The notes below the pieces were generated by a model. The model saw only the letters and a list, made by a program, of their open reading frames with translations, did not search any database and was not told where the DNA came from. Shown here in pieces: positions 1 through 64,000 of a stretch of DNA of 64,000 bases. How positions within the stretch are numbered: the stretch's first letter is position 1; every line of letters starts with the position of its first letter. The DNA comes from Mycolicibacterium lutetiense (lineage in GTDB: Bacteria; Actinomycetota; Actinomycetes; Mycobacteriales; Mycobacteriaceae). Position numbers and translations under genes: made by a program. The stretch lies in NCBI RefSeq assembly GCF_017876775.1, contig NZ_JAGIOP010000001.1:62001-126000 (forward strand), read 5' to 3'.

Positions 1-1813
1 CCTGCGACACTGCCACCGTCGGGGCCAGCAGTCGCAGCTCGAGGCGGTCGGCGCCCGGCGAGGCGACTGCCTGGGCCAGCAGTGCCGGATCCTCACACCG
101 CAGGAACGACGTGGCCATCCCGACGCGCAGCTGACCGTGGCGGCGGGCGACGTCGTCGATGAGATAGGTCAAGCCTTGCGGCACCGGGGTTTTCGAATGT
201 TTCTCGAACAGGGTGTGCAGCTCGCTGGCGGTGCGCCCGGCATCGAGTGCACGCCGGATGGACGCTTCGCTGATCCGGTAGACCATCGCCGCGCCCGCCG
301 ATTCGACGGTGGCCACCTCGGCCAGATGTTCGGCCAGCTCCCGCTCCAGCGGTCCGGGCACGATTACCGTGAGGTCGGCCTGTAGCAGGAAGTGGTCGAG
401 TGGTTTGGGGAGCGCCTTGGCCATCGCGGCCAGTACGTCCACGTCGGGGTCGCCGGCCAATATCCCGCGCGCCGGGGTGCTGATCGCACCGCGGCCCACC
501 ATGCCCAGGGCATGCGCTTCGGCGAGCAGGCCGCCGACCGTGGCCGGCTGCAGGCGCACCGCCCAGCGCGGCCGCCGCCAGACCATCGCGCGAGCGGCTT
601 CGGCGCTGTCGACCCCGCTGCCCGGTGCCAGGTCGGCCAACACGCTCAGCAGCAGTCTGCGGTCCAGGGGAGCTGCGGTCGAATACAGCGAATCCGACAG
701 TGCAGCAAAGGGTTTGTTGTCCGGGCCGCGGCTGCCGATCAGCGCTGGCCGGGCCGGCAGGTCCAGCCAGGTCGAGGCCAGCAGCTGCCAGCGGGTGGCA
801 GTCGGGGATTCGACGAACCGGTCTGCGGCCACCGTCGGCGCCCAGTAGGGTCCGGTCCCGTCACCCGGGTCCGGTTCGGGCATCCCGGCCGCGATCAGCC
901 CCGCGCCGGCAGCCAGTTCCAGGAGGAGCCCCAGCCGTGGTTCGTCGATACCGGTGGTCTTGGCCAGCCGTTTGACGTCACGCACCCCGAGCCCGCCGTT
1001 GCGCAACTCGGGAACCGGTGTGATGCCGAGGGTTTCGATGATCAGGTCAATCTCGCGCAGCAGATCGATGGCCGCACCGGCGGCCGCTGCGTTCACATCG
1101 GCAGGCGTTGTCGAGGACGTCTGGAGTACCGGCGCGGTCAACTCCGTCGGGCCGGGCGCCTCACCGCGCATCACCTGACCGATGATCCGGGGCAGGATCA
1201 CGGTCTCAGCGTCGATCCGCCGCAGCAGTCCGGCCTCGAGCAGTCGCGGCACCGGCCGGTCCGGCGGGGTGTCGGGGGCCGCGTCGCGGGTGCGGCCCAT
1301 GGGTGAGCCCTCCAACAGGCGGGCCAGCAGATCGTTCTGGGCGTCGTCGAGCTCCCCGAGCAGGCCGGCGATCTCGTCGGCGCTGCGGTCGGACACCTCT
1401 TCGGTGGCCTGCCCGACGAACCACGGCAGGCCGGAAGCCACCTCGGGTGCCACCCGGACCGCAGTGTCGCCCCAGACCAGGGCCCGCTCACGCAGATCGT
1501 CCAGCGCGGCCATCACGTCCCCGGCGCCGACGCGCTCGCCCAACAGTTTTCTCACCTCGGATACCGGGACGGCGTGCGTGTCGGCGTGCAGGACCAGCAG
1601 TGCGTCCAGCACAGCCAGCTTCAGGAAGTCCAGGGAATCGGTGGCAGCCTTGACCGACTGGCGTGAGGTGGCACGCGCGGCAAGCGCGGCAATCGTCCCC
1701 GGGGGTGGCTGGCTCAGGTCGGGCCGCAGTTCCAGCAGGCGGATCAGGGCCTTGTCATCGAGGTCGGACAGCCAGGCACCCAGCGGGAACCCGGGAGTCT
1801 GTGCAGCGGTCAT
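1..1813 (-). CDS. Helicase-associated domain protein (Rv0862c-like), 5' part
   Basis: The minus-strand frame is open from an ATG at 1813 to the left edge of the window, giving about 604 N-terminal residues; the C-terminus lies outside. It begins MTAAQTPGFPLGAWLSDLDD. It resembles the long actinobacterial proteins with a helicase C-terminal-like domain (Rv0862c, about 750 residues), whose biochemical role is not established. The visible part is Leu/Ala-rich, mostly helical, with winged-helix-like segments; no Walker motif was seen. It is divergent from the small gene at 1872 and the moaC operon. Gene order supports orthology with Rv0862c. Function beyond a possible nucleic-acid link is not inferred. 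Confidence 0.85.
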   Translation of the reverse strand, partial: MTAAQTPGFPLGAWLSDLDDKALIRLLELRPDLSQPPPGTIAALAARATSRQSVKAATDSLDFLKLAVLDALLVLHADTHAVPVSEVRKLLGERVGAGDVMAALDDLRERALVWGDTAVRVAPEVASGLPWFVGQATEEVSDRSADEIAGLLGELDDAQNDLLARLLEGSPMGRTRDAAPDTPPDRPVPRLLEAGLLRRIDAETVILPRIIGQVMRGEAPGPTELTAPVLQTSSTTPADVNAAAAGAAIDLLREIDLIIETLGITPVPELRNGGLGVRDVKRLAKTTGIDEPRLGLLLELAAGAGLIAAGMPEPDPGDGTGPYWAPTVAADRFVESPTATRWQLLASTWLDLPARPALIGSRGPDNKPFAALSDSLYSTAAPLDRRLLLSVLADLAPGSGVDSAEAARAMVWRRPRWAVRLQPATVGGLLAEAHALGMVGRGAISTPARGILAGDPDVDVLAAMAKALPKPLDHFLLQADLTVIVPGPLERELAEHLAEVATVESAGAAMVYRISEASIRRALDAGRTASELHTLFEKHSKTPVPQGLTYLIDDVARRHGQLRVGMATSFLRCEDPALLAQAVASPGADRLELRLLAPTVAVSQ

Positions 1814-1871
1814 ATCCTGACCAGGGTAAAGCAGCCCGCCGGTCTCGCCACCGGATGAGGAGCCTGCCACA

Positions 1872-2069
1872 ATGTGGGGCGTGGCTGACAACAAGAAGAA
1901 CCATTACGTCGACAACGGCTGGCCCGTGCTCTCCGACGGCGATGATCACGCCGTCAGTGAGCTTGCCACCGACCGCACCGGCGCACTGTCCCCGTTCGGC
2001 GACCTGACCTTTCCGTTGCCGGCGGAAGACCTGCCATTCATCCAGTCGGCCACCGTCGTCAACAGGTAA
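1872..2069 (+). CDS. Small conserved mycobacterial protein (Rv0863-like)
   Basis: A 65-residue acidic protein with no signal peptide or membrane segment, ending two bases before the moaC start. The ATG at 1872 is preceded by GAGGAG (1857-1862) at good spacing. A GTG at 1881 is an alternative start but lies too far from that site. Rv0863 holds the same place in M. tuberculosis, directly before moaC2. No domain is recognised. It is probably translated with the molybdopterin genes as the first gene of a four-gene operon; its function is unknown. Confidence 0.7.
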
Positions 2070-2071
2070 CA

Positions 2072-2545
2072 GTGGGACTGTCGCACCTCGACGAGTCCGG
2101 CGCGGCACACATGGTCGACGTCTCGGCCAAGGCCGTGACCAAGCGCACCGCGGTGGCCGTGGGCACGTTGCACACCAGGCCGGATGTGGTGGCCCTCATC
2201 GCCTCGGGTGGCCTGCCCAAAGGTGATGCGCTGGCCACTGCACGGATCGCCGGAATCCAGGCGGCCAAGCGGACTCCCGAGCTGATTCCGCTGTGCCATC
2301 AGTTGGCGCTGACCGGCGTCGACGTGGCCTTCGACGCCCGTGACGCCGAGGTCGCCGTCACTGCCACCGTGCGCAGCACCGACCGCACGGGGGTCGAGAT
2401 GGAGGCCCTGACCGCGGTGAGCGTCGCCGCGCTGACGCTGTACGACATGATCAAGGCCGTCGACCCCGCCGCGCGCATCGACGACATCAAAGTGGTGCGC
2501 AAAGAAGGCGGTAAAACGGGATTGTGGGAAAGAACTACTCAGTGA
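2072..2545 (+). CDS. moaC: Cyclic pyranopterin monophosphate synthase
   Basis: MoaC converts the MoaA product, 3',8-cyclo-GTP, into cyclic pyranopterin monophosphate in molybdenum cofactor synthesis; it is cytosolic and forms a hexamer. The 157-residue length is normal. The conserved core is present: the IPLCHQL segment (His76) and the [11 protein letters not shown] segment, in which Asp125 and Lys128 correspond to the catalytic Asp/Lys pair of E. coli MoaC. Translation starts at a GTG at 2072, two bases after the preceding stop. The stop overlaps the mog start in a GTGA tetranucleotide, indicating translational coupling. Confidence 0.95.
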
Positions 2546-3018
2546 CGCGTTCGGCGCGGGTCATCATCGCCTCCACCCGTGCCGCTGCAGGGGTGTACGA
2601 CGACCGGACCGGCCCGCTCATCGTCGGCTGGCTCTCCGATCGGGGATATGACGTCACCGAGCAGATGGTGGTCGCCGACGGACATGCCGTCGGCGATGCC
2701 CTGCGAGCCGCCCTGGCTGAGCGCGTCGACCTGATCATCACGTCCGGTGGCACCGGTATCTCGCCCACTGACGCGACACCGGAATCCACCTCGGCGGTAC
2801 TCGACTATCAGATACCCGGCCTGGCCGATGCCATCCGGCGGGCCGGCGCACACAAGGTGCCCACCGCGGTGTTGTCCCGCGGCGTCTGCGGCGTCGCCGG
2901 ACGCACCCTGATCGTCAACCTGCCCGGGTCGCCGGGCGGGGTCAAGGACGGGCTGGGCGTACTGGCCGGCGTCCTGGAGCATGCATTGGACCAGCTGGGC
3001 GGAAAGGATCACCGATGA
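2542..3018 (+). CDS. mog: Molybdopterin adenylyltransferase-type protein (Mog/MoaB)
   Basis: A 158-residue MogA/MoaB-fold protein. This family activates molybdopterin by adenylylation before molybdate insertion. The diagnostic segments [15 protein letters not shown] and NLPGSPGG, which form the molybdopterin-binding loops, are both present. The GTG at 2542, overlapping the moaC stop by four bases, is preferred. An upstream in-frame GTG at 2524 would add six residues lying inside moaC. It is the third gene of the moaC-mog-moaE operon, as in Rv0864-Rv0866. Confidence 0.93.
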
Positions 3019-3049
3019 GCGCCTGTGCGAAGAGGAGAAGGACCTGCCG

Positions 3050-3478
3050 GTGAGCGCATCTGTCATACGCGTCGATCTGACCGACACCCCGATCTCGCTG
3101 ACCGAATACGAGGCGCTGGTGGCCCATGAGGCAGCCGGAGCCGTCGTTGGGTTCTCCGGGGTGGTGCGTGATCACGACGGTGGCCGTTCGGTCATTCGGC
3201 TGGACTACTCCGCGCACCCCCACGCGCTACAGACGTTGGAAGAAGTTGCCGCCGAAGTCGCCGCACAGGCCACCGGGGTACGTGCGATCGCGGTCAGCCA
3301 CCGCATCGGCACCCTGCACATAGGAGACGCCGCCCTGGTGGCCGCTGTGGCAGCGGACCATCGCAAGGCGGCGTTCGAAACCTGTGCCCGCCTCGTCGAC
3401 AGCGTCAAAGAGCGGCTACCGGTGTGGAAGCACCAGTATTTCTCCGACGGTACCGACGAGTGGGTCGGTTCGGCCTGA
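3050..3478 (+). CDS. moaE: Molybdopterin synthase catalytic subunit
   Basis: MoaE transfers sulfur from the MoaD thiocarboxylate to cyclic pyranopterin monophosphate, yielding molybdopterin. The 142-residue protein carries [14 protein letters not shown], with Lys120 and Lys127 matching the two catalytic lysines of E. coli MoaE (119 and 126), plus the conserved VVRDHDGG segment. The GTG at 3050 is chosen because a strong GAGGAGAAGGA ribosome-binding site sits at 3032-3042. An ATG at 3015 overlapping the mog stop is out of frame. The partner MoaD is encoded nearby on the other strand. moaE ends three bases from the convergent rpfA stop, so there is no room for a separate terminator. Confidence 0.95.
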
Positions 3479-3481
3479 AAA

Positions 3482-4438
<957 letters not shown>

Positions 4439-4679
4439 TTAACCCCTGCCCGATGGATGGAGCTCGGCGCGTCGGTTCGGGGTGGGCCAACCGATTAGGG
4501 TCGGTTGACTTGGAAATGAACGTTAACTGCTGCCGGCTATCCCGTCACGTTTAGCGGCCTCGGGCGTTTTGGCTCGGAGCAAACTCTAAAAGTTGTTTAA
4601 AGGTGCAGGTTATTTTGGCGTTGTCGCAGGTGGGCGAAGGGCTCCACCGCGCCGTAGCCAGCTCGTGACCATTTCGTTA

Positions 4680-4695
4680 TGTGATGCAAATCACG
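4680..4695. promoter_or_regulatory. CRP-like operator upstream of rpfA
   Basis: The palindrome TGTGATGCAAATCACG has TGTGA and TCACG half-sites separated by six bases, close to the mycobacterial CRP (Rv3676) consensus. It abuts the moaD stop and lies about 425 bases upstream of the rpfA start, leaving room for a promoter and the long riboswitch leader. M. tuberculosis rpfA is a known direct target of Rv3676, which supports the assignment. The stretch between this site and the riboswitch (about 4431-4679) is non-coding and should hold the rpfA promoter; no clear -10/-35 pair was chosen. Confidence 0.7.
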
Positions 4696-4959
4696 TTATC
4701 CTCCGGCGAAGGGGGGTAACACATCGATGGTCTGAGGCGTTGACACCGGCTTGTTCAGATCGCGGACGGCCACTCCGTCGCACAGGTATGAGCAGCGCTT
4801 TAGGACGTGCGCGAGGTCTGAGCCGCGGCCGCTGAGTTGCTCGACGAGCGACGCGATCGTCGCATCTTCTGCCAAATCTAACGTTTCCGTATCAACTCCG
4901 GCAGCCGCGGCCGCAGCAGCGAAATAGCGGACCGTCACGGCCACGGTGTGCCCTGTCAT
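4696..4959 (-). CDS. moaD: Molybdopterin synthase sulfur carrier subunit
   Basis: An 87-residue ubiquitin-fold protein ending in the Phe-Ala-Gly-Gly tail that is adenylylated and thiocarboxylated. It carries the sulfur that MoaE uses to form molybdopterin. It begins MTGHTVAVTVRYFAAAAAAA, typical of mycobacterial MoaD2. The ATG at 4959 directly abuts the moaA stop (TAG at 4960-4962), so moaA and moaD should be translated from one message. The partner moaE lies about 1.2 kb away on the opposite strand, as in M. tuberculosis (Rv0868c). Confidence 0.93.
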   Translation of the reverse strand: MTGHTVAVTVRYFAAAAAAAGVDTETLDLAEDATIASLVEQLSGRGSDLAHVLKRCSYLCDGVAVRDLNKPVSTPQTIDVLPPFAGG

Positions 4960-6036
4960 CTAGCCGCCGATCGCGCTCATGGGCCGCGCGGGCTGCACGA
5001 AATCCGGGTTGTTGATGCCGTGCCCCGCGGGCTTGCCCCACATCGCGGTCCGCCAGGCTGCCTCGATGGCGGCGTCGTCGGCGCCGCCGCGCAGAAGCGC
5101 ACGCAGGTCACTCTCCTCGGTGGAGAACAGGCAGCTGCGGATCTGGCCGTCGGCGGTCAACCTGGTGCGGTCACAGGCGGAACAGAAGGCGTGTGACACC
5201 GAGGCGATCACCCCGACGGTGCCCGCGGGATGCTCGGCGCTCTCGGCGACCTGCCACAGCTCGGCCGGGGCCGAGCCGCGCGGCTGCGGATCGGGCCGCA
5301 GATCGAAATGCTTCTGCAGCGTGGCAAGGATGGTGTCCGCGTCGATCACCCTGCCGCGCTGCCAGGTATGTCCGGCGTCCAGGGGCATCTGTTCGATGAT
5401 CCGCAGCTGGTATCCGTGGTCCAGGCAGTAGGCAACAAGGTTCACCGCGTCGTCGAGACCCGATACCGGGTCCAGTACGGCGTTGACCTTCACCGGCGCC
5501 AGCCCGGCCGCCTTGGCGGCCGCCAGACCGCCGAGCACGTCGCCCAGTCGGTCTCGACGCGTGATCCGGGCGAAGTGGGCGGCGTCGACGCTGTCGAGCG
5601 ACACGTTGATCCGGTCCAACCCGGCCGCTTTGAGAGCCGCCGCCCGGCGGTCCAGCCCGATGCCGTTGGTGGTCAGCGTGATCTCCGGGCGGGGGCGCAG
5701 TGCTGCCACGGCGGCGACCACATCTTCCAGATGGCGGGTGACCAACGGTTCGCCTCCGGTGAACCGCACGCTGGTGATGCCGAGGCGGGTTACGGCGATG
5801 CGCAACAGCCGGTCCAGTTCGGGGGTGCTCAGCAGCGCCTCGCCGGGCAACCAGTCCAGGCCTTCGGCGGGCATGCAATAGGTACAGCGCAGATTGCACT
5901 TGTCGGTCAGCGAGACCCGCAGATCGGTGGCCACCCGGCCGTAGGTGTCCACCAGCGGGCCGCTGGCCGGGGCCGGCCCGGCGGCCGGGTGACTGGACCC
6001 GCCCACCGCGGGCAGGCCGAGTGAGGTCAGCGTCAT
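4960..6036 (-). CDS. moaA: GTP 3',8-cyclase (radical SAM)
   Basis: MoaA opens molybdenum cofactor synthesis by converting GTP to 3',8-cyclo-GTP with two [4Fe-4S] clusters. The 358-residue protein has the radical-SAM motif CNLRCTYC (Cys47, 51, 54), FTGGEPL for SAM binding, the substrate-cluster cysteines CSACDRTRLTADGQIRSC in the C-terminal third, and the required C-terminal Gly-Gly. The start at 6036 overlaps the yccF stop in an ATGA tetranucleotide. A much longer open frame to 6600 is rejected because it would cross yccF. Confidence 0.95.
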   Translation of the reverse strand: MTLTSLGLPAVGGSSHPAAGPAPASGPLVDTYGRVATDLRVSLTDKCNLRCTYCMPAEGLDWLPGEALLSTPELDRLLRIAVTRLGITSVRFTGGEPLVTRHLEDVVAAVAALRPRPEITLTTNGIGLDRRAAALKAAGLDRINVSLDSVDAAHFARITRRDRLGDVLGGLAAAKAAGLAPVKVNAVLDPVSGLDDAVNLVAYCLDHGYQLRIIEQMPLDAGHTWQRGRVIDADTILATLQKHFDLRPDPQPRGSAPAELWQVAESAEHPAGTVGVIASVSHAFCSACDRTRLTADGQIRSCLFSTEESDLRALLRGGADDAAIEAAWRTAMWGKPAGHGINNPDFVQPARPMSAIGG

Positions 6037-6425
6037 GCCGGCACCTTCACCGAGTCGACCGGGACGATTTCCTTGCCCAACGGGACCAGCGAGACCGGGA
6101 TCATCTTGAGATCGGCCAGCGCCAACGGGATTCCGATGATGGTGACGGCCATGGCCACCGCGCTGACCAAATGTCCCAGTGCCAGCCACCAGCCGAACAG
6201 GACGATCCAGATGATGTTGCCGACGAGGGCGCCGGGCCGGGTTCCCGGCTTGTCCACGATCGTGCGGCCGAATGGCCACAGGGCGTAGGACGCGATACGC
6301 AACGAGGCGAACCCGAACGGAATGGTGATGATCAGGACGAAGCAGATCAGTGCGGCCAGCAGATATCCCAGCGCCAGCCACAGGCCGCCGAAGATCAACC
6401 AGATGATGTTCAGTATCACTCGCAT
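6033..6425 (-). CDS. YccF-family inner membrane protein
   Basis: A 130-residue integral membrane protein with two copies of the YccF (DUF307) module. Each copy has a hydrophobic hairpin around NIIWLIFGGLWLALGY and NIIWIVLFGWWLALGHL, followed by an IPFG or IPLA turn. The duplicated Asn-Ile-Ile-Trp-Ile start is diagnostic. The biochemical role is unknown. It overlaps moaA by four bases and is the first gene of the moaA-moaD transcript, matching Rv0870c. It is divergent from cspB. Confidence 0.88.
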   Translation of the reverse strand: MRVILNIIWLIFGGLWLALGYLLAALICFVLIITIPFGFASLRIASYALWPFGRTIVDKPGTRPGALVGNIIWIVLFGWWLALGHLVSAVAMAVTIIGIPLALADLKMIPVSLVPLGKEIVPVDSVKVPA

Positions 6426-6501
6426 TACCGGCGCAACTCTCTCCCAGAGGTGGTTGCAAGCCTACCGAGTAATAGGGGTGAAGCACCCGGCCAGGTCCGA
6501 G

Positions 6502-6541
6502 TAAGATCGCTCCATCGCGTCCCGGCGCTAACGGGACGCGA
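6502..6541 (+). promoter_or_regulatory. Candidate cspB promoter and 5' leader hairpin
   Basis: A TAAGAT -10-like hexamer at 6502-6507 is followed by a perfect 9-bp inverted repeat, TCGCGTCCC (6515-6523) with GGGACGCGA (6533-6541). Transcription starting about seven bases after the hexamer would put the hairpin at the 5' end of the cspB message. No convincing -35 is visible. The hairpin could stabilise the message or act in cold-shock control; it could also be a terminator for an unseen short transcript. Confidence 0.4.
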
Positions 6542-6586
6542 CCTTTATGTGTGTAGTAGTTCTGACAAGACGAGCGGGTGAGTGCA

Positions 6587-6997
6587 GTGCCGACCGGCAA
6601 GGTGAAGTGGTACGACGCCGAAAAGGGCTTCGGCTTTGTGTCCCAGGAGGATGGCGAGGACGTCTATGTGCGTTCCTCGGCGTTGCCCGCGGGCGTCGAG
6701 GGCCTCAAGGCCGGTCAACGTGTGGAGTTCGGCGTGGCTGCCGGCCGTCGTGGCCCGCAGGCGTTGAGCGTCAAGCTCATCGATCCGCCGCCGAGCCTGA
6801 GCCGGTCCCGGCGCGAGGCGGAGCGTCCCGAGCACAAGCACACTCCCGATGAGCTGCACGGCATGGTTTCGGACATGATCACGCTGCTCGAGGACATTGT
6901 GCAGCCCGATCTGCGCAAGGGTCGCTACCCCGACCGCAAGGTCGCGCGCCGGGTGTCCGAGGTCGTCAAGGCTGTCGCGCAGGAGCTCGACGCCTAG
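6587..6997 (+). CDS. cspB: Cold-shock domain protein CspB
   Basis: A 136-residue single-strand nucleic-acid-binding protein. An N-terminal cold-shock domain (about 1-65) has [17 protein letters not shown], containing RNP1 (KGFGFV), and an RNP2-like segment [10 protein letters not shown] mycobacterial C-terminal extension follows (about 80-136, with [19 protein letters not shown] and [15 protein letters not shown]). The GTG at 6587 puts PTGKVKWYD at the N-terminus as in Rv0871. A GTG at 6578 would add three residues and cannot be excluded. The non-canonical Tyr-Val-Arg in RNP2 may change nucleic-acid preference. Confidence 0.92.
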
Positions 6998-7029
6998 TAC
7001 GGGCTTGTGCGACGGGGGACACTGAGGCG

Positions 7030-8052
7030 ATGGCCCAGGGTTCCTACGTCGCAGGCACGTCGACGTCCGGTGAGTTCAACCGCGACACCAACTACATCAC
7101 CACCCGCATTACGCGCGATGGCGCTGACGGCTATCCCGTCGAGGCCGGCCGGTACCGGCTGATCGTGGCGCGGGCCTGCCCGTGGGCCAACCGCACCATC
7201 ATCGTGCGACGCCTGCTGGGCCTGGAAGGTGCTCTGTCGATTGGCTTCTGTGGCCCGACGCATGATGCACGCAGCTGGACGTTCGACCTCGATCCGGGCG
7301 GGCTCGACCCGGTGTTGAAGATCCCGCGGTTGCAGGACGCGTATTTCAAGCGCGACCCGAACTACCCGAAGGGCATCACCGTGCCCGCCATCGTCGAGGT
7401 GGCCACGGGTGCGGTGGTGACCAACGACTTCGCCCAGATGACACTGGACTTCTCCACCGAATGGACCGCGTATCAGCGCGACGGCGCCCCGCAGCTGTAT
7501 CCGGAGCCGTTGCGCGGGGAGATCGACTCGGTGGCCAGGCGCGTCTACACCGAGGTCAACAACGGTGTGTATCGCTGTGGATTCGCCGGCTCACAGCAGG
7601 CCTACGAGGCCGCCTACGATCGGTTGTTCGTGGCGCTGGACTGGTTGAGCGACCGGCTGAGCACCCAGCGTTTTCTGGTGGGCGACACCATCACTGAGGC
7701 CGACGTCCGGTTGTTCACCACGCTTGCCCGGTTCGACCCGGTCTATCACGGCCATTTCAAGTGCAACCGGTCCAAGCTCACCGAGATGGATGTGCTCTGG
7801 GCGTACGCCCGGGATCTGTTCCAGACACCGGGCTTCGGCGACACCGTCGACTTCGTCCAGATCAAGGCGCACTACTACATCGTGCATTCGGACATCAATC
7901 CGACGCAGATCGTGCCCAAGGGTCCGGACCTGGCCGACTGGCTGACCCCGCATGGTCGGGAAGCCCTGGGCGGCAGGCCTTTCGGCGACGGCACTCCGCC
8001 CGGCCCGACGGCGCAGGGTGAGCGGGTACCGGCCGGTCACTCAGCGGGTTAG
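7030..8052 (+). CDS. Glutathionyl-hydroquinone reductase-type transferase
   Basis: A 340-residue Xi-class GST-like protein (YqjG/ECM4 family). The N-terminal thioredoxin-fold domain has Cys50 in ACPWAN, the catalytic Cys-Pro-Trp signature. The C-terminal helical domain has the family segments TEVNNGVYRCGFA and FDPVYHGHFKCN. These enzymes reductively remove a thiol adduct from hydroquinones. Mycobacteria use mycothiol, so the physiological thiol is probably not glutathione (inference). The 3' end overlaps the convergent DUF2771 gene by 12 bases. Confidence 0.88.
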   Translation: MAQGSYVAGTSTSGEFNRDTNYITTRITRDGADGYPVEAGRYRLIVARACPWANRTIIVRRLLGLEGALSIGFCGPTHDARSWTFDLDPGGLDPVLKIPRLQDAYFKRDPNYPKGITVPAIVEVATGAVVTNDFAQMTLDFSTEWTAYQRDGAPQLYPEPLRGEIDSVARRVYTEVNNGVYRCGFAGSQQAYEAAYDRLFVALDWLSDRLSTQRFLVGDTITEADVRLFTTLARFDPVYHGHFKCNRSKLTEMDVLWAYARDLFQTPGFGDTVDFVQIKAHYYIVHSDINPTQIVPKGPDLADWLTPHGREALGGRPFGDGTPPGPTAQGERVPAGHSAG

Positions 8053-8550
8053 CGCGGGCTTGTCCGGCCAGACGGTGCTGATCGACCATTCGGCGTGGGG
8101 CAGCGCGAACTCCTGGCCGTCCTGGTCCTGGACCAGGGTCAGCAGCTGTACGGCCAGGCCGGTGAGCCGGCCCCGGTCGGGATCGACCGTGGGGATGGTG
8201 ACGGCGAGCGTGGCTTTGGGCGGGAAGTACGTCACCGTCGTGTCGATGGGGTTCTCGTACACCCGCAGCAGCCGCCAGGGTGCGCGGGATACCGCGCTGG
8301 GCACCGAGAGCTGCACCGGACTGTTCTCGGTGACGGCCAACTCGCCCGCGTCACGCGGTTCCTTGCAGTCGTCGAGGTTGAGCACCTCGCAGTACTGGAA
8401 CGGGCCGACCCGCACCGAGTGTCCGTGGGAGTACGCGCTGATCTCGGGCAGTCGATCGCCGCGCGCACTGTGCAGGCGCCAGACCCCGACCGAGGTGCCG
8501 GCGATGGCCAGCACGATCACGGCAGCCAGGACTGCCAGGGTGCGCTTCAT
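8041..8550 (-). CDS. DUF2771 exported or membrane-anchored protein
   Basis: A 169-residue protein with one N-terminal hydrophobic helix (MKRTLAVLAAVIVLAIAG) and an extracytoplasmic domain containing two cysteines (YCEVLNLDDC) that could form a disulfide. It matches the actinobacterial DUF2771 family (Rv0875c), whose role is unknown. The ATG at 8550 overlaps the stop of the upstream MFS gene in an ATGA tetranucleotide. An upstream start adding MGVP is less likely. Coupling with the transporter is conserved in mycobacteria and suggests a shared process. Confidence 0.85.
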   Translation of the reverse strand: MKRTLAVLAAVIVLAIAGTSVGVWRLHSARGDRLPEISAYSHGHSVRVGPFQYCEVLNLDDCKEPRDAGELAVTENSPVQLSVPSAVSRAPWRLLRVYENPIDTTVTYFPPKATLAVTIPTVDPDRGRLTGLAVQLLTLVQDQDGQEFALPHAEWSISTVWPDKPALTR

Positions 8551-10208
8551 CGGGACTCCCACTGTGTTGTCGGGGCTGCCGCGGAACGGCTGCCGCCTTC
8601 TTGTGCGGCATGGACCGGGCGATTACCGCCCAGGCCGGGAATCAGTGATTCGCCGCGGTAGCTCACGATCGTCTGCGCCAGTCCGAGTATCAGCACGGCC
8701 GTGATCGTAGTGAACCCGACCGTGAGGTCCGTATAGATCAGCACCCCGGTAGCGCCGCCGATCACCCAGGCCAGCTGCAGCACCGATTCCGACCGGCCGA
8801 ATGCCGAGGCCCGCGAGGCCTCGGGGAGATCGTCCTGCAGGGATGCGTCGAGTGAGGCCTTGGCGATGGCGCTCGCACCCGAGGTGATCAGTGTCGCACC
8901 GGCGGCCACCAGCAGGTTTCCGGTGAGCGCGGCGGCCAGCGCGGCAACGGTGACGGCAGCCGCGGCCCGCACCACCAGCTGTGCGGGATGGCCGAGCTTC
9001 AGTCGGGCGGCGGCAATGTTGCCGCCGAAGTTGCCGATCCCGGCGGCCACCCCGATCAGGCCCAGGATCAGTAGCTGCTCCCAGCCGCTGGCATCTTGCG
9101 ATTTGGCGACGAACGCCGGGTAGAGGAACAGGAATCCGACCATCACCTTGATGGTGCAGTTGCCCCACAGCGCGGTGATGGTGTTGCGGCCCAACGGCTG
9201 CCGTACGGGCTTGGGCTTGCCGGGGCGACGACGCACCTCACCGTGGCCGTCCGATTGACCGTGGTAACTCAGCGTGGTGGGCACCTCGCCCTCGGTGACC
9301 TCGACCCACTTCGGGATCCGCATCGACAGCACCGCGCCGGCGACGCTGACCGCGACGACGACGTACAGCGCCCCGGGCAGTTGAGCGACGTTGAACAGGT
9401 ATTCGGCCCCCGCGGCGATGCCGCCACCGACCACGGTGCCGCCGAGCAGGCCGAAGGTGGTCAACCGGGAGTTCACCCGGACCAGGTCGATCGACGGGGG
9501 CAGCACGCGCGGGGTGACCGCGCTGCGCAGCACCGAGAACGATTTGGACAGCACCATCATGCCGAGCGCGCAGGGATAGAGCACCCAGGACGGGTAGCTT
9601 CCGGTGGCGCCGTCGTAGTTGGCGATCAAGATCACGATCAGTCCGGTGCGCAACGCGAACGAAGCCGCCAGCGCCATCCGGCGACCGTGCTGCAGGCGGT
9701 CCAGTGCAGGCCCGATCAGTGGGGCGATCACCGCGAACGGCGCGATGGTGATGAGCAGGTACAGCGCGACCTTGCTCTTGGACTCGCCGCTGGCCGCGGC
9801 GAAGAACAGTGTGTTGGCCAGTGCGACGGCCATGGCCGCGTCGACGGCGAAGTTCGCCACCACGGGCCAGGTCAGCGCGGTCAGTCCGGATTTGTCGGCG
9901 CCGTCGGCGGTTGCCGCGCGGTGCACGAAACCGTACATCCGAGAACCCATTTCGCGGCTGCGCGCCGCGGCGGCCCGGGTGACCGTGACCTTCTCTCCGG
10001 CCGCTGACCCGACCCCGTAGGAGCTTTGCGAGTCGTCGTGCCGTGGGTGCTCGGCCGTGTGCTGATCGTCGAGCGGTGGCAGCCAGCGGTTGGAGCTGGG
10101 CACCGATTGTCTACGTGGCCGCCGAGGCGTCTCGTCGCTGGGGTAGTTGGCCATTCCGGGATGTTCCGCGCCGTGATCGGCCGGCGGCCGCGGCGGGTAG
10201 TAGGTCAC
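8547..10208 (-). CDS. MFS-type transporter (Rv0876c-like)
   Basis: A 553-residue major-facilitator protein. An unusually long polar N-terminal region (about 1-105, rich in Pro, Arg and Ser) precedes roughly twelve hydrophobic segments, with a charged central loop around GQSDGHGEVRRRPGKPKP. The RLQHGRR segment corresponds to the MFS loop 2-3 motif. The substrate is unknown. It starts at a GTG (10208) and is translationally coupled to the DUF2771 gene. It is divergent from the DUF3027 gene, as in Rv0876c/Rv0877. Confidence 0.85.
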   Translation of the reverse strand: MTYYPPRPPADHGAEHPGMANYPSDETPRRPRRQSVPSSNRWLPPLDDQHTAEHPRHDDSQSSYGVGSAAGEKVTVTRAAAARSREMGSRMYGFVHRAATADGADKSGLTALTWPVVANFAVDAAMAVALANTLFFAAASGESKSKVALYLLITIAPFAVIAPLIGPALDRLQHGRRMALAASFALRTGLIVILIANYDGATGSYPSWVLYPCALGMMVLSKSFSVLRSAVTPRVLPPSIDLVRVNSRLTTFGLLGGTVVGGGIAAGAEYLFNVAQLPGALYVVVAVSVAGAVLSMRIPKWVEVTEGEVPTTLSYHGQSDGHGEVRRRPGKPKPVRQPLGRNTITALWGNCTIKVMVGFLFLYPAFVAKSQDASGWEQLLILGLIGVAAGIGNFGGNIAAARLKLGHPAQLVVRAAAAVTVAALAAALTGNLLVAAGATLITSGASAIAKASLDASLQDDLPEASRASAFGRSESVLQLAWVIGGATGVLIYTDLTVGFTTITAVLILGLAQTIVSYRGESLIPGLGGNRPVHAAQEGGSRSAAAPTTQWESR

Positions 10209-10286
10209 TCCCCGATTCTCTCTTATCCGGCGCGCAGTTGGCCGACAGGCAACCGGTGTGGCCTGCGGTCGTCCCGATCAGGCACT

Positions 10287-11078
10287 ATGGAGGCGATGGA
10301 AAGCGTGACCGAATCTGCCGAGCAGACCCCACAGATCAGCCCGGCGTCACCGTCGCAGGAGCAGGAGGCGGTGCTTCTGGGCGCCGCCGAGCAGGCTCGT
10401 GCGGCGTTGATCGAGTTCAGCGACGAGGGCGCCGTGGGTGAATACCTCGGCGTGAGCATCGAGGATGCTGCCTCGGCCACCTACCGGTTCCTGGCTGACT
10501 TGCCTGGTTACCGAGGCTGGCAATGGGCCGTCGTGGTGGCGGCCTACCCGGGTGCCGACCACGTCACGATCAGCGAGCTGGTCCTGATTCCGGGTCCGAC
10601 GGCTTTGTTGGCGCCGGAGTGGGTGCCGTGGCAGGACCGGGTTCGTCCCGGTGATCTCGGGCCCGGCGACCTGCTCGCCCCCGCGCCGAATGATCCACGT
10701 CTGGTTCCGGGGTATGTGGCCACCGGGGATCCGCTGCTCGACGACGCCCCGCTCGATCTCGGCTTCGGTCGGCCCCAGGTGCTCAGTGAGTGGGGTCGGG
10801 CGCAGGCGGCGCAGCGCTGGTACGACGGCGACTACGGGCCCGGTTCGGCGATGGCCCGCTCGACGAAACGGGTCTGTCGCGACTGCGGCTTCTACCTACC
10901 GCTCGGCGGTGCGTTGGGCGCGATGTTCGGTGTGTGCGCCAACGATCTGTCAGCCGACGGGCATGTGGTGGAGGCCGAATACGGTTGCGGGGCCCATTCA
11001 GACACCCCGCAACCGCCCGGCACCGGATCGCCGATGTACGAGCCGTACGACGACGGTGTGCTCGACACCGCCGACTGA
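10287..11078 (+). CDS. DUF3027 protein (Rv0877-like)
   Basis: A 263-residue soluble protein of the actinobacterial DUF3027 family. A predicted zinc-binding region near the C-terminus has paired cysteines in VCRDCGFYLPL and GVCANDLSADG plus EYGCGAHSD. No catalytic motif is recognised. The start is the ATG at 10287. The ATG at 10296 sits behind GGAGG (10289-10293) and is an alternative. A much longer frame upstream lies in the promoter region of the divergent MFS gene and is rejected. Confidence 0.85.
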   Translation: MEAMESVTESAEQTPQISPASPSQEQEAVLLGAAEQARAALIEFSDEGAVGEYLGVSIEDAASATYRFLADLPGYRGWQWAVVVAAYPGADHVTISELVLIPGPTALLAPEWVPWQDRVRPGDLGPGDLLAPAPNDPRLVPGYVATGDPLLDDAPLDLGFGRPQVLSEWGRAQAAQRWYDGDYGPGSAMARSTKRVCRDCGFYLPLGGALGAMFGVCANDLSADGHVVEAEYGCGAHSDTPQPPGTGSPMYEPYDDGVLDTAD

Positions 11079-11085
11079 GGCGCCC

Positions 11086-11538
11086 CTAGTTCTCGGCGGC
11101 GGCCTTGATCCGCGCCAGCGAGGAATTCATCCCGTCGACGAGTTCGTCCTCGAAGCTGGGGACTCCGCCGAACAATGCGCCGACCACAGCGTTGGACACG
11201 GCCGTGGTGCCGTTCTCGGCGTGGCGGGATTCGGTCACCCGGGTGCCGGTGGTGGTCGGCTCCAGTTCGTAGCTCCACACGGTGTTGTTGCCCTCCACCA
11301 GGAAGGCCAGCTTCTTGTTGTCGACGACCTCGGTCAGGCGTGACGTGGTGGGCCAGAACATGAACTTGCGCCGGTTGAGGTTGAACGTGCGGGTTCCCGG
11401 ACGCAGCGGGCCGAGTGGCTTCATCAGCCGGCACTGTGGGCTCCACTGCGGCATCCGGCTCAGGTCTGAGATCAACCCCCAGACCTTGTCAACCGGTGCG
11501 TCGATGTCGATGGTGGCTTGCAGTAGGGGTGCGGCCAT
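11086..11538 (-). CDS. SRPBCC (START-like) ligand-binding protein
   Basis: A 150-residue protein of the polyketide cyclase/dehydrase-like SRPBCC superfamily. It opens with the family pattern [20 protein letters not shown], then [11 protein letters not shown], and ends in a long helix ([18 protein letters not shown]) that caps a hydrophobic cavity. Members bind lipids or aromatic compounds; the ligand here is unknown. It ends seven bases from the convergent DUF3027 stop and lies downstream of the DUF2530 gene on the same strand. Confidence 0.85.
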
Positions 11539-11547
11539 GGTGTCTCC

Positions 11548-11811
11548 TCAGGTCAATCCGCTCTGCGCGCCGCGGGATCCGCGGCGCACGGCGCGGCGCT
11601 GGATCAGAAAGATGGTCGTGCCGAGAACGCCGATCGCCAGTCCGGCGAGTGTGAACGGCCGCCAGTGTTGCAGACCGCCGACGGCGAAGGTCAGGACGGT
11701 CGCGATCAACCAGCCCGTGGCGATCGTGGCAATCACCGGCCAAGGCTCCAGCAGGGCGTTGGGCAGGGCCGGCGGCTGGGGGGCCGGTGTGTCGTTATTG
11801 TCCTCGGTCAT
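11548..11811 (-). CDS. DUF2530 small membrane protein
   Basis: An 87-residue protein with an acidic Pro-rich N-terminus and two hydrophobic helices (about 27-47 and 53-72), followed by a basic tail [10 protein letters not shown]. It matches the DUF2530 family (Rv0879c). No enzymatic residues are evident; it is probably a two-pass inner membrane protein. It is divergent from the MarR gene at 11897, with about 85 bases between the starts that should hold both promoters. Confidence 0.82.
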
Positions 11812-11896
11812 CGATGACCAACGTATCCGATGCGGTGGGGATTCAATGGTCTTGGTTCTAGCCCTTTACGGTCAGTGCCTCAGTACTATTCCCGAT

Positions 11897-12328
11897 GTGA
11901 AAGATCTGGAGTCGCGGCTCGCGAATGACCTGGCCCTGGCGATTCTGCGTCTCGCGCGTCAATTGCGCACGCGGCGTGCGGAATCCCCGGTTTCGCTGAC
12001 CCAGTTCTCGGCGCTGGCAACGCTCGCCAAGGAGGGTGCGATGACGCCAGGCACCCTTGCGTTACGGGAACGGGTACGCCCCCCGTCGATGACGCGGGTG
12101 ATCGCCTCACTGGCAGAGCAGGGCCTGGTGGCCCGCGCCGCGCACCCGGTGGACGGACGCCAGATCGTGGTGTCTGCCTCTCCGGCCGGGATGGATTTCG
12201 TCGAGGCGGAGCGCCGGGCGAGCCAGGAGTGGCTCCAGATGCAGCTGTCGCGACTGGATCCGGATGAGCGCCAGACTCTGCTCGATGCGACCGATCTGAT
12301 GTCTGCCATGGTTCGAGAAGGCGTGTGA
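11897..12328 (+). CDS. MarR-family regulator (Rv0880-like)
   Basis: A 143-residue winged-helix regulator. The DNA-binding region is clear ([20 protein letters not shown], then [19 protein letters not shown] as recognition helix and [10 protein letters not shown] as wing). It closely matches M. tuberculosis Rv0880. The GTG at 11897 gives the Rv0880-like N-terminus [12 protein letters not shown]; longer upstream frames are rejected. The stop overlaps the methyltransferase start by four bases (GTGA), so the regulator is coupled to an RNA-modification gene. Confidence 0.9.
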
Positions 12329-13146
12329 GTCTGCTGCAGGTAATCGACATCGAGGATCCGGCCGATTCCCGGTTGGACGACTTTCGTGATCTCAACAGTG
12401 TGGACCGGCGGCCCGATCTGCCCAGCGGCAAGGGTTTGGTGATCGCCGAGGGGGTGCTCGTGGCTCAGCGCATGCTGGCTTCCAGGTTCGTGCCGCGCGC
12501 GCTGCTCGGCACCGACCGGCGCCTGGCGGAGCTGGCGGCCGACCTCGAGGGCGTCGATGTGCCGTTCTATCGGACCGATGCGGACGTGATGGCTGCCGCG
12601 GTCGGCTTCCACCTCAACCGTGGAGTGTTGGCCTCGGCGTCGCGGGCGCCGGAATTGTCGGTGGCCGAGGTGATTTCCGGGGCGCGCACCGTGGCGGTGC
12701 TCGAAGGCGTCAACGACCACGAGAACCTCGGGTCGATCTTCCGTAACGCCGCCGGGCTCGCGGTCGACGCCGTGGTGTTCGGTGCGGGGTGTGCCGATCC
12801 GCTGTACCGGCGGGCCGTGCGGGTGTCGATGGGGCATGCTCTGCTGGTTCCGTTCGCCCGGGCCACCTCGTGGCCCGGTGATCTGGAACTATTGCGGGAC
12901 AATGGGTTCAGGCTCATGGCGATGACGCCGGACCCGGCGGCCGCGACCCTGTCGGAGGCGATGACGCAGCTCGACGGGGACCGGGTGGCGGTCCTCGTCG
13001 GCGCCGAAGGCCCGGGGCTGACTGAACACACGATGCGTGCCAGTGATGTGCGCGTGCGCATCCCGATGTCGCGCGGCACAGATTCGCTCAACGTCGCCAC
13101 GGCCGCGGCGCTCGCGTTCTACGAGCGCGCCCGGTTCGGAGGCTGA
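12325..13146 (+). CDS. TrmH/SpoU-family RNA 2'-O-methyltransferase
   Basis: A 273-residue SPOUT methyltransferase with an N-terminal substrate-binding domain (about 1-110) and the knotted SAM-binding domain. Motif 1 is [16 protein letters not shown] with the conserved Asn and Arg, motif 2 is [14 protein letters not shown], and motif 3 is [18 protein letters not shown]. Such enzymes methylate ribose in rRNA or tRNA; the target nucleotide cannot be told from sequence. It is the second gene of a coupled pair with the MarR regulator, matching Rv0881. Confidence 0.92.
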
Positions 13147-13166
13147 CGTCGGGTTAGATTGACACC

Positions 13167-13442
13167 GTGACCGACGATTCCACGCCGTGGGGGACTGGCC
13201 TGACCGTGGCCGGTTTCGTGGCCGCGGTGCTCGGCGCGGCGATCGTGGTGCTCGGGGTGGGACTACTGCGTGTGCATCCACTGCTGGCGCTCGGGCTGAA
13301 CATGGTGGCCGTCGGCGGATTGGCCCCCACTGTGTGGGGCTGGCGGAACCGGCCGGTGTGGCGCTGGTTCGTCCTCGGTGCATGCGTCGGTGTGGCGGGC
13401 GGCTGGTTGGTGCTCGTGGCCGTCGGGCTGACGCAGGGCTGA
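13167..13442 (+). CDS. DUF2537 membrane protein
   Basis: A 91-residue hydrophobic protein with three predicted membrane helices (about 11-30, 36-53 and 67-87) and the segment VWGWRNRPVWRWFVLG. It fits the mycobacterial DUF2537 family (Rv0882). It starts at a GTG 20 bases after the methyltransferase stop, so it is probably the last gene of the marR-methylase transcript. Its function is unknown. A hairpin terminator follows. Confidence 0.83.
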   Translation: MTDDSTPWGTGLTVAGFVAAVLGAAIVVLGVGLLRVHPLLALGLNMVAVGGLAPTVWGWRNRPVWRWFVLGACVGVAGGWLVLVAVGLTQG

Positions 13443-13458
13443 CCTCGAGAGAAAGCAC

Positions 13459-13503
13459 TACACCGAGGATCACAGCCACATGCTGACTGGAATCCTCGGT
13501 GTA
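13459..13503. terminator. Hairpin between convergent DUF2537 and sepH genes
   Basis: A perfect 12-bp inverted repeat, TACACCGAGGAT (13459-13470) with ATCCTCGGTGTA (13492-13503), encloses a 21-base loop. It sits between two convergent genes, fitting a bidirectional terminator. It lacks a U-tract on either side, so it would be a non-canonical mycobacterial terminator. Confidence 0.6.
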
Positions 13504-13516
13504 AGCGGTCAGACGG

Positions 13517-14329
13517 TCAGGGCTGGGTGCCCGACGAGCGCACGCCCAGCAACACGTCCTCCCAGGCCGGAACCGTCGCACGTGCCTTGCGGCTGCGCTT
13601 GGGTGCCGGGGGAGCGGGAGTGGGTGCAGATTCGGCCGGTCGGCTGTACTGCTCGGGCGCTGCGGCGGGCAGCTCGTGCGCCTGATGCGTCTCGTGGTTG
13701 TCGAACAGGTGCGGAACCGCGGCGACGGGGCGCAGTGACCGGCCGAAATCAGGGTTGATCAGCTGACGGGCCGCATCGTCCGACGCGGAGACGGTGCCGC
13801 CGTGAGCCCCGGGGCTGTATCGGAAATGCGCAACATTGTCCGACCGTCCGGCCTTCCAGGCCAGTTGCACGGTCCAGCGGCTGTCCTCGTTGCGCCAGGC
13901 GTCCCACCCGATCGAATCGGGGTCGAGGCCTCGCGCCACGATGGCCTGCGTGACGGTTTCGAGCAACGTCAGCACTGCGGGTCCGTCGGCAAGCACCGGA
14001 TGCGCCGCGGTGGCCAGCTCGGCAGCGCGGGCACGCTCCAGCAACACCGGATGTGCGAACCGCTCGACCCGCTCGATGGGCACCCCGGCTGCCGTGGCCA
14101 GCTGCTCGACCGACGCCCCGGCGCGGATCTTCGCCTGAATCTCCTTGGGCCGCAGCATGTTCTGCACCTCTACATCGATCTCGGGCTGATTCGAGGCGGT
14201 CTTGTCTCCACGCATCGCAGCGCGCAACCGGTCATCGACACGCAAGCTGAACGTCTCTTTGGAGTCGTCGTCTTCGCAGATGATGCGCCTGCCGTCCACG
14301 TTCAGTCCAACGACTCTGAGTTCTCGCAT
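13517..14329 (-). CDS. sepH: Septation protein SepH
   Basis: A 270-residue actinobacterial cell-division protein (DUF3071). SepH binds FtsZ and promotes filament assembly at the division site. The N-terminal domain (MRELRVVGLNVDGRRIICED) is followed by a helix-turn-helix-like segment (about 60-95, RPKEIQAKIRAGASVEQLATAAG) and a low-complexity Pro/Ala-rich C-terminal tail with a short basic patch (PKRSRKARAT). This layout matches Streptomyces and mycobacterial SepH (Rv0883c). It is transcribed away from the upstream serC. Confidence 0.9.
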   Translation of the reverse strand: MRELRVVGLNVDGRRIICEDDDSKETFSLRVDDRLRAAMRGDKTASNQPEIDVEVQNMLRPKEIQAKIRAGASVEQLATAAGVPIERVERFAHPVLLERARAAELATAAHPVLADGPAVLTLLETVTQAIVARGLDPDSIGWDAWRNEDSRWTVQLAWKAGRSDNVAHFRYSPGAHGGTVSASDDAARQLINPDFGRSLRPVAAVPHLFDNHETHQAHELPAAAPEQYSRPAESAPTPAPPAPKRSRKARATVPAWEDVLLGVRSSGTQP

Positions 14330-14420
14330 ACCGACCTGACCTCCTTCGCGAACCCTACTGCGTTATCAGCCCGTTACCGGGCTGACACGCTGGCGGAGCC
14401 GACGGAGATCGAAGGCTGAC

Positions 14421-15828
<1,408 letters not shown>

Positions 15829-16845
15829 ATGGCTCGGACCAAGATGGTCAGGCGCTGGCGCAAGAACATGGACGTCAGCGACGACATTGAGTACGTCGAC
15901 ATGCTCGCAACATTGTCCGAGGGGTCGGTGCGACGCAATTTCAACCCCTACAAGGACATCGAGTGGGATTCGCCGGAGTTTGCCGTCATCCCCAACGATC
16001 CTCGGTGGGTCCTCACCGACACCGATCCGCTGGGTGGCCACCCCTGGTACCAGGCCCAGTCCCTCGACCGGCAGATCGAGATCGGCATGTGGCGCCAGGC
16101 CAACGTTGCCAAGGTCGGCCTGCACTTCGAGAACATCCTGATCCGCGGACTGATGGAGTACTCGTTCTGGGTGCCGAACGGTTCGCCGGAGTACCGGTAC
16201 TGCCTGCACGAATCGGTTGAGGAGTGCAACCACACCCTGATGTTCCAGGAGATGGTCAACCGGATCGGCAAAGACGTGCCGGGCATGCCGCGGCTGCTCA
16301 AATGGCTGCAGCCGATCATCCCGCTGGCCGCGGGCCCGCTGCCCATCCCGTTCTTCTTCGGCGTGCTCGCCGGCGAGGAGCCCATCGACCACACGCAGAA
16401 GAGCGTGCTGCGCGAGGGCGCGAACCTGCACCCCATCATGGAGCGGGTGATGGCGATCCACGTCGCCGAGGAGGCCCGCCACATCTCGTTCGCGCACCAG
16501 TACCTGCACAAGCGGGTGCCGAACCTGCGCCGCCGTCAGCGCTGGATCCTGTCGATCTTCGTGCCCCTGACCATGCGCATCCTGTGCTCGGCGATCCTCG
16601 TGCCGCCGCGTGCGTTCTGGAAGGAGTTCGACATCCCGCGCTCGGTGCGCAAGGACGTCTTCTTCAATGCGCCCGAGTCGCGCAAGATGCTGCGTGACAT
16701 GTTCGGCGATGTCCGTATGCTGTGCCACGACACTGGCCTGATGAACCCGATCGCCAAGCTGATGTGGCGCATCTGCAAGATCGACGGGCCGCCGAGCCGC
16801 TACCGTAGCGAGCCCCAGCGTGAGCACCTGGTCTCGGTCGCCTGA
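15829..16845 (+). CDS. AurF-like diiron oxygenase (Rv0885-like)
   Basis: A 338-residue protein of the p-aminobenzoate N-oxygenase AurF family, a ferritin-like fold with a non-heme diiron centre. Metal-ligand motifs are visible: LHFENILIR (Glu), LHESVEECNHTLMFQEM (Glu and His, E-x2-H), GEEPIDH, and HVAEEARHISFAHQYLH (E-x2-H plus another His). AurF-family enzymes oxidise amines or other substrates with O2; the mycobacterial substrate is unknown. fprB lies 41 bases downstream and could supply electrons (inference from context). Confidence 0.87.
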   Translation: MARTKMVRRWRKNMDVSDDIEYVDMLATLSEGSVRRNFNPYKDIEWDSPEFAVIPNDPRWVLTDTDPLGGHPWYQAQSLDRQIEIGMWRQANVAKVGLHFENILIRGLMEYSFWVPNGSPEYRYCLHESVEECNHTLMFQEMVNRIGKDVPGMPRLLKWLQPIIPLAAGPLPIPFFFGVLAGEEPIDHTQKSVLREGANLHPIMERVMAIHVAEEARHISFAHQYLHKRVPNLRRRQRWILSIFVPLTMRILCSAILVPPRAFWKEFDIPRSVRKDVFFNAPESRKMLRDMFGDVRMLCHDTGLMNPIAKLMWRICKIDGPPSRYRSEPQREHLVSVA

Positions 16846-16886
16846 AGCTCGCCCCCGGAAAGTCGCAAGGTCTACAGAGGTTCTAG

Positions 16887-18545
16887 ATGCCCCACGTGAT
16901 CACCCAGTCGTGTTGTAGCGACGGGTCGTGTGTCTACGCGTGCCCGGTGAACTGCATCCATCCCTCACCGGATGAGCCGGGCTTCGCGACGGCCGAGATG
17001 CTCTATATCGATCCCGAGGCGTGCGTGGACTGCGGCGCGTGCGTGAGCGCGTGCCCGGTGGGCGCAATCGCGGCCGATACCCGGCTGACCGAGAAACAGC
17101 TGCCGTTCATCGAGCTCAACGCCGCCTTCTACCCAAAGCGCGAAGGTAAGCTGCCGCCGACCTCGAAGCTGGCCCCGGTGATCGCGGCCCCGAAGGTGAC
17201 GGCGCGTTCCGGCGGGCCGCTGAGGGTGGCCATCGTGGGTTCCGGTCCGGCCGCCATGTACGCCGCCGACGAGCTGCTGACACAGCGCGGCGTACGGGTC
17301 AATGTCTTCGAGAAGCTGCCGACCCCCTACGGGCTGGTGCGTGCCGGTGTAGCACCGGACCACCAGGGCACCAAGCGGGTGACGCACCTGTTCGACACCA
17401 TCGGTAAGCAACGCGGATTCCGGTTCTTCCTCAACGTCGAGGTCGGTAACCACCTGTCGCACGCCGACCTGCTGGAGCATCATCACGCCGTGCTGTACGC
17501 GGTGGGTGCGCCCAACGACCGTCGGCTCGACATCGACGGCATGGACCTGCCGGGTACCGGGACGGCGACCGAGATGGTGGCCTGGATCAACGGGCATCCC
17601 GAGTTCACCGGTCTACCGGTGGACCTGAGCCACGAGCGGGTGGTCATCGTCGGCAACGGCAACGTCGCATTCGACGTGGCCCGGGTGCTCACGACCGATC
17701 CGGATGTGCTGGCCCGCACCGATATCTCCGATCATGCCCTGGCGGCCTTGCGCTCATCGAAGGTTTCCGAGGTGGTGGTCGCGGCCCGTCGTGGCCCCGC
17801 CGAGTCGGCCTTCACCCTCCCTGAGCTGATCGGACTGACCGCCAGCTGTGATGTCGTGCTCGATGAGGCCGATCATCAGCTGGTGGTCGCAGATCTGGCT
17901 CGTGAGACGGATCCGCTGACCCGCAGCAAGCTGGAGATCCTGACCAAGCTGGGTGATTCGTCCGTACCGCCGACCCGGCCGAGGATCCGGCTGGCGTACC
18001 GCCTCACTCCGCAGCGCGTGCTCGGCGAGGGCCGGGTGACCGGCATCGAGTTCGGTGTCACCGGAACCGACCAGGTGCGGATGCTCGACGCCGGTCTGGT
18101 GCTGACCTCAATCGGCTACCGCGGCAAGGCGATTGCCGATCTTCCGTTCGATGACGACGCCGCGGTCGTGCCCAACGACGGCGGCCGCGTCCGCGATACG
18201 ACCGGGGCCTACGTGGCCGGCTGGATCAAGCGCGGACCCACCGGCTTCATCGGCACCAACAAGTCGTGTGCGGCGCAGACCGTGCACGAGCTGGTCGACG
18301 ATTACAACGCCGGTGTGCTGACCGATCCGGCGCACAAGCCGGCCGCCCTGGAGAAGCTGGTGCGGACGCGCCAGCCCGCCATGATCGACGCCGCCGGGTG
18401 GCAGGCCATCGACGCAACCGAGATCGCGCGCGGTGGCGAAGACCGGCCGCGCGATAAGTTCACCTCGGTGGACGAGATGATCGCGGTCGCCGCGACAGCG
18501 TCGAAATCGAGTGTGCGACAGAAGGTTCTGGGCAGTCTGCGCTAA
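16887..18545 (+). CDS. fprB: Ferredoxin/ferredoxin-NADP reductase fusion FprB
   Basis: A 552-residue fusion. The N-terminal ferredoxin domain (1-75) has eight or nine cysteines in two cluster motifs (Cys9/10, 15, 19, 23 and Cys46, 49, 52, 56), a seven- or eight-iron type. The adrenodoxin-reductase-like flavoprotein has an FAD motif VAIVGSGPAAMYAADE, an NADP motif VVIVGNGNVAFDVAR and the C-terminal FAD segment GWIKRGPTGFIGTNK. It passes electrons from NADPH to ferredoxins and oxygenases, plausibly the adjacent diiron enzyme. The match to Rv0886 is strong. The stop overlaps the convergent kinase-like gene by four bases. Confidence 0.94.
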   Translation: MPHVITQSCCSDGSCVYACPVNCIHPSPDEPGFATAEMLYIDPEACVDCGACVSACPVGAIAADTRLTEKQLPFIELNAAFYPKREGKLPPTSKLAPVIAAPKVTARSGGPLRVAIVGSGPAAMYAADELLTQRGVRVNVFEKLPTPYGLVRAGVAPDHQGTKRVTHLFDTIGKQRGFRFFLNVEVGNHLSHADLLEHHHAVLYAVGAPNDRRLDIDGMDLPGTGTATEMVAWINGHPEFTGLPVDLSHERVVIVGNGNVAFDVARVLTTDPDVLARTDISDHALAALRSSKVSEVVVAARRGPAESAFTLPELIGLTASCDVVLDEADHQLVVADLARETDPLTRSKLEILTKLGDSSVPPTRPRIRLAYRLTPQRVLGEGRVTGIEFGVTGTDQVRMLDAGLVLTSIGYRGKAIADLPFDDDAAVVPNDGGRVRDTTGAYVAGWIKRGPTGFIGTNKSCAAQTVHELVDDYNAGVLTDPAHKPAALEKLVRTRQPAMIDAAGWQAIDATEIARGGEDRPRDKFTSVDEMIAVAATASKSSVRQKVLGSLR

Positions 18546-19111
18546 TCGGGCGCGGTGAATTCGAATCCGCCCGCGGTCAGTACCGCGATCAGATCGGCGC
18601 ACGCACTGGGCTGGAACCGCGCGATGAACGCGTCCTCCTGGGCGGCCCACCGGTCCCAGTGCGGCCGGTAGGTCTCGCCGTCGCGTTCCAGTGCCCGACG
18701 CTTGCGCTCGGTGCCGTCGGCGTCGACCCAGATGCCCAGATCGGCCAGCGCGCGGGTGGCCGGGGTGAGCGCACCGATGCCCTCGACGATCAGACGTTGT
18801 CCGGGTGCGACGGTGTGCCAGGCGCTGGGGGCGGCGGTGTCCCAGTCCCATTGCCGCCAGCGCCCGGTATGCCCGGCCGCCCGCGGCTCGAGCAGTGATC
18901 GCCGCACATGTTCTGCGGCCCAGGACAATCCATCCCATCCCGGGTAGATGTCGTCGAGACGTACGATCGCGCTGTCGGTCCATTTGTCGTGCAGCTGAAC
19001 CGCCAGCGTCGACTTGCCCGACCCGGAACGGCCGTCGATCAGGACGGTCGTCGCCGTGGGGCCCAGGCGGCCCAGGATGTCATCGAGTGCCAATGAAGTT
19101 CCAGGTTCCAT
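18542..19111 (-). CDS. P-loop uridine kinase-like protein
   Basis: A 189-residue protein with the Walker A sequence GRSGSGKST, a Walker B-like VRLDDIYPGWDG (Asp-Asp) and a lid region with basic residues around GTERKRRALERDGE. This pattern fits the uridine/nucleoside kinase-like P-loop family common in actinobacteria. The ATG at 19111 lies inside the end of the ecfT gene (32-base overlap), so it is probably the last gene of the ECF importer operon. A kinase acting on an imported vitamin precursor is possible but unproven. Confidence 0.72.
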   Translation of the reverse strand: MEPGTSLALDDILGRLGPTATTVLIDGRSGSGKSTLAVQLHDKWTDSAIVRLDDIYPGWDGLSWAAEHVRRSLLEPRAAGHTGRWRQWDWDTAAPSAWHTVAPGQRLIVEGIGALTPATRALADLGIWVDADGTERKRRALERDGETYRPHWDRWAAQEDAFIARFQPSACADLIAVLTAGGFEFTAPD

Positions 19112-19835
19112 AGGCCACCGACACGGCGACGGCAACTGCCGCGATGACGAATCCTGCCGCGATCAGAGCGAATTCGCGGATGCCGAACGGCGACGGGCGG
19201 GCCCAGGTGCGGGTGGGGTAGGCGCCGAACCCGCGGGCCTCCATCGCGGTGGCAAGCTTCGATCCGCGCCGCACGGCGAATACCAGCAGGGCGAAGGTCT
19301 GCCCGGCGATCCGGCGCACCCGGGCGTGGTCGGCAACTCCGCGGGCACGCCGGGCGTAACCGAGATACCGCCAGTCCTGCCCGAGTAGTCCGACCAGACG
19401 CAGGCCGGCCAGTGCCCCGAGCACGAACCGGGCCGGCAGTCGCAGAACCTGCCCCAAACCGTCTGCCAATTCGGTCGATTCGACGTCGATGAACAGGATG
19501 ACCGACGGTAGCGCGATGGCCAGGACCCGCAGGAAGGTGGCTGCGGCCAGGGCGATGGATCCGTCACTGATCGTGACGAGGAAGAAGTGCCAGTACACGG
19601 TTCCGCCGGCCTGCCCGTAGAGCAGGATGGTGACCGCGGTGAGCGTGGCTGCGAGGGCGACCACCGCGCCCCGGGTCAGCGCCGCCCGCAGTTTCACACC
19701 GATCACGGCGAACAGCACGATCTCACCGACCAGCGCGGTCAGCGCCGACACCCAGTCGACCGACAGCACCAGGACGCCCGCGATGATCAGCGCGGTGAGC
19801 AGTCGCGCGACCGGGTTGATCGTGCGCGTGGTCAT
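19080..19835 (-). CDS. ECF transporter T component
   Basis: A 251-residue membrane protein with about six hydrophobic segments and the two coupling-helix motifs of EcfT proteins, around YARRARGVADH and MEARGFGAYPTRTW. These Ala-Arg-Gly motifs contact the ATPases. The start at 19835 overlaps the ATPase stop in an ATGA tetranucleotide. With the fused ATPase and S component it forms an energy-coupling-factor importer resembling B. subtilis YkoEDC and M. tuberculosis Rv2325c/Rv2326c. Confidence 0.9.
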   Translation of the reverse strand: MTTRTINPVARLLTALIIAGVLVLSVDWVSALTALVGEIVLFAVIGVKLRAALTRGAVVALAATLTAVTILLYGQAGGTVYWHFFLVTISDGSIALAAATFLRVLAIALPSVILFIDVESTELADGLGQVLRLPARFVLGALAGLRLVGLLGQDWRYLGYARRARGVADHARVRRIAGQTFALLVFAVRRGSKLATAMEARGFGAYPTRTWARPSPFGIREFALIAAGFVIAAVAVAVSVAYGTWNFIGTR

Positions 19836-21316
19836 GGGCACGTCTCCGCGGTGGGATCCCAGTCGGGCAACACGATTCGGGCGTCGGCGAGCAGGCCGGC
19901 GAAGTCGAGATCGTGGGTGGCTGCGACGACGGCCGTACCGTCATCGGCGATTTCGGCCAGCAGCCGGGTCAATTCCTCCCACGTGCGACGGTCCTGGCCG
20001 AAGGTCGGCTCGTCGAGGATCATCACCTTGGGCGCGGTTGCCAGCATGGTTGCCACCGACAGTCGGCGCTTCTCTCCACCGGAGAGGGTGTAGGGGTTCA
20101 CCGCGGCGAGATGTGCCAGGTGCAGGCGTTCGAGGAGTTCGTCGGTACGGGTGGTGATTTCGGCGGCGCCGAGCTTGATCGCCCTGGGGCCCAACGAGAG
20201 TTCGTCGCGCACCGTGGCAGCGAGGAACTGGTGCTCAGGATCCTGGAACACGCTGCCGATCCGGGTGAGCAGTTCCTTGGAACGCCATCTGACGGGATTG
20301 CGGCGTGACGGGGAGGGGGCGAAGCCGGGGTCCGCCTCAAGACGTCCGGCAGGCACGGGTAACAGGCCGCCGAGAGTGAGGGCCAGCGTCGACTTGCCTG
20401 CCCCGTTCGGACCCGTGATGACCGTGGTCTGGCCGGCCTCGATCTCGAAGTTCAACCCGACGTGCATCGGGGGATCACCCGGATGTGCCAAGGCGAGATC
20501 CACCGCATGCAGCAATGATTCACGTGCTCCGGGCCGGTGGCGGGTGATTTCGGGTAGCGGGGTGTCGGGTACCCAGACGCCTGATCGGACCAGGTAGTCG
20601 TGGTTGCGTCGGACGGTCGCGTCCGGTGATCCGTCGGCGATCACCTGACCGTCGGCACCGAGCACGACCACGCGGTCGATGACGGGCAGCCACACCTCGG
20701 TGCGGTGCTCGATGACGATGAGCGTCGCGCCGGTCCGCGCCGCCGAAGCGGCAACTGCGTCCCGCACCTCGAGGACACCGACGGGGTCGAGGTTGGCCGT
20801 CGGTTCGTCGAGCAGGATCAGCCCGGGATCCATCGCGATCACCCCGGCCAGCGCGAGACGCTGCTTCTGGCCGCCGGACAGCTCCGAGGTGGATTGGGAC
20901 AGCGCCAGATTCAGCCCCACGGCATCGAGAGCCGTTGCGACCCGCGGCCAGATCTGTTCGCGCGCGACGCCGAGGTTTTCCATGCCGAAGGCGACGTCGT
21001 CACCGACCCGGGACAGGATCACCTGGGCGTCGGGATCCTGAAGCACCATGCCGATCCGGTGGCGTTGTTCGGCCGGCGCGGCGCCGTCGACCCGTATAGC
21101 GCCGGCCTGCCTGCCCTCTTCGGCGCCGCCGAGCAACCCCGCGATACCGTGCAGCAGAGTCGATTTCCCGGCGCCGGACGGACCCAGCAGCAGCACTCGC
21201 TCGCCGGGCTCGATCCGCAGATCGAGGTCGCGAACGGCCCAGGCCGCGCGGCCGGCATGGCACCAACCCCAGTTGTGCGCCGTGACGGCGGCCCCGGTGC
21301 CGTGCGGTGAGCTCAT
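19832..21316 (-). CDS. ECF transporter ATPase, two nucleotide-binding domains fused
   Basis: A 494-residue protein with two ABC ATPase domains. The first has Walker A GPSGAGKST, signature LSGGQKQR and Walker B LILLDEPTANLDP. The second has Walker A GPNGAGKST, signature LSGGEKRR and Walker B VMILDEPTFGQD. Both sites look catalytically competent. The ATG at 21316 overlaps the S-component stop in an ATGA tetranucleotide; longer upstream frames run through that gene. In M. tuberculosis the S component and the ATPases appear as one protein (Rv2326c), whereas here they are separate genes. Confidence 0.92.
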   Translation of the reverse strand: MSSPHGTGAAVTAHNWGWCHAGRAAWAVRDLDLRIEPGERVLLLGPSGAGKSTLLHGIAGLLGGAEEGRQAGAIRVDGAAPAEQRHRIGMVLQDPDAQVILSRVGDDVAFGMENLGVAREQIWPRVATALDAVGLNLALSQSTSELSGGQKQRLALAGVIAMDPGLILLDEPTANLDPVGVLEVRDAVAASAARTGATLIVIEHRTEVWLPVIDRVVVLGADGQVIADGSPDATVRRNHDYLVRSGVWVPDTPLPEITRHRPGARESLLHAVDLALAHPGDPPMHVGLNFEIEAGQTTVITGPNGAGKSTLALTLGGLLPVPAGRLEADPGFAPSPSRRNPVRWRSKELLTRIGSVFQDPEHQFLAATVRDELSLGPRAIKLGAAEITTRTDELLERLHLAHLAAVNPYTLSGGEKRRLSVATMLATAPKVMILDEPTFGQDRRTWEELTRLLAEIADDGTAVVAATHDLDFAGLLADARIVLPDWDPTAETCP

Positions 21317-21930
21317 CGAGCGTCGGGGCCGATCCGCCCCGAGGCGAACCGGCTCAACGCGCCGGTTTTCGCCAGACCCCTGACCGCGAACCAGGACAGG
21401 AGCCCGGCGACGAGCGCGCCCGACACGATCGCCGAGACGGTGTAGATCGCGGCGAACGCGTTGGCCGCACCGGGATACCAGAGGATCAGGTCGTTGACGG
21501 CCAGGGCCAGCCCGGCGACGGCCCCGGCGATCAGTGCGACCGGCAATCCCCAGCGGCGGTAGAGGAACACGGCGAAGACCAGTTCGGCGGCGAGCCCCTG
21601 CACCAGTCCGGATTCGAGGGTGAGCACCCCCCACTGGTTGCCGACCAGCGCCGATACCGTGGCCGCGACGAGCTCGCCGTACAGGGCTGCGCCAGGCTTG
21701 CGGATCACCAGGGCGGTGAGCACGCCGGCGAACAACCATCCGCCGGCGAGCAACGCCTGCAACCCCGGAAGCGCCGCCGTCAACGGTGCGCCGATCGGGT
21801 TGGACGCGATGTTCCACACCACGAACACCAGCCCGGCCGCCGTCGCGAGGACGCTGGCGACGACGATGTCCACGACCCGCCAGCGCAGCGCGCGGGCGGC
21901 CGGCGTGGTGTCGGTGGGCTCGGGGGTCAT
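21313..21930 (-). CDS. ECF transporter S component, YkoE-like
   Basis: A 205-residue membrane protein with five or six hydrophobic helices. The N-terminal RWRVVDIVVASVLATAAG segment, the GNQWGVLTLESGLVQGLAAE loop and the LILWYPGAANAF segment resemble YkoE-family substrate-binding subunits, associated with thiamine or hydroxymethylpyrimidine uptake. The ATG at 21930 has a good AAGGAG site upstream. No TPP riboswitch core was seen in the roughly 85 bases upstream, so the vitamin assignment rests on family alone. Confidence 0.82.
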   Translation of the reverse strand: MTPEPTDTTPAARALRWRVVDIVVASVLATAAGLVFVVWNIASNPIGAPLTAALPGLQALLAGGWLFAGVLTALVIRKPGAALYGELVAATVSALVGNQWGVLTLESGLVQGLAAELVFAVFLYRRWGLPVALIAGAVAGLALAVNDLILWYPGAANAFAAIYTVSAIVSGALVAGLLSWFAVRGLAKTGALSRFASGRIGPDAR

Positions 21931-22014
21931 CGGTCTCCTTGGTGCTCCTGCATGCCCATTGCGACGGCATGCGCGGCACTCAGTATGAACGGTGCGGAGC
22001 CGGTCAGACGTCGG

Positions 22015-22557
22015 CTACCAGAGGTCGCCGATACGCCAATCGCAGATCAGGGGCACGGACTTCGCGAAACTGTGCGTCGTGGCGTCCGTCGGCAGCAGGA
22101 AGATTCGGTCGGCCGCGTCGTAGGTGTCGATCACCTCGTCAGGAGTATCGGCCTGGGTCGGGCCGTCCCAGATCTGCCAGCCACGGCCGGCATAGAACGA
22201 GGCGGCGCTCTCCACGGCGTTGAGTGCACCGATGTCGTGTCGCGTGCGGATGAGGGATTCTGCGTGATCCATCAGCAGGCGGCCCAGTCCGCGGCCCTGC
22301 TGGTCGCCGCGTACGCCAACACCTTCGACGTAACCGGTGTCGAAGACCTCACCCCCATGCCGCAGCGTGCGGGTCACCACCGCAGCATGGGCCAGCAACT
22401 TGTCATCCTCGGTGATCAGCACGTGCACGCCGTCAACCCCATGCAGCCAGTCATGCTCGCGAAAGCCATCACCGAACGCCGAGCGGACCAATTTCTCCGC
22501 GGAGCTCAGGTCGTCTCGGCTCAGTTCGCCGGGCTCGGCGATCAGGACGTCGATCAC
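22015..22557 (-). CDS. Aminoglycoside 2'-N-acetyltransferase (AAC(2')-I family)
   Basis: A GNAT acetyltransferase of about 180 residues that resembles chromosomal mycobacterial AAC(2')-Ic/Id. Shared segments are EHDWLHGVDGVHVLI, the acetyl-CoA loop GYVEGVGVRGDQQGRGLGRLL (written with its conserved Q/RGxG), ALNAVESAASFYAGRGW and the C-terminus CDWRIGDLW. The family acetylates the 2'-amine of aminoglycosides and may have a native cell-wall or mycothiol-related role. The GTG at 22557 matches the AAC(2')-Ic N-terminus. A GTG at 22617 would add 20 residues but overlaps a hairpin and has weak third-position GC. Confidence 0.83.
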   Translation of the reverse strand: MIDVLIAEPGELSRDDLSSAEKLVRSAFGDGFREHDWLHGVDGVHVLITEDDKLLAHAAVVTRTLRHGGEVFDTGYVEGVGVRGDQQGRGLGRLLMDHAESLIRTRHDIGALNAVESAASFYAGRGWQIWDGPTQADTPDEVIDTYDAADRIFLLPTDATTHSFAKSVPLICDWRIGDLW

Positions 22558-22677
22558 CAGCTCAGGATGCCACCCTGATTCCGCGACTTCCGGGTAGCCA
22601 CGCGGTCCTTCAGGCACTGCCTCACCGGCACCCGTGGTGACAGTGAGGCAGCGCCCGGAAAAGGATGGGGAAGCGGG

Positions 22678-23133
22678 CTACTGCCCCGACGTGATCGCCT
22701 GTGCGATCTCCTCCGGGCTGACCTCGCGCACCGGCTGCCCGAGCGACCACTGGTGGCCGAACGGATCGCGCACCATGCCGTAGCGGTCGCCCCAGAACTG
22801 GTCCTCCAGCGGCATGACGACCTCTGCACCGGCATCGACCGCCTTGGCGAAACTTGCCTCGACATCGGTCACGGTGAGGTGGATGGTCACCGGGGTGCCG
22901 CCAAGGGCCTTGGGCGTCGTCGATTTGCCGTCGTTGTACTCGGGAAAGTCGTCGTTGAGCATGACCGTGGACCCGTTGATGCCGAGCGCGGCGTGAATGA
23001 GTCTGCGGCCGTCGGGCCCGGGAACCCGGCCCAACTCGGTGGCACCGAATGCCTTGACGTAGAAGTCAATTGCCGCGGCGGCGTCGTCGACAACCAGATG
23101 CGGTAGGACTGCGGGTGTTACTTCGATCGCCAT
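22678..23133 (-). CDS. VOC/glyoxalase-superfamily protein (PhnB-like)
   Basis: A 151-residue protein with two beta-alpha-beta-beta-beta modules of the vicinal oxygen chelate fold. Signature segments are PHLVVDDAAAAIDFYVKAFGATE at the start, TIHLTVTDVEASFAKAVDAGA in the middle and GDRYGMVRDPFGHQWSL at the end, with the conserved Asp-Pro-Phe-Gly-His. Possible roles include bleomycin-like resistance or a dioxygenase/lyase; the ligand is unknown. It matches Rv0887c by position. It is followed on the same strand by the AAC(2') gene. Confidence 0.87.
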   Translation of the reverse strand: MAIEVTPAVLPHLVVDDAAAAIDFYVKAFGATELGRVPGPDGRRLIHAALGINGSTVMLNDDFPEYNDGKSTTPKALGGTPVTIHLTVTDVEASFAKAVDAGAEVVMPLEDQFWGDRYGMVRDPFGHQWSLGQPVREVSPEEIAQAITSGQ

Positions 23134-23308
23134 GAACTTCTCCTGGTGTTGATGAGCGGTTTCAATGCAGACCCGCGCGGCGGGCGGATCTCATCGGCGG
23201 ACACCGTTCATGCAACCACCGGGGTCTGACACACGCACGAACCGCGAAACTACGCGTGCGGCGGAAATGGCCCTGATCTCGTCAGAAACCCGAGTTTCGG
23301 CGCGAGAG

Positions 23309-24424
23309 TCAGCGTGCGATCTTGTCCCATCCGGCGACCGACTGAACACTGCGGGGATCCGGGCCGATGTAGATCGCGGCCGGGCGCACCAGCTTGCCCA
23401 GGTGCTTCTGTTCCATGATGTGCGCGCACCAGCCCGCGGTCCGGCCACAGGTGAACATCGCCGGCATCATCGAGGCGGGCACCTCGGCGAAGTCCAGAAT
23501 CACCGCGGCCCAGAACTCGACGTTGGTCTCGATGGCCCGGTCCGGGCGGCGTTCGCGAAGCTCGGCCAGTGCGGCCTGCTCCAAGGCCGCGGCCACCTCG
23601 TAACGGGGCGCCTCAAGGCGTTTGGCGGTGGCCCGCAGCACCCGGGCCCGCGGATCCTCGGCCCGGTACACGCGGTGCCCGAAGCCCATCAGTTTGTCGC
23701 CGCGATCCAGGATGGATTTCACCACGGCGCGGGCGTCGCCGGACTTCTCGACCTCTTCGATCATCGGCAGCACCCGGGCAGGAGCCCCGCCGTGCAGCGG
23801 CCCGCTCATCGCGCCCACCGCGCCCGACAGGGAGGCGGCGACATCGGCGCCGGTGGAGGCGATCACCCGGGCGGTGAACGTCGACGCATTCATCCCGTGC
23901 TCGGCGGCGGTGACCCAGTAGGCATCGATCGCCTCGACGTGCCTGGGGTCCGGGTCGCCCTGCCAGCGCGTCATGAAACGTGCTGTGACCGTGTCGCATT
24001 CGTCGATCCGACGTTGCGGCACGGCGGGCTTGTAGATGCCACGGGCGGACTGGGCGACGTAGGACAGCGCCATCACCGAGGCCCGGGCCAACTGGTCGCG
24101 CGCGGTCGTATCGTCGATGTCCAACAGCGGTGCGTAGCCCCAGATCGGTGCCAGCATCGCCAGCCCGGCCTGGACGTCGACGCGGACGTCGCCGCTGTGG
24201 ATGGGCAGTGGGAACGGCTCGGCGGGCGGCAGGCCCGTGCCGAAACTGCCGTCGACCAACAGCCCCCAGACGTCGCCGAAGGTGACCCGGCGCTCCACGA
24301 GTTCCTCGATGTCCACGCCGCGGTAGCGCAGCGCGCCGCCGTCCTTGTCCGGTTCAGCGATCTCGGTGGTGAAGGCGACGACGCCTTCGAGGCCGGCAAC
24401 GAAGTCTTCCGGTACAGCTGGCAT
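23309..24424 (-). CDS. citA: Citrate synthase 2
   Basis: A 371-residue type II-like citrate/methylcitrate synthase. Citrate synthases condense oxaloacetate with acetyl-CoA (or propionyl-CoA) at the TCA entry. Active-site segments are [12 protein letters not shown] (His), [16 protein letters not shown] (second His and Arg) and the C-terminal GWDKIAR. Synteny supports orthology with Rv0889c (citA). A distinct hexameric-type gltA lies 1.6 kb away, so the two citrate synthases of mycobacteria are both present. Confidence 0.92.
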
Positions 24425-24465
24425 GGCCAGATTCTCGCACCAAGTCCAGGCGTAGCGTTACCGCG

Positions 24466-25179
24466 GTGGCCATACCCTCCGGACCAGCGCCTGAGCACGA
24501 CCAACACGACCTGGCTGCCATGCGTGTGGATTACGTGGAGAAGGACGGCTGCGGCGACCTGGACGTCGACTGGCTCGGCGAAGACCCGGCCGCCGGTTGG
24601 CTGACGTTGTTGCGGACCTGGCTGGCCGATGCGTACCGCGCCGGGGTGGCCGAGCCCAATGCGATGGTGGTGGCCACCGCCGACGGCGAGGGAAGGCCCG
24701 TCACCCGGACGGTGTTGTGCAAGAGCATGGATGAGGCCGGCATCACGTTCTATACGAACTATGACTCCGCCAAAGGCGCGCAGCTGGCCGCGCACCCGTA
24801 CGCCTCGGCCACGTTCCCCTGGTACCGGCTGGGGCGTCAGGTCCATGTGCGCGGTCCGGTGAGCAAGGTGAGCCGTGAGGCCACCGAGGAGTACTGGTCC
24901 AAGCGGCCCCGGGGTTCCCAGCTGGGTGCCTGGGCGTCGCAGCAGTCGAGCCCGATTGCGTCGCGTCCGGCCTTGCTGGACCAGCTCGCCGAGGTCACCG
25001 CACGATTCGCCGATCTCGAAACGGTGCCGGTGCCGCCGAACTGGGGTGGATACCTGATTGCGCCGGAGAGCGTGGAGTTCTGGCAGGGCCGGGAGAACCG
25101 GGTACACAACCGAATCCGGGTGATCTTTGCCGGGGGGCCGGCATCGGGTGATGCGCGCGCCGAACGCCTCCAGCCGTAG
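24466..25179 (+). CDS. pdxH: Pyridoxine/pyridoxamine 5'-phosphate oxidase
   Basis: PdxH uses FMN and O2 to oxidise pyridoxine or pyridoxamine phosphate to pyridoxal phosphate. The 237-residue protein has the canonical [25 protein letters not shown] FMN segment (shortened here), [14 protein letters not shown], the [17 protein letters not shown] loop as [17 protein letters not shown], and the C-terminal NRVHNRIRV near the substrate site. It starts at a GTG (24466), 41 bases from the divergent citA start. In M. tuberculosis pdxH lies elsewhere, so this neighbour is lineage-specific. Confidence 0.94.
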
Positions 25180-25315
25180 TTGTGCAGGCCGTCGGCCGGC
25201 ATGTCTAGAACAGTCTGAGGCTGACAAAGTATGACCACCGGCGAATTGCATTGACCGCCACATAGTTGCCGAAAGCGTCCGAAACCGCGGTGCGCGGGCG
25301 ATAACATCACGATTC

Positions 25316-25948
25316 GTGGGTGACGTTATGCGGCAGGACGGTTTGCGTGAACGTAAGAAGCAACGCACCCGGGCGATGTTGATCGAGGCCGCGATCGATC
25401 TGTGCGACCGCCAGGGATTCGAGCAGACCACCGTCGAGCAGATCGCGGCGGTCGCCGATGTCTCGCCGCGCACCTTCAGCCGCTACTTCGCCACCAAGGA
25501 TGCCGTCGTCCTGGCGTTCGTCGACGAGGTGATCGAGAGCGTCGCGATCGAGCTGGCGGCGCAGCCGACCGAAATCGGCCATCTCGACGCCTTGTACCGG
25601 GCTCACATACAGGCGTTCCTCAAGACCAAGACCGCGCCGCCGACCCATCTCACGGCCGACCGTCTGTTGGCGTCGGCGCGCATCGTCACCTCGTCGCCCA
25701 CATTGATGAACACGGCGTCGGGGTTCCGGGCGGATGCGGTCAATGTGGCGCTGGCACGGCGGATGGGCGTGCCCGGCGACGATCGCCGGCTCAAGGTGAC
25801 GGCCGTCGTATGGGGTTCGATCATCATGACTGCCATCGCTGACCTGGGATCTAGGGCAAATTGGGCCTCGGTGACCGTCGACGACATCGTCGCGTGGATC
25901 GAGTCGACCTACGCCGATTTCCTGTCGGTCATTGAGGGTGCGGGGTAG
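25316..25948 (+). CDS. TetR-family regulator
   Basis: A 210-residue regulator. The N-terminal helix-turn-helix (about 12-58) reads RERKKQRTRAMLIEAA, FEQTTVEQIAAVADVSPRTFSRYFATKDAVVLAF, the standard TetR pattern. The C-terminal ligand-binding domain is not assignable to a ligand. It starts at a GTG (25316) and lies 124 bases upstream of gltA on the same strand. The interval 25949-26071 is long enough for a separate gltA promoter, so control of gltA by this regulator is only a possibility. Confidence 0.87.
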   Translation: MGDVMRQDGLRERKKQRTRAMLIEAAIDLCDRQGFEQTTVEQIAAVADVSPRTFSRYFATKDAVVLAFVDEVIESVAIELAAQPTEIGHLDALYRAHIQAFLKTKTAPPTHLTADRLLASARIVTSSPTLMNTASGFRADAVNVALARRMGVPGDDRRLKVTAVVWGSIIMTAIADLGSRANWASVTVDDIVAWIESTYADFLSVIEGAG

Positions 25949-26071
25949 CTCAGGCCACGTTCTTTCCAACCATCAGGTGACTGCTTGGTAACCCCCCGCG
26001 GGCAGCGCCGATCGATTGCGACTACCTTTTGTAGAGCAGTTGTCGGTTCCCAGGACGAAGAAGGGATTCCC

Positions 26072-27376
26072 GTGGCCGAAAATCCGTCGAGTGGGCAGGA
26101 GTTTGCCACTCTGAAGTACCCCGATGGCGAGATCGATCTGGAGATCGTCCGCGCCACCGAGGGCAGTGACGGCATCGCGCTTGGCCCGTTGCTGGCCAAG
26201 ACCGGCTACACCACCTTTGATGGTGGCTTCGTCAACACCGCTTCTACCAAGTCCGCGATCACCTATATCGACGGTGACGCCGGGATCCTGCGCTACCGGG
26301 GTATCCCGATCGAGCAGCTCGCCGAGAATTCGACGTTTATCGAGGTCAGCTACCTGCTGATCTACGGTGAGCTGCCGACGGCCGAGCAGTTGGAGTCGTT
26401 CACGACCCAGATTCAGCGGCACACCCTGCTGCACGAGGATCTCAAGCGGTTCTTCGACGGCTTCCCGCGCAACGCGCATCCGATGCCGGTGCTGTCGTCC
26501 GCGGTGAACGCGCTGAGCGCCTACTACCAGGATTCGCTCGACCCGCTCGACAAGAAGCAGGTCGAGCTGTCGACCATCCGGTTGCTGGCCAAGTTGCCGA
26601 CGATCGCGGCGTATGCCTACAAGAAGTCCGAGGGGCAGCCGTTCCTGTACCCGGACAACTCGTTGAGCCTGGTGGAGAACTTCCTGCGGATGACGTTCGG
26701 CTTCCCGGCCGAGCCGTATGAGGTGGATCCCGAGATCGTCCGCGCGCTGGACATGCTGCTGATCCTGCACGCCGATCACGAGCAGAACTGTTCGACCTCG
26801 ACGGTGCGCCTGGTCGGCTCGTCGCAGGCCAACCTGTTCACCTCGATCTCTGGTGGTATCAACGCGTTGTGGGGCCCGCTGCACGGCGGCGCCAACCAGG
26901 CCGTGCTGGAGATGCTGGAGAAGATCCGCAAGGACGGCGGCGATGTGCAGACCTTCGTCAAGAAGGTCAAGAACCGCGAAGACGGCGTGAAGCTGATGGG
27001 CTTCGGTCACCGGGTCTACAAGAACTACGATCCGCGGGCGCGCATCGTCAAGGAGCAGGCCGACAAGATCCTGGCCAAGCTCGGCGTCGAAGACGAGCTG
27101 CTCGACATCGCCAAGCAGCTTGAAGAGATCGCGTTGACCGACGACTTCTTCGTCGAGCGCAAGCTCTACCCGAACGTCGATTACTACACCGGCGTGATCT
27201 ACCGGGCGATGGGCTTCCCGACCCGCATGTTCACCGTGCTGTTCGCGTTGGGCCGGCTGCCCGGCTGGATCGCGCACTGGCGGGAGATGCACTCGGAGCC
27301 CAACAAGATCGGCCGCCCGCGCCAGATCTACACGGGCTACACCGAGCGCAATTACCTGGATATCAACAAGCGCTGA
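26072..27376 (+). CDS. gltA: Citrate synthase (main TCA-cycle enzyme)
   Basis: A 434-residue type I citrate synthase matching mycobacterial GltA2 (Rv0896) nearly throughout. Active-site segments include [34 protein letters not shown] (catalytic His), [17 protein letters not shown] (second His) and [13 protein letters not shown] near the C-terminus. The GTG at 26072 gives the normal length, preceded by GAAGAAGGGA; an in-frame start at 25985 would add residues without similarity to GltA2. A strong intrinsic terminator follows. Confidence 0.96.
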
Positions 27377-27394
27377 TATCCAATACAGCTGTCG

Positions 27395-27427
27395 AAAGCC
27401 CGGGAGTGACACCGCTCCCGGGCTTTT
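27395..27427 (+). terminator. Intrinsic terminator of gltA
   Basis: A perfect 12-bp stem, AAAGCCCGGGAG (27395-27406) with CTCCCGGGCTTT (27415-27426), has an 8-base loop and continues into TTTTG. It begins 18 bases after the gltA stop. Confidence 0.92.
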
Positions 27428-27503
27428 GTCACGCTGGAGTGGCTGTCGAGGTCGAGCGTCACGCTGGAGTGACGCTCGGCTTGCGGACTTGCCTGAGCAA
27501 TTC

Positions 27504-27534
27504 TTGTAGTTTCACAATAGTTGTGTGAATACAA
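27504..27534. promoter_or_regulatory. Dyad overlapping the MFS exporter start (candidate MarR operator)
   Basis: Inverted TTGTA (27504-27508) / TACAA (27530-27534) and CACAA (27513-27517) / TTGTG (27521-27525) half-sites share one centre of symmetry, giving a 31-bp dyad across the GTG start of the exporter. MarR proteins bind such palindromes, and a MarR gene is the next gene of the same transcript. Binding here would block transcription or initiation. Confidence 0.55.
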
Positions 27535-28979
27535 TTGTCGGTTCGCTCAGCGCCCGGCGCAAGGCAATCATTCTCGTCTCGTGTTGTCTGAGCCTGCTGA
27601 TCGTGTCGATGGACGCCACCATCGTCAACGTCGCGCTGCCGAGCATCCGCGACGATCTGGGCGCTACCCCTTCGCAATTGCAGTGGATAGTCGACGTCTA
27701 CACCCTGGTCCTGGCTTCGCTGTTGGTGCTGGCCGGCGCTGCCGGCGACCGGTTCGGCCGCAGGCGGACGTTCCAGTTGGGTCTGGCGATCTTCGCGGTG
27801 GCCTCGTTACTGTGCAGCCTCGCGCCCAACATCGAAACCCTCATCGCCGCACGTTTCCTCCAGGCGATCGGCGGCTCGATGCTCAACCCGGTGGCCATGT
27901 CGATCATCACCCAGGTGTTCACCGGCCGGGTCGAACGTGCCCGCGCGATCGGTGTCTGGGGCGGTGTCGTCGGTATCTCGATGGCGCTCGGGCCGATTGT
28001 GGGTGGGGCGCTGATCGAGTACGTCGACTGGCGCGCGGTGTTCTGGATCAACCTGCCGATCTGTGTCCTGGCCGTGGTGCTCACCGCGATCTTCGTCCCC
28101 GAATCAAAGTCGGCCACGATGCGTGATCTCGACCCGCTCGGCCAGGTTCTGGGAGTGGCGTTCCTGTTCGCGGTCGTGTTCGTGCTCATCGAGGGGCCGG
28201 GATACGGCTGGACCGACCTGCGCACTCTGGCCGTCGCCCTGATCGCGTTGCTCGCCCTGGTGGCGTTCCTGCGCTACGAATCGCGTCGCACCGACCCGTT
28301 CATCGATCTTCGGTTCTTCCGTAGCGTGCCCTTCGCCGCGGCCACCCTGATCGCGGTCTGTGCGTTCGCCGCCTACGGCGCATTCCTTTTCATGATGTCG
28401 CTGTACCTGCAGACCGAGCGGGGTTACTCCGCGATGGACACCGGGTTGATCTACCTGCCGGTCGCTATCGGCGCGTTGATCTTCTCGCCGTTGTCGGGGC
28501 GGTTGGTCGGTCGGTACGGCAGTCGGCCGTCGCTGCTGGTGGCGGGGGCGACGATCACCGTGGCCACCATCCTGCTGACCCGACTGACGGCTGACACTCC
28601 GGTGTGGCAGTTGTTGGTCATGTTCGGTGTATTCGGTATCGGCTTCTCGATGGTCAACGCGCCGATCACGACGACTGCAGTCAGCGGCATGCCGTTGGAC
28701 CGCGCCGGCGCAGCCTCGGCGGTGGCCTCCACCAGTCGGCAGGTCGGTGTGAGTATCGGTGTGGCGCTATGTGGTTCGGTGGCCGGGGCTGCGTTGGCGG
28801 GAACCGGTGTGGGTTTCGCCGCGGCAGCGCGACCACTGTGGTTCGTCTGTGCCGCACTGGGTTTGGCGATCTTCGCGTTGGGTGTCGTGTCCACCACGCC
28901 GTCGGCGTTGCGTTCTGCTCAGCGGTTGGCGCCGCTCATCGGAGACCACCATGTCGAGGAGGGGACTCATGTCCGTTGA
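27525..28979 (+). CDS. DHA2-family multidrug exporter (MFS, 14 segments)
   Basis: A 484-residue proton-driven exporter. Fourteen hydrophobic segments are expected from the hydropathy. Motifs are LSLLIVSMDATIVNVALPSI with the DHA2 D1-type Asp in helix 1, GDRFGRRRTFQLG (motif A) after helix 2, and GVVGISMALGPIVGGALIE (motif C, antiporter). Substrates are probably amphipathic drugs. It starts at a GTG within a dyad operator, and its 3' end overlaps a MarR gene by 11 bases, the classical arrangement of an exporter with its own repressor. Confidence 0.92.
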   Translation: MNTIVGSLSARRKAIILVSCCLSLLIVSMDATIVNVALPSIRDDLGATPSQLQWIVDVYTLVLASLLVLAGAAGDRFGRRRTFQLGLAIFAVASLLCSLAPNIETLIAARFLQAIGGSMLNPVAMSIITQVFTGRVERARAIGVWGGVVGISMALGPIVGGALIEYVDWRAVFWINLPICVLAVVLTAIFVPESKSATMRDLDPLGQVLGVAFLFAVVFVLIEGPGYGWTDLRTLAVALIALLALVAFLRYESRRTDPFIDLRFFRSVPFAAATLIAVCAFAAYGAFLFMMSLYLQTERGYSAMDTGLIYLPVAIGALIFSPLSGRLVGRYGSRPSLLVAGATITVATILLTRLTADTPVWQLLVMFGVFGIGFSMVNAPITTTAVSGMPLDRAGAASAVASTSRQVGVSIGVALCGSVAGAALAGTGVGFAAAARPLWFVCAALGLAIFALGVVSTTPSALRSAQRLAPLIGDHHVEEGTHVR

Positions 28980-29394
28980 CCGGCCCGAGTTGGCCGACGA
29001 GGTGTGGCGGGCCTTGACCCGGTTGGTGTTCGACCATCGCGACGCATGGAAGCGGGCGGTGATCGAGGAGAGCGGCCTGCCGTTCAGCCGTATCCGCATT
29101 CTGCGGCGACTGGAGCGGGCCCCGATGACGGTCAAGCAGTTGGCGCACGCGGCGACGGTCGACGCCCCGGCGGCCACGGTTGCGGTCAACGACCTTGAGG
29201 AGCGGGGTTTGGTGGTGCGGGAGATCGACCCGGCCAACCGCCGCTGCAAGTTGGTCTCGCTGACCGACGCCGGCCGCGCGCTGCTGGCGCGGATCGACCG
29301 GGTCGAGGACCCGGCGCCGGAAGTGCTCGCAGCCCTCGATGCCGGGGACCTCGAAGCCTTGCGGGCGATCCTGCGCAAGATCCACTCGCCGTAG
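28969..29394 (+). CDS. MarR-family repressor of the adjacent exporter
   Basis: A 141-residue winged-helix protein with RIRILRRLERAPMTVKQLAHA, a recognition helix PAATVAVNDLEERGLVV and the wing DPANRRCKLVSLTDAG containing the conserved Asp-x-Arg. The ATG at 28969 lies just after a GGAGGGG site; an in-frame ATG at 28951 is less likely. It is translationally linked to the MFS gene and probably autoregulates the operon through the dyad near 27519 (inference). Confidence 0.9.
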   Translation: MSVDRPELADEVWRALTRLVFDHRDAWKRAVIEESGLPFSRIRILRRLERAPMTVKQLAHAATVDAPAATVAVNDLEERGLVVREIDPANRRCKLVSLTDAGRALLARIDRVEDPAPEVLAALDAGDLEALRAILRKIHSP

Positions 29395-29410
29395 CGACGG
29401 CTTGGAGGCG

Positions 29411-30967
29411 TCAGCCTTCGAGAATTGCCATCGCCGCGTTGTGTCCGCCGATACCCGAGACTGCGCCTCCGCGCACTGATCCCGAGCCGCACAACAGGAT
29501 CCGGTCATGGGCGGTGGCCACACCCCAGCGCTGCGCCGGTGTCTCCAGCTCAGTGTCGTCCTCGGCGAACGGCCACCGCAGCGCTCCGTGGAAGATATTG
29601 CCCGCGGTCATCCCGAGGGCCTGCTCAAGGTCGGCGGTGGTCTTGGATTCGATGCACAACCGGCCGGCGCCGTCCTCCATCAGAACGTCCTGGATCGGTT
29701 CGGCTAGAACTGAATTGAGCGAACTCAACACGGCCGAGGTCAGCCGGTCGCGCGTCCGGTCGGGGTCGCCCGCCGCCAATGAGTGCGGGGTGTGCAGTCC
29801 GAAGACCGTCAGCGTCTGCGCACCCGAGGCCCGCAGGTCCTCGGACAGGATGCTGGGATCGGTCAGGGAGTGGCAGTAGATTTCGCACGGCAGCGGGTCA
29901 GGGACCCGTCCGGCGGCCGCATCGTCGTAGGCCCCGGCCAGCTGGCTGAAGGTTTCGTTGATGTGGAACGTGCCGCCGAATGCCTGCTCGGGCGTGACGT
30001 GTTCGTCCCGCAGCCGGGGCAGGCGTCGCAGCATCAGGTTCACCTTCACTTGCGCACCGGGAGCGGTCTCGGCGGCCGGTTCGCCGAGCAATTCGGCCAG
30101 CACAGCCGGCGTGACGTTGGCCAGCACGTGCTCGGCGCGTACCCGCCGGGCCGATCCATCCTGCCGGTAGCGCACCTCGCCATCCGGATTGACTGCGTAA
30201 ACATCGGCACCGGTGATGATTTCGGCTCCATGTCCGGCCGCGGCAGCGGCCAGGGCCCCCGTGACCGCGCCCATCCCGCCGACTGGGACGTCCCAGTTGC
30301 CGGTGCCGCCGCCGATCAGATGGTAGAGAAAGCACACGTTCTGGATCAGCGACGGATCGTCGATGTCGGCGAACGTACCGATCAGGGCGTCGGTGGCCAT
30401 CACGCCGCGCACCAGATCGTGCGATACCGCGGCGGTGATCGCGTCGCCGATGGGCTGTTCGATCAGGGCCTCCCAGGCCGCGGCAGTCTCGGTGTCCTGT
30501 CCGCTCAGCACATCCCGGCGGATCTCGGCCCGGCTGCGCAACGGCTGCAGCAGCGTCGGCCAGATTCGGGTGGTGATCAGCCCGCAGCGGCGGTAGAAGT
30601 CGTTGAATCCGGCCGCGTCGTTGCCGGCGCCGACCGCGTCGAACGTCGGCTGCGGGCCGATCAGCAGCCCGGTGGCGCCGCCGGTGACCGGATCGGGCGT
30701 GTAGGACGAGATTCGGCGTCGCGACAGCCGGATTCGGGCTCCCAGATCGGTGATGATGCGTTGGGGTAGCAGGCTGACCAGGTACGAGTATCGCGACAAG
30801 CGGGCGTCCACACCGTCGAAGGCGTGCGCCGAAACGGCTGCGCCGCCTACGTGGTCGAGACGTTCGAGCACCTGAACCCGGCGTCCCGCCCGGGCCAGGT
30901 AGGCAGCGGCCACCAAGCCGTTGTGGCCGCCGCCGATGATGACGGCGTCCAACGCCCTTTCTGTCAC
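29411..30967 (-). CDS. Phytoene-desaturase-like FAD oxidoreductase (Rv0897c-like)
   Basis: A 518-residue flavoprotein with an N-terminal dinucleotide-binding motif (AVIIGGGHNGLVAAAYLARAG), ERLDHVGGAAVS after strand 2 and a C-terminal FAD segment ILLCGSGSVRGGAVSGIGGHNAA. It belongs to the CrtI/PYROXD2-like NAD(P)/FAD-dependent group; the substrate is unknown. It is convergent with the MarR gene and transcribed together with the upstream DUF2630 gene, 15 bases away. The position matches Rv0897c. Confidence 0.88.
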   Translation of the reverse strand: MTERALDAVIIGGGHNGLVAAAYLARAGRRVQVLERLDHVGGAAVSAHAFDGVDARLSRYSYLVSLLPQRIITDLGARIRLSRRRISSYTPDPVTGGATGLLIGPQPTFDAVGAGNDAAGFNDFYRRCGLITTRIWPTLLQPLRSRAEIRRDVLSGQDTETAAAWEALIEQPIGDAITAAVSHDLVRGVMATDALIGTFADIDDPSLIQNVCFLYHLIGGGTGNWDVPVGGMGAVTGALAAAAAGHGAEIITGADVYAVNPDGEVRYRQDGSARRVRAEHVLANVTPAVLAELLGEPAAETAPGAQVKVNLMLRRLPRLRDEHVTPEQAFGGTFHINETFSQLAGAYDDAAAGRVPDPLPCEIYCHSLTDPSILSEDLRASGAQTLTVFGLHTPHSLAAGDPDRTRDRLTSAVLSSLNSVLAEPIQDVLMEDGAGRLCIESKTTADLEQALGMTAGNIFHGALRWPFAEDDTELETPAQRWGVATAHDRILLCGSGSVRGGAVSGIGGHNAAMAILEG

Positions 30968-30982
30968 GTCACGCCCGACCGG

Positions 30983-31231
30983 TCAGCCTCGATAGCCTTC
31001 GACCTCGTCGGCCCCACGTTTCTCGGCGAGGCCCGGATCCTGTCCCGTGTCACGCAGCGCACGGCGCTGCCGCAACAGGTCCCAACACTGGTCGAGGGCG
31101 ACTTCCAGCGATCTCAGTCGTTGTTGCTCTTCGGTTTCATCGATTTCCCGCTGCTGCAGTTTGGTCCGGAGCTCCTGCTCTTCGGCAACGAGCCGGTGAA
31201 CTTCGGCGAGGATGTCCTGATCTTTGGCCAC
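30983..31231 (-). CDS. DUF2630 coiled-coil protein (Rv0898c-like)
   Basis: An 82-residue highly charged helical protein (AKDQDILAEVHRLVAEEQEL, then QQREIDETEEQQRLRSLEVALDQCWDLLRQRRA) fitting the DUF2630 family. It should form a coiled coil. The GTG at 31231 is chosen; longer frames cross the divergent FKBP promoter. It is cotranscribed with the flavin oxidoreductase. No function is known. Confidence 0.82.
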   Translation of the reverse strand: MAKDQDILAEVHRLVAEEQELRTKLQQREIDETEEQQRLRSLEVALDQCWDLLRQRRALRDTGQDPGLAEKRGADEVEGYRG

Positions 31232-31262
31232 ACAACCAGTCTGCCGGACTACCGTTGATCCG

Positions 31263-31625
31263 GTGAGTACAAAACCTGACATCGAGTTTCCGGACGGACC
31301 CGCTCCTGCTGAATTGGTCATCACCGACCTGGTGGTCGGCGATGGCGCCGAGGCAGTGCCCGGCGGCACGGTCGAGGTGCACTACGTGGGCGTCGAATAT
31401 GACTCCGGTGAGGAGTTCGACAGCTCCTGGAATCGCGGAGAATCCATTGAATTTCCGTTGCGGGGCCTAATTCAGGGCTGGCAGGACGGAATTCCCGGGA
31501 TGCGGGTCGGCGGTCGGCGCAAGCTCGTCATTCCGCCGGCACAAGCCTATGGTCCAGCGGGTTCGGGGCATCGGCTTTCGGGCAAGACGCTGATCTTCGT
31601 GATCGATCTGCTCGCCACCCGTTGA
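31263..31625 (+). CDS. FKBP-type peptidyl-prolyl isomerase
   Basis: A 120-residue cytosolic FKBP domain protein. Typical elements are GGTVEVHYVGVEYDSGEEFDSSW, FPLRGLIQGWQDGIPGMRVGGRRKLVIPPAQAYGP (listed in parts: Ile-Gln-Gly-Trp pocket and Ala-Tyr-Gly) and LIFVIDLL. These line the FK506/proline pocket, so the enzyme should be active. It has no signal peptide. It starts at a GTG (31263), close to the divergent DUF2630 start. An FKBP here is additional to the Rv0898c-Rv0899 order I recall from M. tuberculosis. Confidence 0.9.
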   Translation: MSTKPDIEFPDGPAPAELVITDLVVGDGAEAVPGGTVEVHYVGVEYDSGEEFDSSWNRGESIEFPLRGLIQGWQDGIPGMRVGGRRKLVIPPAQAYGPAGSGHRLSGKTLIFVIDLLATR

Positions 31626-31743
31626 CGTTTCCATGGGTTCGGAGAGTATTGGCCGAACCTAACCGTTGATTTCCATTTGCTGCTACCGTCAACCTGTTTC
31701 GCTGCTGTAGATAACTGTTCGTCGACTTCAGGGAGTGCCCACA

Positions 31744-32769
31744 ATGTCGGGTTCGGACGAATCTCGGACAATCACAGGCTGGCAAACAGCCTCCAAGTTA
31801 TATCGACGACCACCCGGCTTGGGGTGGTTGCTAGCGTTGGCGGCAGTTCCATTGTTGCTGGGGCTGATCGGCTGGGGCGGGCTCGACCGCTCTGGAAAGG
31901 ACATCGATCTCACGCGACCGGATGTCAATCCCACGGCCACGTTGACCGCACCGGATGTGAATGCACCGGACATCAACGCTCCCGGTGTGAATCTGCCGAA
32001 CCTTTCGTTCGCGCCGTTGTCGATTACCCGTAACGGCAATGACTTCACTCTCACCGGTGATCTGCCCGACGCGGCTGCCAAGACCTCGCTGCTGGACTGG
32101 CTGCGTGGAAAGTTCGGCGCGGACGTCAATCTGGTCGACAACCTGAATCTGGGTGCGGGTGTGAGTACCCCCGATGTTTCGGCGCTGGGCAAGGTGTTCG
32201 ACGCCGCTGCGGGCATTCCGGATTTCAGCTTCAGCATCGACGGGGACACCCTGACGCTGACCGGGACCGCTCCGTCGGCTGAGGTACGCGACGCCGTCGA
32301 GGCGGCCGCCAAGGCGGCTTGGCCGAACATCAAACTCGTCAACAACATTCAGATCACCCCGGCATCTGCCGCCCCGGCTCCGCCGGCGACGCCCGGTACC
32401 CCCGGACCCTGTGCGGTACTGCAGGACGATGTGAGTGCACTGTTGCGCACGCCGATCAACTTCAGCACCGACGGGTTCGTTCTGGCCCCGGCATCGCAGC
32501 AGTTGCTCTCGCAGGTGGCCGACAAGCTCAAGTCCTGTGCAGGCGCACAGGTGGTTGTCACCGGCTACACCGACAACTCGGGCAATGACGCGATCAATGT
32601 CCCGCTGAGCAGCAATCGTGCGAAAGCTGTTGCCGATTATTTGGTTTCGCAGGGACTGGCGGCCGATCACGTGACGTCGTCCGGTGCGGGTTCGGCGAAG
32701 CCGATCGCCAGCAATGACACACCCGAAGGCAAGGCGCAGAACCGCCGCGTCGAGATCACGGTCAACTAG
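31744..32769 (+). CDS. arfA: Peptidoglycan-binding membrane protein ArfA (OmpATb)
   Basis: A 341-residue protein with one N-terminal membrane helix (about 27-48), two BON-type lipid-binding repeats (about 90-150 and 155-215) and a C-terminal OmpA-like peptidoglycan-binding domain (about 220-341) with TGYTDNSGNDAINVPLSSNRA and AQNRRVEITVN. Cysteines in PGPCAVLQ and LKSCAGAQ correspond to the known disulfide. In M. tuberculosis the arfABC operon supports ammonia release and growth at acid pH. The ATG at 31744 has AGGGAG upstream. The homologue is Rv0899. Confidence 0.94.
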   Translation: MSGSDESRTITGWQTASKLYRRPPGLGWLLALAAVPLLLGLIGWGGLDRSGKDIDLTRPDVNPTATLTAPDVNAPDINAPGVNLPNLSFAPLSITRNGNDFTLTGDLPDAAAKTSLLDWLRGKFGADVNLVDNLNLGAGVSTPDVSALGKVFDAAAGIPDFSFSIDGDTLTLTGTAPSAEVRDAVEAAAKAAWPNIKLVNNIQITPASAAPAPPATPGTPGPCAVLQDDVSALLRTPINFSTDGFVLAPASQQLLSQVADKLKSCAGAQVVVTGYTDNSGNDAINVPLSSNRAKAVADYLVSQGLAADHVTSSGAGSAKPIASNDTPEGKAQNRRVEITVN

Positions 32770-32780
32770 GGAGATTCGAC

Positions 32781-32936
32781 ATGGACTTCGTAATCCAATG
32801 GTTGTGGTACCTGCTCGCGTTTGTGGTGGGGTCGCTGGTGGCCTGGCTGATCTCAGTGGTGGCCGTCAAGCCCACCAGTGAGGAAGAGGCGTTCGCTGAA
32901 CTGCCTGGCTCACGTGAGATTGGAGCACGACGATGA
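32781..32936 (+). CDS. arfB: Small membrane protein ArfB
   Basis: A 51-residue protein beginning [17 protein letters not shown], with one long hydrophobic helix (about 4-29) and a short acidic cytosolic tail ([16 protein letters not shown]). It lies 11 bases after arfA and its stop overlaps the arfC start in an ATGA tetranucleotide. Size and position match Rv0900 of the arfABC operon. Confidence 0.88.
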
Positions 32937-33532
32937 ACGACGTGAACTGGTGGTTGATGGCCCTGGCCTTCGTGCTCGGGCTGGTGCTGACACTGGCGTT
33001 GACCCTGCGCCGGGTGAAGCGGGAGGTGCCGGTGTACGGCGCCCTGGGCCGTCGTCCCGAGGCTAAGGCCACAGGCGGCGGAACTGCCGCCGCCGCAACG
33101 GCTGTCGCCGATGACGCCACGACCCGGCTGCCTCGGGCCGGTGCCGTCGACGAGCCCACCACGCGGATACCCAAGGTCAGCGGCAGCGGTGCCGCGGCGG
33201 GTGCGGCGGCCGTGGGTGCGGCCGGTGCTGCCGGTGCGGCCAAGTTCGCCTCCGGCGGGGGCGCCCATGAGGCTGCTGACGACGACGACGGCGTGGATGT
33301 CAGCGTCGTCGAGGAGACGCCTTACGGTGCCGGTTCGGTGCGGGTCTCGGGTGCGGGTACCCCGACGGGTTATCTGATCAAGGGCAACGAGGATTCGATG
33401 CTCTATCACTCGCCGGAGAGCCCGTCCTATGTGGTGACCATCGCCGAGATCTGGTTTGCCGACGTGGAAACCGCCGAGAAGGCGGGCTTCAACCGGTGGG
33501 ACAGCGGTAAGTCTCAGCGCGACAAGAAGTAA
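32933..33532 (+). CDS. arfC: Membrane-anchored protein ArfC
   Basis: A 199-residue protein with one N-terminal membrane helix (about 6-25), an Ala/Gly-rich low-complexity linker (about 45-110) and a conserved C-terminal domain. That domain reads [21 protein letters not shown], then [17 protein letters not shown], a short motif also found in other mycobacterial Arf and secretion-linked proteins. It is the last gene of arfABC (Rv0901). A very strong terminator follows 17 bases after the stop. Confidence 0.88.
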
Positions 33533-33549
33533 CCCTCTCGCCCAGCAGA

Positions 33550-33591
33550 CACAAAACTGCCCCAAATCAATGGATTTGGGGCAGTTTTGTG
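33550..33591. terminator. 19-bp hairpin terminator between arfC and prrB
   Basis: A perfect 19-bp stem, with arms 33550-33568 and 33573-33591 around an AATG tetraloop, ends in a TTTTGTG arm. It lies between convergent arfC and prrB and should work in both directions. The IS110 element starts a few bases beyond the right arm, so the element's target includes part of this hairpin. Confidence 0.9.
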
Positions 33592-33604
33592 CCTCAGTGT
33601 CAGT

Positions 33605-33790
33605 CTGGCAATTGCCGCGTTGCGGTGGTTGGGTCTGGATCATCTGGTGTCTGGCTCATTTTGTGTCTGCCGCCCCTTTGGTGGGTTGGCGTTGAGCAGT
33701 AGTGCCGGCATCAGATGTGAAGGACCGGACGGCGTGACTTGATAGGAGCGTGGCATCGCCCCCGACTGAGAAGTGTCCGCCGACCGGCCC
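33605..33790 (+). ncRNA. Predicted bridge RNA of the IS110 element
   Basis: The 5' non-coding end folds into three parts. A stem-loop lies near 33612-33625. A target-binding loop is closed by arms 33641-33655 and 33704-33717; it holds TTTTGTGTCT (33659-33668) and GAGCAGTAG (33694-33702). A donor-binding loop is closed by CCGGACGGCG (33725-33734) with CGCCGACCGG (33778-33787) and ACTT with AAGT; it holds ATAGGAGC (33742-33749) and ACTGAG (33765-33770). The first two segments match the left and right halves of the insertion site with one G-U wobble each, and the last two match the right and left element ends. This is the layout known for IS621-type bridge RNAs. Confidence 0.75.
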
Positions 33791-33832
33791 AACCTCAACA
33801 CACCCTCTTCATGACTGAAGGAGGCAACCATC

Positions 33833-34184
33833 ATGGTTGTTGTTGGAGCCGATGTACACAAGTCCACCCACACCTTTGTCGCGGTCGATGAGGTCGGGTG
33901 CAAGCTCGGCGAGAAGACCGTCAAGGCCACCACTGATGGGCATCGCAAGGCCATCATGTGGGCCCGCGAGCAGTTCGGTGTCGAGTTGATCTGGGGCATC
34001 GAGGACTGCCGCAACATGTCGGCACGGCTGGAGCGTGACCTGCTCGGTGCGGGGCAGAAGGTGGTGCGGGTACCCACCAAACTGATGGCCGCCACCCGCA
34101 AGTCCGCGCGCGCTCGAGGCAAGTCCGATCCGATCGATGCGCTTGCGGTGTCGCGGGCAGTGCTGCGCGAACCTGATCTGCCGG
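33833..34184 (+). pseudogene. IS110 transposase, N-terminal part (split by IS21)
   Basis: The RuvC-like DEDD domain of an IS110-family recombinase: Asp7 in GADVHK, Glu57 in GIEDCR, and Asp99/Asp102 in KSDPIDALAVSRA. The frame is cut after REPDLP by the IS21 insertion and then runs 14 bases into IS21 to a stop. Joined to the downstream part at the 7-bp duplication, the frame is restored exactly (355 codons including stop), so the recombinase was intact before the insertion. The ATG at 33833 follows GAAGGAGG. Confidence 0.9.
34178..34184. repeat. Target duplication CTGCCGG, left copy (IS21)
   Basis: CTGCCGG here and at 36826-36832. Removing IS21 and one copy restores an uninterrupted IS110 transposase frame (Leu-Pro-Val-Ala-Ser-His across the join). 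Confidence 0.88.
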
Positions 34185-34255
34185 TGTCGACCGTCGCGTA
34201 ATTCCCCCGGGGTGTCCGTCACGTAATTCCGCCACCGGTGGGCCTCGGTGTAGGT

Positions 34256-35038
34256 CTACCGGGATGGCTTGGTGTTGTCTACCGGCGCGCTAGCGCCGGG
34301 TCTTTTTCGGGGTCTGTAGCTAGGGCCGTCCATCAGGATTTGGTGGCTGGTATTGATCAACCGGTCGAGCAGTGACTCGGCGACGACGGGGTTGGGGAAC
34401 AGGTTGTACCAGTCCTTTGGTGATCGGTTGGAGGTCAGGATGAGCGGTTTGCCGTTGACGGCGCGGTCGGAGATCAACTCGTAGAGGTCGTCGGCGTGCA
34501 TCGCGGTGTGCTCGCGCATGGCGAAGTCGTCGAGGATGAGCACGAGCGGTTTGGTGTATTCGCGGATGCGTTGACCCCAGGTGCGATCGGCGTGACCGCC
34601 GGCGAGGTCGGAGAGCACCCGGGAGGTCTTGGCGAAGCGGACGTCGCCGCCGCGGCGGGCTACGGCGTGGCCAAGTGCTTGTGCCATATGGGTTTTCCCG
34701 ACGCCGACGGGTCCGTAGAGGATGACTGATTCGGCGGCGTCGAGCCACCGCAGTGCGGCCAGGTCTCGCAGCATCGCGGCGGGCAGTTTGGTGTTGGCGG
34801 TGAAGTCGAAGGATTCGAAGGTCGATTGTTCCTCGAAGCGGGCTCGGCGGATGCGCCGGGTGAGGGCGGCGGATTCGCGGCGGGCGATCTCGTCTTCGCA
34901 GAGAACTTGGAGGAAGTCGAGGTGTCCGAGGGTGCCGTCGCGGGTTTGGGCCAGCCGGGTGTCGAGGGTGTCGAGCATGCCGGTGAGTTTGAGGGTGCGT
35001 AGCGCATTGCGCAGGGCGGGGTCGAGAATGCTGCTCAT
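34256..35038 (-). CDS. istB: IS21 helper ATPase IstB
   Basis: A 260-residue AAA+ ATPase that works with IstA in target selection and strand transfer. The N-terminal helical domain is followed by Walker A GPVGVGKTH (about 110-118), Walker B LVLILDDFAMRE and the sensor segment LILTSNRSPKDWY. The arginine-rich C-terminus (RPRKRPG) is typical. It lies 61 bases downstream of istA on the same strand. No frameshift or missing motif was seen. Confidence 0.94.
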   Translation of the reverse strand: MSSILDPALRNALRTLKLTGMLDTLDTRLAQTRDGTLGHLDFLQVLCEDEIARRESAALTRRIRRARFEEQSTFESFDFTANTKLPAAMLRDLAALRWLDAAESVILYGPVGVGKTHMAQALGHAVARRGGDVRFAKTSRVLSDLAGGHADRTWGQRIREYTKPLVLILDDFAMREHTAMHADDLYELISDRAVNGKPLILTSNRSPKDWYNLFPNPVVAESLLDRLINTSHQILMDGPSYRPRKRPGASAPVDNTKPSR

Positions 35039-35099
35039 AGGTTGATGTCCTTGGTTCTGATCGAATGATGTTGATTGACAGTCAGATACGATGCGGTGG

Positions 35100-36662
35100 T
35101 TACGCGGTCTCGCCGGTGGTGGTGTCGAATGCTTGCGGTCCGCGCAGATGGGCCGCGGCCTGCGGGGCGGCGGATTCGGGAATGCCGTCGAGTTCGGTGC
35201 CGGCGACCAGGATCCCCTTGACGGTGCGGTAGCTCGGATCGCCCACAGCTATCGAACGGGCGCAGGCGGCCTCCAGGCGGACGTCGCCGACGGTCTTGCG
35301 CAGTGCGAGGACGCCTTGGGCGCTGCGCAACCGGTGGATGGCGTTGACTTCCATGAACTCGGCGATGACCTGGGTGCAGGCCGGTCCGACCTCGGCGGCC
35401 ACCCGGCGGCACCAGGTCGGGTTGCGCATCGTGAAGGCGATCTTCTCCGGCGGGTAGTGCTCAAAGTCGGTGGCCCGCCCGCGGTGATGGGTGACGTGGG
35501 TGGCCACCACGTCACCGCCGTGCACGATCTGCACGATGTCACCGCAGGTGCGAGCATGGACCTGCTGGCCCATCAGCCGCCACGGAACCGAGTACAGCGC
35601 CTTGCCGACCTTGACGTGGCAGTCGGTGGCGACCTTGCCCGTCGACCACACCGCGAGCTGAAATGCGTTCTGAGGCAACGGTAATAATGCACGTCGTTCG
35701 ACGGTGGCGAAGACGAACCCGGGTTGCTCACCGTCCAGCGCCCGCGACTGTCGCACCCCGGCGACCTCACGGCACCACGCCACCGCGGCGGCCTGCATCT
35801 GCTCCAGCGAGGTGAACTCCCGACCCCGCCAGAACGAGTCCCGAACGTATTGCATCGGCCGCTCGACGCGTGGTTTGTCCTTCGGCTTGTTCGCCCGCGC
35901 CGGATCGACCAGGCAGCCGTAGTGCGCACCCAGCTCGGCGTAGGCCTTGTTGATCTTCGGGTCATAGAGATCCGGTCGAGTGACACCGGTCTTCAGGTTG
36001 TCCGGGACCAGCCGGGCCGGGACACCCCCGAAGAACTCGAACGCCGCCACATGCGAAGCGCACCAGGAGGATTGATGCATCTTCAGGACCGGTTGGACGA
36101 ACAGGTGCCGTGAGTGAGCCAGCACCATCACGAACGCCCACACCGTGACGCGTCGACCGCTGACCGGGTCGAACCACATCCCGAGCTTGCCGTAGTCGAT
36201 CTGGGCTTCGCTGCCCGCCGGCACCGGCCCGCGCGGCACGGTCACCTTGTTGCGGGCCGCCTCCTCGGAAAGGTTCCCCGAGATCCACCTGCGCACTGAG
36301 GATTCCGAGGCGGCAACGCCATGCTCGTCGCGCAGCCGCTGCGCCACCGTCGCCGCACTGACCTCGGCTTTGAGCCAGTCACGGATCCGGTCGCGGTGCA
36401 CCTCGATCCCGGGCCAGGTCGTGGCCCGCAGGCCGGGGTCGGCGATCTCGGGGAACCACCGGCCGACATGGGCCGCCCACGCCGTCTCGGTGATCGGCAC
36501 TCCGCCGGGGGTCAGTGACTCCGCGATCGCCGGCGCCAGATACTTTGCGATGGTCTTGCGGTCGATGCCCAAACTCTCCGCGAGCTGGCGCTGGGACCGA
36601 CCCGCATGCCAATGGGTCAACAACTCGATCAGGTCGAACACGTCGAAACTTCTCCTCGCCAT
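35100..36662 (-). CDS. istA: IS21 transposase IstA
   Basis: A 520-residue DDE transposase. An N-terminal helix-turn-helix region (GRSQRQLAESLGIDRKTIAKYL, about 21-42) and a second one near 105-128 precede the catalytic core: Asp156 in QIDYGKLG, Asp221 in LVPDNLKT and Glu267 in KPRVERPMQYVRD. A C-terminal beta-rich domain follows. All key residues are present. The gene begins about 160 bases inside the element end at 36825. Confidence 0.94.
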   Translation of the reverse strand: MARRSFDVFDLIELLTHWHAGRSQRQLAESLGIDRKTIAKYLAPAIAESLTPGGVPITETAWAAHVGRWFPEIADPGLRATTWPGIEVHRDRIRDWLKAEVSAATVAQRLRDEHGVAASESSVRRWISGNLSEEAARNKVTVPRGPVPAGSEAQIDYGKLGMWFDPVSGRRVTVWAFVMVLAHSRHLFVQPVLKMHQSSWCASHVAAFEFFGGVPARLVPDNLKTGVTRPDLYDPKINKAYAELGAHYGCLVDPARANKPKDKPRVERPMQYVRDSFWRGREFTSLEQMQAAAVAWCREVAGVRQSRALDGEQPGFVFATVERRALLPLPQNAFQLAVWSTGKVATDCHVKVGKALYSVPWRLMGQQVHARTCGDIVQIVHGGDVVATHVTHHRGRATDFEHYPPEKIAFTMRNPTWCRRVAAEVGPACTQVIAEFMEVNAIHRLRSAQGVLALRKTVGDVRLEAACARSIAVGDPSYRTVKGILVAGTELDGIPESAAPQAAAHLRGPQAFDTTTGETA

Positions 36663-36832
36663 CGGCGCCCTTCCTCACGAGTCGAACCGTGAGTCGAGCG
36701 AACCTGCCTACGAGGCCCACGAGCGGCTGCCACACCGCCCGGGTGGCGGAATTACGTGACAGACGGGGTGGGGGAATTCCGTGACGGACGACCCTCAAGC
36801 TGGGGGAATTACGTGACCGCTGACACTGCCGG

Positions 36833-37545
36833 TCGCTTCGCACGACGAAGTGTCGCGGGAGTTCAAGTTGTTGACTGATCGTCGTGATGTTCTTGTGGGA
36901 CAACGGACCTCGGCGATCAACCGGGTGTTGTGGCATGTTCATGACCTCGATCCCGAGTGGGCCGCCGCGTTGGGCTCACTGACTGCTCTCAAGCATCAGA
37001 AGGCCCTGATGGTGTGGCTGGCCGAGCGGCCCGGTGTGGTCGCTGAAATCGCCCGCGCTGAGGTGGGCGACATCATCCGGCTCACCAGTGAGATCAACAC
37101 CTTGACCAACCGCTTGGCGGCCAGCATCGGCCAGGTCGCACCGACGCTGCTGGCGATTCCTGGCTGCGCGGAGCTCTCGGCGGCCAAGATCGTCGGCGAG
37201 GTCGCCGGCATCGGCCGGTTCACAAGTGAGGCAGCGTTTGCCTGCCATACCGGGGTTGCGCCCATCCCGGCGTGGTCTGGGGCCAGTGCCGGGCAGATGC
37301 GGTTAAGCCGGGCCGGCAACCGTCAACTCAACGCCGCCATCCACCGCATCGCCCTGACCCAGATTCGGATGACCGGCAGCCTCGGGCAGATCTACTTCCA
37401 AAAACTGATCGAGACCGGGAAAACCAAACGCGCGGCGCTGCGCTGCGTCAAACGCCGAATCGCTCGCCGCGTCTACCAAGCCCTACGCCGCGACGCCCAC
37501 GACCACCAAAACCCAGTCAAGCCGCCACAATCAGTGGCGGCTTGA
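36833..37545 (+). pseudogene. IS110 transposase, C-terminal part (split by IS21)
   Basis: The separated C-terminal portion (transposase_20 region) starts SREFKLLTDRRDVLVGQRTS and holds the helix-hairpin-helix-like segment LLAIPGCAELSAAKIVGEVAG and AWSGASAGQMRLSRAGNRQLN, where the family's catalytic serine lies. It carries no ribosome-binding site, so it is unlikely to be translated as an active protein. It ends eight bases before the element's right end. Confidence 0.88.
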
Positions 37546-37570
37546 CATAGGAGCTATTGCTCGCGGGAAA

Positions 37571-38911
37571 CTAGTGCGGGCCGGGCAGGCGTAGCAGCAG
37601 GCGTGCCCCGCCCAGTGGGCTGGATTCCAGGGTGGCTGTGCCGCCGTGCAATTCGGCTTGCTGGGCCACCAGTGCCAACCCCAGTCCGGAACCCAATCGG
37701 GACGCTGTCGACCCACGCGAGAAGCGGTCGAACACCATTTCGCGTTCTTCCTCGGGTACGCCTACTCCGTCGTCGTCGATCGAGATCTCCACGCCTTCGC
37801 GGGAGCTCACCGCCGACAACTGCACCCGGGTGGCGCCGCCGTGCTTCACCGCGTTGGCGATCGCGTTGTCCACTGCCAGCCGCAAGCCGGTCGGCAACCC
37901 GATGATGATCACGGTCGGTGACGGCGCCAGCGAGACCTCGAGGTCGGGGTAGACCCGGACCGCGTCGTGGGCGGCGCGGTCGAGCAGTTCGGTGATGTCG
38001 ACGGTGACGTGGTCGTCGGTGGTGGTCAGCTCGCCCTGCGCGAGCCGCTCCAGGGCGCCGAGGGTGGCCTCGATCCGCGACTGGGTGCGGATGACATCGC
38101 CGACCACTTCCTCGCGTTGATCGTCGGGCAGGTCGAGCGTGGACAGGACCTCCAGATTGGTCCGCATCGCGGTGAGCGGGGTGCGCAGTTCGTGGGCCGA
38201 CACCGAGGCGAAGTCGCGGGCCGACGTCAACGCGGCCTTGGTGCGGCCCTGTTCGGACCAGATGCGTTGCAGCATGCCGTTGACGGCGTCGGCGATCTCG
38301 ACGGCTTCGCTTGCGCCGCGGACCTCGACGTCGGGGGCCTCGTCGCTGACCTCGATCTCGCGGGTCTGCTCGGCCAGTCGTTTGAGCGGGCGGACCGCGA
38401 ATGCGGCCAGTACCCAGCCCAGTACGGTGGCCGCGCCGACGGCGAACACGCAGATGATGAGGACGCGGCGGTGCAGGTTGTTGGTGTCGGCGATGGTGGC
38501 GTCGTAGGTTGCGCCGACCGCCACCGACATGGGGCCCGGCGCGGGGATCTGCACGGTGCGTACCCGCCAGCGCACGCCGTCGATGTAGGTGTCGGCGTAG
38601 CCGTCGGGCAGTTCGGGGAGGATCACGTTCGAGTTCGACGAGATGTCGCCGGCCCGGCGGACGGTGATGACCGCGTCCTGATCGCTGGGGGAGCGGGGGA
38701 TCTCGCCGAGTCCGCGTGGCAGGAATGGGATGGCGAATCCGGCGGCCTCGTCGAGGCGGCGGTCCAGCCGTTCCTTGCGGTCGTTGGTGATGCCGACCCA
38801 GACGATGGTGCCGACGATGACGACGACGATCGCCGCGCCGATGGCGGTGGCGAACGCGACCCGGGTCCGCAGCGATGGTGTGCGGCGGAACATCCGGGTC
38901 AGCGGTTTCAT
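37571..38911 (-). CDS. prrB: Sensor histidine kinase PrrB
   Basis: A 446-residue kinase with two membrane helices (about 18-40 and 149-172) enclosing a sensor domain, a HAMP linker, the dimerisation domain with His240 in SVSAHELRTPLTA, and an ATPase domain with N-box DNAIANAVKHGG and G-boxes DDDGVGVPEEE and GSGLGLAL. It phosphorylates PrrA. The match to M. tuberculosis Rv0902c is strong; PrrBA is essential or important in mycobacteria and linked to respiration, pH and nitrogen responses. Its stop lies 16 bases from the IS110 right end, leaving the coding sequence intact. Confidence 0.95.
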   Translation of the reverse strand: MKPLTRMFRRTPSLRTRVAFATAIGAAIVVVIVGTIVWVGITNDRKERLDRRLDEAAGFAIPFLPRGLGEIPRSPSDQDAVITVRRAGDISSNSNVILPELPDGYADTYIDGVRWRVRTVQIPAPGPMSVAVGATYDATIADTNNLHRRVLIICVFAVGAATVLGWVLAAFAVRPLKRLAEQTREIEVSDEAPDVEVRGASEAVEIADAVNGMLQRIWSEQGRTKAALTSARDFASVSAHELRTPLTAMRTNLEVLSTLDLPDDQREEVVGDVIRTQSRIEATLGALERLAQGELTTTDDHVTVDITELLDRAAHDAVRVYPDLEVSLAPSPTVIIIGLPTGLRLAVDNAIANAVKHGGATRVQLSAVSSREGVEISIDDDGVGVPEEEREMVFDRFSRGSTASRLGSGLGLALVAQQAELHGGTATLESSPLGGARLLLRLPGPH

Positions 38912-38947
38912 GTCGCTATTGCCGTTGGTTTCTCGGGCGAGCGCTCA

Positions 38948-39667
38948 TTACTGCGTCCGGAGGACGAATCCGACCCCGCGGACCGTGTGCAGCAGTCGTG
39001 GTGCGCCGCCGGCTTCGAGTTTGCGGCGCAGGTACCCGATGAACACGTCCACCACGTTGGTGTCGGCGGCGAAGTCGTAGCCCCAGACCAGCTCCAGCAA
39101 CTGTGCTCGGGACAGCACCGCGGTCTTGTGCTCGGCCAGGACGGCCAGGAGGTCGAACTCGCGTTTGGTCAGATCTACGTCGACACCGTTGACCCGGGCG
39201 CGGCGGCCGGGGATGTCGACCTCCAGCGGGCCGACCTGGATGGTCTCGGACGAGAAGGTGGCCGATGCCCCACGCCGACGCAGCAGGGCCTTGACCCGGG
39301 CCACCAGCTCTTGCAGCACGAACGGCTTGACCAGGTAGTCGTCGGCACCGGCTTCGAGGCCGGCGACACGGTCGTCGACGCTGCTGCGGGCCGAGAGCAC
39401 GCAGACCGGCACGTCGTTGTCCATCGCGCGCAGTGCGGTCACCACACTCACACCGTCGAGCACGGGCATGTTGATGTCGAGCACGATCGCGTCTGGTCGG
39501 GTCTCGGTGGCGCTGCGCAGCGCCTCGGCCCCGTCCACGGCCGTCGATACGGTGAACCCGGACAGCCGCAGCCCGCGTTCCAGCGAGGCGAGCACGTCGG
39601 GGTCGTCGTCTACGACGAGGACCCGGGGCGAGGCCGTGCCACCGGTAGCGCTATCCATGACCGCCAT
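38948..39667 (-). CDS. prrA: Response regulator PrrA
   Basis: A 239-residue OmpR-family regulator. The receiver domain (about 15-128) has Asp20/Asp21, phosphoacceptor Asp64 in AIVLDINMP and the conserved Lys in DYLVKPF. The DNA-binding winged helix (about 140-237) has [30 protein letters not shown] and [10 protein letters not shown]. It is nearly identical to M. tuberculosis PrrA in remembered sequence. The ATG at 39667 or 39658 may be the start. It is followed by prrB after a 36-base gap. Confidence 0.95.
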
Positions 39668-39743
39668 CTTGCCCGATGAACGCCGGTGAATCGCGTAGGC
39701 ACCCTGGGAAGTCTTTGACCTCAATTATTGTTCAGGTTTTACG

Positions 39744-41642
39744 GTGATGTCTATGAGTATGGAAACGGTGGCCAGGCAGTCGCTGTACCGGCAGACGCAT
39801 GCGCGCGACGGTGACCTGCGAGCACTGGCCGACCGGCGGCTGTTGTCGCGGATCTGGCGGTTCTCCGCGCGCCACCATCACAGGCTGGGTGGGTTCGTGG
39901 CGATCAGCGTGGTCAGCGCGCTGCTGACGGTGACGACGCCGCTGTTGGCCGGCCGCGTCGTGGACGTGATCACCCGGGGCGGCCCGTCCTCGACGGTGGT
40001 GCTGCTGGCCTGCACCATCGCTGCGATCGCGGTCGCCGAGGCGGCGGTGGCCCTGGTGACCAGGTGGTTGTCGTCGAATATCGGTGAGGGCCTGATCCTG
40101 GATCTGCGCACCGCGGTGTTCGACCACGTGCAGCGGATGCCGGTGGCGTTCTTCACCCGCACCCGGACCGGCGCGTTGGTGAGCCGGTTGGGTAACGACG
40201 TGATCGGGGCCCAGCGGGCGTTCTCGGACACGTTGTCGGGGATCGTCGCCAATGTCGTGACCTTGACCTTGACGTTGGTGGTGATGCTCAGCATCTCCTG
40301 GCAGATCACGCTGCTGTCGTTGGCCTTGCTGCCGTTGTTCGTGTTGCCCGCGCGTCGCATCGGCACCCGGATGGCCGGGCTGTCGCGGGAGGCGGCCATC
40401 CACAACGCCACGATGAACACCCAGATGACCGAGCGGTTCTCGGCCCCGGGCGCCACGCTGGTCAAGTTGTTCGGCAGTCCGGAACGTGAGTCCGGTGAGT
40501 TCGCGGAGCGGGCCGACCGGGTGCGCAATATCGGGGTGCGCACGGCGATGCTGCAGTCGACGTTCATGAACTCGCTGACGCTGATGTCGGCGCTCGCCCT
40601 GGCCCTTGTGTATGGGCTCGGCGGGCTACTCGCGATCGGCGGCCAGCTGCAGGCCGGTGCCGTGGTGTCGTTGGCGCTGCTGTTGACCCGGCTGTATGCG
40701 CCGCTGACCGCACTGGCCAACGCGCGGGTCGAGATCGCCAGTGCACTGGTGTCGTTCGAGCGGGTTTTCGAGGTGCTGGACCTGGTGCCGTTGATCGCCG
40801 AGAAACCCGATGCTGTCGGAGTGCCGGCCGGGCCTGTTGATATCGAGTTCGACCACGTCCAATTCTCCTACCCGTCCGCGGACAAGGTGTCGCTGGCCTC
40901 GCTGGAAGAGGTGGCGGCGTTGTCCGAATCCGACCTCGCCGGCGGGGACGAGGTGCTTCACGGGATTTCGTTCACCGCGGAGCCCGGGCAGATGGTGGCG
41001 CTGGTCGGTTCGTCGGGAGCGGGCAAGTCGACCATCGCGTCGCTGCTGGCCCGGCTTTACGACGTCGACTCCGGTTCCATCAAGCTCAACGGCGCCGACG
41101 TGCGGGACGTGACGTTCGCGTCGCTCAAGGACACCGTGGGCATGGTGACCCAGGACGGGCACCTGTTCCACGAGTCCATCCGCTCGAACCTGTTGCTTGC
41201 CAACCCGGACGTGCGTGAAGACGAGCTGTGGGACGCGCTGCGCCGGGCCCGGCTCGACGATGTGGTCGCGGCGATGCCCGACGGCCTGGACACGGTTGTC
41301 GGTGAGCGCGGATACCGTCTGTCCGGAGGGCAGCGGCAGCGGTTGACCATCGCGCGTCTGCTGTTGGGACGATCACGGGTGGTGGTGCTCGATGAGGCGA
41401 CGGCGTCGCTCGACTCGGCTTCGGAAGCCGCCGTGCAGCAGGCGCTGGCCGAGGCCCTGGAAGGGCGCACCTCGATCGTCATCGCCCACCGGTTGTCCAC
41501 GGTCCGCGCCGCCGATCTCATCCTCGTCGTCGAGGACGGGCGCATCGTCGAACGCGGCACCCACCGCGAACTGCTCGCCCGCGATGGCCGCTATGCCGAG
41601 CTTTACGACACGCAGTTCTCCGAGGAGGCGCCTGCGGCGTGA
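39744..41642 (+). CDS. ABC exporter, half-transporter
   Basis: A 632-residue type IV ABC exporter with six membrane helices (about 45-330) and one nucleotide-binding domain. The latter has Walker A GSSGAGKST, Q-loop VTQDGHLF, signature LSGGQRQR, Walker B VVVLDEATASLD and H-loop IAHRLST. All catalytic residues are intact, so it can act as a homodimer. A segment of about 25 residues (VSLASLEEVAALSESDLAGG) interrupts the strand region before Walker A, an uncommon insertion. It is divergent from prrA. The transported substrate is unknown. Confidence 0.92.
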   Translation: MMSMSMETVARQSLYRQTHARDGDLRALADRRLLSRIWRFSARHHHRLGGFVAISVVSALLTVTTPLLAGRVVDVITRGGPSSTVVLLACTIAAIAVAEAAVALVTRWLSSNIGEGLILDLRTAVFDHVQRMPVAFFTRTRTGALVSRLGNDVIGAQRAFSDTLSGIVANVVTLTLTLVVMLSISWQITLLSLALLPLFVLPARRIGTRMAGLSREAAIHNATMNTQMTERFSAPGATLVKLFGSPERESGEFAERADRVRNIGVRTAMLQSTFMNSLTLMSALALALVYGLGGLLAIGGQLQAGAVVSLALLLTRLYAPLTALANARVEIASALVSFERVFEVLDLVPLIAEKPDAVGVPAGPVDIEFDHVQFSYPSADKVSLASLEEVAALSESDLAGGDEVLHGISFTAEPGQMVALVGSSGAGKSTIASLLARLYDVDSGSIKLNGADVRDVTFASLKDTVGMVTQDGHLFHESIRSNLLLANPDVREDELWDALRRARLDDVVAAMPDGLDTVVGERGYRLSGGQRQRLTIARLLLGRSRVVVLDEATASLDSASEAAVQQALAEALEGRTSIVIAHRLSTVRAADLILVVEDGRIVERGTHRELLARDGRYAELYDTQFSEEAPAA

Positions 41643-41689
41643 GGTTAATCGCTTGCCTGTGATGGGAGGATTGATCCAGTGAGTGTCCA

Positions 41690-43600
41690 GTGAGCGAGCC
41701 TGCGATCGCTTCCCCCGCCACGCCGATCCGGACCAGTTCAGATCTGCGGCGGCTGCTGCCCTATCTCCTGCCGTACCGGGCCCGCTGGATCGTGATGCTC
41801 GTGGTGTCGGTGGTCAGCCTGGCTGCCACGGTGGCGATTCCGCTGATGACCAAGGCCGTGATCGACGGTCCGGTGCGTCATCAGGACCCGCACGGGTTGT
41901 GGGTCCTGGGTTCGGCCGCGGTGGCGGTCGGTGTCACCGAGGCGGTGCTGTGGTTCATCCGGCGCTGGATGGTCGCGCGGGCCACCATGGGCGTCGAGGC
42001 CGATATCCGCAAGGATCTCTATGGGCGGCTGCAGATCCTGCCGATGAGTTTCCACAGCCGCTGGCAGTCGGGGCAGCTGTTGTCCCGGGTGATGAACGAT
42101 CTGTCCACGATCCGCCGGTTCCTGTCGTTCGGGTTGGTGTTCCTGATCCTCAACACCCTGCAGATCATCGTGGTGACATCGATCCTGCTGGCGATGTACT
42201 GGCCGCTGGGCGTGGTGGTGCTGGTGTCGATCGTGCCGATCACGCTGACCGTGCTGCATTTCGAGCGGGAGTACAGCCGGTTGTCGCGGCTCGCGCAGGA
42301 CCAGACGGGCCACGTCGCAACCCATGTGGAGGAGGCCGCGCTCGGGATGCGGGTGGTCAAGGCCTTCGGCCGGGAGGACTACGTGTTCGACCGCTTCGAC
42401 GAGCAGGCCACCCACCTGTACGACACCCAGTTCGCCAGGGTGAGTGTGTCGGCGAAGTTCTGGACCGTGCTGGAGGTCATCCCCAATCTCACGTTGATCG
42501 TGGTGCTGGGTTTCGGTGCGTACGCGGCGGGCCACGGCCACGTCACCATGGGCACCCTGGTCGCGTTCATCACGATGATGCTGTCGTTGGTGTGGCCGAT
42601 CGCCTCGTTGGGCTTTCTGCTGTCGATGACCCAGGAGTCATTCACCGCGGCCAACCGGATCGCCGAGATCTTCGATGCCCCGGTCGATATCACCGATGGT
42701 CCGGTATCCCAACCGCCCCTCGGCGGCCGGCTGGAACTGCGCGACGTGGGGTTCCGATTCCCCGACGCGGAGGACTGGGCGCTGCGCCATGTCGATGCCG
42801 TCGTCGAACCGGGGCAGACGCTGGCGTTGGTCGGAGCCACCGGCTCGGGTAAATCGGCACTGGCCGCGCTGTTCTCACGGCTCTACGACGTCACCGAAGG
42901 CCAGATCCTGATCGACGGCCGCGATATCCGGGAGCTGAGCCTGCCTGCGCTGCGGCAGACGGTGGCCACGGCATTCGAGGATCCGACGTTGTTCTCGATG
43001 TCGGTTTCCGAGAACTTGCGGCTCGGCCGGGGTGATGCCACAGACGAGCAGATGGCACAGGCCATCGAGATCGCGGCCGCGCAGTTCGTCTATGACCTGC
43101 CGTTCGGCCTGGACACCCGGATCGGGGAGCAGGGCATGAGCCTGTCCGGCGGGCAGCGCCAACGCCTTTCGCTGGCCCGGGCCATCCTGGCGGCGCCCAA
43201 GATCCTGGTGCTCGACGACACCCTTTCGGCGCTGGACGTCCACACCGAGGCCGTCGTGACCGAAGCACTGGGCCGGGTTCTGCGTGGGGTGACGGGCATC
43301 ATCGTCGCGCACCGCGCGTCGACGGTGCTGCTGGCCGACCAGGTCGCACTGCTGCACAAGGTGGGTTCCGCTGGGGCAACCATCACCCACATCGGCAGTC
43401 ACTCGGAATTGCTGGCGCAGGTACCGCAATACCGTTACCTGCTGGCCGCCGATGACCAACTCGACGATGCCAGTGAGCGCAGCTGCGAGTGGGAGGACGA
43501 CGAGGAGCTGGGCCGTTTGCAGCGCGGGCACGCCGAGCGTACGGCCATCGATGAGGTGGGAGAACCGCCGCGTTTCGGTGCGGAGGTGCAGCGCAGATGA
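41690..43600 (+). CDS. ABC exporter subunit with degenerate ATP site
   Basis: A 636-residue exporter half with six membrane helices. The nucleotide-binding domain has Walker A GATGSGKSA and a canonical signature LSGGQRQR, but Walker B reads LVLDDTLSALD, with Asp in place of the catalytic Glu. The H-loop IVAHRAST is present. A charged C-terminal tail follows (about 590-636). It starts at a GTG and its stop overlaps the next gene's ATG by four bases. Asymmetry with that partner indicates a heterodimeric exporter. Confidence 0.92.
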   Translation: MSEPAIASPATPIRTSSDLRRLLPYLLPYRARWIVMLVVSVVSLAATVAIPLMTKAVIDGPVRHQDPHGLWVLGSAAVAVGVTEAVLWFIRRWMVARATMGVEADIRKDLYGRLQILPMSFHSRWQSGQLLSRVMNDLSTIRRFLSFGLVFLILNTLQIIVVTSILLAMYWPLGVVVLVSIVPITLTVLHFEREYSRLSRLAQDQTGHVATHVEEAALGMRVVKAFGREDYVFDRFDEQATHLYDTQFARVSVSAKFWTVLEVIPNLTLIVVLGFGAYAAGHGHVTMGTLVAFITMMLSLVWPIASLGFLLSMTQESFTAANRIAEIFDAPVDITDGPVSQPPLGGRLELRDVGFRFPDAEDWALRHVDAVVEPGQTLALVGATGSGKSALAALFSRLYDVTEGQILIDGRDIRELSLPALRQTVATAFEDPTLFSMSVSENLRLGRGDATDEQMAQAIEIAAAQFVYDLPFGLDTRIGEQGMSLSGGQRQRLSLARAILAAPKILVLDDTLSALDVHTEAVVTEALGRVLRGVTGIIVAHRASTVLLADQVALLHKVGSAGATITHIGSHSELLAQVPQYRYLLAADDQLDDASERSCEWEDDEELGRLQRGHAERTAIDEVGEPPRFGAEVQRR

Positions 43601-45441
43601 CGACGACGCAGTGGCGCGGACAGATCACCGACGACGATGATCACGCCGGAAGCTCTGGTTCGTCCGCCCTCCCGATCGACGAAAGCGTGCCCCGGCGCCG
43701 GGAGGCCCGGGCGTTGCTCCTGTCGCTGCTGAGCCCCTTCCGGTGGACGGTCGCGGTGCTCGCGCTGGTGGTCGTGGTGGAGAACGCTGCCCGGCTGTCG
43801 GTTCCGATCCTGGTGCAGCGCGGCATCGATCGCGGTATCCCGCCGATTCTCGAGGGCGGCCCGGCCCGTGAGCTGATGCTCATCGTCGCGATGCTGTGCG
43901 TCGTGGTGATCGTGCAGGCGATCAGCAGGCTGTTCTTCCTTCGGCGCTCCGGGCGGGTCGGGCAGCGCGTGCTGCTGGAGTTGCGCCGCAGGGTGTTCCG
44001 GCATTTCGGTCGGCTCGATGTGGCCTTCCACGATCGCTATACCTCGGGCCGGGTGGTCAGCCGCTCCACCAACGATGTCGAGGCCATCCAGGACATGCTG
44101 GAAACGGGTTTCGACAGCCTGATCACCGCGGTGCTGACGTTGTTCGGCACGGCGGTTCTGTTGGTGGCTCTGGATTGGCAGCTGGGCCTGATGTGCCTGG
44201 CGGCGTTCCCGATCCTGGTCGCCCTGGTGTGGTGGTTCCGCAACGAGTCGGGCAAGACGTACCGGCTGGTGCGCGAAAGCGCGGCGCTGGTGATCGTGCA
44301 GTTCGTCGAGACCATGACCGGTATCAAGGCGGTGCAGGCCTACCGTCGCGAACCGCGCAATCAGGAGATCTTCGACGACGTCGCCGATGAGTACCGGGCG
44401 ATCAACGAGAAGACTTTCAAGCTGCTGGCGATCTTCATGCCCGGGGTCAAACTGGTCGGCAACCTCACCACCGGTGTGGTGCTGCTCTACGGCGGTTACC
44501 GGGTGTTGAACGGTGAGATGACGATCGGCACGCTGACCGCTTTCCTGCTGTACCTGCGGATGTTCTTCGAGCCGATGCAGGAGATCTCGCAGTTCTTCAA
44601 CACCTTCCAGTCGGCGTCCTCGGCGCTGGAGAAGCTGGCCGGGGTGTTGGCGCAGCAGCCGGCCATCGCCGATCCGAAGACACCGGTTGCCTTATCGGAC
44701 CTCAAGGGAGACATTGCATTTCACGATGTGCAGTTCGAGTACACGCCGGGCCGTCCGGTGTTGCCGGGGCTTGAGCTTTCGGTGCCGGCCGGTCAGACCG
44801 TGGCGCTGGTGGGCACCACCGGTGCGGGCAAGACCACCATCGCCAAGCTGATCGCCCGGTTCTACGACCCCACTGCCGGATCGGTGACACTCGATGGTGT
44901 GGATCTGCGTGAGCTGGCGCAGTCCGAGTTGCGCCGCCACGTCGTGATGGTCACCCAGGAGAACTTCATGTTCTCCGGGACGGTCGCCGACAACATCCGG
45001 TTCGGGCGGCCCGGGGCCAGCGACGCCCAGGTCCGGGACGCCGCCGCCGCGGTCGGTGCGGACCGCTTCATCGAGACACTGCCCGACGGGTATGACACCG
45101 ATGTGGCCAAGCGCGGTGGCCGACTTTCGGCGGGGCAGCGTCAGCTGGTGGCGTTCGCTCGGGCGTTCCTGGCCGATCCGGCGGTCCTGATCCTGGATGA
45201 GGCGACGTCCTCTTTGGACATCCCCAGTGAACGAATGGTGCAGCGCGCGTTGGAATCCGTGTTGGCCGATCGCACCGCGCTGGTGATCGCGCATCGGCTC
45301 TCCACGGTGCAGATCGCCGACCGGGTGCTGGTGCTCGAGCACGGCCGCATCATCGAAGACGGCGCACCGGCGGATCTGATCGGCCGGGCCGACGGGGCCT
45401 ACGCGGCGTTGCACCGGGCCTGGGTGGATTCCCTGGCCTGA
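43597..45441 (+). CDS. ABC exporter subunit with canonical ATP site
   Basis: A 614-residue exporter half with six membrane helices. Walker A is GTTGAGKTT, Walker B LILDEATSSLD keeps the catalytic Glu, and the H-loop is VIAHRLST. The signature deviates (LSAGQRQL), and in a heterodimer it would face the degenerate site of the upstream subunit. The pair therefore has one hydrolytic and one non-hydrolytic site, as in TM287/288-type exporters. The ATGA overlap ensures equal expression. The substrate is unknown. Confidence 0.93.
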   Translation: MTTTQWRGQITDDDDHAGSSGSSALPIDESVPRRREARALLLSLLSPFRWTVAVLALVVVVENAARLSVPILVQRGIDRGIPPILEGGPARELMLIVAMLCVVVIVQAISRLFFLRRSGRVGQRVLLELRRRVFRHFGRLDVAFHDRYTSGRVVSRSTNDVEAIQDMLETGFDSLITAVLTLFGTAVLLVALDWQLGLMCLAAFPILVALVWWFRNESGKTYRLVRESAALVIVQFVETMTGIKAVQAYRREPRNQEIFDDVADEYRAINEKTFKLLAIFMPGVKLVGNLTTGVVLLYGGYRVLNGEMTIGTLTAFLLYLRMFFEPMQEISQFFNTFQSASSALEKLAGVLAQQPAIADPKTPVALSDLKGDIAFHDVQFEYTPGRPVLPGLELSVPAGQTVALVGTTGAGKTTIAKLIARFYDPTAGSVTLDGVDLRELAQSELRRHVVMVTQENFMFSGTVADNIRFGRPGASDAQVRDAAAAVGADRFIETLPDGYDTDVAKRGGRLSAGQRQLVAFARAFLADPAVLILDEATSSLDIPSERMVQRALESVLADRTALVIAHRLSTVQIADRVLVLEHGRIIEDGAPADLIGRADGAYAALHRAWVDSLA

Positions 45442-45450
45442 CATCTCTCG

Positions 45451-45510
45451 GCGAGCAGACACAAAAATGCCCAAAATTGCTCGAAAATAGGCACTTTCGT
45501 GTCTGCTCGC
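45451..45510. terminator. Intergenic hairpin with GCGAGCAGACAC arms
   Basis: Arms 45451-45471 and 45490-45510 are inverted repeats over 21 bases with two mismatches, around an 18-base loop. It lies between the convergent ABC gene and the small gene at 45516, fitting a bidirectional terminator. It shares its outer arm with the hairpin at 45801 and partly with the one at 33550. Confidence 0.75.
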
Positions 45511-45515
45511 GGCCG

Positions 45516-45779
45516 CTACCGTTTCGCGGTGATGTCCCATTGCCGCGGCGCGGACAGGTCGATGTCTGCGCGGTAGTCGTCCTCACCGATGGGCGTGGCC
45601 TCGACGGCGGGTGCGGTCAGGCCGATCTGCGGCATGCGTGGTTCGAACCGCACCAGGTAGGGCCCCGCGGTGGCTTCGGCGACGATGGGGGGCCGTGGTT
45701 GCGGCCACAACAGCCACAACATGCCGGCGCCCACGGCGAGGACGATCACGACGATGCCCAGCCAGCGTAGGCGTTTCAT
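45516..45779 (-). CDS. Small membrane-anchored hypothetical protein
   Basis: An 87-residue protein with an N-terminal hydrophobic helix (MKRLRWLGIVVIVLAVGAG, on to WLLW) and an extracytoplasmic stretch of about 55 residues that looks beta-rich (GPYLVRFEPRMPQIGLTAPAV, ending DLSAPRQWDITAKR). It could be a small periplasmic domain of the FixH/YtkA type, but that is only a resemblance. It is flanked by two related hairpins and forms its own transcription unit or the end of one. Confidence 0.6.
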   Translation of the reverse strand: MKRLRWLGIVVIVLAVGAGMLWLLWPQPRPPIVAEATAGPYLVRFEPRMPQIGLTAPAVEATPIGEDDYRADIDLSAPRQWDITAKR

Positions 45780-45800
45780 GGTGGCTTTGACGCTAATCGC

Positions 45801-45858
45801 CGAGCAGACGCGGAGGTACCCAATTCCGAGGGTTTTCGGGTACTTTCACGTCTGCTCG
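45801..45858. terminator. Second intergenic hairpin of the AGCAGAC family
   Basis: Arms 45801-45821 and 45838-45858 pair over 21 bases with three mismatches. It lies just downstream of the epoxide hydrolase stop, which it should terminate. The CGAGCAGACG arm is shared with the hairpin 350 bases away, while the inner arms and loop differ. Confidence 0.72.
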
Positions 45859-45868
45859 CGCGGGTAAC

Positions 45869-46975
45869 TCAGCGCACCGTGTCGAAGAACGCCTTCACAT
45901 CCTCGACGAAAAGTTCCGGTTGCTCGAAGGCCGCGAAGTGTCCGCCGCGGGGCATCGTGGTGAAGTGGGTGACGTTGTAACCCGTCTCGCACCAGCTGCG
46001 CGGGGCGCGCAGGATTTCCAGCGGGAACGACGCGATGCCGGTGGGCAGGCTGACGTATTCGCCGGCGGCGAAGGTGTTGGCGCTCTCCCAGTACAGCCGG
46101 GCCGCCGACGCCGCCGATGCGGTGAGCCAGTAGAGCATGACGTTGTCGAGTAGCTCGTCGCGGTGCACCACGTTTTCGGGGTTTCCGTCGCAGTCCATCC
46201 AGGACCAGAATTTCTCCACGATCCAGGCCAGTTGGCCGGCAGGGGAGTCGACCAGGCCGTAGCCGAGCGTCTGCGGCCGAGTGGACTGCTGCTTCATGTA
46301 GCCGGAGTCCGATTTGCGGTAGTAGTCGATGCGGGCCAGGGCCTTCTGCAGTTCCTCGGTCATCTCGCCGATGCCCTCGGCGGGAGGCTGCGCGATCGGC
46401 ATGTTGACGTGAATGCCCACGCACGAGCCGACGTTGCGGCCTATCTGCGTTGTCACCGCGGCACCCCAGTCACCGCCCTGGGCGCCGTAGCGGTCGTAGC
46501 CCAACCGCGTCATCAACGTGTCCCAGGCCTGCGCGATCTTCCCGATGCCCCAGCCTGTCGCGCTCGGCTTCCCGGAGAACCCGTAGCCGGGCAGCGACGG
46601 GCACACCACGTCGAACCCGGCCTCGGTCAGCGGCTCGATCACCTTGTGGAACTCGACGATGGATCCGGGCCAGCCGTGGGTGATCAGCAGCGGGAACGCA
46701 TCCTCACGCCCGGAGCGCTGGTGGATGAAATGGATGTCCAGTCCGTCGATCTCGGTGATGAAGTGGTCGAAGCGGTTCAACGCGGCCTCACGGGTGCGCC
46801 AGTCGTACTCGTTGGCCCAGTAGGCGGCCAGGTCCTTCGTGTATTCCAACGGGATGCCCTGGGTCCAGTCCTCGACGCACTCGGCCTCGGGCCAGCGAGT
46901 CCGGTTCAGTCGCTGCTTGAGGTCGTCCAGGTCGGCGTCGGGGATTGCGATGCGGAATGGGCGGATCGAGGTCAT
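45869..46975 (-). CDS. Epoxide hydrolase (EHN-type alpha/beta hydrolase)
   Basis: A 368-residue epoxide hydrolase. The N-terminal EHN region (FRIAIPDADLDDLKQRLNRT, about 5-110) precedes the alpha/beta core with oxyanion motif THGWPGS, nucleophile Asp in AQGGDWGAAV and catalytic His in MPRGGHFAAFEQP. Lid tyrosines are in the usual region (YYRKSDSGY). It opens epoxides by an ester intermediate. The ATG at 46975 is spaced correctly from GGGAGG (46985-46990); an ATG at 46984 is too close to it. Confidence 0.92.
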   Translation of the reverse strand: MTSIRPFRIAIPDADLDDLKQRLNRTRWPEAECVEDWTQGIPLEYTKDLAAYWANEYDWRTREAALNRFDHFITEIDGLDIHFIHQRSGREDAFPLLITHGWPGSIVEFHKVIEPLTEAGFDVVCPSLPGYGFSGKPSATGWGIGKIAQAWDTLMTRLGYDRYGAQGGDWGAAVTTQIGRNVGSCVGIHVNMPIAQPPAEGIGEMTEELQKALARIDYYRKSDSGYMKQQSTRPQTLGYGLVDSPAGQLAWIVEKFWSWMDCDGNPENVVHRDELLDNVMLYWLTASAASAARLYWESANTFAAGEYVSLPTGIASFPLEILRAPRSWCETGYNVTHFTTMPRGGHFAAFEQPELFVEDVKAFFDTVR

Positions 46976-47088
46976 GTGGGCCATCCTCCCAGTGCGAGGT
47001 GGTTTGCGGTGCCGAGCATTACGCTGAAGATTACTGCCACCTGGTGACCGCAATCTTCAGCGCAAGTGTCCCGGGCGATCCGCGCTTG

Positions 47089-47928
47089 TCAGGGGATCTG
47101 GCGCAGCCGCCGGGCCTTGGACACCGCTTCGTGGCGGTTGCGGGCCCCGAGTTTGGCTGCCGCGCTGCGCAGGTAACTCTTCACCGTTTCGGGCTTGAGG
47201 GAAAGCCGCTGGGCCGCTTCGGCATTGGTGCACCCCAGGGCGACCTGTGCCAGCACGTCGACCTCGCGGACCGTCAGCGGGGCGCTGGCCGGCGGGTCGC
47301 CGCGCAACGCCACCGCCAACCGGTCGGCGAGCTCGCGCAACGGCCCGGCCAGGTCCGGGGTACCCGCGGCCAGCCGGCGCAGGTCGGCGTGTACCTCACG
47401 GATCTGCTCGGCGTCGGCCGGCACGTCGGTGAAGTTGGTCAGCGCAGCCTCGCGCATCCGCATGCGGCGGTCCACTTCGTCGCGCACGCGTAGCTCGTCG
47501 CTCAACCGCTGCGCCGAGGCCACCATCGCGGCGGCGGTGCGGCCCCCGATCGGCGCGCTGGTGCGGTGGGCCCCGTAGAGCACGGCCCGGGCCGTGCCGT
47601 CGACGACCACCGGCACCGCCAGGATCGAACGGATGCCCTCGGACAGCACGGGCTCGTCGTAGTCGTGGGTGATGGTCGAGGCCCGCCGGTAGTCGGGCAC
47701 CGAGATCGGGCGACGCGACACCAGGCTCGCCCCGCCCAGTCCGGCGCGGGGTAGCACCGCGAGCCCGCGCATCGCGCCGGTGCGGGTGCCGAAGAACTCG
47801 CTCAACAGCAAGGTGTCGTCTTGCACCTGCCCGCCGAAGGTCAGCGGAAGACCGGTGTCGGTGGCCATCCGGCGCAGCTCGGCGCGCATCGCATCGGCGT
47901 CGCGCGGCCGCAGCAACCAGGGGCGCAT
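47089..47928 (-). CDS. LuxR-family regulator with GAF-like domain
   Basis: A 279-residue regulator. The N-terminal two-thirds resembles a GAF sensory domain (SLVSRRPISVPDYRRASTI, then GIRSILAVPVVVDGTARAVLYG). The C-terminal LuxR helix-turn-helix reads LTVREVDVLAQVALGCTNAEAAQRLSLKPETVKSYLR (given here in full family order, about 215-251). The ATG at 47928 is preferred over a longer frame to 47964, which enters the promoter region. It is divergent from the acyl-CoA ligase pair, which it probably controls. Confidence 0.88.
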   Translation of the reverse strand: MRPWLLRPRDADAMRAELRRMATDTGLPLTFGGQVQDDTLLLSEFFGTRTGAMRGLAVLPRAGLGGASLVSRRPISVPDYRRASTITHDYDEPVLSEGIRSILAVPVVVDGTARAVLYGAHRTSAPIGGRTAAAMVASAQRLSDELRVRDEVDRRMRMREAALTNFTDVPADAEQIREVHADLRRLAAGTPDLAGPLRELADRLAVALRGDPPASAPLTVREVDVLAQVALGCTNAEAAQRLSLKPETVKSYLRSAAAKLGARNRHEAVSKARRLRQIP

Positions 47929-47936
47929 CGTAGGTA

Positions 47937-47969
47937 CACACTTTCGGGGGTAGCGGACAGGCAAGTGTG
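47937..47969. promoter_or_regulatory. Inverted repeat in the luxR-ligase divergent promoter
   Basis: CACACTT (47937-47943) and AAGTGTG (47963-47969) form a perfect 7-bp inverted repeat with 19 bases between, in the 59-base gap between the two divergent starts. It is a plausible operator for the LuxR-type regulator. Confidence 0.45.
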
Positions 47970-47987
47970 ACGTAGAGCATAACTGTC

Positions 47988-49685
47988 ATGAATGTCGTCG
48001 CGAGCAACACGGACCGCTACCGCGGTGCCCGTGACCAGCTGGTTGCCACCATCGCGGACTACGGCCGGGCCGTCGAGGAGTTCGCGTGGCCGCAGATCAG
48101 CGGCACTTTCAACTGGGCGATCGACTGGTTCGACGCCATCGCCGGGGGTAATGACCGCACGGCGCTGTGGATCGTCGAGGAGGACGGTTCCGAACAGCAG
48201 GTCACCTTTGCCGAGATGGCGCAGCGGTCCGACCGCGTCGCGGCCTGGCTGCAGGGCCTCGGGGTGGGCAAGGGGGACCGGGTCTTGTTGATGCTCGGCA
48301 ATCAGGTCGAATTGTGGGAGGCCATGCTGGCCATCGCCAAGCTGGGCGCGGTCATCATGCCGACCACCGGGGCGCTGGGGCCGGCGGATCTGGCCGACCG
48401 CATCACGCGCGGCGGCGCGCGGTTCGTCATCGCCAACACGGCCGACGCAGTCAAATTCGCCGAGGTGCCGGGCGACTATGTGCGGGTCGCGGTGGGCCAG
48501 GCTCCCGTCGGCTGGCACCGCTACGCCGACGCGTACGCGGCGACGCCGCGTCGCTTCGAGGCGTGCACCACCGTCGATGACCCGATGCTCATCTACTTCA
48601 CCTCGGGCACCACGAGCAAGCCGAAGCTGGTCGAGCATTCCCAGGTCTCCTACCCGGTCGGGCACCTGACCACGATGGCCTGGATCGGCGTCAGGCCCGG
48701 CGACGTGCATCTGGCGATCAGCTCACCGGGTTGGGCCAAGCACGCCTGGAGTTGCTTCTTCGCACCGTGGATCGCCGAGGCGACGATCTTCGTCTACAAC
48801 TACGCGCGCTTCGATGCGGCGGCGCTGCTGAACCAGTTGCGGCGGGCCGGGGTCAACACTTTCTGCGCCCCGCCGACGGTGTGGCGCATGCTCATCCAGG
48901 CGGACCTGGGCGAGCGGCCCGAGGGGCTGCGGGAAATCCTCGGCGCCGGTGAGCCGTTGAACCCCGACGTGATCGCCCAGGTCGAGAAGGCCTGGGGGCT
49001 GACGATCCGCGACGGCTTCGGGCAGACCGAGACCTCTCTGCTGGTCGGTAACACCCCGGGACAGCCGGTGAAGCCCGGCTCGATGGGCCGGCCGATGCCC
49101 GGTGTGCCGGTGGTGCTGGTGGATCCGATCACGTCGACCCCCGCCGAGGAGGGGGAGATCTGCCTGGACCTCGCGGCGCAACCGCACAACCTGATGACCG
49201 GCTATCTCGGTGACCCGCAACGCAATGCGGCCGTGATGGCCGGCGGTTACTACCACACCGGTGACGTCGCGGCCCGCGATGACGACGGCTACATCACCTA
49301 CATCGGCCGCACCGACGACGTGTTCAAGTCGAGCGACTACAAGGTGTCGCCGTTCGAGTTGGAGAGCGTGCTGATCGAACACCCGGCCGTGGTCGAGGCC
49401 GCGGTGGTGCCGCAACCCGATGACACCCGGCTGGCGGTACCCAAGGCGTACGTCGCACTGGCCGACGGCTGGGAAGCCAACGCGCAGACCGCGAAAGACG
49501 TCATGGCCTATGCCCGTGACCATCTCGCGCCCTATCTCAAGGTGCGCCGGGTCGAGTTCTTCGAACTGCCCAAGACGATCTCGGGCAAGATCCGTCGCGT
49601 CGAGCTCCGCAATCGTGAGGATGCGGCGCATGAAGCAGGCGAACCGATTTCCACTGAATACCGATACGAGGACTTGCTGGGATGA
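47988..49685 (+). CDS. Acyl-CoA synthetase (medium-chain ACSM-like)
   Basis: A 565-residue AMP-forming ligase. Motifs are [17 protein letters not shown] (P-loop-like; the usual Gly before Pro-Lys is Ser), [43 protein letters not shown] (hinge) and the catalytic Lys in [13 protein letters not shown]. The overall pattern fits medium-chain acyl-CoA synthetases. It activates a carboxylate to the acyl-AMP and CoA ester. The stop overlaps the second ligase in an ATGA tetranucleotide. Confidence 0.92.
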
Positions 49686-51310
49686 AATCGTATGACGCCG
49701 GCCCTACGGATGTACCCGTGCTCGACGAGACCATCGGGGCGAACTTCGAGCGCATGGTGGCGGCCGGCCCGGACGCCGACGCGCTGGTCGAGGTGGAAAC
49801 CGGGCGGCGCTGGACCTACGCCGGGCTCAACGATGAAGTCGACGCGGTGGCAAGGGGACTCATCGCCTCAGGCGTCGAGAAGGGCGACCGTGTCGGCATC
49901 TGGGCGCCCAACTGCGGTGAGTGGGTGATCCTGCAACTGGCGACGGCCAAGATCGGCGCGGTCCTGGTCAATATCAACCCGGCCTACCGCACCCACGAAT
50001 TGGGCTACGTACTCAAGCAATCCGGGATACGAACCCTGGTGTCGGCTACCGCGTTCAAGTCCTCCGACTACGTGACGATGGTGGCCGAAGTGCAGGCGGA
50101 GTGTCCCGCGCTGAAAGACATCATCTACCTCGGCACCCTGGACTGGGATCGGTTGCGCACCGAGCAGGCCGACGAGGGGCAGTTCCGCGCCCGGTTCGAC
50201 GAGTTGTCCCACACCGATCCGATCAACATCCAATACACCTCGGGAACAACCGGATTCCCCAAGGGAGCGACGCTCAGTCATCGCAACATTCTCAACAACG
50301 GGTTCTTCGTGGGCGGGCTGATCAATTTCGGCCGTGGTGACCGGGTGTGTATCCCGGTGCCGTTCTATCACTGCTTCGGCATGGTGATGGGCAATCTCGG
50401 GGCGTTGACCCATGGTGCGACGATCGTGATCCCGGCACCGGGATTCGATCCGGGGATCACGTTGGCCGCCGTCGAGTCTGAGGGCTGCACCGCGCTGTAC
50501 GGGGTGCCGACGATGTTCATCGCCATGCTGGGTCATCCCGACTTCGCCCAGTTCGACCTGTCCTCGCTGCGCACCGGGATCATGGCAGGTTCGGTGTGCC
50601 CGGTCGAGGTGATGAGGCGTGTGGTGGCGGACATGCACATGGCCGAGGTGGCCATCTGTTACGGCATGACCGAGACGTCACCGGTGTCGTGCCAGACGCT
50701 GGTCGACGACGATCTGGACCGTCGCACCGCCACCATCGGGCGGGCACACCCGCATATCGAGGTCAAGATCGTGGACCCGGAAACCGGTGAGACCGTCGAG
50801 CGCGGTCAGTCGGGGGAGTTCTGCACCCGCGGGTACTCGGTGATGCTCGGCTATTGGAACGACGAGACCAAGACTCGCGAGGCCATCGACCCCGACGGCT
50901 GGATGCACACCGGCGATCTGGCGGTGATGCGTGAGGACGGCTACTGCACGGTGGTCGGCCGGATCAAAGACATGGTGATCCGGGGTGGGGAGAACGTCTA
51001 TCCGCGAGAGATCGAGGAGTTCCTCTACACCCACCCCGACATTGACGATGCGCAGGTAATCGGGGTTCCCGATGCCAAGTACGGGGAAGAGCTATGCGCC
51101 TGGATCCGGATGAAGCCGGGCCGCACCCCGTTGGATGCGCAGGCGGTACGCGCTTTCGCCACGGGCAAACTGGCGCACTACAAGATCCCGCGCTATGTGC
51201 ACGTGGTGGACGAATTCCCGATGACGGTCACCGGCAAGATCCGCAAGGTCGACATGCGCGACGAAACCGTCAAGCTGCTCGGGCTCGACCCCGGCCCTGC
51301 TGGCGGGTAG
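49682..51310 (+). CDS. Fatty-acid-CoA ligase (FadD35-like)
   Basis: A 542-residue AMP-forming ligase with [64 protein letters not shown] (hinge and A8 region) and catalytic Lys in [11 protein letters not shown]. All adenylation motifs are present. It resembles mycobacterial FadD35 and related short- or medium-chain ligases. Two coupled ligases with a divergent LuxR-GAF regulator suggest a catabolic or exogenous acid activation unit; the substrates are unknown. Confidence 0.92.
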
Positions 51311-51458
51311 GCGCCGACGAACGCCGATCCCCGTCGATCGTCGCCAACGTAGAACGAAGCAACCTCGGTAATTTGGCGCGGAGCTGCGACGTTGACGCCG
51401 GCCTCCGGCGAGGACAGGAGCGGGTCCATCGCCGGAGATGCCGCGGTGACCGGCCGAT

Positions 51459-51488
51459 TTGATTAGTGGGTCCTCTCTGCCGTAACTT
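51459..51488 (+). promoter_or_regulatory. Candidate rRNA operon promoter
   Basis: TTGATT (51459-51464) and TAACTT (51483-51488) with an 18-base spacer give a good SigA-type promoter about 320 bases upstream of the 16S gene, where the PCL1 promoter of mycobacterial rrn operons lies. Further promoters may lie in 51311-51458, which holds no gene. Confidence 0.55.
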
Positions 51489-51633
51489 ATTGCAAGTCAG
51501 AGCGACACGGACAAGCGCCGGGGAGCGAAGACGAAATCCGAGTGAGACGCCCATTACGGTGGGTTTTCTCAGTGTCCGTACTAAAGTTCAGCGGCTTTTC
51601 GCCGCGGGGTTTGTGTGCGGCAAGCTCGGGCGT

Positions 51634-51686
51634 GTTGTTTGAGAACTCAATAGTGTGTTTGGTGGTTTTTGTTTGTTGTTTTTGGC
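51634..51686 (+). promoter_or_regulatory. rrn leader antitermination region
   Basis: TTGTTTGAGAACTCAATAG followed by GTGTGTTTGGTGG and a T-rich stretch reproduces the conserved leader of mycobacterial rrn operons (box A/B-like antitermination and RNase III processing sequences) upstream of 16S. The rest of the 51489-51806 leader is T-rich and non-coding. Confidence 0.75.
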
Positions 51687-51806
51687 CACGCTCTTTTTCC
51701 CGTTTAGGGTGTGGCTTTGTTGTTTTTTTGATGCCAGTTTGTTGGTGTCTTTTGTTTGTGATCGGATTTTTCTGATTGAATTCTGCCTGGTTTTTGGACT
51801 GGGAAG

Positions 51807-56044
<4,238 letters not shown>

Positions 56045-56094
56045 GAGCAATGATCAGAACCTGTGGATGAGCCTCGGCGAGGCGGCGTAGGAAA

Positions 56095-56178
56095 GGGCGC
56101 ACCTTCCCGAGGATGATCTGAATGTCGAAGGTCTGATCAAGAGCCGGCGTTGGCGCGCTGGTTCGGGAAGGTACGCCC
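56095..56178 (+). promoter_or_regulatory. Hairpin sequestering the transposase ribosome-binding site
   Basis: Arms 56095-56110 (GGGCGCACCTTCCCGA) and 56163-56178 (TCGGGAAGGTACGCCC) pair at 15 of 16 positions. The right arm ends directly before the ATG at 56179 and contains GGAAGG, the only Shine-Dalgarno-like sequence. A transcript entering from outside would hold both arms and hide the site; a transcript starting inside the loop would not. Confidence 0.7.
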
Positions 56179-57492
56179 ATGCTCACGGTAGTTCACGATG
56201 CGGATTCATCCAACGAGGATGCTGGCTCGTCGCGGTCGTTGCTCGATGAGATTGTCCGCGACGGTGCCCGCCAGATGCTGGCCGCAGCGTTGCGGGCTGA
56301 GGTCGCCGCCTACATCGAGGCTCATGCCGGTGAGCTTGATGAGAACGGGCACCGGCTGGTGGTGCGCAATGGCTATCACCGCGAGCGCGAGGTGCTCACC
56401 GCGGCGGGCGCGGTGAGTGTGACCGCGCCGCGGGTCAATGACAAACGTGTTGACCCGGACACTGGTGAGCGGCAACGGTTTTCCTCGGCGATCCTGCCGG
56501 CGTGGGTGCGCAAGTCGCCGCAGATGACCGAGGTGTTGCCGTTGCTGTATCTGCATGGCTTGTCGACCAGTGATTTCGGTCCGGCGTTGGAGCAGTTCCT
56601 GGGCTCGGGTGCCGGCTTGTCGGCCACGACGATCACCCGACTCACCACGCAGTGGCAGGACGAGGCCAAGGCCTTCGAGGCCCGTGATCTGTCGGGCACC
56701 GACTACGTCTACCTGTGGGTCGACGGCATCCATCTCAAGGTGCGCCTGGAGCAGGAGAAGCTCTGTTTGCTGGTGATGATCGGTGTGCGCGCTGACGGCC
56801 GCAAGGAGCTGGTCGCGCTCACCGACGGGTACCGGGAGTCGGCCGAGTCGTGGGCTGATCTGTTGCGGTCGTGCCGACGTCGCGGGATGACCGCACCGGT
56901 GCTGGCCGTCGGCGATGGGGCCCTGGGGTTCTGGAAGGCCGTGCGTGAGGTGTTCCCGGCCACCGGCGAGCAGCGGTGCTGGTTTCACAAGCAGGCCAAT
57001 GTTCTTGCCTGCCTGCCAAAGTCGGCTCATCCGGGGGCGATCGCGGCGATGCGGGAGATCTACAACGCCGAGGATATCGACCACGCGCAGGTGGCGATCA
57101 AGGCGTTCGAGGTGGACTACGGCGCCAAGTACCCCAAGGCGGTCGCCAAGATCGTCGATGACGCCGATGTGCTGCTGGAGTTCTATAAGTACCCGGCCGA
57201 GCACTGGGTCCATCTGCGCACTACCAACCCGATCGAATCAACGTTTGCCACGGTACGTTTGAGGACCAAGGTGACCAAGGGGCCGGGTTCACGCGTCGCC
57301 GGAATGGCCATGGCTTACAAGCTGATCGACGCCGCGCAAGCCCGCTGGCGAGCCGTCAACGCACCGCACCTGGTCGCTCTGGTCCGGGCCGGCGCGATCT
57401 TCCACAAAGGCAAACTGCTCGAGCGACCCACCGACATCACCCCGTCGGCGGACTCGGCACCGACCGAATCAACTGGAACGGAGGTCGCCTGA
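56179..57492 (+). CDS. IS256-family (Mutator) transposase
   Basis: A 437-residue DDE transposase. Catalytic residues are Asp182 in YLWVDGIHLKVR, Asp246 in AVGDGALGFWKA and Glu353 in TNPIESTFATVR; the C-x2-H pair typical of the Mutator superfamily is in RCWFHKQ (Cys267, His270). The N-terminal helix-turn-helix region and full length indicate an intact, possibly active enzyme. It lies in the sense direction within the 23S gene, so rrn transcription passes through it. Confidence 0.96.
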   Translation: MLTVVHDADSSNEDAGSSRSLLDEIVRDGARQMLAAALRAEVAAYIEAHAGELDENGHRLVVRNGYHREREVLTAAGAVSVTAPRVNDKRVDPDTGERQRFSSAILPAWVRKSPQMTEVLPLLYLHGLSTSDFGPALEQFLGSGAGLSATTITRLTTQWQDEAKAFEARDLSGTDYVYLWVDGIHLKVRLEQEKLCLLVMIGVRADGRKELVALTDGYRESAESWADLLRSCRRRGMTAPVLAVGDGALGFWKAVREVFPATGEQRCWFHKQANVLACLPKSAHPGAIAAMREIYNAEDIDHAQVAIKAFEVDYGAKYPKAVAKIVDDADVLLEFYKYPAEHWVHLRTTNPIESTFATVRLRTKVTKGPGSRVAGMAMAYKLIDAAQARWRAVNAPHLVALVRAGAIFHKGKLLERPTDITPSADSAPTESTGTEVA

Positions 57493-57525
57493 AACAAGCC
57501 GATCCACAGGTATTGACAATTCCTC

Positions 57526-58326
<801 letters not shown>

Positions 58327-58482
58327 CAACCAACAAACAACCAATGTTTGATGAGTTTCAGTAAGACGCACATCTGCTACGCAACCACACCACAAACCAC
58401 ACACGACACTTGTGTCGGGACATGGTTCCCCATGCCCCACCACCAAAACACAAGGTTTACACTCAATAACGAGTGAATAGAG

Positions 58483-58598
58483 TTACGGCGGTCCATAGCG
58501 GCAGGGAAACGCCCGGTCCCATCCCGAACCCGGAAGCTAAGCCTGCCAGCGCCGATGATACTACCCTGTCGGGTGGAAAAGTAGGACACCGCCGAACA
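58483..58598 (+). rRNA. 5S ribosomal RNA
   Basis: About 116 bases, TTACGGCGGTCCATAGCGGC to GTAGGACACCGCCGAACA, with the complementary ends GGCGGT/ACCGCC and the loop segment CCCATCCCGAACCCGGAAGC. It lies about 155 bases after the 23S end. The spacer holds no gene. Confidence 0.95.
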
Positions 58599-58608
58599 CA
58601 AATTAAGA

Positions 58609-58648
58609 CCCGAGCCCTCCAATTCCGATTGGAGGGCTCGGGCATTTT
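58609..58648 (+). terminator. rRNA operon terminator
   Basis: A perfect 15-bp stem, CCCGAGCCCTCCAAT (58609-58623) with ATTGGAGGGCTCGGG (58628-58642), has a TCCG tetraloop and is followed by CATTTTTG. It begins ten bases after 5S. Confidence 0.95.
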
Positions 58649-58672
58649 TGTATCCAAATACACGCCTAATTC

Positions 58673-60129
58673 GGCTCTTCCGACTTGATGGGGGTCTGGT
58701 GTGACCGATTGGGTTCGTGTCGGTGACTGATTGAGGGCTCGCGCCCTTGTCAACTGGGTGTTCTCTACGCATCCAGAGCAAAGGCGCGAGCATGTCTGAC
58801 AATAGTGGTTCCCTGCTGCTTGGACTCGACGGCATCACCGTGGAGTCCGTGCAAGTCGATGACGGCGATGTCCGCATCGTTGAGGTGGGCACAGCGCTCG
58901 AGTGGGTCGGGATCTGCCCGGACTGCCGAACCAGATCGTCGCGGTCGAGGGGTTGGGTCACGACTCGGCCCCGGGACATCAAGATCGGTGCGGACCGGCC
59001 GCTGATCATGTGGCGAAAGCGGAAATGGTTGTGCACCAACACCTCCTGCGAACGCAGGTCATTCACTGAGTCGACGCCGTCGATCCCGCCGCGGGCTCGG
59101 GTGACGGTGCGAGCCAAGGCGGAGATGGCCCTGGCGGTCCTCGACGACGACCGCTCGGTCAAGGCCGTCGCCGCCGCGTATGGCTGTAGCTGGAACACCT
59201 GCCATGACGCGGTGATCGCCACCGCGGATCCGGTCCTGGCCGGTGAACCGCCCCCGGTGCGGGTGCTGGGCATCGATGAGACCCGCCGCGGGAAGGCCAA
59301 GTGGGAGACCTGCCCGGAGACCGGGGCCCGGGCGTGGGTGGACCGCTGGGACAGCGGCCTGGTCGACATCACCGGCGCCGGCGGGTTGCTGGTCCAGGTC
59401 AACGGGCGTGCCGCGCGGCCGGTGACCGACTGGCTGACCCAGCGCGAGCAGGCGTGGAGGGACGGGATCGAGTTCGTCGCGATCGACATGTCGGGGGCCT
59501 ACGCCAAGGCCGCCCGCGAGGCGTTGCCGCACGCGAAGCTGATCGTGGATCGCTTTCATCTCGTGAAGAAGGCCAACGAGATGGTCGATCGGGTTCGCCG
59601 CCGCGTCACCCAGACCTACCGCGGACGCCGCGGGCACAAGAGCGATCCGGAGTGGATCAACCGCCGCCGGCTGCTGCGCGCCGCCGAACGGCTGACCGAC
59701 GATCAACGCCACACGCTGTTCGAGAAACTGACCTGCGCAGACCCCAACGGGGACATCGCGGCGGCCTGGATCGCCAAGGAACTGCTGCGAGATGTGCTGG
59801 CCTGCACCGACCGTGGCGGTCTGCGCTACGAGATCGGCGACGCGCTGTACCGGTTCTACACGTTCTGCGCGGCGTGCTCGGTACCCGAGATCGTCAAGCT
59901 CGCCGAAACCATCTCCGCGTGGCAGGAACCGATGATCCTGGCCATCACCACCGGGCTGTCCAACGCCCGCAGCGAGGGCTACAACAGAATCGTCAAACAC
60001 GTCGGCCGAATCGCGTTCGGATTCAGAACACCGGACAACCAACGCCGCCGCGTACGGTGGGCCTGCACCCGCCAATCACGGCGAGCGCCATCCAGAACCA
60101 GGCTCCGCCCCTGCTAAGTCGGAAGAGCC
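58673..60129 (+). mobile_element. ISL3-family element downstream of the rrn operon
   Basis: A 1,457-bp element with terminal inverted repeats starting GGCTCTTCCGACTT at both ends and an 8-bp target duplication CCTAATTC (58665-58672 and 60130-60137), the length expected for ISL3. It encodes one intact transposase. Insertion lies 25 bases past the rrn terminator stem and disrupts no recognised gene. Confidence 0.94.
58792..60117 (+). CDS. ISL3-family transposase
   Basis: A 441-residue transposase. An N-terminal zinc-finger-like region (CPDCRTRSSRSRGW, then WLCTNTSCERR) and helix-turn-helix segment (KAVAAAYGCSWNTCHDAV) precede the catalytic core with VLGIDETRRGKAKW, FVAIDMSGAYAKAA and the C-terminal GLSNARSEGYNRIVKH. 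The ATG at 58792 is preferred; upstream in-frame codons lie near the element end. All motifs are intact. Confidence 0.93.
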   Translation: MSDNSGSLLLGLDGITVESVQVDDGDVRIVEVGTALEWVGICPDCRTRSSRSRGWVTTRPRDIKIGADRPLIMWRKRKWLCTNTSCERRSFTESTPSIPPRARVTVRAKAEMALAVLDDDRSVKAVAAAYGCSWNTCHDAVIATADPVLAGEPPPVRVLGIDETRRGKAKWETCPETGARAWVDRWDSGLVDITGAGGLLVQVNGRAARPVTDWLTQREQAWRDGIEFVAIDMSGAYAKAAREALPHAKLIVDRFHLVKKANEMVDRVRRRVTQTYRGRRGHKSDPEWINRRRLLRAAERLTDDQRHTLFEKLTCADPNGDIAAAWIAKELLRDVLACTDRGGLRYEIGDALYRFYTFCAACSVPEIVKLAETISAWQEPMILAITTGLSNARSEGYNRIVKHVGRIAFGFRTPDNQRRRVRWACTRQSRRAPSRTRLRPC

Positions 60130-60275
60130 CCTAATTCAGGCACCAATTCCATTGATATTCGATCCGCCGGCCCCGGCGTGGAGTGATTTCGACGGCGCAG
60201 CCGTTCTACCGGGGTGTGAAGCTATTGCGTGGGGTTCCGGCCGCGGCCGACACCAAGGGCTGCGACGATAGAGGT

Positions 60276-60671
60276 ATGTCGACCGCACACGCCTGCAGCA
60301 TCCTGGGGCGGCGGATGTGTGCGCTGCTGGCAGCGGCCTCGGCGCTGCTGCATGTGGTGATGCTCGGCGTGGCTGCCAACCTGGCGGCCGGGGTGGTGCT
60401 CGCGGCGATGATCGTGGGTTGTCTGTACTGCGCTGCTCATCTATGGCAGCGCGGCACCTCTGGGGGCTGGTGCGCGGTGGCATTGATGAGCTTGGCGATG
60501 GTGGCGCTGCACACGCCGATGCCCGCGCATCACCACGGCGCTGGTGTTGCCCCGGTCTCGGCCCCGGTGATGTCGTCGGTGATGGCCCTGGCCGTGGTGC
60601 TGGCGCTCACCGAAGCCACGATCGCCGCTGCGGTGCTGTATTACCGCACCCGGCACCGCTCCGTCATCTGA
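60276..60671 (+). CDS. Small membrane protein with His-rich loop
   Basis: A 131-residue protein with about four hydrophobic helices (about 13-32, 33-52, 60-78 and 97-120) and a short loop HTPMPAHHHGAG between the last two. The His cluster could bind metal. The ATG at 60276 follows GATAGAGGT. No family is recognised with certainty. It lies between the ISL3 element and the ABC/YhgE pair; the 240 bases downstream (60672-60911) hold no supported gene. Confidence 0.6.
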   Translation: MSTAHACSILGRRMCALLAAASALLHVVMLGVAANLAAGVVLAAMIVGCLYCAAHLWQRGTSGGWCAVALMSLAMVALHTPMPAHHHGAGVAPVSAPVMSSVMALAVVLALTEATIAAAVLYYRTRHRSVI

Positions 60672-60911
60672 TCAAGCGTTCAATATTCGTTGACGGCGGT
60701 GGCGTCACCACCGAACACGTCGTTGACCACCCCGGCAAAACACGTATTCCGTTCTCGCCCAGGATGGTTTCTCCCATAGGAAAGACCTGTCCTAACCCGG
60801 GGAGTCTCGCGACGTCGTTGGATCAGTGGCCTGTGTTCGCGTAAGCGGTCGTCCGAGAAGCAGGGATTGCGGTTGCCGGTGCGTGACGACCGGATGTGTT
60901 GTGATGGGCCT

Positions 60912-61652
60912 ATGCCTGAGCAAACTCCCGAGCCTGACACCGGCGAGGACGAGCAGAAGCCACCGGCAATCACCGCGCGTGCGATCGCCATGCACGGCCC
61001 ATGGGGCCCGGTGTACGGGCCGATCGACCTCGACATCGACGAGGGCGGTGTCACGGTGTTGGTCGCCGCGGCGGGTACCGGTCGCACCGCCTTGCTGATG
61101 ACGTTGGCCGGGCGGATGAGAACGGCGCGCGGGCAGCTGACCGTGTTCGGGCGTACCCGGGCACCCGACATCTTCCGCTCCGCGGCGCTGGCCGGGATCG
61201 ACGAGCTCGACACGGTGTCGGAGTCGGTGACGGTGCGCGACCTGGTGACCGAACAATGCCGCTGGGATGCGCCCTGGTACTCGCTGGTCGCCCGTGCCGA
61301 CGAAGGCACCCTGGCCGCTCTGTGTGCTCCGGTGTTCGGGGATCTGCCGTTGCCTTCGCTGACGTCGTACTTCGACGGGCTCACCGAGCTCGACCAGATC
61401 CTGCTGCGTATCGCACTGGCCAATACCGGCAGCCCGCCGCTGCTGGTGGTCGGAAACCTCGACTACCTCACCGATGACCGCAACCGCGACATCCTGCTGG
61501 GCCGTCTGATCGCGTTGGGGGAGAAGCAGACCGTGGTCACCGCGACGGTCAACGGGGTGCCCGGTCATCTGGCCCCGGCCGTACGTGCGCAGGTGACAGT
61601 GCCCAACACGACGCTGGCCGAGCTGGCCGGTTCGCAGAAAGGTGGCAAGTAG
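60912..61652 (+). CDS. Degenerate ABC-type ATPase partner of YhgE
   Basis: A 246-residue protein with the ABC ATPase fold but eroded motifs. The Walker A position reads AAAGTGRTALL, with Arg for the invariant Lys. No LSGGQ signature is seen (LTELDQILLRIALAN instead), and Walker B is PLLVVGNLDYL without the catalytic Asp-Glu pair. It starts at the ATG at 60912 and ends two bases before the YhgE gene. It is probably a regulatory or structural partner rather than a motor. Confidence 0.75.
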   Translation: MPEQTPEPDTGEDEQKPPAITARAIAMHGPWGPVYGPIDLDIDEGGVTVLVAAAGTGRTALLMTLAGRMRTARGQLTVFGRTRAPDIFRSAALAGIDELDTVSESVTVRDLVTEQCRWDAPWYSLVARADEGTLAALCAPVFGDLPLPSLTSYFDGLTELDQILLRIALANTGSPPLLVVGNLDYLTDDRNRDILLGRLIALGEKQTVVTATVNGVPGHLAPAVRAQVTVPNTTLAELAGSQKGGK

Positions 61653-61654
61653 CC

Positions 61655-63661
61655 GTGCTAGCCGGAATGTCGTTGGGTACCGACCTCAAACGTTTCTCGC
61701 GCGGCACGATGCCGCGTATCGCGCTGGTGACGGTGATCCTGCTGCCGCTGCTGTACGGCGCAATGTATCTGTGGGCGTTCTGGAACCCGTTCGGTGAGGT
61801 GAACAAGGTTCCGGTGGCGTTGGTCAACGAGGACCGGGGCACGGTCGCCGAAGGGCAGCTGATCAAGGCCGGCGATGAGGTCGCCGATGCGTTGGTCGAC
61901 TCGGGTCAGCTTCAGTTACACCGGGTTTCGGCGCAGGAGGCGGCCGATGGCGTGGCCGGCGGCAAGTACTACTTCTCGATCACGCTGCCGGAGGATTTCA
62001 GCACCAGCATCTCGTCACCGTCGGGTGGATCCCCGCACCAGGCCAACATTCGCTTCACCTTCAACGACGCCAACAACTACCTGGGTTCGATCATCGGGCA
62101 GAACGCGGCTCGTGAGGTGATCAACCAGATCAACGCGAACATCGGCGAACGCACAGTCGGCACGGTGCTGACCGGGCTGACCGATGCCGGGGCGGGCCTG
62201 GTCAAGGCGGCTGACGGCGCGCAGCAGTTGGCGACCGGGAGCGCGGCGGCCAATGACGGTGCGCACCGGTTGTCGGCTGGAGCGGACGCCCTGTCTGCTG
62301 GCCTGGTCACCGCGCGCGACGGGTCCGCGCAATTGGCGGCCGGCACCAGGCAACTGTCGACGGCGGTCGATACCGCGACCGATCCGCTGCTCACGGTGCT
62401 GGACCGGGTCAGCGGGCTCGGCCTGGATCCCAATGAGGTCGGCATGGCCGCGCAGCGGTTGTCGGGTGCGGTGCGCTCGACAACCGACCGGATCGCGGCG
62501 TTGAACATCGACCAGGCGCAGGCGGCGGCGATTGTCGATCAGGCCGTCGGCATGCTGCGCAACAGCCCTGATCCCACGGTGCGCGACACCGGGGAGTTCC
62601 TGGCCGGTGCGCAGCGGCTGCTGCAGTCCCGGGGACTCGACCCCACCACCGATGAGGGTCTGATCCGGTTGCGGGACAACGCCGCCCAGTTGGAGAACGA
62701 TCTGGGTGACCCGAACAGCAAGCTGCGGGTGTTCATCACCAAGGCGCTCAACGGCGGCCTGCGTTCCGACGTAGTCAAGCTGCGGGACGGCGCGCATCAG
62801 CTCAACACCGGTGCCCAGCGGCTCAACGGCGGTCTGGTGCAGCTGAGCAACGGGGGCCGTCAACTGTCCGGCGGGGCGGGCGATCTCGCCGCCGGCACCG
62901 AGAAGCTCCAGGCCGGCAATCAGCAACTGGCCACCGCGCTCAAACAGGGCTCCACCCAGGTTCCGTCGTGGACCCCGCAGCAGCGCACCGAGGTGGCGCG
63001 CACCCTGGCCGCGCCGGTGGCACTGGATATCCAGACCCACAATCCGGCTGCCACGTTCGGCACCGGTTTCGCGCCGTTCTTCCTGCCGCTGGCACTGTTC
63101 ATCGGTGCGCTCATCATCTGGATGTTGTTGAAGCCGTTGCAGTCCCGTCCGGTGGTCAACGGACTGGGGGCGCTGAGGGTGGTGTTGGCCTCCTATTGGC
63201 CCGCCCTGCTGGTCGTGTTCTGCCAGGTCGTGGTGATGTACGCGGTGGTGCATTTCGGGGTGGGTCTGCAGGCCAAGTATCCGTTGTCCACCGTGGCGTT
63301 CCTGCTACTGGTGGCGGGCACGTTCCTGGCTCTGATCCAGGCGTTCAACGCCTTGTTCGGGGTGTCGGTGGGCCGGGTGGCGACACTCGCTTTTCTGATG
63401 TTGCAACTGGTTTCGGCCGGTGGCATCTATCCGGTGGAGACCACGGCCAAGCCTTTCCAGATCTTGCACCCGGTCGATCCGATGACCTACGCGGTCAACG
63501 GGCTCCGGCAGCTGATCGTGGGCGGCATCGATTCACGGTTGTGGATCGCGGTCGCGGTGCTGGCCGGTGTGCTGGCGGTGTCGCTGGCCGCCAGTTCATG
63601 GGCGGCGCGGCGAGATCGGCAGTACACCATGGACAGGTTGCATCCGCCGATCGAAGTGTGA
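61655..63661 (+). CDS. YhgE/Pip-family membrane protein
   Basis: A 668-residue protein with an N-terminal membrane helix (about 19-42), a long extracytoplasmic region (about 45-470) and five or six C-terminal helices of the ABC-2 permease type (about 470-650). The outer region has heptad-like repeats such as GAQQLATGSAAANDGAHRLSAGADAL and the matching late block around GAQRLNGGLVQL, predicted to form long helices. The family includes Pip, a phage receptor, and YueB. Its function in mycobacteria is unknown. It starts at a GTG. Confidence 0.9.
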   Translation: MLAGMSLGTDLKRFSRGTMPRIALVTVILLPLLYGAMYLWAFWNPFGEVNKVPVALVNEDRGTVAEGQLIKAGDEVADALVDSGQLQLHRVSAQEAADGVAGGKYYFSITLPEDFSTSISSPSGGSPHQANIRFTFNDANNYLGSIIGQNAAREVINQINANIGERTVGTVLTGLTDAGAGLVKAADGAQQLATGSAAANDGAHRLSAGADALSAGLVTARDGSAQLAAGTRQLSTAVDTATDPLLTVLDRVSGLGLDPNEVGMAAQRLSGAVRSTTDRIAALNIDQAQAAAIVDQAVGMLRNSPDPTVRDTGEFLAGAQRLLQSRGLDPTTDEGLIRLRDNAAQLENDLGDPNSKLRVFITKALNGGLRSDVVKLRDGAHQLNTGAQRLNGGLVQLSNGGRQLSGGAGDLAAGTEKLQAGNQQLATALKQGSTQVPSWTPQQRTEVARTLAAPVALDIQTHNPAATFGTGFAPFFLPLALFIGALIIWMLLKPLQSRPVVNGLGALRVVLASYWPALLVVFCQVVVMYAVVHFGVGLQAKYPLSTVAFLLLVAGTFLALIQAFNALFGVSVGRVATLAFLMLQLVSAGGIYPVETTAKPFQILHPVDPMTYAVNGLRQLIVGGIDSRLWIAVAVLAGVLAVSLAASSWAARRDRQYTMDRLHPPIEV

Positions 63662-63663
63662 GG

Positions 63664-63718
63664 AGCGATTTGTGCACCTCCGGTAACGGTCAGCGTTACG
63701 CAACGCACACAAATCGCT
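63664..63718. terminator. Bidirectional terminator between yhgE-like gene and accD3
   Basis: AGCGATTTGTG (63664-63674) pairs with CACAAATCGCT (63708-63718) over 11 bp, with an inner GTAACG/CGTTAC stem. It lies between convergent genes. Confidence 0.75.
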
Positions 63719-63722
63719 GGTG

Positions 63723-64000
63723 TCAGAGCCCGATCCGCCGGTAGCGGTCCAGCCGGGTCTGCAGCCGCTGCTCGCCTGGCACCGCATGCAATTGGGCAAG
63801 CTCGCCGGCGATGGCCGCCGACAGCCGCTCGGTGAAGGCTCGTGGTTCGTCGGCTGCATCGGGATGTTCGGGAACGATCACGTCGACGATGCCGTGGCGC
63901 TGCAGGTCCGTCGAGCGAACCCCTTGCGCGGCAGCCAGTTCCGGGGCATGCGCGGTATCGCGGTAGACGATGGCACTGGCGCCCTCGGGTGGCAGTGGCG
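63723..64000 (-). CDS. accD3: Acetyl-CoA carboxylase carboxyltransferase AccD3, C-terminal end
   Basis: The minus-strand frame is open from the right edge to a TGA at 63723-63725, giving the last 91 residues. They read PPEGASAIVYRDTAHAPELA, then AQGVRSTDLQRHGIVDVIVPE and end RLQTRLDRYRRIGL. This is the carboxyltransferase C-terminus with the conserved EGASAI and GIVD(V/T)IVPE segments and resembles M. tuberculosis AccD3 (Rv0904c). In M. tuberculosis accD3 directly neighbours prrA, so 24 kb of extra genes separates them here. Confidence 0.88.
   Translation of the reverse strand, partial: PLPPEGASAIVYRDTAHAPELAAAQGVRSTDLQRHGIVDVIVPEHPDAADEPRAFTERLSAAIAGELAQLHAVPGEQRLQTRLDRYRRIGL

Follow-up and report, generated by a model that had tools for sequence, protein, structure and literature searches.

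In the parts of the IS621 reports drawn on here, an IS110 recombinase works with an RNA encoded in the element's left end; this RNA has one loop for the target and one for the donor, and its left guide addresses the bottom strand and its right guide the top strand (PMC11208158, PMC11208160), with handshake bases placed after the right target guide (PMC11208158). CT is described there as the preferred core in both DNAs, with a nearly invariant T, and AT, GT and TT cores as less effective when target, donor and RNA are altered together (PMC11208158, PMC11208160). For ISEc11 and ISEc21, other elements of the IS1111 and IS110 types, a guide RNA from a non-coding region, the seekRNA, is described as picking the target in PMC11187229, the main text of which has no words beginning Mycobacter. 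IS900 of M. avium subsp. paratuberculosis is a mycobacterial element of the IS110 family with CATG in its target and the motif CATGNNNNNNTCTCCTT, according to the part of PMC8141618 that we used. The literature searched, which excluded most subscription journals, preprints and supplements, yielded no account of a bridge RNA in mycobacteria, of cores that differ or of IS110 elements aimed at leaderless genes; the IS621 covariation set of 5,511 RNA–target pairs may hold such elements unnamed (PMC11208158).

The element described here has these traits in common with IS621, from the recombinase to the placement of the handshake bases. It extends from T33594 to T37557 on the plus strand of the window, the 64,000-nt stretch of DNA that was analysed (C1:62001-126000 in a genome of 6.35 Mb), and its ends are common to four copies with different flanks, namely the window copy and three further ones in the same genome (L009, L010 and L011). 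In the window the recombinase gene is split, with one Pfam domain in each half. Its 5′ part (33833-34184, plus strand) holds DEDD_Tnp_IS110 (PF01548, E = 1.2e-14) and its 3′ part (36833-37545, plus strand) holds Transposase_20 (PF02371, E = 5.1e-19). Between them, within the gene, lies an IS21-like element with istA and istB (34185-36825, minus strand), flanked on both sides by the 7-bp repeat CTGCCGG. No intact recombinase is possible from this copy, and the earlier note's description of a functional bridge RNA is not borne out for it; an intact reading frame of 354 aa is present in L009 and L010. Its product matches the recombinases of IS621 (E = 1.4e-9; PDB 8wt6) and, by sequence match alone, ISCro4 (E = 1.8e-8; PDB 9t56). 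In the IS621 alignment, S266 of the intact recombinase, in the Transposase_20 domain, falls on the catalytic serine, and E57, D99 and D102 also align, in a stretch of low score on its own (6.5 bits), both assignments assuming a two-residue offset of the PDB chain. D7 was assigned by motif only.

L011 shows the opposite arrangement to the window copy: there the IS21-like element interrupts the bridge RNA within its donor loop (L011:508-780 and 3380-3480) and the recombinase frame is open, whereas in the window the RNA is intact and the gene is split. The IS21-like istA/istB element itself has four 100% identical copies (window 34185-36825, C2:1954621, C2:2852630 and C2:1416073), two of them inside copies of this IS110 element, and two further relatives at 75% identity. 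Elsewhere in the window we noted a c-di-AMP riboswitch (4264-4448, minus strand; RF00379, 69.2 bits) and an rRNA operon with 16S, 23S and 5S genes (51811-58597), in which the 23S match covers 4616 bases against a model of 2925 positions, which may point to an insertion or an intervening sequence.

Judged from its sequence and conserved structure, the left end (33595-33832, plus strand) encodes a bridge RNA of the IS621 type, predicted to span about 33613-33795. The consensus of 33 distinct relatives is an outer stem that encloses a target loop and a donor loop. Across its 47 pairs, 98.8% of cells were paired and 7 pairs had changed on both sides, values that none of 500 shuffles reached, and when the partner strand was slid as a control, pairing fell to only 28-47%. 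Thus, covariance folding of related left ends bears out the earlier note's reading of an IS110-group bridge RNA with a target and a donor loop, as does the guide reassignment test described below. Folded singly, the element's own RNA had a weak advantage over shuffled sequences (z = -1.73), 12 of 200 of which did as well; its fold has a 5′ hairpin, GCCGC-GTT-GCGG (33614-33625, plus strand), that lies outside the 33-sequence consensus. Within 33595-33832 of the window we found no plus-strand open reading frame of at least 80 aa; minus-strand frames overlap this region, and in L010 a plus-strand frame of 252 aa extends into the RNA region. Three relatives (L132, L133 and L149) have about 30 extra bases in the left end, 5′ of the RNA.

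A candidate promoter for this RNA would exist only where the right and left ends are joined, with CAGTCT (33601-33606, plus strand) as its −10-like hexamer. TTGACA, 17 bases and NANNNT are found at the joined ends of all 62 copies counted, a tally of sequence matches that does not amount to 62 independent tests because both ends are highly conserved. If transcription begins, as predicted, close to 33613, immediately ahead of the 5′ hairpin, and the RNA runs to the end of the outer stem at 33794, it would be about 180 nt long, compared with 177 nt given for IS621, for which a promoter at the joined ends is also described (PMC11208160, in the part used here).

To the left of the element stands a terminator-like hairpin, CACAAAACTGCCCCAAAT..ATTTGGGGCAGTTTTGTG (33550-33591, plus strand), which the insertion leaves unbroken and which probably serves in termination. 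Similar hairpins occur at all four copies and at empty sites, and every genomic copy lies at the outer 3′ arm of such a hairpin, in the same orientation and with the hairpin complete on its left. The earlier note was therefore right to include a terminator arm in the target, and the other copies, when checked against the guides, proved to sit at guide-matched terminators as well, which makes 4 of 4 copies with the window one. In most of the related hairpins at other places in this genome, the corresponding stretch is ..GTCTGCTCG. The right junction is ...GGAGCTAT/TGCTCG in all four copies (a slash marks a junction).

An orthologous empty site fixes the boundaries. L233, orthologous to the L009 locus (neighbouring gene 89%), has an uninterrupted terminator ending in CACGTC-TGCTCGCGG, with no extra bases, and the occupied site L009 reads CTGTC/T-CAGTG...GGAGCTAT/TGCTCGCGG. 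From these it follows that the element supplies T on the left and CTAT on the right, and that the window target was TTTTGTGCC-TGCTC, made up of the left target TTTTGTGCC (33585-33593, plus strand; t8 is C33593) and the right target T-GCTC (37558-37562, plus strand; t9 is T37558 and t10-13 are GCTC). The earlier note had placed the boundaries at the CT dinucleotides at 33593 and 37554. The left junction, C33593/T33594, is upheld; the right one was off by three bases, as the shared copy ends and the empty L233 site put it at 37557/37558. The right end, TTGACATAGGAGCTAT (37542-37557, plus strand), comprises a −35-like box, the left donor sequence and d5-d8, and CATAGGAG and TTGACA are present in 62 of 62 counted copies. 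Among the 14 loci displayed for comparison with L009, a terminator of this kind occurs only in L233 and, less closely, in L240, and the nearest relative, L228 (96%), has a different hairpin. At the window locus, L156, L157, L158, L160 and L161 keep both neighbours and have neither the element nor a matching terminator, so that the exact empty site is not shown there; L159 matches the left flank only.

The four segments picked out in the earlier note, TTTTGTGTCT (33659-33668), GAGCAGTAG (33694-33702), ATAGGAGC (33742-33749) and ACTGAG (33765-33770), are present and paired across stem-closed loops. On the comparative evidence, the left target guide is ATTTTGTGTC (33658-33667; this and the following guides are on the plus strand), assigned by its identity to the left target and by the family-wide test; it ends at t8, with a conserved UG next, and shares 8 of 10 bases with the left target in the window copy, L009 and L011 and 9 of 10 in L010. 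The family-wide test likewise assigns GAGC plus A (33694-33698) as the right target guide, for GCTC at t10-13 and for t9. There follow, by the family-wide pairing counts, a G that would wobble with d8 (T37557) and TAG at the handshake position, for A37556, T37555 and C37554 (33699-33702). The 9-nt GAGCAGTAG is thus the right target guide and the handshake guide read as one, the finished junction having been mistaken for the target. The left donor guide, ATAGGAGC, equals the right end at 37547-37554 and is nearly invariant in relatives, and the right donor guide, ACTGAG, is the complement of (C/T)T-CAGT at the left end and invariant in the 33 sequences. Complementarity of the donor guides to the element ends is present, but because both partners are near-invariant in these sequences, covariation offers no test of it.

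We are confident that the left end encodes an IS110-group bridge RNA, that a joined-end promoter would transcribe it, that its guides would read the target and the joined ends, and that the circle would be inserted beyond the terminator hairpin. The comparisons establish the anatomy of the element, its target rule and its boundaries. By analogy with IS621, we infer transcription, RNA binding and catalysis as follows. Excision would join the right and left ends and so form the promoter TTGACA-17-CAGTCT, from which the RNA would be transcribed. In the donor loop, ATAGGAGC and ACTGAG would read the joined ends, predicted to be GGAGCTATT-CAGTG in this element and GGAGAAACT-CAGTG in the gene-start clade described below. 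The circle, T-CAGTG...GGAGCTA-T, would be placed by the recombinase between t8 and t9, duplicating no target bases, at a point just past the hairpin of a repeated terminator, which would stay intact. After strand exchange, G-TAG would act as handshake guide, its G pairing with d8 and its TAG with d7-d5 of the right end that the element itself brings. New insertions would be expected at targets of the form TTTTGTGTC-TGCTC.

Guides and targets were compared across relatives sampled as 60 regions from the match list, with high identity and several copies per genome favoured and more distant matches left out. Two records (H1 and H2) were taken from the 43 of a plasmid search, and a scan of genome contigs gave three loci, of which only L056 was countable; a poorly chosen sequence pattern gave five matches in G261 and none in G132 and G296, and its four loci were used. 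Sixty-nine loci were entered, and 62 copies in 30 families, not all of them independent, were counted. Own guides outscored reassigned ones for the left guide (7.85 versus 4.98 of 10), the right guide with t9 (4.63 versus 3.32 of 5) and the handshake bases (2.87 versus 2.36 of 3), none of 5000 permutations being as high in any of the three. Taken separately, the 9 families whose right ends are CTAT or CAAT gave 0 (left), 0 (right) and 22 (handshake) of 5000 permutations as high, and the 21 gene-start families 0, 0 and 2360, the handshake bases being invariant in the latter and hence uninformative there.

In the CTAT/CAAT families (19 copies), many of which lie beside inverted repeats, the left guide is in exact register, with a mean of 8.53 of 10; in the gene-start families (43 copies) its best shift is 1 in 29 copies, 2 in 11, 3 in 2 and 4 in 1. 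Right-guide pairing at t13, t12, t11, t10 and t9 was found in 19, 19, 16, 16 and 18 of 19 copies and in 42, 42, 42, 43 and 31 of 43, respectively; with a T at position 9, pairing there would be reduced to 5 of 19 copies and 19 of 43. One family, in G296, has its right guide paired at 3 of 5 positions only. The base after the right guide is pairable with d8 in all 62 copies, and the handshake bases pair at d7, d6 and d5 in 61, 61 and 56 of 62 copies (19, 18 and 14 of 19; 42, 43 and 42 of 43).

These data also bear on two other readings of the locus. According to the earlier note, the target was TTTTGTGC-CT-ATTGCTC, read by a 9-nt right guide, GAGCAGTAG, around a CT core shared between 33593 and 37554, and an empty site should read uninterrupted ...GTCTATTGCTC. 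In keeping with this, GAGCAGTAG pairs over nine bases with CTATTGCTC, with one wobble, and TTTTGCGCCTATTGCTCG does occur in 2 of 396 genus genomes (G187:C197:13392-13409 and G268:C206:22460-22477). However, this genome holds no convincing empty example: TTTTGTGTCTATTGCTC with up to three mismatches had 2 matches, each with 3 mismatches, versus 5 for the reversed control, whereas TTTTGTGTCTGCTC with at most one mismatch had 30 versus 0, three of the 30 being the outer arms of element-bearing terminators. Two-mismatch matches to the proposed site occur in 8 of the 396 genus genomes, the two with TTTTGCGCCTATTGCTCG among them, against those 30 in this genome alone. Empty terminators read ..GTC-TGCTC, not ..CT-ATTGCTC, the orthologous site L233 lacks the extra bases, and the bases past the right guide vary between clades with the element's right end (CTA, CAA, AAA), not with the target. 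A CT-ATTGCTC target was rejected on the counts for TTTTGTGTCTATTGCTC and TTTTGTGTCTGCTC and on the empty site, and we regard the account built on it as highly improbable. Alternatively, the recombinase might choose the target, or the hairpin might be recognized, with RNA complementarity arising incidentally, for instance from a conserved leader. Several families do adjoin inverted repeats, but the guides track each family's target, gene-start families included, and in the left-end region no Rfam family reached its gathering score; we give this explanation very little credence.

Target choice by the bridge RNA would extend to a clade with a different kind of site. When 30 recombinases were placed in a tree, each of the right-end types CTAT (that of the window element), CAAT and AAAC fell on one side of a branch, with support of 96/86, 96/98 and 95/97, respectively; L133 and L149 form long branches. 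The AAAC type comprises 42 copies (L089, L091-L102, L112-L128, L136-L138, L140-L147 and L150), with L090 of the same clade left out for its right end, AATC. An ATG or GTG lies two bases past the right end in 42 of 42, and in 36 of 42 the frame behind it stays open, for at least 100 codons or for 80 or more up to where the stretch stops. From TANNNT to the start codon there are 6 target bases in 25 copies, 7 in 10, 8 in 2 and 9 in 1, no such hexamer being found in 4 of the 42, a layout that we take to be that of leaderless mycobacterial promoters. Left guides in this clade hold hexamers such as TAGGCT, TAGATT, TAGGGT and TAGCGT, right guides are mostly CATG or CACG, and the AAAC right end puts AGGAG six bases ahead of the start codon. 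These sequences suggest that the relatives have the same kind of RNA retuned to gene starts. On an M. intracellulare plasmid (L089:180-210), a copy lies directly behind a right end, where GGAGAAAC-T-CAGTG has the look of joined ends of that type.

Occupied and empty orthologous sites place the exchange point. Empty L176 reads TAGGCTCGTC-GCGTGCTG and occupied L118 reads TAGGCTCGTC/T..AAAC/GCGTGCTG, at the start of a gene that is presumably dcd. Empty L196 reads TTAGGCTGCAG-CCGTGACG and occupied L095 TTAGGCTGCAG/T..AAAC/CCGTGACG; empty L220 reads GACGCGCAC-GCCTGG and occupied L108 GACGCGCAC/T..CAAT/GCCTGG. Target duplication is absent from the pairs L118/L176, L095/L196 and L009/L233; near the right junction of L108, an insertion apparently within coding sequence, there are 16 extra bases further right (GCCTGGTTCCGCGCAC) relative to empty L220. 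At L120, no start region that could be compared turned up in the six relatives displayed out of 12 loci. The target cores t8t9 at the three empty sites L176, L196 and L220 are CG, GC and CG, and the corresponding donor cores would be CT, CT and TT. Across the 62 copies the left flank always ends in T, and t9 on the right is G in 28, C in 18, T in 11 and A in 5. Target and donor cores thus differ among the relatives, and the products switch between core positions 8 and 9. The window element probably combines a target core CT with a donor core TT, so that the earlier note's picture of four guides meeting at CT fits the element's own target core and fails for the donor core and for relatives whose two cores differ.

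On balance, and with some reservation, we favour the view that this lineage joins DNAs with unlike core dinucleotides, exchanging strands between the core bases, the T coming from the element alone, and that the guides of one clade have switched from terminators and inverted repeats to leaderless gene starts, the left one reading the −10 hexamer and the right one the start codon with elastic spacing. Once inserted, such an element would have its bridge RNA driven by the host promoter from its own first bases, and its right end would give the host gene a Shine–Dalgarno sequence, so that both would survive. A possible but rather doubtful alternative, itself compatible with the bridge RNA and insertion mechanism set out above, keeps the IS621 geometry of a 2-nt staggered core and ascribes the switch between positions 8 and 9 to repair with a fixed strand preference at each of the two positions. 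The top strand of IS621 is cut after the core, and its authors discuss excision and repair of mismatched bases (PMC11208158, in the sections used here); for the window element both models yield the same product. Against a staggered core stand the left T in 62 of 62 copies beside a t9 of any base and the CG, GC and CG cores of the empty sites, as a replicated 2-nt heteroduplex would leave t8t9 or d8d9 at each side, not the mosaic observed.

Exchange between unlike cores would carry practical weight: if core identity is unnecessary, programmable bridge recombinases of this lineage would be freed from CT sites. The gene-start clade, if correctly read, would represent a parasite whose RNA recognizes leaderless promoters and whose insertion provides the host gene with a ribosome binding site. 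The lineage also offers a natural guide–target series: within one genus, the class of target has changed along with the bases of the right end and of the guides, and the target guide can be told apart from the handshake guide by comparison alone.

Compared with IS621 as described in the parts of its reports used here, the lineage departs in several ways. There the core is shared, whereas here t9 may be G, C, A or T and the T comes from the element only. The handshake position covers three bases (d5-d7) instead of two, and the left donor guide stops two to three bases short of the core, unlike that of IS621. A donor-loop handshake with target positions 7 and 6, an IS621 trait, finds no support in the counted copies (t7, 6 of 19 and 14 of 43; t6, 4 of 19 and 29 of 43). 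In target habit, IS900 is the nearest described mycobacterial element among those found. We read its motif, CATGNNNNNNTCTCCTT, as a probable start codon with a Shine–Dalgarno sequence, reversed; both the −10-like hexamer with start codon of the gene-start clade and the terminators of the window element are unlike this. The window RNA alone adds a member to a known system; the novelty lies in the unequal cores and the gene-start clade.
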